A program made the position numbers and the translations under genes. The notes below the pieces were generated by a model that saw nothing but the letters and a program-made list of their open reading frames with translations, was not told the DNA's origin and searched no databases. From positions 1,124,594 to 1,188,593 of the forward strand of contig MU270021.1 in assembly GCA_021432635.1 (NCBI GenBank): 64,000 bases of DNA. Direction: 5' to 3'. This DNA comes from Thozetella sp. PMI_491 (lineage: Eukaryota > Ascomycota > Sordariomycetes > Chaetosphaeriales > Chaetosphaeriaceae). Below, piece after piece: positions 1-64,000 of the stretch (position 1 is its first letter; every line of letters begins with the position of its first letter).

Positions 1-7
1 GCAAAAA

Positions 8-419
8 ATGAAGGCCGCCACCGTTTTCGCCACTATCACCACCTTCGTGCTCGGCAGCACTGCCGCCAGCGTTGGGCTGCCCCGGAACCAGAGCCCCGCC
101 GGGTTCGACCTCTACAGCGGCTGGGACTGCGCATCGGATGGCCTCCTGGGGCACTACGAAATGTCGACCGAGGCTGGCAATTGCCAGCAGATGTACCAGA
201 CCGAAAAGGTCCAGGGTATCTTCCTCGACTTCTTGTACGAGCGGTGCCGATGTAAGCCTTCCCAAACCTGTCCTGCTCCGCTACTAGACTCGCTAACTCA
301 GGGCCATAGTCTTTGTCTTCGAGAACACCGACTGCTCTGGTTCCGGCCAGGAGGTTGGAGCCCCCGGCTGCCTTTCGGATGCTACTGGGCTTCTTGCCTA
401 CCAGCTCCGGTGCAACTAA
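8..419 (+). CDS. small secreted cysteine-rich protein (unknown function)
   Basis: Two exons (8-251, 310-419) with a 58-bp intron (GTAAGC..CATAG) give a 117-residue protein; reading straight through the intron gives a longer, less credible product. The first about 20 residues are a typical signal peptide (basic start, hydrophobic core, small residues around TAAS). The mature part has six cysteines (in the contexts WDC, GNC, ERC, TDC, PGC and LRC), an even number that could make three disulfides. The protein ends with a Cys-Asn just before TAA at 417-419. I do not recognise a family. Size and cysteine content are like fungal small secreted proteins or effector candidates. No neighbour indicates a role. 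The start codon lies only 8 bases from the window edge, so the promoter is not visible. Confidence 0.7.
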
Positions 420-983
420 GCAGCCTGGGAGGAGATGCAGGGGACGGCGAAGTAATTATGGCTAGAGGGGGCGGATAGAGACCGGCGAGCACTCGACTTG
501 AACTTGAACTGGATTTCGGGCAGCGTTTGTTTTTGCACTATGTCAATCAATACCTAATAGAAGACTGCCCTACAAAGGAAATTTCTCCTGCATTCCTAGA
601 TCACTCCTTTCGAACTTCAAGTGTTGTGTCCTCATGGGTCTCTCCGGTATCCGGCCAGCAGCTAACCGTTGCTGTGACTCGGCGCGATCTTCGGTAGTGC
701 TTCTCTACTAACTCCGCTAATTGAATGCTTCGATCTACCCAATATCAACCGGCCGCGTCGGCGAAGTGCTCTACTGCCACTAGTGTGTGTCGAAATACGC
801 TACAGCCAATCAGAAGTTAGCCGGCGTCCGGGGGCAGCGCGACTCCGTTCCTCCCGAGGCAGTGGGGCCTAATCTTCTCTATGCCCCTCGTCGCCAGAGC
901 ATCTGATCGCTCTTGGGTCGATATGCCGCCTCCTATCGACCTATTGGCGATGGTCTCAGAAGGCCAGTGTCGCCTGCGGTGAT
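420..983. other. intergenic, no gene seen
   Basis: This holds the 3' end of the secreted-protein gene and the promoter of the next regulator. I see no credible coding exon, repeat or RNA gene. Confidence 0.5.
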
Positions 984-1942
984 ATGGACCCTCCACGAGG
1001 CAGAGGGCCGCCTAAGAAGGTCCGTCAGGGGGCAAGAGGTGCTCGGAAAGTTAAAACGGGGTGCCTGACATGCAAGTACGGACATCCTATGGGCTTGTGT
1101 CTCTCATGTCCCTCGCTTACTCTCTGCACAGAATCCGACGCAAGAAGTGCGACGAAATGAAGCCTGCCTGCTCACAGTGCGTGGACACGGGCCGGAAATG
1201 CGACTTCCTCACGCCCCCGCGCCCCCCAGCGCTCGAGGTAAGCGGCATCCCTCGCACCATCTGCGTAGGTCCGCTACGACCGCCTCCACCTCTGTGTTTG
1301 TACGACCACGAGGTCTTGCATGTCGAATACTTTCACCGCATCTGCGCCAAGGAGTTCACTCTGTATTTCGAGACACCCCTGTGGGAGTCTGTCATCCTAC
1401 AAGCAGCGGCTGCGGAGCCCGCCATCTTCCAGGCCGTCTTGGCCATCGGTGCTCTCAGTCGCAGTAACTACTTTCCGAGCTCCCGACAGCTCGTTCCAGC
1501 CAAGCAGTATGCGATGCAAAAGTACAGCCTCGCGCTCCAAACCCTGCACAAGCGACTTGATGCGTCTTCCCAGCGGGTCGAGCTTGCTGTCATGGCGAGT
1601 ATCGTTTTCAGCCTGGTCGAGTTTCTTTTGGGAATCGGTAGCAACGCTCTCTTGCATATCCAAGCCGGATCCGCCCTGCTAGAGAACCTCGACTCCTACG
1701 CGTTATCAAATGATGTTTTAGCTTTCCATGAACCTCCCATTCCAACAGCATCTCCCACCTCAGCAGTACCTCTCACCTCAGCAGTACCTCTCACCAGCTC
1801 TCTTCCGTATACCCGGCTTCATCTCCTTAACGCTGCCGTGGCCTGGCTCGATGCCCAAGTTAGCTCTTTCCTTGCCTTCCAGCGAGCAAATAAACAGGCC
1901 CTTTTAAGTAGAGAGAAAAGACATGCAAAAGGGAAGTTATAA
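984..1942 (+). CDS. short Zn(II)2Cys6 transcription factor
   Basis: Exon 1 is 984-1075 and exon 2 is 1132-1942; the 56-bp intron interrupts the zinc cluster between CLTCK and IRRKKC, as in many fungal regulators. The joined cluster has the pattern C-x2-C-x6-C-x6-C-x2-C-x6-C and is preceded by a basic, Gly-rich N-terminus. The rest resembles the first part of the PF11951-type fungal regulator domain (FHRICAKEFTLYF, LAIGALSR). At about 300 residues it is short for the family (usually 450-600), and its C-terminus (a Pro/Ser/Thr stretch with a duplicated hexapeptide, then a basic tail) has no usual helical ending, so it may be truncated. A 30-bp or 75-bp in-frame segment starting at GTAAGC (1240) could be an intron; I kept it as coding. 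Confidence 0.7.
1758..1793 (+). repeat. in-frame 18-bp tandem duplication
   Basis: Two perfect adjacent copies of an 18-bp unit inside the Zn2Cys6 gene encode a duplicated hexapeptide (SAVPLT) in a Pro/Thr-rich stretch. Confidence 0.8.
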
Positions 1943-2458
1943 GGACGGAGACTAGATCTGTATTTAGCTCGCTGGTAGGGTGTATGGATCTTGGAGCTAG
2001 AGATTATCCCCAGCATAATGCATCGCCCGAATAGTGCCACCATATGAAAATCGATACCATTAGCCCAGAGACTTGATATCACGCCCCCAGAGTACCACAC
2101 CTAAGCGGGCTGCTTTTATGACTCAAGTTACAAGCCTGCGTTACTGCCCGAAGGCTCTTAGCCAGCCATGCCAGGGTGCTGGTTTGCCGGTGTGCCGAAT
2201 TACGCTTCGACCAATAGAATCCTCCTATGAAAAATGTCAAGCCACTAGGCCCCCCTCGCTCTTATCCCTGTACGTCCCCATGGCCCGTCTAAGCCGAATT
2301 AAACTTGTTAACTCCTTGCGGCTTTCATATTCTAGCGAAGAGGCAGAAAAGCATATATGAATGCCTTCACTGTCTCCCATCGCATGTCTTTTACTGACAG
2401 GACAACTCGATTCCCTCTTCTCCCGCCCTCTCCTATTTCTTGTGTATCTCATCAGACT
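1943..2458. other. intergenic, promoter of epoxide hydrolase
   Basis: No supported gene. Short overlapping ORFs on both strands have no family features. A TATATGA-like AT-rich box lies about 110 bp before the downstream start. Confidence 0.4.
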
Positions 2459-3795
2459 ATGGCGTCCATCACCCCATTCACGATCGCTATCCCGGAGGAG
2501 CGATTGCAGCGCCTGCAGCAGAAGCTCGCCTTGACAGACCTTCCAGATGACACCACCGGTCTTGGCCCTGGCGAGCAATGGTCTCGAGGGGCTCCTCTTT
2601 CCGACATCAAGCGGCTCTTGCGGTACTGGCAGGATGTATTCGACTGGAGAAAGACCGAGGCACACCTAAACCAATTTCCACAGTTCACCGTCGATATTGA
2701 GATAGAAGGATTCGGTAACTACCAGATTCACTTTGTGCATCAGAAAAGCAAAATTCCCAACGCCATTCCCCTGTTGTTCATCCATGGCTGGCCTGGGAGC
2801 TTTATCGAAGTTACGAAACTCGTCCCTCATTTAGTGGAAGGAGGGAAGGAGCATCCCGCATTCGACGTAGTGGCCCCGAGCTTGATCGACTTTGGTTTTT
2901 CTTCGGCTAGTAAAAAGGTAAAGTCGCAGATGTCCATGGAGTACCAACAGTTCACTCACTGACGTACGAAGGCGGGTTTCCAAATGGATCAGCACGCCGA
3001 GGCGTATCACAAGCTGATGCTTTCCCTTGGATACAACGAATATGGTGAGACATGAATCCATGGAGAAGTTTAGAGACATAGTCTAACTATCGAATAGTAA
3101 TCCAGGCAGGTGATTTGGGCTATCTCACCAGCCGGCATATCGCCGCCAAATATGGCGGCACACACTGCAAAGCCTACCACATCAATTCAGCCATGCCTGC
3201 CGAGCCAACGGCCGGTTCGCATCCCGAGATCTACGCGAAGCTGCAAGAGACTCCTTTGAGTGGTGCAGAGCTCGCTGCTCTTGGCCGCGGCGGAGTGTTC
3301 CTCAACGAAGGCAACGGTTACTACAAGCAGCTCTCCACCAAGCCCCAGACAATCGGCTACAGCCTGACGGATAGCCCGGTCGGGTTACTGGCCTGGCTGT
3401 ACGAGAAGCTGCACGACTGGGCCGACGATTATCCCTGGACTGATGACGAGGTCTTGACCTGGGTGAGCCTCTACTACTTCTCTACGGCGGGACCCGTCGG
3501 GCCTGGAAACCTGTACTACGCCAACGAACATAGCAACCCGGTGACCTTTGCCGCTGCCCAAGCTTATGTCGACGTGCCGCTCGGAATTGCGCGGTTTGCC
3601 AACGATTTGGTCCTGTTGCCGAAGCTCTGGAACCAGACACTCGGCCCGCTCGTCCTGGAAACTGAGTACGAGAAAGGCGGGCATTTTGCGGCCTGGGAGT
3701 GCCCCAATGAGATTGTCGGCGACCTGCGCACCATGTTCGGCAGAGGAGGCGGTGCCGGTGGCTGCGTCACGGGCAGGGATGGGTACGAGTCGTGA
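2459..3795 (+). CDS. epoxide hydrolase (microsomal-type, EHN + alpha/beta hydrolase)
   Basis: Three exons (2459-2917, 2972-3044, 3098-3795) give 409 residues, the usual size. The N-terminal about 110 residues match the EHN lid domain (start MASITPFTI; the motif LLRYWQDVFDWRKTE). The alpha/beta-hydrolase core follows, with the oxyanion motif HGWPGS, the nucleophile Asp in QAGDLGYLTSR (created by the third exon), the segment GLLAWLYEKLHDW, and the catalytic His in EKGGHFAAWE. Members open epoxides to vicinal diols through an Asp-ester intermediate. There is no signal peptide. I chose the start at 2459 because the upstream in-frame ATG adds a non-homologous stretch. Fungal relatives act in xenobiotic detoxification or secondary metabolism; no neighbour decides which. 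Confidence 0.88.
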
Positions 3796-3854
3796 GAGGC
3801 ATTATCTACCGGGTTCGATAATGCCTACACAGTTAAGCCGATGGCCCTAGGGTT

Positions 3855-3994
3855 GATTTACTAGGGGAGACGGCCGCGGAGGGGTTAAATATTGCAGTGA
3901 AGGTTTGCCACCGCCCCCGCCCCCGCCCAATAGGGTCAAGTGGGAAGATTTACTAGGGGAGACGGCCTTGGAGGGGTTAAATATTGCAGTGAAG
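3855..3994 (+). repeat. two 48-bp direct repeats, 92-bp period
   Basis: Copies at 3855-3902 and 3947-3994 differ at two adjacent positions (GC versus TT). They flank a C-rich stretch (CCGCCCCCGCCCCCGCC). A short related string (GGGGTTAAATATTG) recurs at about 8870. There are no inverted ends or coding content. This could be a relic of a small non-autonomous element or a local duplication. Confidence 0.75.
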
Positions 3995-4797
3995 CCGATC
4001 TGTAGAGTCATGGATCCCGATTAACATGGGTGCCGGTATATGACGAGTGCGCTAGGCGGGAGTGCCCAAAGTATGAAACAAAATATATGTGATTCGCGGT
4101 GATCTCTAGCAATGAAGAATTGTGGGCGCGGAATTACACCATGGTGCGCGCTCGGCTCGACTCTTCTTTTCTGGCTAGAATGCTTCGCTATAAATTGCCT
4201 GAGTGTAATACCAAGCAATAGACGGCGTAGCCATGATGGAGATGAGCGACCGCACCGCGTGGACCGGCGCAGGAGCCATGTTGGCCTGCCTCAAATCTAA
4301 CCCACAAGCCGTGGCGCAAGACAAAGCGAAGTCGCGCTAGTGGCTGGGGCCGAAGGGATGTTTCGCATCAGTTCCCCCCTTCTGATACACCTCTTAGCCT
4401 TTAGAACAGACCACTCCAGATGGTCAAACACCTGCGCCCTCTTAGGCCCGAAACGTCCCATCTTTCAGTGCAGCCTGTGCCAAGTAAAGTGTTTCAGCTC
4501 CATGTCGAATCGGGACTGTGTCAACAGGACCAACACCACTATGCGATACTTTTCTTTTTTTGGCCCCTTGGGCTAGCGTGCGATAGGCTCGTCATAGCAC
4601 CGCGCAAGCTGCAGCCCTCCCAAGCCTGACGCCCAACGCACCTAGATCTGTTAGATATCTAGCTAGCTCGGTACCCTTTTCTTGCCACACACTCTTCGAC
4701 ACCACGTTGTGAAATCATCGCGTACGGGCAACCTGTGTCAATTCTTGGGAGCAGCTTTGGCGCACTCGACCCCCCCTATCCTCGGATCGTGCCTACA
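3995..4797. other. intergenic, no gene seen
   Basis: Only short unsupported ORFs lie here. The stretch just before 4798 is presumably the promoter of the mannosyltransferase. Confidence 0.4.
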
Positions 4798-6294
4798 ATG
4801 GGCGCCAGCAGGAGGCCGCGGCTCCTCCTCGCGGCCGCGACGATTTCGCTGCTAGGGTTGACAGCTTGGTATCACAGCTCGTCTGAAGTAGCAATCAAAT
4901 GGGTATCACCAACACCGTCGCCGGTGGAATATGGATCGGGCGGCGGCCAAGGGGTTGGACAAGGGGGCGGCTGGCGTGCTGCAGACTACAACACTGCCCA
5001 CACATTACCGACAGCCGACGATTTCTTCCAGTACTTCCGAAAAGTAATAGTCACCCCCGGGATGACTATCGAGGAAGCAAAGAGCACGTGCAATTGGAGC
5101 AGCTCCGACCCGGTTGACTTCCAGTTCGGAGAGGATGCCGACTGGGTTCAGAGGGATCGTTCGAATAAAGAGATCCACCAGCACCGCCAGAAGTGGAGGA
5201 AATTTATCGCCCGCAAAGTCATACCATACGACGAAGTCAAAGACAGATTCGGTGGGCGCGGCATCGTGATACTGACGGGCAACTATGAGACAATGCCGCG
5301 GGTGCAGATAATCATGCGGGCGCTGCGGAAGCTGGGCTCCACGCTTCCAATCGAGTTCCACTACTGGGACAATGAGCTGAACAACACCTCCAAGGAGCAG
5401 ATCATGTCTCTCAATCCCAATGTGACGTTCAACGACCTGTCCGGAGAGCACAACATCTTAAAGCCCAAGAGAGACAGGTTCTGGATCAACTACCAGCTCA
5501 AGACTGCAGCCCTTGTCAACTCGCGATTCTCAGAACCGCTTCTCTTGGACTCGGACAACATCCCAGTCATCGACCCGGAGGAGTTGTACGAGTCGAAGAC
5601 GTATCAGCAGTTTGGAACCATCTTCTGGCCTGACATTGCCCGTAGCAGGCCCCAGAACCCTGCCTGGGCCATCACGAATACCGCCTGTCGGATGGACGAG
5701 TACGAGCAGGAGAGCGGGCAGCTGATGGTCGACAAGACCCGCTTCTGGTACCACCTACAGCTTGCCGCGTGGATGAACAACCAGCAAGGGCGATACTACG
5801 ACAAGTTCCTCCTCGGAGACAAAGACACTTTCCGCTTTGCTTGGCACGCGTTGAAGACGCAGTACGGCCGGCCGCGGAAGTGGGTCACGAGCATTGGCAC
5901 GCTGAACGACGGCTTCTTCTGCGGGCACTCCTTTGCACAGCACCATCCCGACGACGGCCGTATCGCGTTCCTACACGGAGGGCTTGCGAAGACGGTGTCC
6001 CTAGACGTGCTAAAGTGGAACCGGGAGGAGAAGGGCGGGTATTTTCGCCATTACAAACGGTCCGTCCACGACGAGGACCCGAACAAGATCACGAACGTCA
6101 CCATCAAGTGGGATCCTGCGGATTACATGACGCCACATTCCGAAGACTTCAAAGTGGCAAGCTGTACCGACATGTTTGATACCGAGGCCCGCGAGCTAGA
6201 TGAGATCCTTCCAGGGTTTGAGGCCATCTTTGAGGAGATCGGAGGTTATTGGCAACTAGACGGAGAAAGGCCCAAAGCAGCGGAGTCTCTCTGA
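4798..6294 (+). CDS. GT71 alpha-mannosyltransferase (MNN2/MNN1 type)
   Basis: A single-exon gene of 498 residues; an upstream in-frame ATG at 4735 would add 21 residues. The chosen start gives a classic type II Golgi topology: a short basic tail (GASRRPR), one membrane helix (about residues 9-26), then a Gly/Pro-rich stem and a lumenal catalytic domain. Diagnostic GT71 features are the DxD-containing motif LLLDSDNIPVIDPEEL that binds metal and GDP-mannose, the segment FWPDIAR..NPAWAI, and the C-terminal block GHSFAQHHPDDGRIAFLHGG. Members add alpha-mannose to N-glycan outer chains or cell-wall mannans in the Golgi. The overall pattern is closer to MNN2/MNN5-type alpha-1,2 enzymes than to MNN1, but the linkage cannot be decided by eye. 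Confidence 0.87.
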   Translation: MGASRRPRLLLAAATISLLGLTAWYHSSSEVAIKWVSPTPSPVEYGSGGGQGVGQGGGWRAADYNTAHTLPTADDFFQYFRKVIVTPGMTIEEAKSTCNWSSSDPVDFQFGEDADWVQRDRSNKEIHQHRQKWRKFIARKVIPYDEVKDRFGGRGIVILTGNYETMPRVQIIMRALRKLGSTLPIEFHYWDNELNNTSKEQIMSLNPNVTFNDLSGEHNILKPKRDRFWINYQLKTAALVNSRFSEPLLLDSDNIPVIDPEELYESKTYQQFGTIFWPDIARSRPQNPAWAITNTACRMDEYEQESGQLMVDKTRFWYHLQLAAWMNNQQGRYYDKFLLGDKDTFRFAWHALKTQYGRPRKWVTSIGTLNDGFFCGHSFAQHHPDDGRIAFLHGGLAKTVSLDVLKWNREEKGGYFRHYKRSVHDEDPNKITNVTIKWDPADYMTPHSEDFKVASCTDMFDTEARELDEILPGFEAIFEEIGGYWQLDGERPKAAESL

Positions 6295-7145
6295 ATTGGC
6301 TTAGCATGGGTAGCGATAGGCGCATAAGAGTGTAGCATAAAACTGATTTCAAGCAAATAAATATTTCAAAAGTACGAGTATATATGACGTGTGGGTGAAG
6401 CAATTCTGCCTCGACGAGCCTCCCAATCAGCTTGTCTAAGGAGCAGTATGAACAGCTATCAAGAACTAGGATATTTGTGGGAGGTTAAGATGCACTTTTG
6501 GTAGCTGGTAAGCGCTAAGAGGAGCAGGAATCTAAACTCTACGCTCTATGGATTAATGATGATCAACTAGAACCCTGCTAAAGCTAAGCAGCGTCTTCGT
6601 CGGTCAGCAGGCTACTTTTTGCTCTAATGGTGGGTGAATGTGGAGATTAGGGAGCTTGGTTCTAGACCTGCTAGCCCGGGGTTTCATGAGAGGCGTTCCT
6701 GGCGCTACTAGTAGGGTCGGCTCAGGTACCTACTTTAAACCTAGGTTACCTTACATTCTCGCGAGGAGTCGCTGAAGAGCGAACCCCCAGTTCGCGCCGC
6801 GCTAATCTGAGGCTTTGTGGAGATATAGCCCGTACCCCGTACTACCTGCACGCGAAAGGATATCGATGATATTATTAAATTTACCTCGGAATTTCAGATT
6901 GGCCGTGATCTGCGTTGCAAGGTGACGAGTCAGCGTGATATGGTTGCGAAAAGGGGTCTCAGACCCAGGCTAGGTAGATGCTAATATAGCATCACTCGCT
7001 GTGCAGTGCAAATATCAAGCCCACAGGTGAACAATGCCAGTTACCACCTAATTCATTTGTAAAGATCACACTGTGGCAGTATGTTTGAGGATTCAGTCTA
7101 ACTTCTAAATATTGTGCGACTCATCCCTTCTAGAATCACTGATAC
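6295..7145. other. intergenic between convergent genes
   Basis: This is the convergent 3' region of the mannosyltransferase and the reductase. It has an AT-rich segment around 6850-6890 and no coding features I can support. Confidence 0.4.
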
Positions 7146-8460
7146 TCAGAAGATGATACCTGCATCCCTGAGGGCTTTAACTGCTTCGATCCAGCCCAAG
7201 GATGGAGATTGCTCTTCTCCAAAGCCCACCGCCCTAAGCTTGTTGGGGCTGAGCTGTCTGTCAAAAGTGAGCCAAGATCCCACACTGTCTAGCTGCTGAG
7301 ATCCTACACCAACGCCGGCCGAGACGCCCTTAGGCCGCCCATTATCGGCAAACAGGTGGCTATACTTGGATATGTAAGCCCCAGGGCTGAGTTCGTCGGG
7401 TTTCTCTCGTGGCCCAACCCCTTTGAGTCCAAAACAGGCAGTGATCTGTGGCCAGAGCTCACGGAAAGTGGCTGGCTCGGCGCGGTCGATTACATTGATG
7501 ACCTGTCTCCCGCAGCTCTGTGGATTAAACGACGAGAAAATAGCTAGTCGACCCAGTATGGAAGTCGATACCGGTGTGAACAAAGCATCGTATGCTGCCA
7601 CTGTTCCGGGAAACGCTACTTCAGTGTCGCTCTTGTCAGACGTCGCAGGGGATGTGCCGTTGTTGAACGCGTAGAGTGAGAGGTACTGGGCCCAGTGCAG
7701 TGCCAAGGAATACCCAGAGCCCATGGGGGTGAATCCAATGACAGCGTCGGGGCAAATCTCTGTCCAAGTCCACGCGCGGCCCTCTGAGGCCTTGTCGAGC
7801 AGTTTCCTATACCACGGGTACGCGACTGTTTTGGCATAGTCCTCTGGTAGACTCTCCGCCATGCTCTCCTCAAGCGGAGCTGTAAATGTGCCATTGGGAA
7901 TATAGATACCGTATCCCTTGCACAACATGAGAATGTTTCCTTCAACAGTTGTCTGGATTCACTTACGCGAGTCCCTCCTGGGTAGATGAAGGATCTCAGG
8001 CTAGGGCATAGCTTGCCTGCGGCATCGACTACTTTTTGCATCATGCCACAATTGAGCTCGCATTCTCGGATATAGTCATCCGTATGAGACGAGAAGACTT
8101 TAATTTATCAGCGAATTTCCTGCAAGACACAACCAGGACTCCAATACCGAAATAGTAGATATCCGTGACGGCTCCGATATCAGGAACGGACTTCCGCAAC
8201 TGTTCCACAAGCTCTTCGCCGGTTCCATTTCGCAGATCGATGCCAGAGATAAGTTTTAACTCCGGCCGGTTATTTGACTTGGAAGACCAATGAGCGTCTT
8301 CTAATGTCAGTGGGCGATTGGTGATAGCCGTGACTTGGCTGAACGCCCCAGGCCTGGGGTAGCCTGAGAGCAGTTCGTTGACGAGACCCCACCCGAGAAG
8401 GCCACTGCCACCAAAGACGAGGGCGTGTCTCTCCATCGACTCTAGAACTCTGTCCGACAT
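7146..8460 (-). CDS. NAD(P)-binding PRISE/SirQ-like reductase
   Basis: Three exons on the minus strand (8460-8148, 8097-7967, 7916-7146) separated by two introns of exactly 50 bp give 404 residues; a second Met at 8436 would give 396. The N-terminus carries the Rossmann motif ALVFGGSGLLGWGL. The joined middle reads as the family pattern (ECELNCGMM...VVDAA.KLCPSL...YPGGTR-GYGIYIP), followed by PWYRKLLD and WTEICPDAVIGF. This is the progesterone-5-beta-reductase/iridoid-synthase (PRISE) subgroup of extended SDRs, which in fungi includes SirQ-like proteins. Members reduce activated C=C bonds of enones using NADPH. The substrate is unknown. It is convergent with the mannosyltransferase, and its promoter faces the sugar cluster. 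Confidence 0.82.
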
Positions 8461-9569
8461 ATCATGAGAGGCTGCCTAGCAAATGGTACCGTATTTTAAG
8501 GATGGTATTTTTTCATGAAGGTGAACAAATTTTATAGTGTCAAGTAGCACGAGATGTACTGAGTCATAAAGTCATTCTGAATCATAATTACGCTATACAA
8601 CATCACTGCGGGGCGGCATTTAGGAGCTGAAGTGCCGAGATCGTGCGCAGTACTGATTTAATTCTCCAGCTCCAGCGTGCATTGCGACCTCTCCCGCCTC
8701 GTATCTACCAAAATCGACTCAAATTTGACAAGGCATGTCACCCCAATGAGTTTCGTGGAATTATTAGAAGCTGGTGCTCAGCCGTTATGCCTCAACGATA
8801 TTTGGGGCTAGTGGCTGCTTCTTTTTGGCCCATGCGAGTGTTAATGGGCATGAAGGAGGATTCGCAAAGGGGGTTAAATATTGTACTCGATCTTAAATAC
8901 ATGGTGGATGGATAGATAGTGATGCGGGACGATAGTTTTCTTGGCCCAAAGATGATGCATGGTCTTTAGGTAGTTAGATGTTTATTGATTTTGTCTCCGA
9001 ACATCGGTAGGATGTCAGTTTCCGGGTGGGCATATGAAAGGGAGAGGGAGTCTTGGCAGGGGTTTGCCATATCTACGCCAATGGGGTGCGGAGAGAACCT
9101 CGGCAAATAATCTGTAGAGCGAGAGTCTGGTCTGGAATAGTACCCTGCACACCTCAATGCCGGGCAGCAGAGGAAACTGCTGGTTTGGGAGACACTGTCG
9201 GGTTGTGGTGGTGTGCCGCCAGGGTCTGCTCCAGTAGCTCCCATTCGGCCTAGCTGCCAGTGGCTTGACATCCCACCGGAGTCAGAGCGGCTAGTGGCCG
9301 GAACTCATCGCGTGCTACCACACATAAAGAAACGCCCGGACCAAGATCCCGGTGGACCCCCTGGAGCATCCCCTGGCGCAGTGGCCAGACATTGGAGAAT
9401 GCTTGCATTCATACACGACGCACGAGAGCCTGGGCGAGACTACATATGTCATCGTCCACGTCTAAACGTCCCACCGATGGAACGTTCCTAACCTCTACAC
9501 CACTTGGCTGCTTGCCAGCTGTTTCCTTTGATCACCGGATCCCGAGCTGCCGACTGCGAATCTGATCCT
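8461..9569. other. intergenic between divergent genes
   Basis: This 1.1-kb region separates the divergent reductase and sugar-transporter genes. It carries a short match to the 3855-3994 repeat near 8870 and otherwise only unsupported ORFs. Confidence 0.4.
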
Positions 9570-11490
9570 ATGGAGGACATCAGGGTGGTCCCGAACGAGC
9601 GCGAGCTCAAGGGCTTCGATCTGAACAAGCCTGAGACCGTCGAGCTCATTCACCGTGCGGAGGCTGGCCATAGTGCCGACCGCAAGCTGACGATTCGACA
9701 AGCGCTCAGCAAGTATAAGAAAGCTGTTTTCTGGGCTATGTTTCTGTCGACCAGCCTCATTATGGAGGGCTATGATCTTGTCATCGTACATTGCCCCTAC
9801 CCAATGATTGGATGCCCTGAAATGGCCCTGCTAATGGCTCACGGCGTAGATCACCTCCTTCTACGGCCAGACGCAGTTCAAAAACCGATTCGGCGTCTAC
9901 GACGAGGCCTCTGGGGGGAATCTCATCACCCCAGAGTGGCAGTCGGGCTTGTCTAACTCGTCGCTCGTTGGCCAACTCTTCGGCCTTCTCATCAACGCAT
10001 ATACACAGGATCGATTCGGTAACCGACCGACGATGATGTTCTTCATGACATGGATGGCTGCCATGATTTTCATCCCTGTCTTCGCCCCTTCACTCCCGGT
10101 GTTGGCGTTCGGCGAGGCAATGTGTGGCATCTCTTGGGGCGTGTTCCAGGTGAGTATGGGTCGTGCAGGCTGTATGTCTCGTATTAACAACGGCGGCAGA
10201 CACTCTCGACGACCTATGCAAGCGAAATTGTCCCGACCATCCTCCGTCCTTATGTCACTGCATACGTCTGCATGTGCTGGGGAGCCGGCATCCTGCTGTC
10301 CTCCGGCGTGGTGAGAGCCGTGACCGGCATCGACGGCGACCTCGGCTGGCGTTTGCCCTTTGTGCTCCAGTGGGTCTGGCCTGTGCCCCTATTTATCGGC
10401 GCTTACCTCGCCCCCGAGTCTCCCTGGAATGCTGTGAGGAGGGACAATATCGAGTTAGCTCGCAAGAGCTTAACACGCCTCCGCCGGGACACGCCAGACC
10501 GAGAGGCTGAGGTAGAGTCTACGCTCGCCTATATCCAGTATACCACAGCTTTGGAGAAGGCAGAGTCGGGCGATGCAAGCTTCTTGGAGTGCTTCCGTGG
10601 AACTAATCTGCGCCGAACCGAGATCGTGAGTACTATCCCTGAGCACGTGAGGATTAAAGCGCTAAGCCGGGGGGTTTAGAACTGCGTTGTCTGGGCCGCC
10701 CAGATCCTTTGTGGTAACGCGATTTTGGGCTACTCTGTCGTCTTTCTGGAAGCGGCCGGCTTCACCGAAGTCCAGGCATTCGATGTTAATATTTCCCTGT
10801 CCGCCTGCTACATCATTGGCGGAATCATCTGTTGGCTCCTGTTCCCCCATGTCGGCCGAGCGACCATCTACATGTGCGGGTTGACCTTCATGTTCTTCTG
10901 CCTGATCGCCATCGGTGGCCTCGGCTGGGCGCAGGGTACACAATCTCAGATGGCCATTGGCGTCTTGCTGGTCATCTCGACGCTCTGTAACATGATCACT
11001 GTCGGTCCCGCCTGCTACCCCATTGTGGCAGAGACGCCCTCGGGACGGCTGAGGTACAAGACAATCGTGATCGGGCGGATTGTGTACAACCTCACAGGGA
11101 TCTTTCACAATTCCGTCACGCCGCGCATGCTCTCGCCTCTCTGTGGGACCCTCTCTTCTAAACCTGCTGCCCGAGTAAATTGGCTAATGTGCAATTTCTA
11201 GCTTGGAACTGGGGCGCCAAAGCTGCGTTGTTCTACGCCGGGACGAATCTTCTCTGCAACATATGGTGCTGGTTCCGGCTGCCGGAGACCAAAGATCGCA
11301 CCTTTGGTGAGATTGATCTGCTTTTCGACAACCACATCCCGGCTAGAAAGTTTAAACATACCAAGGTCGAGCGTGAGTTGCTACCTTCGAGCGCAGCCAT
11401 ACTCTTCGAACTAACCCCCTTGCAGAATTCGTACACCAGAGTGAATACGAGGTCAAAGAGAAGGCTGAGCATTTGGAAGCCACGATATAA
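9570..11490 (+). CDS. MFS sugar transporter (alpha-glucoside/maltose permease type)
   Basis: Six exons (9570-9785, 9850-10149, 10200-10625, 10680-11142, 11202-11372, 11426-11490) give 546 residues. After joining, the protein has the sugar-porter layout: MEGYDLVIITSFYG in helix 1, GQLFGLLINAYTQDRFGNRP (the loop 2-3 signature), EIVPTILRPYVTAYVCMCWGAG (helix 5), APESPWNAVRR before the central loop, and LPETKDRTFGEIDLLF after helix 12. This is the MAL-type branch of the sugar porter family, proton symporters of the plasma membrane. An upstream ATG at 9504 would add 22 residues. It lies about 600 bp upstream of GH127 on the same strand, suggesting it imports the saccharide that enzyme cleaves. The true substrate cannot be read from sequence. 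Confidence 0.88.
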
Positions 11491-12085
11491 AGTTCATGTC
11501 TACTCCATGTATTCCGTACCGCATTTGATAACCTAGCGAGAATGGATAGCCAAATAGGTAGCTAGGTACATTCGCCCCCAGTGGGTGGTGTACATTCCTT
11601 AACCCATTACTTTGCCCAACGTACCGACTCCAGAAACGCTAGTCTAGTGATGATCCCTTGGACAAGAGCCGACGTAGCAAGCGTAGTCTAGGGTTTCGTA
11701 TCATGTCTTCTTGAGCCCCTCCATGTCCCAAGGGCGCATCGCATGCATGTACATCCGTATTTTTGAAGGACCTGAAGATGCGTGATGTGGGGTAGCCGGG
11801 GGCGGGGCCCGGTGGGCGGTGGGAGTAGTACTCCGGTGGACCCCGGTCCGTTCCCCGCCGTCCACCGGGCTTACTGGCGCGGGTGGGGTTCGCCGGGGGG
11901 AGAAAGTGAAGCTCGAGCGCATCGATACGAAAGGTCGGTAGATCGTGCGGAGTGATTTGGGATGTCTGGGCATGTGATTCTCTTAGCTAGCTGTTATCCA
12001 TTTGAAGCTCGCTCAGTTACTCCAGTCATTTCTCTCAACCCCCAGCCGTTTGGTCTATTCGACGCAGGGACGCGAGGAATTCAAG
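11491..12085. other. intergenic with GC-rich inverted sequence
   Basis: Around 11800-11880 is a very GC-rich patch in which CCGGTGGAC and GTCCACCGG occur in inverted orientation and could form a stem. There is no coding exon. This should contain the GH127 promoter. Confidence 0.4.
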
Positions 12086-14149
12086 ATGTCGAACCCACAG
12101 GTGGCATTCTCGAACACTACCTTTCATGGTCAGTCGATTCTAGCTAGGCGCCGCGACACCATTGCACGGGTGACGCTTCAGACGCAGCTAGAGCAACTCC
12201 GCAGCACAGGGCGTTATGATTGCTTCAAGCTCGAGTGGAAGCCAATCTACGAGAACAAGTCGAACTGGCCGGTCCCTCCCCATCTCTTCTGGGACAGCGA
12301 CTTGGCGAAATGGATTGAAGGAGCTTGCTACTTCCTCAAGGAGAAGTATGATGCCCAGGTGGATAACGCCATCCGCGAAATCGTTGCCACCATCCGCAGC
12401 GCCCAGCAAGAGGACGGCTACCTCAACCTCCATTACATTCGAGTCGAGCCCGAGAAGCGCTGGTCAAACCTGCAGGATATGCATGAGCTGTAAGTTCTTA
12501 CGTGAAGTCTCCCCTATTCGACCGCTGATTCTCATCCCGGTAGATACAATGCCGGTCACCTCATCGAAGCGGCGCTGGCGCACAACGACTACTACAAAAA
12601 CGACGATCTCCTTGAGCCCATCCAAAAATACGTTTCGCTGATCCGAAAGACTTTTGGCCCAGGCGAGGGGCAGTGGAGGGGCTATCCAGGGCATCCCGAG
12701 ATTGAGCTCGCGCTCCTCCGACTGCACAAGGCGACAGGCAGCGAAGATGCATACGAGCTAGCACGCTTCTTCCTGGAAGAGCGCGGTAACCCGACAGGCC
12801 AGGACGGCAAGCACTACTACACCTGGGAGCAGGAGCGCCGTGAGGAGAGCCCGTGGATGCGTCCGGATTCGCACCCAGTCCAACGCCAAAAGACACACTG
12901 GTACTGCCAGGCCCACTTGCCGATCTTGCAGCAGCAAAGTGTGGAAGGTCACTCCGTCAGGGCCATGTATCTTCTGACCGCTGTGGCAGACATGCTCTGT
13001 ATATCAGAGACGGATAAGAACAAGACGCTGCAAGACCCCAAGGAATGGCACGAGGCACTGGCCAGGCTGTGGAACAACATGGTAGACAAGAAGATGTACT
13101 TGACCGGCGGCATTGGAGCCATGAAGCAATGGGAAGGCTTTGGGATTGACTACTTCCTTCCCCAAGGAACGGACGAGGGAGGCTGCTACGCTGAGACTTG
13201 TGCCTCCATTGGCGTCATGATGCTGGCAGAGCGCCTGTTGGAGCTCGACCTCAACGGCCGCTACGCCGACATCATGGAACTGTGCCTGTACAATGGCGTC
13301 ATGACGGCGATGAGCCTAGAGGGAAAGGCTTTCACGTACGTCAATCAGCTCGCCAGTTCGGAGCAGGACAAGAGCGTCCGAGAAGAGTGGTTCGAGTGCT
13401 CTTGTTGCCCGCCCAATCTTACCCGGCTCTTTGGCAGCCTCGGAGGTTATCTCTGGCACTTCGACGGTGCCGACAGCAAGGCCACCATCAATGTTTACCT
13501 CTACACAACGGCGAAACTCCAATTCGAGGTTGACGGTCGGCCGGTCGTCCTAGAGCAGAAGTCCAACTGGCCATGGGAGGGCAACATCATGTTCCAGCTC
13601 TCGGCTGACAAGATCGAGACGACGGTCCGTCTCCGCATTCCCGCATGGGCTGGCGAGAAGTTCACTCTTACGCCGTCAGCGCCGTCAGCGAAGATCAAGG
13701 ACGGTTTCTTAGAGCTGGATCCCGCATATCTCGCCGCGCACCCGGCATTTGCGCTGCATATCCATGGATTCGAGCCTAGGTACCTCTCACCTCACCCGTA
13801 TACTAATCAGAACACGGTCACGCTCGCGAGGGGCCCCATCGTGTACTGCGTCGAGGACCACGATAATCCGTGGGAAGAGAATCACTTCAAGAATGTGGCG
13901 GTCCAGCTTGGAACTACTGTCACTGAGGAGCAGCTGGAGTTCGAGGGTGAGCCGTACATCGCACTGAAGACAGCGGGGCGGGAGAGATCGATACAAGAAT
14001 GGGCCGACCGGGCGCCGGGTGGTGACCCTGGAGCAGTAGCATGTGCAGAGGCCCCCGGGACGCCAAGAGAGCTGGTGTTCGTGCCATACTATCTCAGGGC
14101 AAATCGTGGAGGCAAGGGGCACATGCGGGTTGGGCTCTCTCGGGTCTGA
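12086..14149 (+). CDS. GH127 beta-L-arabinofuranosidase-like enzyme
   Basis: Two exons (12086-12489, 12544-14149) give 669 residues, the usual GH127/DUF1680 length. The (alpha/alpha)6 barrel signatures are clear: WDSDLAKWIEG near the N-terminus, YNAGHLIEAA across the intron junction, HWYCQAHLP, YLTGGIGA and CYAETCASIG. The catalytic zinc-thiolate motif EWFECSCCPPNLTR is intact. In characterised GH127 enzymes a Glu and three Cys bind zinc and one Cys of the CC pair is the nucleophile. The C-terminal beta-domains follow. Members release beta-linked L-arabinofuranose from hydroxyproline glycans or pectic side chains. There is no signal peptide, so the protein is probably cytoplasmic and acts on imported oligosaccharides. 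It lies between a sugar transporter and a large regulator on the same strand. Confidence 0.9.
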
Positions 14150-14622
14150 TCCAGCGAGACCATGGTTTTCGATAAACTAGAATATCAAATCACGTAGCAA
14201 CACACGAGTCCACCTGGGAGTTGACAAACACGGCCCATCTCCAAAGCTACAACGTGCCCTCCCCATCCCGCGTTACCCCGCACTACCCCAGAATCCATGT
14301 CTTGGGGTACTGAGGTTCCTTAATCTCCGCAAACTGCCCTAGGGGGAGGGGAGGGGGGGAGCAGGGGTCCACCCGCAAACTAATAAGCGCATCAATGAGG
14401 TGTCGCGTTGGCCTCGAAGTCGAACGGTGCGATGCGGGGGAACCGGTCAAGCCGTTGTATAGGGGTGCCTCATCTCGGCGACATGAAAAACTGATTTGCC
14501 TCCGCTCAGCATCCCACCGCAGGAATCGATAAGGCTCCCTTGAGCCATGCCAACGGGCATCGCACTAATTCTCCGCGAACCTAGAGTGCCACGCCCACCG
14601 GGCGCATGCCCAAAGTCGAGGC
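14150..14622. other. intergenic, promoter of the large regulator
   Basis: No gene. A purine-rich run of G blocks (about 14341-14360) and several CCCC/GGGG boxes that could serve as CreA-type sites are visible, but binding is not established. Confidence 0.4.
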
Positions 14623-17600
14623 ATGGCCACCGCGGCGACGCAGCAAGCCAGCGGCGGGCACCATGGTTCAGACGAAGATGGCCTCGCGGAACGGAAGCAC
14701 CAATGCCCCATTTGTCTCAGCAGTTTCAAGCGCTTAGAGCACCTGAAGCGACACCAGCGCAACCACGACAATAGGAAGCGCTTCTCATGTGAGTTTTGCG
14801 CGAAGAAATTCGCCCGCAGGTACGTCCAGTCGCGTCTTCTTAGGCCCCTCTCTCGTGCTGACCGGGGGCAGTGATATACTCGGCCGGCATGCGGCTATCC
14901 ACACGCACCCGGCGCGATTGGCCGAGTCTGTCTCCGGTGGACCGCCAAACGGCGGGCGGAGGAGGGCCTGCGCAGAGTGTGCCCGAGCCAGGGAGAAGTG
15001 TACGAAGGGCCAGCCTTGCCTGCGATGCTCCCTCAAAGCTCTCCACTGTGTGTATCCTAGGGCTACGCTAGCAGATTTCCCCCCTGCTCGCCAGCTTCAG
15101 ACTGCTAGCTCTCCTAGTGACCTTGGAGATGCTATGGAAGCAGTACAGGACACCTCTCCAAGCGTTGCTCGAGAGAATGACTCCTTCTTTGGTGACCGAC
15201 ACGGCCAGTCCCCAGTTCCCGACTCTAGCGTGGTCGAGCGTCCTCGGCCAGCTCACCCACCGCTGCAGCCTTTACACGGGATCCCTAATTACATCGCAAC
15301 ATCCCTGGGAGTCGAGCCACAGCATACGTTAGTTGGTGCACCGAATAGTCGGCAGCTTCGCGCATCTCAACATTATGACATCGGCGGCAACATGGCATCG
15401 CTTCTACCTGCACTTTCACCCTACGAGGCGGAAGGAGCCCAGGAAGTGCTGCAGGCCGACCAGCTCTGCTCCATAGATCTCGACCCACCGGTCGAGTCTG
15501 TTGCAATTCCTTCATCTCGTGCCCACGTCATGGACTACCAGGCGAGCATCTACGATGCATACAGCGATTTCCCGATCAACTGGCTGCCGGCAAATAACAT
15601 AGGCGAGTTCGACTATAGCTCTATCCTGGGGCTGGGTATTAGCTCCTCCGGGCTTTTTGCCGAGTCAATGAACTACCAGGATGCATTATCGTACGCTGCT
15701 TTGGATGGGAGCCGCGTCAATGACACTTCCGTGCAGAACCACCAACCTGTCGCCTCCCCTGCGCAAACCAGCTCAACTGCATCCCATCACTCGTTCGAAC
15801 CTGTGCGACCCGCTGATGCTCCGGGTGGGCTGTATGTCACCAGCACAGATGGAGGGAGGGCACCTTGTACGACTCGCTCGAAGCCACCTTCCACCATAAT
15901 ATACCGAGCAACCCCTCTTCCATCAGTCGAGGACATCAACGCGAACGAAGAATACATAGAGCATGGATTTCCAGACGTATCGCATATAACCACCAGCAGC
16001 GATTCGGACACATCTCCGGCCCAAGCGGTACTTCCGGAGACCTATGACAGTATAGTACGCAACTTCGAGCGAACCTGCCTACAACGAGATGGGATGTATC
16101 CCGCCTTCCGTACCGAGAACTTCCCACCAATCGAGCATTTCAATCTTTTCGTCCGGCTCTTCTTCGAGCAGTTTAACTCTATATTTCCGGTTGTCCATGA
16201 AACCTCATCAGACCTCAACGAGTACTGGCCTTTGGCTCTAGCTATCGCCGCCATTGGATCGCAGTATACACGCACCAGAGAATTCTCCGAGTGTGTTCTA
16301 CCGATGCACGAGTTCCTTAGGAGAATCACAAGCACAGAGCTAGAAGCATCCGTGGGCGGCAAGTATTGTCTTGGGAGGATTCAGGCAGTTGTACTGAGCC
16401 AGGTAGGGATGCTCTATTACGGCCACTCTGCGTATAAAGAGATCGCCCGAGTCCGGCACGGAGCTCTCGTCCGCCTTGTTACTGCGTACGGTCTACTTCA
16501 AGAGCCACCCGCAAAGGTCCCATCATTTCACCAGAGCGAGAATGTCCGTCGAGAGAGCTCATGGGACGACTGGATAGAGGAAGAATCGAAGAGGAGGCTA
16601 GGTTATGCCATCTGGGTAAGTTACCGCTGCGCCATTTATGGCGGTCCTTGCTAATCTGCAGCTCCTGGATTCTATGTCCATGTATCACTTCGGCACGCCG
16701 CCGTTGCTTTCTCTCGAGGTAGCTCTCAGCCAGCTTCCCAATGACACGATGTGGGAGGCAGCCGAGGGCCACGAGTGGCAGCTGATGCATGAAAAGCACG
16801 ATAGTAAGCATAATACACTATCGCTCATACGACCTAGACTGATAAATAATGGCCCAGAGCTTCCATCTCTTGTCATTGGCGTCCGCACCCTGTTCGTAGA
16901 AAAGAAAGTTGCGCCAAATATTGGCGAATTTGGCAGAATTCTTCTTCTTCATGGGGTCTACCAAGAATTATATCACGTCAAAACATATCTCGACCGCCCT
17001 TTATCGGCGTGGATTCCGTCCGCGCAGAAAAAGCATAGCGAGAATGGAGGTGCGGCGGAGACCCCCTTACAGTCCCTTCAGCAACCCCCCAATCCGAGTC
17101 TGGCGAGCTGGCGCAACGCCAGTCTCGACTGTGTCGATGTTCTTCACTGGGCGGCGAATGGTACCATCGCTCGGTTCTCCGGCTCAGAGCACCCGACTGT
17201 CTTTCACCTTCACATGTCCCGGATCGTCCTTCTCGCTCCATACGAAGCCATCCAGACACTTGCAAGATCCATCGCTTCTCTTGCACAGCCGCGCATTGAA
17301 GGTTTGCAATATCCAACACGGGAGCAAGCATCAACAGCCGAGCTCGAGATTCTGCAATGGGCTCAGCGGGATGAGGTAAGTTCTGAACGTTGCCCTGAGG
17401 ACCGTAGGCCACTGAGTTCTGATACTTTATTACTGGCAGCACAAAGCACGACTGTGCATGATACATTGCGGCTGTCTCTTGTGGCATGTCCGACGGTACT
17501 CTACTATGGCCTTTTACGAGCCAATCTCTGTATATCTTGCGACTCTTACGATATGGGCATACGGATCCTACACCTCGCGCTCAGCTCGCTTCCCTGAACT

Positions 17601-18108
17601 CTCAGGGCAGTTCAACGGCCACCAAGGGCTAGAAGGAATGGCGAATCGAAGTGGTAGCGCCTCACGGCGGGAGACTCCAGAACCAACGGATCCCATCGCC
17701 ACAGATACCCAATTTCAACTGACGGATGTTGGTACACAGCGCTCAAGCAACTCCTCCCGGAGCTCTTGCTCCCAGCAGCAGGTTTTAGTGAATCCTCTTC
17801 CTCGGTCTGCCCTACCAGACGAGCCGGAGCTCACTTTTATTCGCCTCGATCGACCATGTGATGATGAGCTAGTGTGTACCTACGTTCGATGCGGACGACC
17901 TTCGGTGATGCGTGCGTATATATCCGGAGTAGGTGACATTTGTTCGCCCAAGGGACCGGCACGAGTGCTGAAGGAAGGAAGAAGGCTGCTTAACGGCATC
18001 TCGCTTGCCTGGGGGCGGTCAAAAGAGCAGGTGTCGATTCTTGCGGCTGTTGAGAAGATTTCAATGAAGAAATCGGATGTTAGTCTTGGAGATCAAACGG
18101 TTCCCTAG
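14623..18108 (+). CDS. C2H2 + Zn(II)2Cys6 transcription factor with fungal_trans domain
   Basis: Four exons (14623-14819, 14872-16615, 16662-17375, 17440-18108) give 1107 residues. Two C2H2 fingers lie at the N-terminus (CPICLSSFKRLEHLKRHQRNH; then CEFCAKKFARSDILGRHAAIH, completed across intron 1). A Zn2Cys6 cluster (CAECARAREKCTKGQPCLRC...C) follows at once. A low-complexity linker leads to the fungal-specific regulatory domain (HFNLFVRLFFEQFNSIFPVVHE; ESKRRLGYAIWLLDSM; ARLCMIHCGCLLWHVRRYS). This finger order is the one known from Cmr1/Pig1-type regulators and several paralogues. Its position between GH127 and a GH39-like gene, all on the plus strand, makes it a candidate regulator of the sugar cluster. 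That role is inferred from position only. Confidence 0.88.
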
Positions 18109-18634
18109 AGAGCTACAAGGAGGAAGGCGCCAATACCGTTGTCAGTTGTACATACCTGTACACCCCAATACCCTAATACCTATCAATTTATTTACCCTTG
18201 CTACAACGGTGATCTTAGTCGATGTAGCTTCCCAATACCATGGTGTTTACCCACAGTCGCTACCTTGGATCTCAACATGCGGGAACAATGCACCTGCTGC
18301 TACCCCAGGTCCAAACTCCAGACCCCAGATTTCCCCGCAGACTTATCCCACCGGGCAACAGGGGTTGCCAAGTTGTCCCATGTAAATGAACGTTAAATTT
18401 CCGGTGGGCTCGAACGTTACCCCCGCTATGTCTGTCAACCGGGGAAGGGGGCTATGCGGGTGCTACCGTGCGCAGATCTCTCCACATCTGCTCCTACGCA
18501 GACGGATCGGCGAGAACAAGAGACGAACGGATCGCAAAAACGCTTCGGAGTATATGAATGACGGCGATGGGCAAGATATCATGTTTCAAATTGTGAGCAT
18601 TCAGCTATCAGCCTCAGACTAAGCACCATTCACC
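18109..18634. other. intergenic, promoter of GH39-like gene
   Basis: Short ORFs here lack any family feature. The interval includes the 3' end of the regulator and the promoter of the secreted hydrolase. Confidence 0.4.
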
Positions 18635-20211
18635 ATGCAGCTTTCTCAACGTACTAGAGGCCTCGACCTATTGGTCCTTGCGCTATGCAGCTCGAGCTGC
18701 TATGCCGGTCCGGTGGCCCCCAGAGATGAAGTTACTGCTGTAGTGGACCTGGCCACGAAGCGCGGCCCGCCCCGGCATCTCGCTGCCGGCTTTATCTACG
18801 GCATACCCGATACGTCTGACCAGATCCCGGATCATTGGTGAGATTTCTATAACAGTTTTAAGTTTCTAGCTGCTGATTACTGAGATGCAGGTACACTGAT
18901 ATGGGGTTTAATTATGGCCGTGCGGGAGGTGCCCAGCTGGATGCCCCCAATAGAGGTTGGATCTACGGCATGAACGAGTATTATGGCCGTCTTGCCTCGA
19001 CGCTTTCCAACTACTGGACTTGTCGCAAGTACAACGCCGACTATGTCATCCTGCCTCACGATGTTTGGGGTACGCCCCCCGCCCATCTTCCTAGTGCTTC
19101 TCTCTGCGTATCGAGTACTAATCTCGAAGTAGGGACTGACCACACAAACGACTCGACGCTTTGGCCTGGCGACAACGGCGACTGGGCTGACTATGAGAAA
19201 TTCTTGCGCCAGCTGATGTCAGATCTCAAAGCAAACAACGCTCTAGATGGTCTTGTCTGGGACATCTGGAACGAGCCGGATATCGGCGTATTCTGGGAAC
19301 GATCCCAGCAGCAATGGATAGACCTGTACATTCGAAGTCACAATATTATCAGGTACGTCTGCTCAGATGAAGTTAGTGCCAGTATGCTGACCCCGGAAAG
19401 ATCGGACCCGGCATTCAATACCGTGAAGATCAGCGGGCCGACTCTTGCATGGCGACCGATGTCAAGCAACAGCTGGTGGACTAACTGGCTTTCTCAGATC
19501 AGTGGCAACAATACGGTGCCCGATCAGTATGCTTTCCATCTGGAAGGCTCCCTGGATGCCGTGGACAACGACCTGGAATACACCAACGCATCGCTCGGTG
19601 CTCTTCTCAAGGAGTACGGACTTCCTGACCGGCAGATCAACATCAATGAGTATGCCGAGTTCATAGAGCAGGTACCCGCTGGTTATGTGTGGTGGATTAG
19701 CCAACTGGAGCGATACGACGCCATCGGGCTCCTCGGAAACTGGCTCGGGGGTACCGCGCTCCACGATCTCTTTGCAAACCTCATCACCAAATCCGCCAAT
19801 CCTTGGGATTATGCCGCCACAGACTACGTCTCGGCCCCAGGATATCAAGTGTACAAGTACTATAACCTCAACATGACAGGCGAGCGGCTGCAGACCACAC
19901 GCTCCGGCGATCGATGGCTCGATGTCTATGCCACCGTCTCGGATCGCGTCCGAGTGCTAACCGGCGTGAAGGTGAATATTGGGACCTGGCAGATCACCAT
20001 TGAGAACCTTGGCGCTGCGGGGTATCCTGAATCTGGCACTGTTGTGATCGATACCTGGGGGTTCGATGGATCCTCGGTATGGGACGTCGTCTCAGCGCCT
20101 AGCTTCCGCAATCGAGTCAGCCACGACTACACTGGTAACTCGGTCACCTTTCCGATTTACCAGACAGACAACCATACTGCTTGGGCGTTTGAGTTTGATA
20201 ATTTGCTGTGA
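18635..20211 (+). CDS. secreted clan GH-A glycoside hydrolase (GH39-like)
   Basis: Four exons (18635-18837, 18891-19069, 19133-19352, 19401-20211) give 470 residues; the second intron is 63 bp and lacks stops, so it is easily misread as coding. An N-terminal signal peptide (hydrophobic LDLLVLALCSSSCYA) indicates secretion, and several N-x-S/T sites are present. The barrel shows an acid/base candidate in WDIWNEPD (Glu about 175) and a nucleophile candidate in ININEYAEF (Glu about 284), both at clan GH-A strand ends. A C-terminal beta-sandwich follows. Overall pattern and size are closest to GH39-like fungal proteins, whose members act on xylo-, arabino- or rhamno-configured substrates. Exact specificity is uncertain. 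It lies between the large regulator and GTP cyclohydrolase. Confidence 0.75.
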
Positions 20212-20828
20212 ATTTCTCACCTAGCAACTTGCATAATCACGTCTCGGACATCCATTGCCAAATCTAAACTCTAGCCGCGATGTGACAAAATTTCTATTGC
20301 TCTAGGATGTACTCCATCATAGTGCCCTATTATTACTCCAATAGCCTATTTCCTTCTTCCCTGCGCTAATTTAGTGCAATCCTTTGGTTTATCGGTTCAA
20401 TCACTCGCGGTGTATCCGTCGTTCAGAGGTACAAACTACATAATTAGCCACATGGAAGCCAAATATTCTGATGAACTTACTCCTACGACCTAGTGTGCCA
20501 AATTTTAGACTCCTGTACATGCATTCGAGAGCGAAATATGGTAACTCACGATGTCTGTTCCCCTCACTTGACGTGGCTGGAACGTCATTGTCGATACCGC
20601 TAATGAGAGCATTGAAGCCCACACAGCGAAAACATGAAGATGCATTGTAGCTCTCAGTAGTCCAAGAAGTGTAAATCATTGCCTGTCAAAAGTTCGAGAG
20701 GAAATTGATTCGTATATAACTACATGTTAACCCTTTAATGCTGGGCTCAATTGTGTCAGTATTGGCTGCACGTGCGGATTAGCATCCTAGCCCTTTCAGG
20801 GTGATGGATCCGCACCAAAAGCACCCAG

Positions 20829-20911
20829 CGGATCAGCGGATCAGCATCTGGCGGATCAGCACCCTGCATTATCCCTCCTCGCTCCATCGACCTGCCATCC
20901 CAACTGATCCG
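20829..20911. promoter_or_regulatory. four CGGATCAG elements upstream of GTP cyclohydrolase
   Basis: CGGATCAG occurs at 20829-20836, 20837-20844 and 20852-20859 on the plus strand and in reverse (CTGATCCG) at 20904-20911, about 240-320 bp before the GTP cyclohydrolase start. Such dense repetition in a promoter suggests a binding site for a specific regulator. CGGATCA also recurs in the promoters at 42.6, 44.1 and 46.6 kb. The protein that binds it is unknown. Confidence 0.55.
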
Positions 20912-21148
20912 TCCGAAATTTTACCAAGAGAGATCCGAGTCAATGATCCCGAATGGTGGGGATTCTTGGCAGCCAGGTTATCCCAATTCAGAAGAATGCA
21001 ATGTTTGCCTCATAAATACCCTCTGTTATTTCCGGGGTTAGCGACAATATGCAACAGTGACCCGATCAAACATTCAGCGGCAACTTTCACTTGCTGCCCT
21101 CTTCACAGAATATCAGTCTCAAGGTTTCTATTTCTATTTTCTGCAAAC

Positions 21149-21998
21149 ATGCCTGCTACCCTTGAACCAGTTCCTGTCTTCCCTGTGAACGGGCTAAGGA
21201 ACTACGAACAACATGTGCTGAGCGGCAAGGGACTCATCCATGGAGACGAACCGATCGACCGTCGGGACAGCCCATCTTCAGGTAAGGCTCAAGTTTTGCT
21301 GCATTGCAACCAGGGACGTCATTAATCCCGAAATGCAGATTGCCCGCCCGAGTATCAAGGCCATATACCAACATCAGACATCAACTTGAGCATCGCAAAG
21401 ATCTCTAGTGCTTTAAAGGTGGTGCTCGAGGCGGTAGGAGAGGATTCAAGCAGGGAAGGGCTGCTAAAGACCCCGGAACGGTTTGCGAAAGCTATGATGT
21501 TTTTCACGAGGGGCTACGAGCAAGATCCTGCTGTAATTCTCAGAGATGCCGTCTTCCATGAGAACCACGAGGGCCTTGTTCTTGTCAAAGACATCGAGTT
21601 CTCCAGCTTATGCGAGCACCACTTGGTCCCGTTTATCGGCAAGGTGAGAGATTTTGGGTCTTAAAGACGGCATTTTCCATGACTAACTATACTAGATGCA
21701 CATTGGATATATCCCGGATGGCAAGATCGTAGGGCTTTCCAAGATGGCCCGGGTCGGCGAGGCTTTCGCTCGAAGGCTCCAAGTACAAGAGCGTCTGACA
21801 ACAGAGATCGCACATTGCATGTTCAACGTCTTGCAGCCACGAGGGGTAGCAGTCGTGATTGAAGCCACACATCAGTGTATGGTAATGCGAGGTGTCCAGA
21901 AGAGAGGGGCCTCAACAACGACTACCTGCTTTCTCGGGGAGTTTGACACAAATAGGGATTGCAAAGAAGATTTCTGGAGGTCTCTCTCCAGTCGATAG
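21149..21998 (+). CDS. GTP cyclohydrolase I
   Basis: Three exons (21149-21281, 21339-21643, 21696-21998) give 246 residues. The family core is complete: [13 protein letters not shown], the zinc motif [11 protein letters not shown] (Cys and His ligands), [22 protein letters not shown] across intron 2, QERLTTEIA, and [17 protein letters not shown] with the second zinc Cys. The enzyme converts GTP to 7,8-dihydroneopterin triphosphate, the first step to folate, tetrahydrobiopterin and deazapurines. A housekeeping copy is expected elsewhere in the genome, so this copy beside unrelated sugar genes may be a specialised paralogue. Its promoter shares CGGATCA elements with the peptide cluster near 42-47 kb, which contains a pterin-synthase-like gene. 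The link is inferred. Confidence 0.93.
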
Positions 21999-23021
21999 AT
22001 AAGATATAGACATGGCAAGGCGTAGTTATTTGGGCATTTTAAATTGACTGAATCTTACATCTCTTAAGTAGCGACCCTATTCAACTTGATTCTCTAGCTC
22101 GCTGCGCTAATATTGTAAAATGAACTGTTATCTCAGTCATATAGATGTGATGCGGCGCAAAGCCTTTGTCGCAGGTCGACCGGCGATATTTGACCACGTG
22201 AATGAAGAAGTGTCTCGCCGTCACCCGCCCTCAAAGTAGAATTTCTCAACTCTGTGATACACAACGGCCCATGGTTCAAGAGAAGATGAAAGGAAGCCCA
22301 AGCTTCCTCGAGCTGCCTGATACTACTAGGGAGCCTTTAAAAGTGTAGTTATGTTAGCGTTCATGCCAAATGCATTAAGTACCCAAGTACTGATGCCTTC
22401 CAGACCCTTAGATATTTACTTCCTCTTGTACCACCAATCTGCCTAGCTCAAGAATTGAGCTTCCATCCAGTGTGTCCCGGGGGCTTTCTTCTCTCCTTCT
22501 GACCGCCACCCTCTCTATCAGTTGCGATTTTTGACGCCGCAACGACGTCTCTACATGCCTACTGTCAAAGCGACCATTTCCATTATGATGAGGTTGTACA
22601 TAACCGTTCTCCCTCTGCCCATTTTGATCAAGCTTCATATGGCGGCTTCCAAAAGAATCCAGTTTATCGGCGTCTTTGCTACCTCCGCCGTAAGGTTATC
22701 TTGGACCCTATAATTAAACAAACGTGGAGCATATGGTTTAGTGATGTGATTGCTAGTATCGTGGACCTATCTTATTGTCTTGAGCTTCTGATCCTAGAGG
22801 ACAGCACTTGGAGATAAGCTTCTGTAACAATCATGACGCAGGTGCTTTGCGGGCTACCCTGGAATTCGAGGAAGCAAGATTCCTAACTACTATCTTCTAG
22901 GATCGTTGAAAAATACCTAGCAATCATTTTTGGCTCTACGCAGGTCTTGCGACCTTCTTCAGATTCCATGTGGCCCAGTCGAGCTCCTCTACCAATATCC
23001 CAAATATGCTATCGTGCTAGC
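21999..23021. other. intergenic, no intact gene
   Basis: AT-rich DNA with no supported exon. Short ORFs near 22408-22713 on either strand carry no recognisable motif. Confidence 0.4.
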
Positions 23022-23075
23022 GGCGGTACTGTACTATGGCCTTCTACGAGCCAACCTCTGTATATCTTGCAAGGT
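23022..23075 (+). pseudogene. relic fragment of a fungal_trans regulator exon
   Basis: About 50 bp closely match 17489-17545 in the last exon of the C2H2/Zn2Cys6 regulator. In frame it still reads RRYCTMAFYEPTSVYLA, against RRYSTMAFYEPISVYLA in the intact gene. A stop lies just upstream and no flanking exon is recognisable. It is a decayed copy of this gene or a paralogue. Confidence 0.7.
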
Positions 23076-23391
23076 TTTTCTTTTAACTTGTGCTAGATTA
23101 GCTGGAAGATTCCGTTACCTGATGTTAGAATACTATTGACTATTCCATTTTTAGCTCGTTTAATTCATGAAATATTCATATCTTTTTTCATAGTTTCTAT
23201 CCATGTGGTTTTTAAATAGGTCTCATTCTCAATGACACCCAACACTCCGTCCTGTAACTCGACTTTGAGCATGTGCTACCACAATCTAACAGAGAAATCG
23301 ACTAGGCACTTATCGAGCTATCCATAGATGCCTCGGAAGGTGCATTGGTAGATTTAGATTAGCTGGATGACACGACTAGCAGCCTAACTAA

Positions 23392-25575
23392 CTAACTAAC
23401 GCGCACCTTATAGTTTCCACCAGGAAGACCATAGAAGCCCAATCTGCTATCTGACACAATAGGTACCACTTGGCCACTCGGGCCGTCAACAGTGACACTT
23501 GAACCCGTGTTCGGCAAGAGTAGCGTCCCTGAGGTTCCCTTGGGCGTACTGAAGCTGCCACTAACCCCCCCGCTGTCGCCCGCTGCCTCCCAACTTGCGG
23601 AGAAATCCCCTAGGGCTGTCGTGTATCCAGCCTCGAGATGCTGTAGACCGCCAAGCTTAGGCTCAACTACCCAAGTCTTGCCAGCGGCTGCGGTGAGGCG
23701 CAGGCCTGCCGCTAGAAAGGTAAGACTGGATGTCGGACTGGTCGCCCAGCCGTGTGCATGACTTACTCGCGCGTCATTGTCGTACGGCGCATAGTGCAGC
23801 TCACCATCGGTGGCGTAACCTTCAATAAAGCTGCTGTTCGTCATCCGCGGGTCGTCGAGCATGAAATCAGCCCACATGAACTCAATCAAGTCAATGGCTC
23901 GCTCGGGGAAGCCTGCCATGAAATGGGCTTGCACTTCGAAGCCAGTGGCGAATGGCGAGATCGTTGCGCCAGCCTCGGGGGCTGGCGCGCCGTACGGTCG
24001 AACCCATCGGTCCTTGAGGGCTGTGCTAATAGAAGCAGCCCGATCCTGGTCTACAACACCGGCGATGATGACCCAGGAGTTTCCATCCTGGGGATGGACG
24101 GCAGTGGCACTCTGGTTGGAGTCATTGTCAAAGAAAAGGTTCTGTTTAGGGTCCCATAACCGTTCGTTGATCGCTAGTTTGATAGTCGTCATGGCTGAGG
24201 ACCACACATCGTCCTGGGTGTGGTCGTTCAGGGCTGCTGCTAGCTGAAGTGACGCGTCTAGTGTATGGTATAAGATTGCATTTGCCTAAATCCTCAGGTC
24301 AAAAATGTCCGGTGGTTAATCAGAATAGGGGTTTATGAATAGTTGCTCACCTCAACATTGTGGCCGCCCATACCAGATCTCAGCCAGTCGTTGGAACTGG
24401 TTACGTTCGCCAGCCCAGAACTATCGATAGTACCTAAGCTCCATGCCAAGGCTTTCTTGTACGGCGCCCAAAAGGTTTTTAAGTAATCAATATCGCCTGT
24501 GTATGTGTAGTATAGCCAGATATCAAGAAGCGTATAGAGATGATAAGTGAAGCTGAACTGGAAGCGGCCGGGCCGCGTGAATGGAACGCCGGCCCACGGC
24601 AGACGCCCGTCGGCTTGCTGAAGCGGTATCAAAGAATCGATGCCATTTCTGACTCCATCCAAATTACCCGTCGAAACGAATAAAGCTGGAGCAGAAATCA
24701 CCAAGTCACCGGGCCAGACAAGGCGGTCACGCTTCGCGCCGTCCATGAGCACCGAGGTACCATCTTGAGAACCTGTCAGCACGGATCAACTGATGAGTGT
24801 AATAACTGCCGTTGACTCTGTAGAGCCGCGGCACCTTATTATGAAATAACCTACTTGCGATAGTAGCATTGTAGTACCACCCCGTTCCGGGGACGCCCAG
24901 GGCATTACCGGTCGAGGGGTCTGCGCTGCACAGCTGGTTGGTGTACGCCCCGGCGTACCAGACACGGTTCAGCTTTTCGCTGTCGCTGTTGAAATAGCCG
25001 GAGTACTCCCTAGGGTCATCCATCTCGGGAGATGCAGTAAAGTTGACCGACAGATCTCCAAGCGTCACCGAGCCCGTCGAATTGTGCCAAATGCTCAAAT
25101 AGCGGAATGCGCCTCGCTGATGTGCCTTATCCGCCCCATACTGGCCCTTGTTGGGTACGGCGAACCAGAGAGGGCTGTCGTACAAAGCACTGGTACCTGA
25201 GTCGCAGTGGTATGGACTAATCCACATGGAGCTCTCCGTGAAGCTAAAGCCGATGTATTCGTCAGGGCCCGAAACGGAACGCACACTGAAATGAATAGTC
25301 CCGGCTATGTTCTTTCCAAAGTCTAGAATGATGGAGGTGTTGGCACCAAAGACCACTCCATCTGGGTTGTGCACATCTGTACATAGAGCATCAGGATTCT
25401 TGACCGCGCCGTTGACTTGGTACAGGGAAGGTGGCGTGATGGTCCTGTGCGTAGGCGTAAGGATGTACTCTCGGAATTTGGTTGAGGAAGCCTGCTTTAC
25501 GCATTGCAGTATAAGTGCTGCGTAAAGCGAGAGACGCCAATATGACATATTGGGATACATGCCGCGCAGTTGCAA
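23392..25575 (-). CDS. secreted alpha-L-rhamnosidase-like six-hairpin glycosidase (GH78-like)
   Basis: Three minus-strand exons (25575-24855, 24772-24351, 24285-23392) with introns of 82 and 65 bp give 678 residues from the first Met; the Met at 25548 gives a cleaner signal peptide (hydrophobic WRLSLYAALILQCV). A jelly-roll N-terminal domain precedes an (alpha/alpha)6 barrel with the hallmark DGAKRDRLVWPGD, created across the first intron. Later come LQQADGRLPWAGVP, SNDWLRSG, the segment GNSWVIIAG and a C-terminal beta-sandwich. This domain pattern is the fungal rhamnosidase-like type without the long N-terminal modules of the GH78 at 33191. It would remove terminal L-rhamnose outside the cell. 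It is divergent from the tannase-family gene, so the two may be co-expressed. Confidence 0.8.
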
Positions 25576-27027
25576 CCGACTGCCGTCTTCGGCGGGAGCT
25601 CGGATTGGACTGAGCGAGGGGGAGGTTGAAGACCGTGCGGCGTGGTCTCAAGCTGTCGCTTATTGTGCTTTTAATACTTAGACAACCGGTACGCGATGAT
25701 TCTCCGCGCTATTTACATCTGGGGTGAAATCTATTTCAGCCACAGTTCGGCAAGTGAGAACCACGTTCACGCTCATGTAGGTTGCTTTAAGGCTCTGGCC
25801 CACCTCGGGCCATTTCCCAGCGGCCAAGTTTTACCGAGAGGATAACTATCCGGGCTCGGGCTAATACTGGGCGGCGAGGGGCTCCGGGGCAACAGAGCCC
25901 GACCTCCTTAGCCATAGCCCGGATATGTGCGCTGCTCCTTTTATTTTTATTGAACCTTGCGTTCCGTGGTCCGTGGCTTGTTCTCTAGAGACTTCGGGGT
26001 GACGCCTTGCCCGTATCTGGGGTCTACTGTCCGTCCCTGGATCTAACCGTTATCATACTCTACCAAGTCACATCACTTGTCCTTCCTGTTCATGTTTACC
26101 CATTATTCGGTGAGCTACAGCGCATCGCTCGGCTACATAGTAGCGCCTTGGGAGCTTGGCCAGAAACCTTGCCAGTGTCGCTTCCGCCATAAAACATGCT
26201 TTCTCTCTTCTGGCATCAGCTACTCTAGTGTGATCCATGGCCAAGAAAGCACTGGCCCACAAGTTGTGGAAGAAATGGTACTTAGTCCTTATGAGGAACC
26301 TAGCATAGCAAAGTCTTGTTGGGGAGTCATGGCATCATTCCTATGGGATATAATGGAGAGCCTGCTCTGCCTTAAACGGCTGCTATGGCGGGTCTCCCAG
26401 GTGCTCCCACATCATATGTACCCTAGCGCATGGCCACTCGGAGCCGCCATTCCCCGCTGTTACCCTGGCTAGCACCGTCGATGTGCATTCAGATCAATGA
26501 AACCCCAGTGGAGCAGCATCCGTGGCACCGTAGTACTATGGCAATTAAGACAGGTGTGCCCGCCTATACGCGCCAAGATGCGTAGCGTTTGCCGGGCGAA
26601 ATGCCAGGGTGACGCCTGATGCGGGGTGGTAACGGTATTTCTTGTTAAACTTTGACCCGGGCTGCTCACTCCGCATTTTACGAGCTAGGGTGGCGAGCTA
26701 CTCGGTCGCTTAGCATCAAATACCCTACGTGATGCACCTTTATTGGCTTCGTGCTCCGTTCCCGCCTGTAGGTTCACCGTGCAAACGACCGAGGATCGAC
26801 CGGTTGGATGACTGGACGGACAAAACTGCCCAAACATGAGCTCAGCACCTTCGGCCCATGCACGTTTTGTGTACTAGCAGGAGGATCTTGGGCCGAGAGA
26901 AAGTCGTATTGTGTCTACCCTCCGGAAAAAGTCAAATCTACAAGTAGCGGCGCGGGCTCGAGCCCAGCAGGAGAACCGCAGATGCACGAAGACAATCGCC
27001 GCCAGCCACCTTGGGCCTCACGCCACG
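25576..27027. other. divergent promoter region, rhamnosidase-like / tannase-like
   Basis: 1.45 kb between divergently transcribed secreted enzymes. I found no exon with family features. Several CTCGGGC/GCCCGAG-type GC boxes occur near 25800-25900. Confidence 0.4.
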
Positions 27028-28653
27028 ATGCCACTTCTCTCTGCCAGCATTGTCGCCGCTGGCTTTCTGGCGCTTTGCACTCATGCCACAAAATGCCCAA
27101 ATAGCCCGGGCTTTCGAGATCAATGTCTATCACTCGCGAATAACGTCGTGATAAACGGAGCCAGCTCCCTGTCCAGCGAGTTTGTCGAGGCCAACAGCAC
27201 TCTTTTTTTCCCCGACGCGGATCCTAGCTGCGGCCGTACATCCCAAGCAGTTTCAGTTAACCTCTGCCGTCTCACTGCCCAGGTAGCCACTTCATCTAGA
27301 TCCAGCATCAGGCTGGAGGTTTGGCTCCCAGAACAATGGACTGGTCGCTTCCTCAGCACTGGCAACGGCGGGCTTGGGGGTTGCGTACAATATGAGGATA
27401 TTGAGTACGCCGCTTCTCTTGGTTTTGCTACCGTCGGGACCAACAACGGCCATGATGGCATGTCCGGGCAAGCGTTCCTCCACAACCCGGATATCATTGA
27501 AGACTTTGCATATCGTGCACTCCATACAGGGGTTGTGCTAGGCAAGGACATCAGCCGAGCATTCTATGGGAAAGCCCACTCGAAAAGTTACTACCTCGGC
27601 TGCTCAACCGGCGGACGCCAAGGATTCAAGGAAGTCCAGACATTCCCCGAGGACTTTGACGGCGTCGTTGCGGGGGCTCCCGCCTTTGCGTTCAATAACC
27701 TCACATCTTGGAGCTGCCATTTTCTGCCGCTTACCGGACCAAGCGGCTCAGCTTCGTTCATTCCCTTGGATATGTGGCCTATCATCCATCAAGAAGTGCT
27801 TAACCAATGCGACGCCCTGGATGGGTTGGTAGATGGCATCCTTGAAGCACCTGATCTATGCAACTTCGACGCTACGACACTTGTCTGCGTGGGTGGACAG
27901 ACCCAAGGGTGCCTGACTCAAAAGCAGGCTGAGACCCTCCGCAGCATTTTTTCGCCCCTGCTCGACGAAGAAGGCAGTCTGGTTTACCCCCGGCTGCAGC
28001 CCGGTGCAGAGCTTACTGGCGCTCCCCAGACCTACTTCACTGGCCAACCATTCGGTGCCGCCGACTGGTTTCGGTACGTGATTTTCAACGATTCTGCTTG
28101 GGATCCTTTCAGCCTCATCCCTGATGACTACGTCCTGTCGTCGCACCTAAATCCCTTTGACATTGAGACCTGGAAAGGCGATCTTTCGGCCTTCAAGCAA
28201 CGCGGGGGCAAGCTGCTCCACTACCATGGCTTGGCGGACGGAACGATATCGAGCGACAACTCCCCGCGGTACTACGAGCATGCGGCGCAAGAGATGGGTC
28301 TGACGCCTCAAGGTCTGGACGAGTTCTACCGCTTGTTTCGCATATCGGGCATGGGCCACTGTGGCGGTGGCCCGGGAGCCCATGCAATTGGCAACCAAAA
28401 AGGAAACTCGGCCAGTCTAGACCCGGACGAAAACGTGTTGATGGCAATAGTCCGCTGGGTTGAGGAAGGCATCGCCCCAGATCGCGTCATCGGCACTGCT
28501 TATGTCAATGGCACCGCGAGCGCGGGGGTGGACTACAAAAGGGCCCATTGCCGGTGGCCGTATCGCAACGTATATCCGGGCATTGGAGACCCCAAGGACT
28601 TGAACAGCTGGCATTGTGTCCTGGATAAGCCTCTATCCGGGCAAGCTGCGTAA
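27028..28653 (+). CDS. secreted tannase / feruloyl esterase family protein
   Basis: A single exon of 541 residues. The start at 27028 gives a signal peptide (LLSASIVAAGFLALCTHA); the longer frame from 26911 lacks one. Tannase-family motifs are complete: the nucleophile Ser in GCSTGGRQG, Asp in HYHGLADGTIS, His in SGMGHCGGG, with the adjoining cysteines of the CS-D-HC arrangement, plus the calcium-site-like segment CDALDGLVDGILEAPDLC. The C-terminus ends in a typical CRWPYRN...W.C pattern. Members hydrolyse gallate or hydroxycinnamate esters on plant polymers. With neighbouring rhamnosidases and sugar transporters, removal of feruloyl/coumaroyl decorations is likely. The exact ester specificity cannot be told from sequence. 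Confidence 0.9.
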   Translation: MPLLSASIVAAGFLALCTHATKCPNSPGFRDQCLSLANNVVINGASSLSSEFVEANSTLFFPDADPSCGRTSQAVSVNLCRLTAQVATSSRSSIRLEVWLPEQWTGRFLSTGNGGLGGCVQYEDIEYAASLGFATVGTNNGHDGMSGQAFLHNPDIIEDFAYRALHTGVVLGKDISRAFYGKAHSKSYYLGCSTGGRQGFKEVQTFPEDFDGVVAGAPAFAFNNLTSWSCHFLPLTGPSGSASFIPLDMWPIIHQEVLNQCDALDGLVDGILEAPDLCNFDATTLVCVGGQTQGCLTQKQAETLRSIFSPLLDEEGSLVYPRLQPGAELTGAPQTYFTGQPFGAADWFRYVIFNDSAWDPFSLIPDDYVLSSHLNPFDIETWKGDLSAFKQRGGKLLHYHGLADGTISSDNSPRYYEHAAQEMGLTPQGLDEFYRLFRISGMGHCGGGPGAHAIGNQKGNSASLDPDENVLMAIVRWVEEGIAPDRVIGTAYVNGTASAGVDYKRAHCRWPYRNVYPGIGDPKDLNSWHCVLDKPLSGQAA

Positions 28654-30116
28654 TAACCTGGGTCTGTGGCAGAAGAGCGACGAGAAAAGGACATTGTGCG
28701 AGCCATGTACGCCGTAGTATGTACACGGCACCTGGATTGAGCAAGTGCATTGTAGAGATATCTAATCCGAATCAACCCCAAACAAACCATTCGTTATTCC
28801 GCAGCGTGGTTCTTGTAGCACTGAAAACCTAGTAAAGCAAACTTTTAAGTTCTGCAGTGACCGCAACCGTCACACATTCGTTTTACGTATGCTTATAAGC
28901 TATTGGCATACATGTGACTGTGGAGACCGAGGCTCGTTAGACTGGAGGCCCAACTTCCAGGTTCGAAACATTGACTAGGAGAATGCGCAGTCGAATCCGC
29001 CACTATCGTGGGGCTCAGATGAACCCAGCTAACACATTGAGCATCCTCCATGGGAGCTCGGCTTTCGCGCAAACACAGGCCGACCACTGGTCCATCCGAG
29101 GATGTCAGGACCCTCAGTGCTAACATTAAGGAAATCTGGGCCGGCAGTGCTCTTGGCGATCGTGTTCGGCCTGCCTTTGGCCAGAGAATGAATGAGACGT
29201 GCCAGCATCTGAAGCAGGACAGGTTCGATGTCAAGCACGCATGCACACCTTGTCCCTGCGGCCCTAGTGACCCCGCAAACCCGAGGAAACATTGGAGCGG
29301 GGAGGATCAGGCCTCCGAATTCGAGCTAGGAAAGTAAGGTAGCCTCCAAGGGATCACGTTCTACAGTAGAGTCAGGCTAAGTTCGTAGCCCGGCCCGGCA
29401 TTTCGGAGCAGAACATGCACACACGGGGAAACACGGAGCAGCTCCGGGCGCTAGACTCATGGACTCCACTTTACGCTGCAGGCGATTAGTGTGCCCCACA
29501 ATCAACTCCCGGCTCCCAATACGCAGGGGTAAGGCCCCCCACGACATACTACAGTCGTCCCCTCTGGATGTTGCTCCCGGTTCGACTTCTCGGAGTATGT
29601 ACAAGTGCTACCTCGGTACAGCTAATTCCGGCCAAACAATGGTAAAGCTATAGTACTTTTGGTTTGGGAAAGACAAAGGCTAACATTATTATCCTTCCTC
29701 TACTTGTACATGGCATTGTCACTAGAAGCATGCTCTTTCGCCAGAGCACAAAATGCCGCCAAGCCTTGAGAGCCAGGCCCGCGTTCCACATGGCAGACGA
29801 GTCCTGCTGCCATCGCTTTCTTATGCCCAGCTCCGATTGCTTAGCAGGCTCTTTGATACAGGAGAGCAGCCCCAGGCGCCAATAGTCCGCGCCAAGTATA
29901 TTCATTTAGTCCCTCCCCCGGGCTATCTCCACAAAAGCGCGGCTCTAGTGCATCAGCCCGCCTACTAAGCTTAGTACCCCACACCTTGGACCTAAGTCGG
30001 TCTATTGCTAGCCGACATCCCGTTAAAAACAATGGTCGTGACGCTTGATCTTATTCCAACCGCAGCGGCCATAGCCTCCACATCGTGAGACTGGGATCGA
30101 TAAACGGACGTTTACA
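28654..30116. other. intergenic, no gene seen
   Basis: 1.46 kb with many short overlapping ORFs on both strands, none with a motif or plausible exon structure. A tRNA-like GGTTCGA string near 28962 has no matching stems. Confidence 0.4.
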
Positions 30117-32157
30117 ATGGCGACCCCGGATACGAGAGACCAGATTCACGCCGGCGAGGAGGGCTTAAATGTTGAAGGCGGGCTGAAACACGAAGGAGGT
30201 GTCGTCCTAAAGTCTGCCCACGACAAGCTCGGCTTGTTGGCGTCTGTGTGGAAGTTCCGAAAGGCAAGTTGCAAAAGTTATGGGCCCTACAGTGGCGCTC
30301 AAAACTGTAGCATACTGACGCTATCCCCAGGCTGTGTTCGTGTGCAATTTGTTGTGTATCGCCGCCGCTGCCGATGGGTACCAGATCGTGCTGAATGGCA
30401 GGTCGCGCTCAGAACAATTTGCGTTGTCCAAGCCTTGATTACTGACTGGGTGCACAGGCAACGTCATTGCGAACCAGGGTTTCATCAACCATGTCGGGTT
30501 TCCGAACGCCAAGGGCGTCTATACGCTCAACGCTAACTACACGGCGCTTTGGGGGGCTTTACAGTCCTTGGGCCAGTTGATAGGCATGCTTTCCCTCAAC
30601 ATCGTGTCGGACAGGATTGGGCGTAAAGCGACGCTGTATGTGCTTTGGGTTATTCTTGCCGCGGTATGCCTCCGTCTCTCCATCCTTCATTATGCGTCAG
30701 TGCTAAGCGACTCTTCTAGTCCTTGATCATGGAGACGCTCGTGCGTGACTGGAAGGACTGGGCGGGCGCAAAGCTTCTCGCTGGTATCGGAGTCGGCGGG
30801 ATTCAATCCACACTCCCTGTTTACATCACTGAGTGGTCCCCGGCCAACATCCGTGGGGGCATGGTTCTACTGTACGGATTTTGGAACTCCTGGGGCAAGT
30901 TCCTGCCCCCAATGGTCCTCACATTGGTCCAAGCTTCGGATCCACTGAACTACAAGGTTCCGATTTATACGCAGTGGGGTTTCTTGGGTCTGATGTTGCC
31001 AGTTTTCCTTTGGCTTCCGGAGACCGCCGGTATGTTCCCGAGCGCCAACTGTGTTTTGGTCCGCATCCTTACCACGGTTCATAGCATACTATGCCTCACG
31101 AGAACTTGACGAGAAGGGCAAGGAAACTCTTCGACGAGTCAATGGGAACGTCGAGGGCTACGACGTCGAGACTGAGTACGCCATTATCAGAAACACCATC
31201 ATGGAAGAACGACGGCAGAACTCGCATGCCCAGGAAACCGGCGCTAAACAAGTCTTGATGTCGTATCTGGAATGTCTTCAAGGTGTGAATGCCAAGAGAA
31301 CTCTTGGCTCAACGTTGCCGATTTGCGCGCAGCAACTCGCCGGTCTCGCGTTCCTCAACACCTATGCCAGCCTTTTTTTCAGACAGGCCGGCTTCAGTAA
31401 CGCATTCCTGATCACTACCATTCTCGGTATGCACCTCCTCCCGCGTATTCTCGGCGGTCTTTGATGCATTCACTAAGGCTTTGTACAGCAATCATCTCCC
31501 TCGTAGTTTCTGTGACTCTCATTCTTGCGACCGACAGATTCGGCCGCCGCCCGGTTGTGCTGGTCGGCACCGTCACCGATACCATCATGCTCCTCATCGT
31601 GGCAGTCCTGGGGTTTGTATCAATGACGGATCCGTTGAAAGGCTTTTTGATATTTGTCGGCTGTGTCTGGTCCTTCTTCAACAGCGCCCGTATGTTCGCA
31701 TGCCGAGCGGTTTTCTTTTCTTCCCTACTTTAGTCTCTCGTCTGCCCAGTACTGATTCTCTCGCCAGTTGGCCAACTAGGATGGGCATTTGTTGGCGAGG
31801 TGGCATCGCAGCGCCTACGTGCGCGGACGGCCGGTCTGGCCTCAGCATTTTCCGTCGTTTTCGGCCTTATTTTCAACACCACTGTGCCTTACATGCGTAT
31901 GTTCTCCAACTAGCTATCTTCAAAGGATATGGTATTGACATTTCCCCCTAGTCGATCCCCAGACTGCCAATTGGAACTACAAGACGGGCTTCCTTTTTTC
32001 CGGCACTGGACTGGCTGTGGCAGTTCTGATATTTCTTTACACCCCAGAGCCCGCCCAACGCAATCCCGCCGAGATGGACGAGATGTACCGAAAGGGTATC
32101 CCGGCCTGGAAGATGAAGAGCTACATGACGGAGGTTCAAAGACAAAATGGAGTGTAA
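30117..32157 (+). CDS. MFS sugar transporter with two GC-AG introns
   Basis: Eight exons (30117-30263, 30331-30397, 30458-30663, 30720-31029, 31085-31426, 31489-31689, 31768-31896, 31952-32157) give 535 residues. Sugar-porter motifs appear only after splicing: AAADGYQIVLNGNVIANQGF (helix 1), SDRIGRKATLYV, GIGVGGIQSTLPVYITEW, LPETAAYYASRELDEKG, TDRFGRRPVVLVG and the C-terminal TPEPAQRNPAEMDEMY. The first two introns begin with GC (GCAAGT at 30264, GCAGGT at 30398); no GT alternative keeps the frame. The protein should be a plasma-membrane sugar:proton symporter. Lying just upstream of the cytoplasmic GH78, it may import rhamnose or a rhamnosylated saccharide, which is an inference. The subfamily differs from the transporter at 9570. 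Confidence 0.86.
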
Positions 32158-33190
32158 TAAGGGCAAGTGCGTAAGTGGAATGTGGTAACAGTGTCCGGGA
32201 CCACCTCCACGGGTTGTGCAATCCGCGGCTCGCTTTTCGCACGATAGCAAGCAATTGAGGGTTTCCCAACTGGCAGCATGCTCTTTTTTCACTTTAGATG
32301 GGAGATTGCTCTCCCGCCTTGCTTTGCTTGAAGGCCACGTCGTAACCATAGGAGCTGATCCCCGATGGCTGGAACTTTAGTCTTTCCTGTGTTCCTCGTC
32401 GAAAGGGGTACTGCGCCCCTCGTAGTTGGCTTTTGAATTAAGAGACACTGGAAGGTAAGTCGATAACGCTTTAACCAGCAAATAAAGGGCTCGATCCTTC
32501 TTGCGATGGGAATTAGCTATACGTAGGAGCGCAGAAGAGCTTGACCGTGCCGAAATCAAGATAGACTTAATTTTTCTAAGTAGGGACCGATGAATAGAAG
32601 GCAGAGTGTCGCGAAAGCGTCTCGATCGTTTGCTAGTTGTGATAAGAACTTCAAATTGCAAAGAGCTGCTTAGTTTTAGTCCGAAGGGCATTAGGGCAAC
32701 GTAATGAAAATCACAAGCAGTCTAGTGTGCACTTGCTCCTGAATAGACGTGGCGAGGTCTTGGTTCACCAAATGACCGACTCGGGGGCTGAACTAGTCTC
32801 TCTTGCGGAATCTCGTGCTCTTAGCGCTGCACCGTTTCAGCTTGCTTATGTCGCGACGTGCCGGTTCTGCCGCCCGAAACCAAATGGCCTAGCCGAGGGT
32901 TGGGGTGAATGGGGAGATCCTTACAGCAGACCAGACGTCTTTCCGCGAAACATGGGTTGTCGTTTGCCGGACTCCGCCCGAGAGGTACTCAGGATCGGCA
33001 GACTCTACAGCGAAGCTCGGGAACTCGGTAAAGCAATAGGCGCCCTTGATGCTTCTCTGAAGCATGCCGGCGCTTACAAAAGTGGAGGTAGGAGCCCTCG
33101 GAGTAGGATGACTTTTGATCATTCGCTCTTTAACGTTCCTCGTCAGCTCATTCCTCTTCCCCTCCTCTCCCTCTCGCTCAAACACAGACA
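32158..33190. other. intergenic, promoter of GH78
   Basis: One kilobase without a supported gene. A pyrimidine-rich tract (about 33150-33180, CTCTTCCCC repeats) immediately precedes the GH78 start, as in many fungal promoters. Confidence 0.45.
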
Positions 33191-35951
33191 ATGTCCGTCA
33201 GCATTGCAGAGCTACGTGCAGAGCACCATCACGACGGCTTTGGTCTCTTTGTTCGACGTCCGCGACTATCCTGGCGCTTCAACGAAAGTACTGGCAAGAA
33301 TTGGCAGCAGTCTGCATATGATGTCGTTATTGAATGCAATGGCACGGAACAATCATATCATGTGGAATCGTCAAGCTCCACCCTAGTCCCATGGCCTTCC
33401 TCTGAGCTCAACTCGCGTGACATTGTTGAAGTCCGCGTCCGTGCCTGGGGCACCGATAACTCGCACACCAACTGGGCTGCCAGAAGGATTGAGATTGCGC
33501 TCCTTGATAGAGAAGACTGGAAGGCTCGGCTCATTGGCGGACCTGCCAACCCTGTAGATGAGCCGAAACGGCCATTTCGGCTTAGGAAACAGTTCGATAG
33601 CCCCGCGGGCCCAGCCCGCCTCTATGCCACCGCGCACGGCCTCTATCACATAGAGATCAATGGTCGCCGTGTTGGGAACCAGTTACTCGCACCTGGCTGG
33701 CAGTCATACCACCATCGCCTCCATTACCAGATTTACGACGTTACAGAGTTTCTCTATCCCGAAAATAACGTCATTGGCGTGTATGTTGGAGAGGGCTGGT
33801 ACGCAGGAAGGCTTGGCAGACCAGGTGTATCGAACATTTGGGGCGATCGGCTTGGATTCCTGGCGCAGCTCGAGGTTAATGGGGAGGTCGTGGTAAAAAC
33901 AGACAGTAACTGGGAGGAACTTGGAGACGGTCCGGTGATTGCATCAGAAATCTACAACGGCGAGGAATACGACAGTCGACTTGCAGATACGTCATGGTCG
34001 AAGTACAGCACTGACCGTGGCGGGAGCCCCCTTAGGCAAGCCGAAGAACTGCCTTTTCCCTCGGCCCAGCTCATTGCACCCGACGTCGCACCGGTGAGAA
34101 AGATTATGGAAATTCAGCCTCGACAGATTGTGACCACTCCATCGGGGAAGAAGGTGCTAGACTTTGGCCAAAATCTGGTTGGATGGCTGCGAGTTAACGT
34201 CGACATTCCGGGTCCCGGGACCGTTATCGTAAGACATGGGGAGGTGATGGAGAGCGGGGAACTTGGCACGAGGCCCCTGAGGACAGCCCGTGCCCAAGCA
34301 GTTATACATCTCGGAGGCACGACGAAGGGATATGAGCCAAATTTCACCTGGTTTGGGTTCAGGTACAGTCCACAAGAAAAGCCAACGAGGGAGCTTCCTG
34401 CTGAAGTGTGCCTAGGTTTGCAGAGATCTCTGGCTTTGAGGGCCTTAAGCTTGAGGACTTCACAGCAATTGTTATATCCTCTGATCTCCGCAGAACTGGA
34501 ACATTCGAATGCTCGCACGAGCTCATCAATAGGCTGCATGAAAACACCATCTGGTCGATGAGAGCCAACTTTGTATCTGTGCCCACTGACTGCCCACAGC
34601 GAGACGAACGCCTTGGCTGGACAGGCGATATCCAAGTGTTCGCCCCAACAGCAAGCTACCTGTACGATACCGCGGCCTTTCTAGGGAGCTGGCTTAGGGA
34701 CCTGGACGCGGACCAGAGAGATCTGGGCGGTATCGTTCCCAACATTGTTCCGTCTATCCCCATCCCGCCGAGATATCCAGAGAAGCGTCCGATGGCTATT
34801 TGGGGGGACTGCGCAATCCTGACTCCGCTGGACATTTACATGTCGTTCGGAGATCAACAGCATCTGTCGGCACAATGGGATAGCATGGTTCTTTGGCTTC
34901 AGAAGGGGGTGCGCCGGGACGAGCGCGGCTTCTATTCTGCCGGGACTCCGCAGTACGGCGACTGGCTCGACCCTCGCTCGCCACCTCAGCTTCCGGGTCA
35001 CTCCCCGACAGATCCCTACCTAGTTGCGAACGCCTATCTTGTCCATGTCACACAACTTGTCTCAGATGTCGCCAGCGTGATTGGCAAATTTGAAGATGCT
35101 CGAAAATATGCCGCGCAGGCAGCAGATCTCCGCGAGCGGTTTAGGAACGAGTATATTAGCAGGACTGGACGCTTAGCATCGGATACGCAGGCAGCCTATG
35201 CCATAGCCCTTCGCTTCAAGCTGTTGGAGGGTGATACTGAGCTGGCTACGGCTAGATCGCGACTCGAATGGATGGCGAAATGGGAGGCATTCAAAATAAC
35301 AACCGGCTTCGCAGGGACACCATATATCCTCCCAGTTCTTGTTGATATAGGACTGCTGGACATTGCGTACAGGATGTTGCAGGAAAAGGAATGTCCTAGC
35401 TGGCTCTATCCCGTGACTATGGGTGCCACCACCATCGTAAGTCTACTCCCAGATTGCTACCTTTGCAAAGGCCTTCCGGGGCCTAGGGCAGAAACAAGAG
35501 ATTAAACGAGGCGCAGTGGGAGCGGTGGGACTCGATGCTTCCCGACGGTTCCATCAATCCAGGGCAAATGACATCCTTCAATCATTACGCGCTTGGATCT
35601 GTATCGCATTTCCTACACGCCTACGTCGCCGGGTTACGTCCGACACGTGCTGGTTGGACCGCGGCTCTGATCAAGCCGCATCCAGGGGGCACGGTTAGAT
35701 GGGCCAAAGCAACGTATGACTCGCCGATTGGACCGTACAGAGTCTTCTGGGAAGTGGTCGACAACAAGATGAAAACACGAGTGTCGGTACCTCCCAATGG
35801 AGAAGCAAGAGTGGTACTGGACGGCGTAGATGAGGTAGTGAGAAGCGGTCAGTATATATATGAGACGGAGTGGCATGACAGCCCCGGTTGGCCACCTCGG
35901 CCCATTCAGGGGGCTCAAGGTCAGGAGGTGCCTGATTTCTTTGTACCGTGA
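33191..35951 (+). CDS. GH78 alpha-L-rhamnosidase, multi-domain, cytoplasmic
   Basis: Three exons (33191-34362, 34416-35436, 35517-35951) give 875 residues. Domain order is canonical: an Ig-like N-terminal domain (LRAEHHHDGFGLF, LSWRF), the rhamnosidase N/Bac_rhamnosid jelly-rolls (ARLYATAHGLYHIEINGRRVG, LLAPGWQSY, VLDFGQNLVGW), the six-hairpin catalytic barrel with the strongly conserved CPQRDERLGWTGD, and a C-terminal beta domain (PHPGGTVRWAKATYDSPIGP). The acid residues of the RDERLGWTGD block line the active site in characterised GH78 enzymes. There is no signal peptide, so it is probably cytoplasmic and acts on imported rhamnosides. It follows a sugar transporter and precedes a Zn2Cys6 regulator on the same strand. 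Confidence 0.92.
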
Positions 35952-36573
35952 GAAATGCTTATCAGGGCCCACGTCGTAGATCAGTTTCCTGGGGCACTAT
36001 GAACAGATTCGATTCAGTAAAATTTGGACAACAGCCTCGATTCTTCGTCTGTACGTCAAGTGCAGGAAATGTGGTTGCTCTTTTTAAACTCCTTGCATAA
36101 CTTCCATAAAATCAAAATCTTCAACTTCTAGCATTTAGGTCCACAGCTCACCCTTATTGCTGATCTTGAATGGTTTCAATATCTTCCTGGGCGGTGCAAT
36201 ATACGTGGCGAGATACCCGAGAAGAGGGCATTTGTCGATTGATACAAAGGAAGTCGAGCGACAATGCACGTACAGCACCAGTCGCTTCTCGCTAGTTAGT
36301 TAGTGACTGCACGGTAGGTCGCTCAGTTATCCGGCGGTTTGTGTTCAGAGCTGCTAGGCGTCGGATGCCTCCGCCGCCGCCCCCCTCTTTTCAGGCTGGT
36401 GGCACGTGCGGCAACCAGCTACACGCCTCGCCGGTTTAGCTTCTCCCACAGGCCCCGGAAGCAAAACCTCGCAACCCCCCACCCCCCCTCGGCAACGATC
36501 TATCCCTATGCACCGCCGCAGCTCCTAACCACTTTTATCAACACGTATGTGATCGTAGCTTCGGGTGTGGATC
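35952..36573. other. intergenic, promoter of Zn2Cys6 regulator
   Basis: No gene. C-rich runs (CCGCCGCCGCCCCCC near 36370; CCCCCCACCCCCCC near 36475) are prominent just upstream of the regulator. Confidence 0.4.
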
Positions 36574-38798
36574 ATGGATGACTCCTCCGGTCATGCGCAG
36601 CCCGAAATGTCAAGGCGGCAAGCCGTCAATGTATGTCTTGCCTCTGCTGTGAGGGGAGATCCGGAGCGTTGCTGATGTCGCGTTTGAGGCCTGCTCGGCA
36701 TGCCGAGATCGCAAGATACGATGCGATGAAGGAAGGCCGTCATGCGGCCGGTGTGTACGCCTAGGGCTGTCCTGCACTTACGTGGAGACAATCAACTCCA
36801 AGTACGCCGGAACATCCCGATGCTCGTTGGACACTGCGTGCTCAAGATGACGGCAGGAAAGCCCTTCATGTGCAAGAACTAGCCGACACGCTGAGGCGTA
36901 TGGAATCGAAAATAGACGCTCTCATGGACAGTCGCGGTCGCGAGGGCTCGACCGCCGCGCTCGACTCTGCAGACATGACGAATTCGCAGAACTGTCGCCC
37001 TTCACTGCCGTTGGGCAGATCGCTTGGCTGGGACAGCTCGTTCCAGCCTATGCAGGAGCTTGCAATCCCTAAGAGGCATCTCACGGCCCCGCAGCATTTG
37101 CTAGCATGGCCATGCTCGCCAATTCGACTCACAGACTGGGAACGGCGATATCCTCTTCAGCTCGAGGTAAGAAGGCCGAAACAAGAGCCGAACATTTCCG
37201 TCGCCATGGCCGAGGAATGGCTGGCTGGACTCTCAGTAGACCGAATCCGTCTCTTCGCAGCACTTTATTTTGCCCATCTACATCCGCAACACCTTATCCT
37301 AGATGAGGACTCCTTTTACGGTCTGCATCTACAGCGCGCCATAGAGCACGGCTTCAAGGATGGCATAGACAGTTGCTTGGTCCTATTAGTGCTCTGCCTT
37401 GGCGTTATGGCTTGCCGTCACGCTGACAGCTCACAGTGGTCCCATGGTGAACGTGCATTGGAAACACCGGCTTGCGGGCTAGGATTATTGAGTCTGGCGG
37501 TGGGGATCTTTCGCAGGGACCACGAAACTGACTGGCACAGCGTTCAATGCCTCCTGCTCATGGGGTAAGTGCCAATCCTGACGTTTTGAACTGCTTTGTA
37601 TGATGAACCCTCTACGCGTAGGCCCCACTGACCATGTGTGAGTAGTCTACTCCACAATGCTGAACTGCAAGTTTATGATCATTGGCGGGCTATAAACCAA
37701 GCCTGTTCGATGATTATGATTCTTATGTCTTTGTAGGTTAACAGAGCGATGAGGGACGGAAAAGCCATTGACTCTGATTTCACAGGCAAGAAAAGCTTGA
37801 ACCGAATCATTGCCAGCTCTATTGGATTGCCTATCTCCAGGAAAGGTATTTGTGAAAGGGTTCCGGAGAGATTGGAATTTTGTCGCTAATGGTTTGGGTG
37901 TGAAGTCAGATTCTAGCCGAATTAGACTTCCCCCCTAGCGGAGTGAGCGGCTCGGAGAACGTCGTTCCTCTTCCACTAGCTCCCACCTCCGATACCAATC
38001 CACATCAGCAAGACTATCAGTCGTTCTTTCTGGCGCTCATATCGATGCGGCGGCTGCTGAACCGGATCCATTCCTACATCTACAATCAAGGCAAGTACCC
38101 ATGTTATCGCAAACTACAATCTTTACTGAGTCGTTGCTAGATAGTCTGTCTTCCCCGCCTCCTGCTGTTGTTGCCGAGCTAGACCGCCAGATAGAACAGT
38201 GGAAAGCTTGCCTACCTGAAGTGCACCAATTTCCAAATCTATCACTGGCACAGGAACTGGAGAGCACTCGGTTGAACTACCGACGGTCATTGCCGGACAG
38301 ACTAATAGGCCATCTCAAGACTCGCTACTATTCCGCCAAAGCTATCCTCTACCGGTCCTGTGTCTACGCGGCGCTCAACCCAGAAATGAAAGATCATATG
38401 TCAGCGAGTGACATTCGCGGTGCTCAAATAGCTCTATCGTCCGCGCTTTTGTCTGTCTTGGCCGGCGGCATACTTCATGAGCCTTGCGAATATTTGCTTC
38501 ACCCTATCAATGCCTGGCGAACGTAAGCATTATACCCGTCGCCAAACTGTACTGCTCACAATATGGGCCATCGACTCATGTCAGCCACAGTCTTTTCGCG
38601 GCCGAGATACAGGTGGCGTTCACAATTCGAAATGCGCAACTTGCAAGCTCTATGCTCCCTCCGGGATGGGAGATGATTCAATACGCGCGTAAGAAGGCCG
38701 TCACGCAAGCAGCTCCTGATATGTCCCCGACATTAGCGCGGGATTATGAGCTACTGAAATCTATCGTCGCCGCCGGTCCGAAACCTGGTATCTGGTAG
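36574..38798 (+). CDS. Zn(II)2Cys6 transcription factor, fungal_trans domain
   Basis: Eight exons (36574-36630, 36689-36801, 36857-37564, 37646-37732, 37786-37845, 37906-38090, 38141-38522, 38591-38798) give 599 residues with every phase matching. The zinc cluster ([21 protein letters not shown]...C) opens exon 2 and is followed by a predicted coiled coil ([17 protein letters not shown]). The regulatory domain has the usual landmarks ([23 protein letters not shown] across intron 3; [13 protein letters not shown] across intron 4). Intron 6 begins with GCAAGT, another GC-AG intron; no GT choice keeps the frame. Its place next to the GH78 gene makes it a candidate regulator of rhamnoside use, comparable in position, not proven function, to known rhamnose regulators. 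Confidence 0.85.
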
Positions 38799-40527
38799 GT
38801 AATTTAGCCGGCCGTTTAAGTCGCCGAACAGAGATCGAACGACAGCTGTGCTACATAACGTGCGGTATCAATGACCACGTAGTGATAAGCATATCGGCAC
38901 ATTAGATTGTCCTTCAACTCTCAAGGATACGAGTACGAGCTTTCCCTCTATCTCCTCCTTCACTTTCAATAAAGAGACTGTAGGAATGAAATCTACGGCC
39001 TTTTTCATTCCTCTGTGCCAGCTACATAAAGACTCGGATGGTGCGTTCAAGTAGTTGAATTTGCTGTGTGTAGAACATATTGCCATCCTTGTGCACCTAT
39101 GATTCACTCAGCATTAGCAAGACAGTAGTTGCAATAGATTGGTACATTTCAACTGCCATTCTTATGCAATTGAGGCGTTCGGTCGAGCAACGGGCTCCAG
39201 GGAATCTCCGATTTGTACTACCCAGGTTTTTAAGGTGATTAAATTTTCATAACTTAATTAGCATGCTGCGTTGGCGATTCACTAGCCTCCAGGATGGCCG
39301 TAAAGACTGGACATGCCTCATGTGACGAGAGTATTTAATAGTTTCTATGGTAGATTCGGCATCGTACCGTTTTGCGGAATACTTGTTCGGGCTAATCCAG
39401 GTAGTTCCGTCACATTCACAGGCTACACTTAGATAGAATTCGCGCAGCGTCCAAGTTGTTCCCCTGGCAACTTAACACATATCTCGAAACCGGGCATTTT
39501 CACGAAATCAGAAGGAATAGCGAGTTTTTTCCACCTCATCACCTCGCATTCAGATAACCGCCGCAAGTTTCGATACACAGGTGTCAAGTTAATGGTTTCG
39601 CAAGAAACGGGTGACCGTAAGTGTAGATCACTTTTTTGGGGGGGGGGCTTCCGATAATATGATGCACTTGTAAGCTCTGGGACTGACTGAGTATCTTATT
39701 AATGCAGGCTTGCTGTTTCTCTTCATCCTCCAGCAACATCTCTATCGAGGACGTCCCATAGTCGAGATAACGATGATCGAGACATTGCGAAAGATATAAC
39801 AGCTTCGTTAAAGGCAAGGAAATAAGTTCTGCTGGACGAAGACAGGTTTATATTTATCCGCTCGTTATTGGTACACGACGGCAGCATGGAAAACCCAGGG
39901 TGGCTAGCCCTCGAGCGGTATGGCTACTCTGGTTACTTATCTACGTATAGCAATTAGCTACCGACAGCTCTAACGTACGTCTTTGCTTAAGAGAAAACTC
40001 GAATCAACACTGCATACCAGCTATAAAGAACGCAATTGAGCAGAGCATCCGCTGACATAGATCCAATAAACTGTTCCATCACCGAGTAAGCCACACAAGA
40101 GAGCCACGCTAGCAATTTTTAGCATTCTATCAAGCAGAAAAATAAGTATAGTATATTGTCAATGCGTATTGACAAGATTTAGCCCTGAACGTACTAATTT
40201 GTGCGTGAGGCTCGATTAACCACCCTTGATAGACAATTATATGTAGGCAGGGTCTGAGTGTGTTAGACCCTCTACCACACAGAGGACCATACAACCGTGG
40301 GACTGCATGAAACCCTAAGTTAGGAAAATGCTATTAAGTAATATCTATGGTAAGGTTAGGGTTGGATATGGGGATGGATCAGCTGGCCTGCTGATCTTGG
40401 ACCAGCTGGACCTCTGACACCATCTGTTGGGGCGGCAATGAACCGCTTCCACTAAGACCGCTATATTTCTGATCATGATGTCGAAGGGGATTCGAGTACG
40501 AAGTTGTGTCGAACAAACATTCGCCAT
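38799..40527. other. AT-rich gene-free spacer between clusters
   Basis: 1.7 kb visibly richer in A+T than its surroundings, with a G10 run at 39638-39647 and no supported exon. It separates the sugar cluster from the peptide cluster. I saw no transposon ends. Confidence 0.5.
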
Positions 40528-42215
40528 TTAATCCTCAACAGTTTCTTCTAAAAGAAACACAGGTAAGGCGGCAAGGACTGCTATAGCCGAGAGACCGGAC
40601 CAGGGCACGAAAGAAGAGTGTACAGAATCCCCCCACGAATACAAAAGACCAATAGTGAATGTACCAGATGCCCTTAATATACTTGTAGAGACCAAGGCCA
40701 CATTATTCAGCCAACTGAGATGCTGCATGTTCGTGCTGGAGTTGCTGAGCAGAACTAATGAACATGGAAACGCAAACATGGCGGATAGGCTCTTGAGTAG
40801 AAGCAGAATGCTAAGTGCCGTTGCTTGAAGCACAGGATAACCATTCAGTACCGGGAGGAAAGGGATACCGATATAGATAATTGGAAAGCAGAGTGCACAC
40901 AGCCGAAAACATGCGGCATTTCCGTATCGTTGGGTAATGGTGTTGAACAAAAGAAGCTGCGCCACAACCACAACGACGCCGCTGATAGTAAAGTAGAGGC
41001 CGACCTGGGCTGTGGTCATGCCAAGACCTTCATTTGTTTTGCGATCGGCGTGTAGAATCACCGGCGTAATCTCGTCAAACACCACACTGTGGGTCGCCAA
41101 TAGAGCTTGAGCTGCGAGATTCAGTAGGCTCCTCCGGTTGAGCCGGTTGCCGAATTCTTCCTTTGCGGGATATGCGCTGGGACTGGTTTCTTCTACCACC
41201 GTTTGTTCGTCGTCATCTCTAACCAATTCATACACAGACTCTTCTCTTTCTGTACCTATGCTCTCCTTAGTTTTGGGTGGGGCTAGGCGGTAAACTAGCT
41301 GAACGAGGAATTGACCCAAAGATACTCCGTAGTCTTTTCTGTGGTAAAATATGGAGCTGGTTTCCTATGATATGGCGTTAAACAACATGATTATATGCGT
41401 GGACATAGGTCAGCTGTTCTAAGGATACAGAGAATCAAACACGGCAAAGGGCATAACTCACTCGGAAGAAGAGCATGAATAATATCAAGATCAGCATAAG
41501 AAAGCAGCTTCCAACTATATTTGGTGCCAGCCAAGGGAATAGTGTCGTGAATGAAGGAACTTGAGCTCGATCCTGGGAGGATAGGCTATGTCCTGCAAAC
41601 AAACCAGCAGTTGACGGGCCAAGTATACTACCAATATTCCACACCATGCTGTAGAGAGGATTAGAAGAGAGCTGAGGAATATCCCGAGCCACATAATCAT
41701 TGACAAGACTCACGGGAGTATGGACAAGGCAAACGGCCGTAGCTCTTTCTCACGAACCAACTCCACCATGGTCGTCCTTCTTTTGTCAGCTTTATCCTAA
41801 ACTTGTCGTCTGAGAGCTTGAGAGGAACAAACGTACCGAAGCAATCCGATGTCCCCGAGACTGACTCCAATCATACAGCAAGATATCAGACACCAGGGAA
41901 TAGACCCGGATAATCCGAAAACAGTAGTAGACAAGATGGTGACAAGTAGCGCCCCAGCCACGGCAGGCTTCCGGCCAAACCGATCTGAGAGGACGGTCCA
42001 TCCGAAGGTGGAGAGGCACTGAAAGGTAGAAATAAGCCCCAAGCTCACCTCGACCCAGAACCCAACGTCCTGTTGCGAAGAGAGAAACGAAGCCATCATG
42101 GCTGGCTAGAACCTTATCAGCATATTTCCCATCTAGTCCAACCAGCTCGCATCGCCTCGTACCAGGTAAGTCGGGATGGAAGTCAGGACAAAGGGTTCGG
42201 AAAGTCGGCATGCAG
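40528..42215 (-). CDS. MFS transporter (DHA1-like), N-terminal exon unresolved
   Basis: Five minus-strand exons are well supported: 42215-42163, 42069-41837, 41776-41714, 41648-41462 and 41364-40528. They join to ACRLSEPFVLTSIPTYL (helix 1), STFGWTVLSDRFGRKPAVAG (the loop 2-3 signature), GDIGLLRTTMVELVREKELRPFALSILPMVWNIGSILGPSTAGLFAG (helices 4-5), then a central loop and six more helices ending in FLLEETVED. This is a drug:proton-antiporter-like efflux family. The first coding exon should lie within about 42220-42520, where the fragment PLLSSRNNRRPQTS looks like its N-terminus, but no open start in that frame was found. It shares a promoter region with the repeat-peptide gene, so export of that cluster's product is a reasonable guess. 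Confidence 0.78.
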
Positions 42216-42603
42216 CTAGTTCAACGAGTCAATCCAGAGACCGCAAGATCTCGCGCTTTCCTTGACAGTGAACGAACCCAGAAGCGTAATTTGCACCCCC
42301 AACTGATACAGCAGATTTCGTGGACCCAACATCGTGTAGTGTAGTAATTAGCTGGATTCTTTTGAACGTTGTTCTGGATGATGACACTGAAAACTTTGGA
42401 CGAGGGGATAGAGTTTATCAGCCTCGTAAGCCTGGCAGAAGTCTGGGGGCGGCGGTTGTTACGCGAAGATAGAAGAGGCAACGCGATGAGTCAGCAGGAC
42501 GAGATCGCAAGCTGTCCATTGCCCTCCCGGAGTGCCTCGTGGTGCGTGAGTGATTAGACTAGAGACTGGGGTAGAGCTGGTGGGATGAATCCATGGATTA
42601 GGA

Positions 42604-42641
42604 CGGATCATCCCGGGGGGTGTGCTCCCTCCGCGGATCAG
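42604..42641. promoter_or_regulatory. two CGGATCA elements, transporter/peptide-precursor promoter
   Basis: CGGATCA at 42604-42610 and CGGATCAG at 42634-42641 lie between the divergent MFS transporter and the repeat-peptide gene, about 250-290 bp before the latter's start. The second is identical to the octamer repeated upstream of GTP cyclohydrolase. Confidence 0.5.
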
Positions 42642-42889
42642 CTCTAATTTTGAGGGCTTAGCTACGCTAATGAATCGAGATTTGGTTGGATTGCGTAGGA
42701 TAGTTGTGTGGGGACTACAGTTCTAAGTTGCAGTTGGTTTTTCTGAGGATATCGAGTACTAATAGGTTGCACCATCGCCGCCATTCTCACCTCGAATAGC
42801 ACCTCACTATCATCAGCAATCACATCAAACAATTCTTTAAATAAACCAACATAAACATAAAGTTAAGAGATTTTTTCATCATCTTCAAC

Positions 42890-43453
42890 ATGCACTCCGC
42901 AACTTTCATCCAGTATCTTGCCGGCCTGCTTTCGGTAGCCGCTGCGCTTCCAACCCCGGTCGAAGCCCCGTCCGCCGTCGAAATCCTCTGCTCCGAGAAC
43001 GGTTCTTCAGCTTCATGCGCCGGGCTTGTCTCACGAGAGCCCGACAATACCCCATCTGCTGTCGAGATTCTTTGCAGCAAAGGCCAGTCCTCCGCGCTGT
43101 GCGCTGGACTCGTCCAGCGGGGTGCGGATTCTGAACCTTCCGCAGTCGAAATCCTCTGTAGCAAAGATGAGTCTTCGGCACTCTGCGCTGGACTAGTTCA
43201 AAGAGACCCAGAGTCCGATCCTTCCGCCGTGGAAATACTCTGCAGCAAAGATGAGTCCTCAGCTACGTGCGCTGGGCTTGTCGCGCGCAAGCCTGAGACA
43301 ACCCCATCTGCGGTCGAAATTCTTTGCAGCAAGGATGAAAACTCGGCTCTGTGCGCGGGGCTAGTTCAGCGGGATTCGTCTGCTGTCGAAATTCTCTGCA
43401 GCAAGGACGAGAACTCTGCGCTGTGTGCCGGGTTGGTTGAGCGTCAGGACTAA
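42890..43453 (+). CDS. secreted multi-repeat peptide precursor (RiPP or pheromone-like)
   Basis: A single exon of 187 residues: a signal peptide (about 1-19, ending LSVAAALP) and then six copies of SAVEILCSxxxSSAxCAGLVxR, starting at residues 28, 56, 84, 112, 140 and 164. Each copy has two cysteines spaced C-X8-C and ends in Arg. Between copies 1-5 lie six-residue spacers (EPDNTP, GADSEP, DPESDP, KPETTP), which resemble the X-Pro/X-Ala dipeptides removed by Ste13 after Kex2 cleavage in alpha-factor precursors. The repeats differ mostly at synonymous sites, a sign that the peptide is under selection. There are no aromatic residues in the repeat, unlike known dikaritin cores that use Tyr. With a UstY/DUF3328 gene 2 kb away, a RiPP precursor is likely; a secreted signalling peptide is the alternative. 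A possible intron follows the stop. Confidence 0.82.
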   Translation: MHSATFIQYLAGLLSVAAALPTPVEAPSAVEILCSENGSSASCAGLVSREPDNTPSAVEILCSKGQSSALCAGLVQRGADSEPSAVEILCSKDESSALCAGLVQRDPESDPSAVEILCSKDESSATCAGLVARKPETTPSAVEILCSKDENSALCAGLVQRDSSAVEILCSKDENSALCAGLVERQD

Positions 43454-44077
43454 ATGTACGTTCCCTACCTTCCATTGCGCCTTTTTTTCTGACGGTTCTC
43501 ATATTAGTATTGCAAATGGGTCTTGGGGTATATGACGAAGGGTTGTTGAGGAGTATGTAGCAGATAGCAGTAGGGTCTTTAAATTCTATCATGTCTCCTT
43601 TCCGCGGCTTCTTCAATACTTCAAATACTCGTGTAATGGCCGAGTCGGTAAAAGGCTACGATTATGCTTGGCACACTCAAATTTTCTGTAGAGTAGATGC
43701 AAAATAAGGACGCAAATATGTGCGATCTGGCCTTGCGCAAGTTGATATTCGGCTCCAATTATGAAACCTCTTTGCCAGAAGCGGCCGGCAAAGAGAATGT
43801 CAAAGCCATATCAATGTTCCCGAGAAATAAATTGTGCACTTAATTATCATATCCAAGAGAGAGAAATATATACTCATTCTCGAAAGGTGGATGGTGAGCT
43901 ACGTACAGCAGGTGCCTACGCTTCAAGTCTAGCCGACCTTGTGCCTAAGCCGAGCCGATGTCGTATGGAAAATGAAACATGAATGATGTGCGAGAAATAA
44001 ATTCGGAGCTAGTGCAACGGAAAGTAAGAGTTCTTTCATCATTGAGCAGGTGAGAAAAATCGTATGGACCTGCACAA
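43454..44077. other. intergenic downstream of the peptide gene
   Basis: It begins with a GTACGT..TTAG segment that could be a 3'-UTR intron of the peptide gene. No other gene; a tRNA-like D-arm string near 43637 is not supported. Confidence 0.4.
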
Positions 44078-44117
44078 CGGATCCACGCAACACGAGTTGA
44101 TCCGTCGACGGATCAAC
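44078..44117. promoter_or_regulatory. CGGATC sites including a perfect 22-bp palindrome
   Basis: A CGGATCC lies at 44078-44084. At 44096-44117 is a perfect inverted repeat: GTTGATCCGTC followed directly by its complement GACGGATCAAC. It sits about 280 bp before the PTPS-like gene and looks like a dimeric regulator site containing the CGGATCA element seen in the other cluster promoters. Confidence 0.6.
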
Positions 44118-44364
44118 CCCCATTTGCCGCCACCAGGTCTTTGCCCGCCTTGATCCTCGCTAAACTCGCGAGACACTATGCTCCATATTGTACGCTAAGA
44201 CTAGGCTTTAAATCGTTGTAGGCTGCACCCGATAAACTTACACATTTACTGAAATATCAATTTAACAAGAACTCAGATCTTACCTTGCAAATATAGTACA
44301 CCCGACCATCGCATACAGTATCCAACACGACTAGCAAAGAGGTGACAAAAAAAGTCAATCTAAG

Positions 44365-44372
44365 TTACGTCA
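44365..44372. promoter_or_regulatory. possible bZIP/CRE-like site
   Basis: TTACGTCA (reverse TGACGTAA) occurs 25 bp before the PTPS-like start codon. It fits the general bZIP half-site pattern, but a single octamer could be chance. Confidence 0.25.
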
Positions 44373-44396
44373 CCGCCGTCAGTGCTCCTTTACACT

Positions 44397-44897
44397 ATGC
44401 CGGCCCAGTATAGCTTTACCCTCGAGAGGAAAGATCTGCAGTTCGCTGCTTCACATTTTACTCACTTCGGTCCCAACGAGACCGAAGAACTTCACGGCCA
44501 CAACTTCTTTGTCAAACTTCGCTGCACTGGGAGCCACCTCGATGATCAAGAGCTACTACTCGATATCTTCAAGCCCGAGGAGATCATCCGCAGAGTATGC
44601 GGCACTCTGAATAACCGTGTCTTGCTGGCAGAGGCAAGTCCTCTTGCGAGATTGACGCGTACTACTGAGGGTGTTGACGTGAAGTTTGCCAACAAATCTT
44701 GGCGTTTTCCTCGGGAAGGAGTTGTGGAGCTTCCGATGAAGAATTTGTCTTGTGAAGCATTGGCGAGATATTTTTGGAAAGAAGTGCAGCCGGCATTGTT
44801 AAATACAGGTGTGGAGAGGATGGCTATTGGAATTGAGGAACTGGATGGGGTAGCCTTTTGGTACGAAGACGACGTCGTCTCGAACGCCCGTTTTTAA
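44397..44897 (+). CDS. 6-pyruvoyl-tetrahydropterin synthase/QueD-like protein, altered active site
   Basis: A single exon of 166 residues. The family fold is recognisable: FAASHFTHFG near the N-terminus, HGHNFFVKLRCTG, LSCEALARYFW and IGIEELDGVAF near the C-terminus. The zinc His triad (H20, H33, H35) and the C-terminal pterin-anchoring Glu are kept. The classical catalytic Cys is absent; Glu31 gives ExHGH, which I recall as the signature of the PTPS-III type. The usual LDHKNL block, with the Asp-His pair, reads LNNRVL here. So it may bind a pterin but is unlikely to be an ordinary PTPS. Possible roles are a modified pterin step or a divergent aldolase/lyase activity. It lies between the peptide precursor and the UstY-like gene. 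Confidence 0.82.
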   Translation: MPAQYSFTLERKDLQFAASHFTHFGPNETEELHGHNFFVKLRCTGSHLDDQELLLDIFKPEEIIRRVCGTLNNRVLLAEASPLARLTRTTEGVDVKFANKSWRFPREGVVELPMKNLSCEALARYFWKEVQPALLNTGVERMAIGIEELDGVAFWYEDDVVSNARF

Positions 44898-45478
44898 GCG
44901 TGAAGAGCCTAGTTAGCATGCTATGACAAGAGTTAGCTATATGTTCAACCCTTGGCATAATCAGGAGTATCCTATTGTCCCTATTGTTTATTAGCCTTTA
45001 TCTCTGACTAACTTGGAAGACTCCTGAATTACTCGATACCAGGACCACACAGCTTTGTAGAGACTTGGACGCTATTTTCCAGTTCAATGCCGAGTTTGAA
45101 TAGTTATCACGCTGAAGACTAAGCCTGACTAGTCGCTAGATTAAACGCCAGATCCTCCAGTGACGAGGAATATGGTGAAGTCCAACGGGTCCTAATGTCC
45201 TAGCAGGGATTATGAATGTTCGAAATTTCTAATACAGAGTAACAAAAAATACGTAGTTGAGTCTGTACCTTAAAAGAGGCAAAATTGCTCGCAACGTAGG
45301 TAGTATTGACCCTCGACCGCGAATACGGATTAAAAGCATTATAATAATAGCGACGTAAATATATTTACATTTCTATTTTCCCATTCATGTATGAAAGCCG
45401 TTAGGGTTGTCCAAGTACTTTAAATTACATAGACCAATTGGTTTTGTTTGACCTCCCACTGATGTATTTCTATCTGCG
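44898..45478. other. intergenic between convergent genes
   Basis: AT-rich 3' region shared by the PTPS-like and UstY-like genes. No gene or repeat seen. Confidence 0.4.
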
Positions 45479-46388
45479 TTATTTCGCTGAAGCCTTGTGC
45501 ACATAGCCGTAAGAATTTATCTTGGCCCATTCCTTGTAAGCATCGAAATTCTTGCAAGTCATGGCCTGTCCAACCCCTGCTTCCTTACCTGGCTCTCTTC
45601 CAAGAAGCGTCCCATCCGGGTTGCACACAATATGGGCTCTCAAAGTGTCGACACAGTGCATCGTGTGGTGCCATGCATCGACATCCATAGAAAATTTGTC
45701 AAATTGGTGAAATTTGGTCAAAACGTATCGAATCAACGACTACGGACCGTTAATATCTAGTCCGCGCGAAGACAGACAACGAGGTGAAGAAAATTTGACT
45801 CACAACGCAGTGCATGTGATGGAAACCGGACATCAGATACACAGACAGTGTTCCATCAGGCGTTCTTACGGAAGGGCGAAGGCCCATAGCAGCGACGCGT
45901 TCGTCGGGAAGCACCACCACGCCATCGCCTTCTGTCGTGACCATTAGTACTAGCAACCTTATTTTCTACTACGGAAAGATCGCACCTGGAAACATGGTTC
46001 TCCAATAAGTGTCAGAGACGGTCGCATTATCGTCGAAAAAGCCTTCGGAGAGAAATTCGGTTGTCTGGGTGACGACGCTGGCAAAGCTGTGCGAGGGCGT
46101 ATCGACTAGTAACGTGTAAATTTGAGAATCCCATGCACTTGAAACTCTTTAGAGACAGTACACACGGTAATAATCCCTGGTATCTTTCAAGCTCGATCTC
46201 GCGAACCGATATACAGCAATGTTGGAGATAAGTATAGCTAAGATGAATGAGGCTGGGAGGACTGTTCGCCAGATACGGTTCGCCGATTGTGAGCTCCTCG
46301 TGGCTGTCACGGGTGCATCATCGGCCTCATATTCATCATCGGAGTGAAGAACTAGCCGGGTGTATTCCGGCGCTTCCTTGGACACCAT
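45479..46388 (-). CDS. UstY/DUF3328 family oxidase-like protein
   Basis: Four minus-strand exons (46388-46166, 46105-45986, 45931-45804, 45739-45479) give 243 residues, the standard family size. A single membrane helix spans residues about 42-60 after a short acidic cytoplasmic tail. The catalytic region contains both family motifs: HHMHC (H152-C156) and HTMHC (H182-C186), joined across the last intron. FPEGDGVVVLPDERVAA and a C-terminal DAYKEWAK segment complete the pattern. The 54-bp second intron has a perfect TACTAAT branch site. UstYa/UstYb-type proteins are oxidative tailoring enzymes in fungal RiPP pathways (ustiloxin, phomopsin, asperipin, cyclochlorotine-type clusters). Its nearness to a repeat-peptide gene strongly suggests it modifies that peptide. 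It is divergent from the SDR. Confidence 0.9.
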
Positions 46389-46615
46389 GGCTACAAAGAC
46401 AAAGGGACAGAGTGAGGTGCTCGAGCTTCGCTTTCGTGTGACGTGAGGTCTCGGTTTCAATGATAGAAGTGAAATCTAAATGTAGTGATGCAAATAGCGT
46501 AGCGATTGCATTTTGGGCTTGCAAGGCTTGCCAGCCATTGTTACATCATAATCCGCCCCACGAGTGCGTGGATCATTACCCCTGTGCCTTCCAGACGGCG
46601 TAGCCTCATTTTGAC

Positions 46616-46630
46616 GACGGATCATCCGTC
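46616..46630. promoter_or_regulatory. CGGATCA inverted repeat in a bidirectional promoter
   Basis: GACGGAT, one base, ATCCGTC form an inverted repeat between the divergent UstY-like gene (start 46388) and the SDR gene (start 46865), about midway. It contains the CGGATCA element found in the other cluster promoters. Confidence 0.5.
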
Positions 46631-46864
46631 CGATCGAAGACCGCGTGTAGGCGAAAACCATGATCCTTTGATCCACCGCAGGGTATACGCCGGGCGTGTA
46701 CCGATAATCCATCTCCAGCTGGATCATATCCATTCGCCACCGTCACCGTCTGCGTATATTTACTTCCTCTCATCACCTTTCTGGGCATCCGGTTGTCACT
46801 CAGTGTCAACTTCAGCCATCAGCAATACCTCTACCGCCTACAAATCATCCCGATTTTGGCCATC

Positions 46865-47746
46865 ATGAACCAGTCCAATGGGGAGCAGGTTGAGGGGTTT
46901 GTCAGATCTCGCCATCAATCCTACTCTTTCCTCCACACTCCTAACCAGCCGCCCTCTGGTAAATCTGTTCTCATAACGGGGGCGTCCAAAGGCATTGGGA
47001 GAGCCATCGCGATTCGATTCGCCGCAGCTGGCTACTCTCGCATCGCCCTCGCTGCACGCTCTCCACTCGATGCGATCGAAGTTGAGGTTCGGGATGCGGC
47101 AATAAGGGCGAATCGCCCCACGCCTCAAGTCCTCTCCCTTACCATGGACGTAGCCTCACCCGCGGATGTCCAAGCGGGTGTTGCTACTTTTACAGAAACC
47201 TTTGGAGACAGCTTGGATGTATTAGTCACCAATGCCGGGATCATGGAACCCTGGCGACCCATCGCGGAGGCTAATCCTACAGAATGGTGGAGGACTTGGG
47301 AAGTAAATCTCAAGGGTACATTCAACTGCGCCCACTACTTCATTCCTCTTCTACTCAAATCATCAACCAAAACTTTGGTTACCGTCTCGAGTGTCGGCTC
47401 ATACAAGCTCGGCGTTGGAGCGTCGGCATACAACGCATCAAGGCTTGCCACGTGCAGGCTCAACGAGTTCATTGACCACGAATATAGTGGGCAGGGCTTG
47501 ATCTCCGTGTCCATCCACCCAGGAGACGTAAAGACCGACCTCTCCAGCAAGCTTCCAGAATTTCTCCACCCGAAGCTGTTAGATGAACCAGAACTGGCCG
47601 CCGATACAATAGTCTGGCTAGCATCAGAGAGGCGTGAATGGCTTTCTGGGAGGTACATCAGCTGTAACTGGGACATGGAGGCGCTCGAAGGAAGAAAGAG
47701 CGAGATTATGACCAAAGATCTCTTTAAATTTGTAATGGCTGTCTAA
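46865..47746 (+). CDS. short-chain dehydrogenase/reductase with YxxxR
   Basis: A single exon of 293 residues. The Rossmann motif TGASKGIGRAIA, the NAGIM motif and the catalytic Ser region (VSSVGSYKLG) are present. The catalytic Tyr (Y189) is followed by Arg at the usual Lys position (YNASR, residues 189-193). Arg there is uncommon and could change activity or cofactor handling. HPGDVKTDL follows as in NADP-dependent fungal SDRs. It is divergent from the UstY-like gene and shares a CGGATCA inverted repeat with it. Possible roles are reduction of a pterin intermediate (sepiapterin-reductase-like position in a pathway) or of an oxidised peptide. Neither is shown by sequence. Confidence 0.85.
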   Translation: MNQSNGEQVEGFVRSRHQSYSFLHTPNQPPSGKSVLITGASKGIGRAIAIRFAAAGYSRIALAARSPLDAIEVEVRDAAIRANRPTPQVLSLTMDVASPADVQAGVATFTETFGDSLDVLVTNAGIMEPWRPIAEANPTEWWRTWEVNLKGTFNCAHYFIPLLLKSSTKTLVTVSSVGSYKLGVGASAYNASRLATCRLNEFIDHEYSGQGLISVSIHPGDVKTDLSSKLPEFLHPKLLDEPELAADTIVWLASERREWLSGRYISCNWDMEALEGRKSEIMTKDLFKFVMAV

Positions 47747-47915
47747 GAAAGCCGCTGACTGCAAAAGACTAGCTCGGGACTGGTTAGGCATGCAAGTCAT
47801 TGCATGCCCCGTGCCGTCCCGGCATAGATCACGCTAACAACGACCCTTGGTCTATAATGAATCTAACTCAAGCCCGCTTGTATCCGATTGGTGAGCATAG
47901 TGAGCTACCTCGCAG

Positions 47916-48866
47916 TCACTGCGCGGCGTAGCACCTATGCGATACCAGGCCTCTGGCTCGCTTGAACTTAGTGTTGCATTGCCGGCAAGTGGACCGCGCC
48001 TCAAGAGCCGCCTTCTCACGTTGATGACGAACAAGGTTACTCCAGTTCGAAAACAGACGTCCATGGCATCCATGGTCCCAGCAGCGAGGCTCGGGTCCTT
48101 GACTAAGCATTCTAATGTCGGCTTCCGCATTGCTTGGCATGTCAGCGACATCAAGATCACCAAGTTGATCCGCATCGGTAGCGTCATTCTGCTCCGGAAA
48201 GTCGTCAGCCGGCGAAAGATCGAACGAGTCCACGTCTCCATGTTCAAGTCCGATAATATCACTAGCTGGGTCAGATGATTCTTGGAGCGTTATCGGGTGT
48301 AGGGACCCAAGCCGCATATTCTGGGGCCAGGGTACTTACTTGGAGTCTAGCAGCGGATCAATAGAAATTGGCTTGTCGAAATCAAACTCGTGTCGCCCTT
48401 CCGAGCTAGATACATGGTCCAGTGAGATAGGCGAGGGCAGCGGGGAACAAGGCGATAGAAAGATTTCCCGATCGGGAACACAGGGTGGACGTTGATGACC
48501 TCGTGCATGCGAGCGGTCTTGGGCCCCCAGACGCGAGCCCCGAGTTGGAGCATGTGAAGTGGGCGCCATGTGGTTATCGTGATCCTGGCAGCACGAACGC
48601 CCCCGGCAGGTTGGAACACCCGCACTCCAATGGCGAGAGGGAGCGGCATGAGAAGGGTCGCCGCGATGAATCTCCTCCACCCCAGATGTGGCAAATCCTT
48701 GCGAATCTAGCGATGAGGTCGAGAATGTGGCGTGTCTATTGTCAGCGTGCAGGCTTTGGCGGAAGTCTCCACGCCTATCCCGTGGAGCAGGACATCCCCA
48801 GTTGCGATCGGTGGAATCCTGCCCCGCACGAGAAAGCAAGACACCTCGGTTATACTGAGGATACAC
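47916..48866 (-). CDS. possible C2H2 zinc-finger protein (model incomplete)
   Basis: The stretch 48317-47916 encodes an acidic segment followed by CWDHGCHGRLFSNWSNLVRHQREK and CRQCNTKFKRARGLVSHRC, two C2H2-like units of a fungal type. Upstream, 48866-48336 is open in another frame, Ser/Pro/His-rich, and ends FDFDKPISIDPLLDS next to a GTAAGT donor at about 48346. However, no acceptor I tested restores the frame, so either an exon is missed or there is a frameshift. If real, it could be a cluster regulator, being next to the SDR. The function is inferred from fingers and position only. Confidence 0.4.
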
Positions 48867-50437
48867 AATGCCACTAGATCTTCGTCGTCATGCAGTGTTA
48901 GCGCCCATCTCAAAGCTGTTGTAGAGTCTTGATTCTGCATACCGGTTGCAGTGACGACAGTAGACAACAGGGCGATCTCTACGGTTCCACATTGGGCAAA
49001 GACTTGGAGTTAAGTCGCGTTTCGAAGAACAGTATGAGTGATAGGCGTGAGAGGGGTCTTTGCATGCTTCGGCCACCCTGTTTTGCCTAGAGGAACGAGG
49101 AGAAGACACGCCTACTCTTGGATGCTGGGGAGTGCGGCCGTGGTGTAGCCTTCGAGGTACCTAGTCTCGTCTTCACATGACAAGCCAATGCGTTGAGACA
49201 TGACACGACCCGTCTCTTTCCGTACCGTCAGCGCGTCCTTATACTGCAAACTCGGCAGCCGGAGGCACATCGACAAGACAGTTCAATGCGGCTAGCTAGC
49301 TCGATGGGGCATAATTGCTGTGCCTGCGCAAGCTAGCCAATGGAACATCCTACGCTTTGTATCGCGATCGGTGGCAACGTTCCAACTCGGGATACGCATA
49401 GATTGGTCAGCTCGTAATGGCCGTGGCGTATGGAAGAAGGGCGCTGGAACCTGTCACTGCGGGCCGACTTTTGCGGAAAATGCCCGGTCGCCCTAACAAT
49501 ACGCCTGGCGGCAACTTGCGCAAAGGAGCCAGGGCTCAGCGCGTTTCTTCTCTCGGCTAGTCCATAAACCTTCTCCTCACTGCTTACCCCCGGCCTTGTT
49601 TCGAGCAGTGAGCAGGTGACCTAAGTTAACCGACGGCACAGCAGCCGAATGATAGCTTCAGCCAATAAGCAGCCTCGAGACCGAGGCCTCACGATATATC
49701 TTTGGTCACTAATCCGCGACTATCCGGAGTCGGTGCCGTAAGGTATCGCCGCTGCAGTGCCACAGCAACAAGAGAGTATCATTTTACGCTCCTAAAGGGG
49801 CAGCATTATATTGAATCCTATCTGCGAGAGCGAAAACGGAGGCAAACGCTTCGGATATCGGGGAAAGCTCGCATGTCCGCCCGTCTCACTAGATTTCTCG
49901 GCTTTTAGGGTGCTTTGAAGCCCGGGCAACGGAATGTGGAGCCGTAAAAGCTAAGCGACAGACTCCAAATGGGTAAGTTCGGTTGTCTGACCAGCTGCAG
50001 TATAGCTTCGAACATAGAGCTGGAGTACCACTTCATGTTTGCCACGGCACTGCGGCCCCGCATTATTAGCTGGCTGACACGGATTTGCCCCCCGACACGC
50101 TATAAACGACTATGTACACTTAGCGCTATATAATCCAAGCCATGGCAAATCCCAGGCGACAAAAACGTCGTGGGTCGGACCCCTAGTTACATTGGGCAGT
50201 GCAACGCTGTACTGCCTAGCTGGGTACTTTAGTAGCCATGCATTCCCTTCCTCGTGACCAGCGAACTGTGACCTGCGGGTGTGCGGCAGATTCGGAAGGA
50301 GATTTAGAACGACCAGCTTGATATCACCTAGGAATAGAGATTGAAGAACGATGATTGCACGGTTTACGAGTTCGAGAACTCAACTCCAGACGCCTGGGTC
50401 GCTCCCACCTACCAATCGACCATGTAGCTAGACATGC
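48867..50437. other. intergenic / unresolved
   Basis: The part up to about 49110 may belong to the finger gene's 5' end (a short Cys-containing open frame). From 49110 to 50437 I see no supported gene. Confidence 0.35.
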
Positions 50438-52251
50438 TCAATATGCCTCGCGAATATCTTGCTCGTCGATGTTAATGGTTCGCAGAGCCTTGGCACTGCT
50501 CTGCGGCCACGGATGCTCGCGCTCCACCGCCCGAATCAGCTCTGCATGCCCCGGCGTTCGGGGCTCGATGCTCGCGGTGAACGGGTGCGGATGGCTGATG
50601 ACACCTGGCGTGAATTTAGGCGGCTGCGCCGCGCTCGTTCCAGCGTCCGCGGCACCGCTCTTGATATCGAAGGCAGCGAGAGACTTGGCAACAGTGAGCC
50701 AGACGGACGAGTCGGCAAGCAGCTTTCCGGGGCAGATGCGACGTCCAAATCCGAAGACATAGTCCTGAGGGTTGGGTGGCACCGTTGCGCCAAGGAACCT
50801 CTCAGGTTTGAAGAGCATAGGCTCCGGGTACACGTCCGGGTTATGCGTGAAACCCCTGACATCACCAGTTAGATCTTGGGGCCTTGAAATTGAGGCAGAT
50901 TGGGAGGGGGGAAGGCTCACCAGACGTTTGGCAGAAGCATGGCCCCTTTGGGTATCAAGTAGCCGTTGTATATATCATCCGCGGCACTCACGTGCGGGAT
51001 AGCCATTGGCGCTATCGGATGCCATCGAAAAGCCTCCTTGACAACCGCCTCGACATACGGGAGATTCGGCCGATCATCCAAGGTTGGAAGTCGCTGGGAA
51101 CCAACAACGCGGTCTATTTCCTCGCGCGCCTTGGCTTGTACCTCGGGGTAGAGCGTCATGGCGAGGAAGAATGTCTGCATCGTGCTTACGGACTGGATGA
51201 GTCGTTAGCAGGATGCCAAGCTGGGGTTCTGGAGGCCATCTTATGAAATATCCATACCGTATCCGCGCCGCCCGCGTACATACTCGCCGCGCTCCATTTC
51301 AGGACATATTCCTCTTCCTCGGATAAGAGCTCCTTAGTCGAGTCGTGGACCTCTGTTACAAAGCAGTCTTCTGCCTCGTCATTTGCCATCTGCATCCGGA
51401 CAAACCTCAGCGGCCACTCTGCTGTCTTCATCCATGTCCGATACCAGAGCCTCGCCGTCTTCTTGAAACCTGCCCCCGGCAGCCAGTCCGGCATGTACTT
51501 CAGCAGGGGTATTGTGTCCACCAGCCACGCCCCAGGAACTGTTGAGGCCGAGAACTGTGCAAGTGCCTCGTCTGCGATATCAACTAGCGGATCTGCTCCG
51601 TGTGGTTCGATATTGTAGCCGTATGTGATCTTTAGAATGATAGCGCCTGCTTCGGATCGGATGTGCTGGAGTAGCCCGGCCGGATTTTCGAGGACGCGGA
51701 GGAGAAATCGATGCACTTCCACCTCCTGCAGAGGGTAGAAGCGTGAGAGTACAGACGGTGTCCCAATAACTTTGTGGATTCTCGAGCGATAGGCACGGAA
51801 CCGAGGTGTATACTGCTGCGACGACAAGGCATTCGACCACCCGCACATCTCCATCCCGAACACCATCACCGGCCGTGCTGAGTACTTCGATCCTCGCTTG
51901 TCCATGAGCTCTAACGCGATATCGGCATCGTTAATGATAATGAGCGTCGTTCCCAAGACGGTGACCGAACTTATTGGCCCTGCCGATTAGATGAGCATGC
52001 ATGTAACGGGCTCTACTCCGTTTTCTTGGGAACGTAGTTGTCATACCATATAAATCCTTGTGTTTGGCCCAGTGCTCCCAATCACGCGCCCCGGCCGGCG
52101 GGAGATCTCGCAGGTTACCAACCAGAGGTAGAGGCTTGGGCCCGGGAGGGAGCTGTACACCGCCATGCTTCTTCCTGGTCAGGGCTACCTTCACTCCATA
52201 GAGCAGAATGAGCCCTGCGACGACGTTTAGAATGGCAAAGGTCGAGGGCAT
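50438..52251 (-). CDS. cytochrome P450 monooxygenase
   Basis: Four minus-strand exons (52251-52047, 51979-51258, 51192-50921, 50855-50438) give 538 residues. An N-terminal membrane anchor (ILNVVAGLILLYGVKVAL) leads to the proline hinge LPPGPKPLPLVGN. The I-helix oxygen-binding motif AGGADTS, the K-helix ExxR in KEAFRWHP, PERF in FKPERFLG, and the heme loop FGFGRRICPGKLLADSS with its Cys ligand are intact. The protein is therefore a complete ER-bound class II P450. The pattern (WSAASMYAGGADT, HNPDVYPEP) is of the CYP65/O-methylsterigmatocystin-oxidoreductase-like style of fungal secondary metabolism. The substrate is unknown. It is divergent, across 1.6 kb, from an FAD-linked oxidase. Confidence 0.92.
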
Positions 52252-53869
52252 CTTGCATGGTCAAAGTTTGCAGAGTAAGATTGTGTTTACGACGCCGGTA
52301 GCATTGGCTTGGGCTTTCATATATATCAACGTCACTCAGGGCCAAGGCGGTCTTATTTTGCGTGTTAAGCATCGATGCAACACAAAAGCCACCATGTATA
52401 GTAATCTAGTGGGTCGAACGACCATCGCCAATGCACTGTGATGTAAACTCCGGCGGGGTATTCCCTTCTGCGGGGGGTCTAGCCGACTGCCGATCCCAGT
52501 ACAAGCGAGTACAGTTCCAGGAATGTACCCTCCCATAGACATAATGGTCGCATGCGGTATTCTCGCCGAATACGTTGCTGCCATAAATGCGGGGCTTGAG
52601 TTGCGGACATATCAGCGCTGCGGGAGGCGGAGTCCGATTCGTTATCCCGACATGGCCTCGTCACGGCCTAAGATATGACCATATCAAGAGATGTGATGAG
52701 CGCTAAGATCTCTGTAAGCACTCGATAGTGCTTCATTCAAAGAGGTAAGTTCGTCGCACGAGGGTATCATGGTGCTGCTCGATTTCTTTCTCTGGCGAAC
52801 TTGGGAGGCACCGTTGCCAACACTTGCCTAGACGCGTGAGCTTGGAGACATGTGAGCTCAAGCGAGAGAGAGATGTTTGACACATCGAAAGCGCACGGCG
52901 TGGCTTTCCTGCGCAAGGCTTACCACGTACCATTCTCCCAAACTAACCCCAGATGGAGCCTAAGTAGAGAACTCGAGAATAGACCTGACCACAGCGTGGG
53001 AAGAGGCAGCTTATATACTAGAACTAAGGGTTAAAGCAGGGTGTAATAATGTCCGCATTAGAATTAGAGCGTCTTTGGCGGTCCCTCTTCATCCAGAATT
53101 ATCTTCTACCTGCGCTAGGTATTACTGCCCATTTCAGGGGCACAAGCTAGACTTCCGAGCCACTAGCATCCGGGATACAACGCCCCCAATGACGCGTCAT
53201 TCCAACTACATCCTTGGCTCTACAGATGACTAGTCGAGTGCCAAGAGCATAGTTTGGAAGATCAAGAGTGCAACTAGAGGCTGATTGCTGCGGCCCAGTC
53301 CCTAATCCCTTGGTGATGAATCGGCAGGAGTGCGGCGCACCTAGACATGTGAAATAGGGCAGAAGTGGGTACAAAAAGTCCGCGGAACTGAGCGGCCCAA
53401 TGAGGTGCTTCGGTCCTCGCCAGGCTCTGAAATATCCCTCGGTATTAATACAATCTAGTACCATCTCGGCGTTTGTAGTCCGCGGACTCTCTCAGGATCC
53501 ACTATAACCATCGCTGCCCCTGTCGGTCGAATGCCGTAATACGCGGAAAGAGACCCAGGATTCAGTAAAATAGAGCCAGGAGAACTGGCGATGACGCGCC
53601 AAAGCAGCAAGCGAGCAGTCGCCCGGAGGCAGTGCATACCAAAGGCTCAATGCTGGGCAGATGGTTGCCCCTATTGAGATTGAATAGAGGCAAATGGCAA
53701 ATGAAGCGTCGCAAACCAAGGGAGAGCGCCATGTATATAAACAAGTGCCTCTTCACTTGTTTTGCTGCCTTCACGATGCATGAACACTACACGCCTCTCC
53801 CTAGCTCGAAATATCAACTAATCGCAGTTTCTTTAGTATTGATTGTCGATATCCTCGTTGCCTTTCGCC
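52252..53869. other. divergent intergenic region, P450 / FAD oxidase
   Basis: 1.6 kb with only short unsupported ORFs. It presumably contains both promoters. No repeat or CGGATCA cluster seen. Confidence 0.4.
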
Positions 53870-55557
53870 ATGATCTCCTCTTGCATAGCGGCGGCGGCGC
53901 TTCTAAGCGGGTTAGCCGCTGCATCCAATGCCTCGACCCCTATTGCTTCGCTTCTGCCTGAGGCTACCGGCTTCGATCCGAGAACTGGTAGTAGCGGAAT
54001 GGTAGCGGTAGGTGATACCTTGTGGCTAATAGCGTCTCCCTGCGGTGCAGGACGGTTTCTCACGATTGCAGTGCGAGGCTCTCAAGAGTGCCGGTCTGGC
54101 GGATCGCCTCCTTTTCCCGTCCGATGGAGGATACGAGCCGCAGATCTCAACGTGGTTCTCGCTCAATGGTCGCCTCAGACCCTATTGTCTTGTCCTGCCC
54201 CAGAGCACCGAGGAAGTCTCCACGGCACTGGCGGCGTTGGCCAATGCTGGACAGGGCGCAGGTGACTGGCACATTGCCGTGCGCAGCGGCGGCCACGCGT
54301 CGCCCGGATCCAACAACATTGATCGTGGCGTGACCATAGATCTGAGCAACATGAACGCCTCGAGCTACGACTCGGAAGCCAACGTAGCCAGGATTCAGCC
54401 CGGTGGCCGCTGGAAGAACGTCTACGCGGATCTGCAGGAGCAGGGGATTACGGTAACGGGCGGACGCGATGGCGGCGTTGGTGTCGGCGGCTTCCTCCTA
54501 GGAGGTGGAATCTCGTTCTTCACGGGGCACATGGGCTTCGGCTGCGATACCGTCGTGAACTACGAGGTTGTCCTCGCCAATGGAACCGTTGTCAATGCCA
54601 ACAGCACCATCAACACAGATCTGTGGCAGGCTCTTAAGGGCGGCGGCAGCAACTTTGGCATTGTGACGCGGTACGACATGGAGGCAATCGCTAGCCCCAC
54701 ACTCTACCACGAGGAGCGCATCCTGACTGCAGACTATTCCGACGCCGTCATCAACGCCGTAGTTGGATTTGCCAACCAGAACCAGTCCCTTGCCGACAAC
54801 CACATGTTTTCTCTGTACATGTACAATGCCTCGACCAGCCCTGAGCCGCTCCTGGTTAACGTCTACGTCAATACTCAGGGCAGCGACAACGCCACAACGG
54901 CATTCGACGATATTAAGGCCGTTCCCGCCGTGGCAAATGTCTCGAGCCTTGTTAACATGGCGGAGGCAGCTGCCGGCTCGCAAATCGCCGACGGCTACAG
55001 GTGCGTTGGTTGGAGTCCTCTTCCAGTGTGCAGCCGATATGCTAACAGGACATAGGAACGGCCAGTCCACGATAATCTTCCGCGCCGATCCGGAGATCCT
55101 GCGCGGATGCGTCCAGATATACAATGAATTTCTTGAGGCGCTCAAAGTTTCGCTCGGCGCGAGTGCGTTTATGCCAGCCATGATTCTCCAGCCCTTTCCG
55201 TCGTACCTGGCCGGGATCAGTCAGCAAAAGGGCGGCAACATGCTTGGACTGGACCAGCTGGGAGAGAACTTTGTCATGTGGACGGGCGGCGTGGCAGTGG
55301 CAGGGGATGAGGCGGCGTTTGCACTGGCGGAAGCCGAATTCAACGCTATGGTGGCGCGGACCAAGGAGCTGTCACGGTCGTTGCAGGGGGATTTGGATTT
55401 CATCTACATGAACTACGCCGGTCCCAACCAGGACCCTCTCGGAAGCTACGGAGCTGCGAATATTCAGCACATGCGGGATGTGGCCGCCCAATACGACCCG
55501 ACAGGGGTCTTCCAAACCCGCATCCCGGGGGGGTTCAAGATCTCTCGGGTTGTGTAA
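53870..55557 (+). CDS. secreted FAD-linked oxidoreductase (berberine-bridge type)
   Basis: Three exons (53870-54007, 54072-55000, 55056-55557) give 522 residues; the first donor could also be at 54002. A signal peptide (ISSCIAAAALLSGLAAASNA) starts the protein. The PCMH-type FAD domain has RSGGHASPGSNNIDRGVTIDL, where the His of GGH usually carries the covalent flavin, and GGRDGGVGVGGFLLGGGISF. The C-terminal BBE motif MNYAGPNQDPLGSYGAANIQHM closes it. The second flavin-linking Cys of bicovalent members is not obvious (FLLGGGISFF replaces the usual GxxxGC), so attachment may be through His alone. Such enzymes oxidise alcohols, amines or cyclise secondary metabolites. It is a likely partner of the neighbouring P450. 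Confidence 0.87.
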
Positions 55558-56164
55558 TTTCGGCCATGGTCCCTCAGCTAAAGAATTTGTGCCATTTTTG
55601 GTGTGAGCTATCTTGGCTCAGGGATAGTAAACAAAATGCAGACCGGACTACATAGAGTGTGAATAAAATGTGTCGCTGGACCCCATCCCAGCTCATATTT
55701 TTGAGCAGGCGCTCAGCCTCGAGGCATTTTCTCTCACCCAAATACCCCGCCTATCCGGGCTCGGTTCGGCGTGGTCGACATCGAAGAAGAACCGCACCAG
55801 GCCTGAACTAGTCGACTTTGTTGTCGATCCTCGACTCGGCGGAGTCTGCTGCAACCACCGGCTCGTAGGTGCCGGCTTAGCTCGCGTGCCTTTAGTCGAT
55901 GTCTTGGTCGTCGGAGTCCTGGAGTCCTACAATGTGACACAGTCTTGCTGGCGGTCGCGTGCTGAGCAAGCGTACTGGCCCAGTCCCATATAGCCTACCA
56001 TTGCTGCGGCTCCTGAAGGATCTGGCCCCACTTTTCGCTGCAGACAAAGTCGATGCGGCATTGGGGGCCTCGGGACCCGATAAAGTGCCGGCCCCCGCGA
56101 GACGGCCGCAGTCCCGCGCTCGATCTCGCATCGTCCTCTCTCCGGGGTGGCTTTGGCGGGCAAG
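55558..56164. other. intergenic, no gene seen
   Basis: Promoter region of the next regulator. Short ORFs on both strands lack features. Confidence 0.4.
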
Positions 56165-58616
56165 ATGAGCAGCGAAACCGAACACAATACCCTATGGGAA
56201 CGCAGACCGGCAGTGAGCACCCCACCAACATCCGATCCGATCCCTGTGAAACCCCCGGCCCGCGAGCCGTATTGACCAGGGCGCTAACCGGGGCATGGCT
56301 CTGCTTCCCAGTGCGACAACTGCAAGGCACGAAAGGTACCGGGGCGAGCCCCTTAATGTACCCGGGGATCTGGAACCGGCCCAGCTGACAGCAGCGTGCA
56401 GACGAAATGCGACCGGAAGGTGCCTTGCTCGAGCTGCACCACCCTCCAGGTCACCTGCCAGACCACCCGCCGAGAGCCCGAGAAGCGCCAGCGCGTGCTC
56501 TTGTCGACCAAGTATGACGAGGCCGTGCAGGACGTCAGTCGGCAGATTGGTGAGGTCAAGGACCTGGTACAAAAGCTCGTGCTCGAAAAGGGCTTGGCGC
56601 AGGATGCAACAAAAGGACCGTCGTCCGAATATGCCCGTCATACCCCACCGTCCATGATCGATGAGCAGGTCCCCAACCTCTCGCGCGTGCACGATGGCTT
56701 TAAGGGAGACTCTCCCTTCCACTCGCTCGCCGAAGGCGTGGACAATGCGCTCGAGGCGACCTTCGCTTCCGGCGCCGCCGACCTGGCCGGCCCCTCGACC
56801 GCGCCGGGCGGCCAGAATCTCCGAGAGCTCCTCCAAAGTGCCCCCACGTCCGAGGCGGCGACCCCGGATAGCGCGGCTGCGGAGTTCTTGGCAGCGCAGC
56901 CCGAGAGCTTTATGCCCGGAAACATGCCGCTGCCGCCGCTGGATGATACGCTGAAGCTCCTGCGCGTGGTCAAGGTTGAGCGGCATCGGCTTTTCGTCAT
57001 CGACGCCCCGTACCTCCACGAAGACCAATTCATCGACTTATGCCGCGACGTCTACTTCACCACGGATCCCATTTCGCTGTGGTCGTGGACATGCGTCAAC
57101 GTAGGGCTGTACTTCCTCCTCAATGGGCTCAACCAAGCAGTCTTTGCCAAGCTGGGCATGAGCGCAGAGACAATACAGGCCCACAAGAAGCTGCTGACGG
57201 CAAATGCTGAGGCCGCGATGAAGAGCCTGCGGCTGTGCTCAGAACCGTCGATAGAGTCATGTCGTGCAATAACAATGCTTGTAAGTGCGCCCACCGCCGC
57301 GGACCGAATCCCGTCATTCTAACTCGTTAGGGTGCTTTCTACGTCAAACTAGGGCATGGTACCATGGCCTGGCGCCTCATTAGCGCCGCTTCGAGGGTAG
57401 CACTAGACTTGGGACTCCATCGCTTATCCGACAACCCAGACACCAGAGAGCGTTATCAGAAGCACTTATTGTTCTGGTACCTCTACTCGTGGGATAAATC
57501 GCTAGCCTTGACGTGCGGCAGGACCCCCGTGATTCACCAAAACGACGTGACAGTCCACCGACCGCCTACCCTAGCTGACACGCCCCCAAATACGTAACTA
57601 TACACCTATATTAAGCCTCACCCTAGCATTGGCACTAACCTAGTCAGGCTGTACAACTCCTATATACAATATTCGCTCGTCGCAGGAGAAATCCAGCAGA
57701 CATTATTTTCAGCCTCCGCCCAGCGCATGTCGCAGCAGGATCGCACAAATTGCATCCAGGCTTTCGCCTCTAGGCTTACAAATGTTCGGGAAACCCTTCG
57801 AACCGTATGGCATCTCTACCCATAATTCCTCTAGGTCTCTTCTGACGTACGTTGCCAGATAATCCACGCCGATCCAGTCCGAGACGAAATTGTGCGGGAC
57901 AGCGCTCAAGTGACCGACATCTTGGCGTCTTCGCTGCTAACGCTTGTATATCGAGTGCTCCCGCATGTCCCGAAAGAGCATTCCCATCCGCTGCAATGCT
58001 CCAGGACATGTGTCGACGCTGCCCGCATCGCCCTGTCGGGCTTCGTCCGATTGTGGGAAAAGGCGGCGTTGGTGGAGCCCGAGGTATGGGAGAGAAGGGT
58101 AAACTAGTAAACTCAGTGGCCATCTATGTACTTTTTTTGGCCTTCTCGCTGACGCCCTGATCCAGCATACTGGGCCAGGTGCCATTTGTAGCCTTCATTG
58201 TGCTAGCCGGCAACGCCATCGCCACCTCTGATAGGAGCGACCTTCCTCTACTGCACTCCGCAGTAGCTGCGCTCGCACCAGTTGCCTTGTCATCCCCGAC
58301 CGCGCGGAAGATCCACGACGCCTGCGACAGATTCGCCCGAATAGCTGCCATTGTGCTGTCGAATGTCCCGCAAGGCTCGCCAGGACACAAACATTACCAC
58401 CCACTACCTTCTTATGAAGGCTTGCCTCTCGGTGTCCCTGTCTGCCAGCCTAATATGCAAGATCCCAATGCCCCGCTCACTTCGGAATGGAGCTTTTCAA
58501 TGCCTCAAGAAAGTTGGGATAGCGTGATGGTGGGGTTTGAATCAGAGCTCGGGGACTACAATCCTAGGCTACTGTCCAATGTGCTGGAGCCCTACTTCCC
58601 CAGTGGAAGCTGGTGA
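56165..58616 (+). CDS. Zn(II)2Cys6 transcription factor, fungal_trans domain
   Basis: Seven exons (56165-56212, 56312-56335, 56402-57280, 57331-57593, 57648-57804, 57859-58098, 58179-58616) give 682 residues with consistent phases; exon 2 is only 24 bases and encodes CDNCKARK. Joined, the cluster reads PACDNCKARKTKCDRKVPCSSCTTLQVTC, followed by a coiled-coil-like stretch (VQDVSRQIGEVKDLVQKLV). The regulatory domain has GTMAWRLISAASRVALDLGLH, WYLYSWDKSLALTCGRTP and a C-terminal helical region. It is a full-length family member. It follows the FAD oxidase on the same strand and is a candidate local regulator, inferred from position. Confidence 0.83.
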
Positions 58617-60864
58617 TATGGCATTCTTTCACAGGACTGGAGATCGACGACTTGTTGGCATATTGAAGTTGGGCTTCATAGTTTCGACGTTGCAGGGGTA
58701 CTAGAACCCTCGATAGGATCGCTTCTAGCCTTCATCGGGGCGTGGTCTTCCTCACGGGTGCATTCAATAGTCGCGGCGCGGCCTGGCAAGTGGTGCCGTG
58801 TTGCTCCATATTCTTAACCAGAGACGAACAACAATCCAGTGTTGATTGAAGACCATGTTCATGCTACAGCGTACTTAGTTGTGCTGAGAGCTGTCGCCAA
58901 CTAGACCAGCATTCTCTGCCTATGTACATAGTGCCAGTGCAATATGGGATAGAAACCGAGAGATGATGGTCAAGGCTCGCTCTTTAATAGTATAAAACTA
59001 AACTCAAAGCTTTTCTTAATGATATCTAACTGACACGTCTCCAATCTGTTCCAGGCTCTCTGGTTTGTTTCTGGCCAAGGTGCGCCTGCGCACCCATTAT
59101 CGCAATTGTCACAGCAATTCCTCACCCGAAGTCGTCCCGCACTACATCACTTTACCAAGACCTAACCGTCAGCCCTTCAAATCGATAGTTTTTATCCCCT
59201 TCAACTAGAAACCTTTCAGTTTCTTGAGAGTCTTGCGATACTTGGGATGCTCGTATATCCGCTGGTTGTTGAACTTCTTCTGCTGTGTCACATTCTTCCT
59301 ATTAACGTATCCTATCGAGCCTTTGCCTTTTGAATTGCAAGAAAACACCGAGTCGAGTTCAGGTATATCGGATGTGGGAATGTCGAGTATGTCGTTCTCA
59401 CTGCTATGGGACAGCATATCCCTCCTTGTGTCAGTCAGAGTTCTTCGACGTCAGATGGAAGACTCGAACATGTCAGCAACGTTGGCTCTGCTCGGCCATC
59501 CTGGGGGCTTCAGCGAGATGGATGGGACTGCAGTCTGAAATCCGCGCAGCGTAGGCCATTGGTTGGATCGTGATGTACTGGCGTCGATGAATGGGATTCG
59601 TAGACCTGGCACACGTAGTCAACACAAGTGACAAGAATACTACGAGACTGTAAGTCATCTCCGTACCGTGTGCCAAGGGATGGACTGTATCCAAACGACG
59701 AAAGAGCGCCACGGGCCCTTGGCGAAAGGGGCGAGATGAAATATATCGGAGCATGATCGTCAAGGGGTTGAAAAAACAAGGCTTGCTCACTTCCTGCGGT
59801 TCGATTCTTTGATCTCGACGTCGCCCATGGCCCAAGAGGGCTCGGATAGAGTTATATATCCCATCAGGAATTCAGAGAAGGCTGTTTTCGTCGTCAAATT
59901 AGTCTCAGTGTCGAAAGTACATGGTTGTTCACGCTACACGGCTGCTGAAGAAGGGGTAGATAGGTAGAAAGAGTAGCAGTTTGGGAGACGCAAAATGCAG
60001 CCACTGTCTGCCATTTACTGGATATTGGGAGGCAGAAAAGAGCACCGAGGATTCATATCGCGCGTCTACACCTCCCTTAACGTCCAGTCACAGTGCGGAG
60101 GTCTAGCAAGCAACGTTGGCGTTTCTGGTTCTCCTGCACAGAGGGAGGTCATTGGCGAGCAGGCTCTAAAGCCCCGACAATTCCAACAAATGCCCAGCCT
60201 GTAGCTTCTCTCCTGCATGCATTACCTGCATGCAGGTAATGCATATCAAAGAGCCAAACGCTGAAGCTCAGAAGTTCAGCGCTCCTCCGCGTATGCAGTG
60301 TGTTAGCACCCCGCAGGTACGGACAACGATTGGGGGATTTCGCCGTACGAGCCCACCAACTCGAGCGCGGTTACTGAACGTCTGAAAATAGTACCATCAA
60401 AAAATTCAGGGGGCTGGAGAGCCAGAAAGAGATGCTCCATATGTGGTGCGCGAGATACCTGTAGGACAAGCCGATTGTACTTTCTGGGCTGGTTCTCTCC
60501 ATTATGTTCGTAGACTTCACGAGCAGAAATGCTCGAGCATGTGGCCGACGACAAGAGCTAAGTACCGAGTGAGACACTTACGATCTTCTGACGTATATAA
60601 AGTTGTGAATAGCCATGTCCCTATCTATCCTATAAGCGTCTTGAAGGAAGGGAGAGTGAGGATCCTTTGGTCTGCTCTGATTCTAATGTGGGGCGACTAA
60701 GCGCAGTGCAGGGGCCTGCGCCCTAGCAACAAGGGGCGGTGGGGAGGGCAGTATGTGGGGTTTGCGTCACTCCTTCTTACCTAGGTACTTCACTGGTCAG
60801 CGCGCCATCACTTCTTCCACACCAAACCACTTCGCCATCCTACTCCCATGCTTCCGTGGCGAAG
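58617..60864. other. long intergenic region, one doubtful gene
   Basis: 2.2 kb with no confident gene. A possible small spliced gene on the minus strand (59473-59828) is listed separately. A CTGCATGCATTACCTGCATGCAG-like inverted/direct duplication lies near 60212-60240. Confidence 0.4.
59473..59828 (-). CDS. doubtful small spliced ORF
   Basis: Exon 1 (59828-59791, MGDVEIKESNRR) ends at a GTGAGC donor, and exon 2 (59647-59473) would follow a 143-bp intron ending TTACAG, giving about 70 residues with one hydrophobic stretch (LVVFLSLVLTTCA). No family is recognised. A basic C-terminal-looking ORF at 59205-59417 may belong to the same locus but could not be joined. Confidence 0.18.
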
Positions 60865-62514
60865 ATGCCCTTCCAATTCATTGACAACAGCTCGGAAATT
60901 GGCCCTGCCGCGAGACGGCGGATACGGAGCCATGCGGCAACGGGGAAGAACCTTGGCCGGACTATCGTTCGACCGTCGAGGAAGAAGGCTGTCATTGTGA
61001 AGCCGCGATACGGGCCACCACCGTCTCAGCTCCCACCGAAAGCCCAAGATTTGTCTCCCACGATCGAGCGCCAGATTGGAGATGGCCTCTCTGTCCTCCT
61101 CCTCCCAGCCAATCTGTCACGAGATCCTTCCGTGGTGCAAAGAGGTCTGTTCTCCCCGCAGCCGCATCCACGGCTGTCAATGTTGACGAGGCTATGCACC
61201 CCATAGGCATTGCATTCTTCTGTCGCATGCACTATACGCCCGAGCTGTACAAGGCATTTGCGCCACATCAGGGACCTCCGACGATGTGGTTCCAGCTCAC
61301 ATTTCAGGACGAAGCTTGTATGTGGTGGCACCGTTGCCCTCCTGTTCGGATCGGTTCGGGCACTAACAATATCAGACTTCCATATCGTCATAGCGACCAC
61401 TATCATCTCACTCAACACTATTACAGCAGAGAAAGAGGACCCAGAGCTCGCGGTACGCCACGTCACCCAAGCATTGCGCCTGGTCAACCAACGACTGTCC
61501 CAGGCCGACGCTCTATCGGACGCGAGCATGGCGGTCGTGGTCATGATGGCCCAGTACGAGCGCCATCTAGAAAGATACTTTAAAGGCCTCGTGCATCTAG
61601 AGGGCATCCACAGGATGGTGCAAATGCGAGGTGGCATCGCTGAGTTGACAAGGTCGAAGCCTACGCTTGGCCAAAAGATCGCACGGTAAGAGCTTTCCAG
61701 CCGTCTCGATTCTCCCGTTTGATGTTTGATGTGTGCTAAAATTCCGACTAGGCTTGACCTCGATTATACCCTCTATCTAGGGACAGTCACACGGTTTACT
61801 CTTACCGAGGTTGAAGAAGGTATCGCGCCCTGGTCCTGGTTTCGCGACGGTTTCCGAGCCGACTACGAGCAGAAACCTACCAGTCTTAGCCTCTTCAACC
61901 AGCTCCCGGCCGAACTGCGTGAGCTTGCAATAGACCTGACTTGCCTAGCTAGGCTGCTTAATGATGCTAACGCTGGGCGCCGGCCTGTGCTCGACACCCG
62001 GGCATTCCACGCTACGCTGTTGCTCCTGGGATACCGGCTCGTTGCTTTCAGCCCGCTGGGCAGACCGCGACCAACATGCCCTCTAGAGAACGCGGTGCAC
62101 TTGGGCCTCGTGGCATTCGTGATGCCCTTCATGCACCGCTTTGATGGCAAGATTCCCAACAGCCCCCTCCTGTCGCGGCTGATCCAATCAGCTTCTCAGG
62201 AAGATTTCTCCATGGACAAGGGCGCTCAAGAAGTCTTACTATGGTTTCTACTGGTTACGGAGGCCTCAGTGGGTATGCAATCAAACGATGAATGGCTAGC
62301 GCCTATGATCACGCAGGTGATGCAAAATCTCGGCCTACACACTTGGGAAGATGTCACTCGAACGATGGCGAGATATCCATGGATAGATGCATTCCATGCG
62401 AAAAGGGGCCAAGCACTCCCTGAAGGATTGTCCCTCGGCGGACCGCTTTCCGTGGCAACCACCCTTCTCCGAGAGCCCGTTACGCCAAGGGAGGACGAGC
62501 TGCTAGTTGACTGA
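60865..62514 (+). pseudogene. fungal_trans_2 regulator with apparent frameshift
   Basis: The start MPFQFIDNSSEIGPAARRRIRSHAATGKN is typical of fungal regulators with a PF11951 domain but no Zn cluster. The frame from 60865 runs to about 61140. The continuation (AASTAVNVDEAMHPIGIAFFCRM) is in another frame immediately after, and no intron of normal size joins them; a single base change in length near 61141 would. Later exons are clean: to 61317, 61376-61685 and 61752-62514 (introns of 58 and 66 bp), encoding ELAVRHVTQALRLVNQRL and a normal helical C-terminus ending ELLVD. Either this is a recently broken gene or a sequencing error, or an intron escaped me. Confidence 0.6.
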
Positions 62515-62562
62515 GATGGAAGTACAGAAGTAGGCTTCAGCGTGGCGAAAATGCCTCCCCGG

Positions 62563-63704
62563 CTACTGCTCGGGATCCAGAATCTTCAGACAGCCCGGTT
62601 CGATGGCCTCTAATTCCGCAGCGACAACCTCCCAAGCCTTCTTCTCTGCCTTCTGGCCGTCTTCATCCGTCAGCCAGCTCGGAATTGCCTCGCTGGGTTT
62701 CGAGGCATGTCAGCAATCGCGAAGAGGACAGGGAAGGGGACACAGAAACTTACTCGTCGATCTTACACGACATCAGTAGGTGTCCGTGGCTTTCCGGGCC
62801 AGCAACTGCTCCGTGCAGGAGCGTGCGGCTACCTACTTCCGCCGTCCGCCCGTATTGGTTTACCCGTTCTCGCAAGCTCTCCAGCACAGGTGGCGGCGCG
62901 CTCCTAGCCAGTTCCGTGTCGCAGAGCCCTGGGTTAAGCACATTGAGAACAACCCCGGTGCGAGAAACGGGTATCCGGGGTGCAAGCTGGCGTACGACCA
63001 AGATCTCGACGACCTTTGTCAAGGCATAACTAGTGCGGAGTAGCCCATGTCAGCACCCACCAATAACATAACGAAGCCGATGGACAGCTTGGTCGTTTCT
63101 ATCGCTCCATGCGCAGGATAGCTTACAGTCGCGGCACTCTCTCCTGCTCGGCGTCCATCTTCACCAGGGGGTCATCCTTGACCGAGTCCCATTCTTGCTG
63201 AGACTGGAAGCCCACGCTACTCGCGACGATCGCAATGTGGGGAGTAATGCCCAATTCCGTCGCAATCTTGGTTAGCTTGGGTAGTAGGAGCACGGCGAGG
63301 AGGAATGTGCTGATGATGTTGACCGTGACGAGCGCGAGGTGGCCCTCAGCCAAGATACGCTTCCAATCGTACACGCCGGCGTTCTCGATGACGGCATCGA
63401 TGCGGTCCAACTCGGCAGTCGCCCGCGCAGCGAACGCCTTGACCGAGGCATAGCTCGCCAGGTCGATCTGCCAAACTTCGGCGACGCCTGTTACGCCCAG
63501 CTCCTCCTCGATCTTTTTCTTGGCCTGCTCGCCGGAGTCGACGTTGCGAACAGCGAGGATGACCTTGGCAGCACCCGCTCTCACAAGATGCTTTGTTGCC
63601 TCGAATCCCAGGCCGGTGTTGGCGCCAGTTACGATAAAGATGCGGCCGGCGCAGTGTTCCGGCGTGGCGTACAGCGGAAGGTCTTGGGACTGGCCGGGCG
63701 GCAT
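62563..63704 (-). CDS. short-chain dehydrogenase/reductase (retinol-dehydrogenase-like)
   Basis: Three minus-strand exons (63704-63127, 63029-62754, 62692-62563) with introns of 97 and 61 bp give 327 residues. The cofactor motif TGANTGLGFEAT, the basic residue region AVRNVDSGEQAKKKIEE, IENAGVYD and VASSVGFQS are present. The catalytic YALTK appears right after intron 1 (the single-frame reading stops before it). NPGLCDTEL follows. The subfamily is the WW-oxidoreductase/retinol-dehydrogenase-like group common in fungal secondary metabolism. It uses NAD(P)(H) to oxidise alcohols or reduce ketones on an unknown substrate. It is convergent with the frameshifted regulator. Confidence 0.88.
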
Positions 63705-64000
63705 CTTGAACTACTTTATCGACAATTGGCGCTTTTTGGGCCGACCTTGTTAAGTCGGGAAGCTGTAGTGAAATATATGGCTAGCTATGCCGAATCTACC
63801 GAGCAAGATGCAGGTCCTGCCATGTCGCAGGAAGCATCGAGGCTCTTATATACTACAGAAAGCATCGGTCGGGCCATTCTCGCATGTGCCGTGCTGGTTG
63901 TGACACAAAGATGATCCTGCCGCCACGCGGGGCGATAGGCTCAAGCGGGATGCGAGGAACGCGAAACGCGAAGGCATTATCGAACAGAGGAGGGGCAGGT

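Follow-up and report, generated by a model that had tools for sequence, protein, structure and literature searches.

Does a secreted repeat peptide of a filamentous ascomycete belong to the same system as a DUF3328 enzyme and a set of pterin genes? The question is raised by a block of five genes (40528-47746) within a 64,000-nucleotide stretch of the Thozetella sp. PMI_491 genome, analysed as a whole and referred to here as the window. A preliminary description had placed a signal-peptide precursor beside UstY/DUF3328, SDR, MFS and PTPS-family genes. Gene models, all of them open, confirmed each of these five, and Pfam scores support all but the precursor (Table 1); the start codons of the precursor, PTPS, UstY and SDR genes fall inside 4.0 kb. 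In the literature searched, with narrow phrases and few subscription papers covered, we found no precedent for a combination of repeat peptide, copper-oxidase-type gene and pterin genes, and nothing linking a PTPS with peptide clusters of fungi. The interpretation first given to the block is partly supported; its dikaritin-type side is not.

Table 1. Genes and upstream elements of the window, by position
Feature	Position	Strand	Description
GTP cyclohydrolase I upstream element	20829-20913	.	three CGGATCAGC and one GACGGATCA (- strand, 20905-20913)
GTP cyclohydrolase I gene	21149-21281, 21339-21643, 21696-21998	+	246 aa, three exons; PF01227 236.9 bits (cut-off 27)
Zn2Cys6 / Fungal_trans regulator gene	36692-38798 (approximate, model not built)	+	Zn2Cys6 pattern; PF04082 just under cut-off
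MFS transporter gene	42332-40528	-	487 aa, six exons, open model; PF07690 57.2 bits (cut-off 33.4), last 468 aa
GACGGATCATCC between MFS and precursor	42602-42613	+	further CGGATCAGC at 42634
Repeat precursor gene	42890-43453	+	187 aa; six 22-residue cores SAVEILC-x8-CAGLVxR
18-bp perfect palindrome TGATCCGTCGACGGATCA	44098-44115	.	upstream of PTPS
PTPS-family gene	44397-44897	+	166 aa; PF01242 54.6 bits (cut-off 22.4)
UstY/DUF3328 gene	46388-46166, 46105-45986, 45931-45804, 45739-45479	-	243 aa, four exons; PF11807 83.6 bits (cut-off 25)
GACGGATCATCCGTC between UstY and SDR	46616-46630	+	shared upstream element
SDR gene	46865-47746	+	293 aa; PF00106 126.6 bits (cut-off 26.6)

The repeat precursor and the UstY gene

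The precursor has the claimed architecture: a hydrophobic N-terminus, called as a signal peptide by hydropathy alone and probably cleaved between AAA and LP, followed by six repeats with the spacers EPDNTP, GADSEP, DPESDP, KPETTP and DS. It thereby combines two features of KEP precursors, an ER signal peptide (by hydropathy) and at least three tandem repeats of at least eight residues. The CX8C spacing and the lack of Tyr in the repeat had been read correctly; Phe and Trp are missing from the repeats too, and no Y, F or W occurs past residue 27. The repeats had also been called near-identical, which holds for the peptide (1-6 of 22 residues differ) and not for the DNA (12-27 of 66 bases differ). 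Among the 15 repeat pairs compared, dN was 0.02-0.30, and dS was 0.93-2.28 in seven pairs and past the range of the method in eight. The repeats are old, with synonymous sites near or beyond saturation, and the peptide is under purifying selection. Since bases differ far more than residues among the 15 pairs, a chance origin of the repeats is excluded.

All six Arg positions sit in LxxR, described as an extended Kex2 motif in the available text of PMC8528282. In four of the five spacers the Arg is followed by an XP or XA dipeptide (EP, GA, DP, KP; DS fails), the dipeptides of the Ste13 rule as given in the accessible part of PMC9769878. A dibasic site (RK) occurs at one of the six repeat junctions, and the repeats are not bounded by the KR, KK, RK or RR sites asked of KEP precursors and, according to its available sections, required by a repeat-peptide survey (PMC7329392). 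No Pfam family scored above its cut-off with the precursor, and a genome search returned only its own locus.

Spliced UstY is identical over 243 aa to the deposited Thozetella sp. PMI_491 protein GQ53DRAFT_818185. It has a hydrophobic segment starting at residue 43, predicted by hydropathy as a transmembrane helix, and two motifs, HHMHC and HTMHC, in the HxxHC(x)nHxxHC arrangement of DUF3328 proteins; a DUF3328 protein with two HxxHC motifs also marks dikaritin clusters (PMC12048977, accessible text). The available part of PMC12435403 describes DUF3328 as a lumenal, O2-using dicopper family that carries the double HxxHC motif and requires electrons. By its sequence features, UstY is a putative membrane-anchored copper oxidase. 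In a tree that sampled part of the genome's UstYs, with rows of at most 72 aa, it groups with 10 rows from loci in which no precursor was detected, and 11 of 11 precursor-linked rows lie across a 95/96 branch. Four loci chosen among its nearest relatives (L035-L038) contain no repeat precursor (a poly-Lys frame occurs in L037 only), share no partner gene with the block beyond a 25% MFS match in L037, and yielded ten long frames with no common Pfam theme.

Pterin genes in and near the block

The PTPS gene is the sole PF01242 match in the genome; by PTPS or precursor, there is hence no second copy of the cluster. Its best PDB matches are the PTPS chains 1y13, 2a0s, 3m0n and 3lze, which we take to be Plasmodium proteins. 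An Asp-His dyad is catalytic in the PTPS family, and here this pair is lost: the Asp-His-His of the Plasmodium enzyme aligns with Asn-Asn-Arg (LDHHFIL with LNNRVLL). The protein falls under both NCBIfam cut-offs, a search for the PTPS-II motif CxxxxxHGH in it found none, and a structure prediction without alignment was uninformative (pLDDT 33). It does carry TEELHGH, an instance of the PTPS-III motif ExxHGH (PMC5041015, available text). A recent bacterial origin was rejected: only two hits were obtained (L039 and L040), sharing one 14-residue stretch, which in L039 is part of an unrelated frame resembling a membrane protein; no further PTPS similarity was seen at either locus. In a word-based database search that covered at least one fungal nr entry, the precursor gave nothing and the PTPS and UstY queries recovered no proteins other than those of the window itself; this silence is weak evidence. 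With no relative of the precursor or PTPS found there, comparative support is absent; the one fungal genome covered was Thozetella's own.

YxxxK is the SDR motif; in the SDR of the block it reads YNASR, with the Lys replaced by Arg. Paralogues in the genome reach 54% at most. Sepiapterin reductase was considered as an identity for this protein and is not supported, that name not being among the best 60 of 579 PDB matches, where the SDR is generic.

The peptide-pterin system suggested in the preliminary description gains from an extra gene in the window. GTP cyclohydrolase I, one of three loci in the genome and identified as such by 15 of 15 PDB matches, is separated from the block by 18.5 kb containing rhamnosidase, tannase and sugar-transporter genes. 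The GTP cyclohydrolase I and PTPS families act consecutively on a known pathway, according to the accessible part of PMC5041015. Two familiar destinations of such a pathway were tried and rejected. For folate rescue by PTPS-III, a FolB search of the genome at E 0.001 gave nothing, and a FolB-like gene appeared only at C55, where a split match exceeded the cut-off with 41.9 bits combined; since the genome has this FolB-like gene and HPPK, PTPS fills no evident folate gap. A pterin cofactor for aromatic hydroxylases was set aside on a genome without any PF00351 match. Tetrahydrobiopterin as such is known from a fungus, Mortierella alpina.

A common upstream element

A 9-mer common to the upstream regions also favors the peptide-pterin suggestion. 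The motif GACGGATCA, which came post hoc from inspecting the block's three upstream regions, has five sites in the window against 0.63 expected, a number reached in none of 100 shuffles. All five lie upstream of GTP cyclohydrolase I, MFS/precursor, PTPS or UstY/SDR, the precursor and MFS genes having one common upstream region, and each of six start codons has one element site 227-281 bases before it. The element is missing from the other two GTP cyclohydrolase I copies, for each of which about 1 kb upstream was examined. Four stretches matching the upstream regions in length, drawn from elsewhere in the window, had a common 9-mer in 7 of 3000 draws. In post hoc controls, 1000 shuffles yielded a common 9-mer 19 times and 1000 real-sequence triples 58 times; a common 12-mer, with up to one mismatch allowed, appeared 16 and 51 times, respectively. 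The chance of a further 9-mer site inside the 549 bases before GTP cyclohydrolase I is 0.9%, or 1.5% over the whole intergenic stretch. Genome-wide the 12-mer is not common (12 matches versus 15 for a reversed control). The common promoter element suggests that the block genes and GTP cyclohydrolase I may be switched on jointly, and the Zn2Cys6 neighbour at 36.7 kb is a candidate reader of this CGG-containing element.

One system, two products or chance

The analysis establishes the genes and the repeats, the selection that acts on the repeat peptide, and the common upstream element with its position. On these we tentatively build a reading in which we place slightly less than even confidence: one co-regulated six-gene set that would give CX8C peptides for secretion, together with a copper oxidase of the lumen and a reduced pterin. 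It is favored by the enrichment of GACGGATCA, its upstream positions, its narrow spacing to start codons and its absence at the other GTP cyclohydrolase I copies; by the single PTPS of the genome, consecutive with GTP cyclohydrolase I on the pathway; by LxxR at six of six and XP/XA at four of five positions; and by DUF3328 being, in the accessible description, a lumenal, O2-using dicopper family that requires electrons. Against it count the post hoc discovery of the motif, the distance of GTP cyclohydrolase I behind other genes, the Asp-His loss and low NCBIfam scores of PTPS, the generic SDR with its Lys-to-Arg change, a genome in which no pterin-dependent aromatic hydroxylase family was found, the position of UstY off the precursor-linked branch among the rows sampled, and the lack of detected relatives of the precursor and PTPS.

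In such a set, a Zn2Cys6 factor, perhaps the 36.7-kb neighbour, would read the upstream element. The precursor would enter the secretory pathway, where Kex2 would cleave behind each LVxR, Ste13 trim the leading XP/XA dipeptides and Kex1 remove the C-terminal Arg, yielding acidic peptides, 23-25 residues long, each with a single CX8C pair that is likely a disulfide. The monoisotopic masses calculated for these predicted disulfide forms are 2377.08, 2488.19, 2548.17, 2479.11, 2575.22 and 2350.07 Da. UstY, as a membrane-anchored lumenal copper oxidase, may modify these peptides at an aliphatic position, or else a small companion. GTP cyclohydrolase I would provide dihydroneopterin triphosphate and the unusual PTPS would convert it to a reduced pterin, which the SDR may reduce further; the MFS protein would transport a product. 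The pterin would most likely be required for, or co-released with, the peptide product, and we infer that it serves the oxidase or the peptide.

A more specific form, which we regard as quite improbable, makes the pterin the electron source of UstY: a tetrahydropterin, if made by the altered PTPS with a GTP cyclohydrolase I dedicated to this purpose, would reach the lumen and reduce the dicopper centre during oxidation of the CX8C peptide. In a weaker form, the pterin would be attached to the secreted peptide. The DUF3328 copper-enzyme paper, in its available text, leaves the electron supply in the oxidising lumen and the natural donor open (PMC12435403); because the enzymes accept ascorbate, NADH or NADPH in vitro and its authors propose an accessory protein, a pterin is one donor candidate among several. 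A gene set in which a DUF3328 enzyme is seemingly paired with a pterin supply of its own allows one answer to be tested directly. It would also give a PTPS-family protein a function in a filamentous ascomycete that already has a FolB-like gene and in which no pterin-dependent aromatic hydroxylase was detected. The LxxR sites further suggest that precursors processed in this way would escape surveys that accept dibasic Kex2 sites alone, such as PMC7329392 as far as its accessible text goes.

It is unlikely, in our judgement, that one switch controls two products, an unmodified disulfide-bonded, pheromone-like signal peptide and a separate pterin-derived small molecule made and exported by UstY, SDR, PTPS, GTP cyclohydrolase I and MFS. 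The alpha-pheromone processing logic of the precursor and the UstY branch, which holds no other precursor-linked members among those sampled, would fit such a division. So would the available reports that mating-factor or pheromone-annotated repeat proteins lack a DUF3328 neighbour, with three exceptions (PMC7329392), and that DUF3328 enzymes also modify non-ribosomal products (PMC12435403). However, the upstream region of the precursor is also that of the MFS gene and contains the same element. We also know of no DUF3328 enzyme that acts on a pterin.

A chance neighbourhood, in which a secreted repeat-peptide gene lies beside unrelated genes and the element is a coincidence or the property of a general regulator, appears rather improbable. 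The genome is rich in UstY, with no fewer than 149 UstYa matches that correspond to about 123 genes, the post hoc controls had a common 9-mer or 12-mer in 16-58 of 1000 cases, and plant-polymer genes separate GTP cyclohydrolase I from the block. Yet, were UstY genes evenly spread, a random point would have one no more than 2.5 kb away with a chance of about 0.6-0.8% (UstY genes do cluster), and the further 9-mer site before a functionally matching gene, the narrow spacing and the finding that the 12-mer is not common genome-wide all argue against coincidence. Highly improbable is an ordinary dikaritin RiPP cluster, in which UstY would cyclise the Kex2-released cores via an aromatic side chain: signal peptide, repeats, the two HxxHC motifs and the nearby MFS gene suit it, but this reading is weak because the cores lack the Tyr or other aromatic residue for cross-linking (a usual trait and no strict requirement: Tyr occurs in 65.6% of the repeated sequences adjoining DUF3328), one junction is dibasic and UstY lies outside the precursor-linked branch sampled, and the seven other repeat-peptide frames found at this genome's UstY loci all carry Tyr, six with KR at their junctions.

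Comparison with known systems

Like the tetrahydrobiopterin pathway, the window unites the GTP cyclohydrolase I and PTPS families with an SDR; unlike it, PTPS has no PTPS-II motif, sepiapterin reductase is missing from the SDR's best 60 PDB matches, and no BH4-dependent aromatic hydroxylase was found in the genome. With PTPS-III, which bypasses FolB in Plasmodium and bacteria, the window protein shares ExxHGH and its best PDB matches; it differs in having Asn-Asn for the Asp-His dyad, in a genome that also has a FolB-like gene and HPPK.

Ascomycete alpha-pheromone precursors likewise have a Kex2 site followed by XP/XA dipeptides and short cores with two Cys. Their core consensus is WCxxxGQxCW, a pattern without a match in the precursor, which in addition adjoins a DUF3328 gene. 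All four genome matches to the pattern lie at C21, where the genome's own gene with WCQIRGQSCW (C21:364918-365463) led us to reject a mating pheromone.

Dikaritin systems (ustiloxin, phomopsin, asperipin-2a and victorin) resemble the block in their secreted multi-core precursor, Kex2-type release, and UstY and MFS genes nearby. Unlike them, the block has LxxR in place of dibasic sites, cores with two Cys and no aromatic residue, old diverged repeats, pterin genes, and a UstY on a different branch in this genome. Compared by description, UstY resembles the cyclochlorotine hydroxylase CctR, a DUF3328 copper enzyme, in its hydrophobic anchor and HxxHC(x)nHxxHC; the substrate of CctR is a non-ribosomal cyclic peptide (PMC12435403, available text).

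The five-gene block and its repeat precursor

Thozetella sp. PMI_491, of the sordariomycete family Chaetosphaeriaceae, has a 72.3 Mb assembly in which the window lies at C7:1124594-1188593. UstY genes are abundant in this genome, with at least 149 PF11807 matches giving about 123 genes at 91 loci, a lower bound since 150 of 203 candidates were scored. The block of MFS, precursor, pterin-synthase-family (PTPS), UstY and SDR genes that the preliminary description had recognised is present, with open gene models for all five. A protein deposited for Thozetella sp. PMI_491 agrees with the spliced UstY model at every one of 243 aa. The MFS and precursor genes are divergent, as are the UstY and SDR genes, and each pair therefore has one common upstream region. 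In the SDR, YNASR replaces YxxxK, and its catalysis is in doubt because the motif lysine is an arginine. A run of plant-polymer genes occupies 9850-35948 of the window (a GH127 arabinofuranosidase, two alpha-L-rhamnosidases, a tannase/feruloyl esterase family protein, two sugar transporters and a Zn2Cys6 regulator).

Genes of the block, in window coordinates
Feature	Position	Strand	Remark
MFS gene	42332-40528	-	open model
Repeat precursor gene	42890-43453	+	six cores
PTPS-family gene	44397-44897	+	PF01242 match
UstY gene	46388-45479	-	four exons, PF11807
SDR gene	46865-47746	+	open model

The precursor carries six cores of the form SAVEILC-x8-CAGLVxR, which differ pairwise at 1-6 of 22 residues versus 12-27 of 66 bases. 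Among the 15 pairs of repeats, dN was 0.02-0.30, while dS was 0.93-2.28 in seven and out of range in eight. The repeat copies are therefore old, and selection holds the peptide. Each of the six arginines of the precursor closes an LVxR; the extended Kex2 motif is LxxR (PMC8528282). Since only one junction is dibasic (RK), the precursor falls outside the definition of a Kex2-processed repeat protein in the survey PMC7329392. Four of the five spacers start after the arginine with EP, GA, DP or KP, of the XP/XA type. Such dipeptides are removed by Ste13 in alpha-pheromones according to PMC9769878, which also reports products apparently ending at single arginines. Predicted products of the precursor would have 23-25 residues and two cysteines each. 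The alpha-pheromone gene of the genome is on a different contig (locus L043, C21:364800-365800) and has four WCQIRGQSCW cores with KR sites. The precursor gene is the sole match in its own genome, and a word-based protein search of limited reach found no relatives. That search, of 5.8 billion proteins, did not return even the precursor itself, which may therefore be unannotated in the deposited genome.

An upstream word shared with a GTP cyclohydrolase I gene

When the intergenic regions of the block are compared, a single 9-mer, GACGGATCA, recurs in all three. By chance, 19 of 1000 shuffles gave a shared 9-mer, as did 58 of 1000 triples drawn from actual window sequence; for a shared 12-mer with one mismatch or none, the counts were 16 and 51 of 1000, respectively. 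Taken alone, the shared 9-mer is no more than suggestive. One further copy lies in the window at 20905, adjoining a run of three CGGATCAGC, and the DNA behind it holds a GTP cyclohydrolase I gene (21149-21998; PF01227, 236.9 bits). The product of GTP cyclohydrolase I is the substrate of PTPS enzymes. The chance of a single site falling within the 549 bases before this gene is 0.9%, or 1.5% with all 937 intergenic bases, and a 9-mer was shared in 7 of 3000 draws of four length-matched window stretches. The shorter word CGGATCA alone shows no excess in the window (14 sites versus 9.9 expected; 13 of 100 shuffles reach 14), and nine of the 14 sites lie within the four upstream regions. The 9-mer stands 235 bases from the start of GTP cyclohydrolase I, 269 from MFS, 279 from the precursor, 281 from PTPS, 227 from UstY and 240 from SDR, distances that are non-independent within the MFS/precursor and UstY/SDR pairs.

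Inverted CGG triplets, a typical preference of Zn2Cys6 factors, occur in the element as an 18-bp palindrome before PTPS and as GACGGATCATCCGTC between UstY and SDR. Next to the block, a regulator gene is indicated by its Zn2Cys6 pattern at 36692. Genome-wide, GACGGATCAWCC has 12 matches, three of them in the window, versus 15 for the reversed control, a count that is no test because the motif was picked from the window's own sites.

Two other GTP cyclohydrolase I loci were found in the genome, C18:954111-954693 and C72:224194-224724. With the C18 copy, its close paralogue, the window protein shares 71% (106 aa) and 84% (100 aa) identity in the two exons, and with the C72 copy 57% (178 aa). Both GACGGATCA and CGGATCA are absent from about 1 kb upstream of the C18 and C72 starts, judged by eye. 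The window copy is thus an additional gene that has a promoter to itself. Two alpha-rhamnosidase genes, one tannase-family gene and one sugar transporter gene separate it from the block, and these intervening genes disfavour a simple cluster.

The PTPS-family protein and possible roles of a pterin

PF01242 has no match in the genome other than the PTPS gene, for which the best PDB hits are 1y13 and 2a0s, both Plasmodium proteins. LDHHFIL of the matched enzyme is replaced by LNNRVLL, with loss of the Asp-His pair that is catalytic in PTPS, and the protein scores below both NCBIfam cut-offs. Its TEELHGH satisfies ExxHGH, the PTPS-III signature (PMC5041015). An HPPK gene lies elsewhere (C53), as does a divergent FolB-like gene (C55:77653-78033), seen only by joining two weak pieces (41.9 bits); no PF00351 hydroxylase was found in the genome. 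Accordingly, neither folate synthesis nor biopterin-dependent aromatic hydroxylation evidently accounts for the PTPS.

According to PMC12435403 and PMC12186524, DUF3328 enzymes are lumenal dicopper oxidases that use O2 and require electrons. The donor used in nature is not known; an accessory protein is what the authors propose, and activity is raised in vitro by ascorbate, NADH or NADPH. Next to an enzyme of this type, a pterin route under common regulation could equally well supply the electron donor, a component of the product or a separate second product.

We tentatively favour a co-regulated gene set with a pterin-linked peptide. Two separate products are rather unlikely, a chance neighbourhood is improbable, and a plain dikaritin cluster is very improbable. 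Searches of open-access literature with narrow phrases gave no paper that links a peptide cluster with a PTPS or GTP cyclohydrolase of a fungus, and no word beginning 'pterin' stands in the main text of either PMC7329392 or PMC12048977. Novelty is provisional, because the phrases were narrow, most subscription journals lay outside the search and only the genome itself was searched. Tetrahydrobiopterin is already known in a fungus, Mortierella alpina.

The UstY of the block beside other UstY loci

The comparison took in 24 UstY loci, each represented by a stretch of ten kilobases, and eight short loci besides. Of the 24, 20 were those that come first in contig order, including the window's own, and four were picked among the nearest relatives of its UstY. 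A custom repeat script gave repeat-peptide frames at six of the 23 others (L017, L018, L019, L022, L024 and L025). Of the eight short loci, L007 alone added a frame, the match at L002 being L018 again. Tyrosine occurs in the repeats of all seven frames and KR at the junctions of six; they are likely to represent separate dikaritin-type clusters. Examples are SEAQSPDILYNNPAGWGKR, present five times at L025, and the DVSVNTPGDRTGIYWGKVDSEKR repeats at L019.

A UstY tree was built from 33 C-terminal segments, omitting L013, L016 and L026 (region poorly covered) and L023 (no segment), four loci at which no precursor was seen. A 95/96 branch splits 22 rows, including all 11 precursor-linked ones, from 11 rows comprising the window's UstY and ten without a detected precursor. 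Counted by rows, Fisher's test gives p = 0.006, and counted by loci p = 0.023 (our grouping, with L014 on both sides), where same-locus rows are non-independent, short loci have little flank and four rows were picked as relatives of the window's UstY. The tree result rests on that one branch, because the precursor label itself is unclustered (nine changes versus a shuffled mean of 9.5). The tree suggests that the window's UstY, although its two HxxHC motifs are intact, differs from the usual dikaritin type of this genome.
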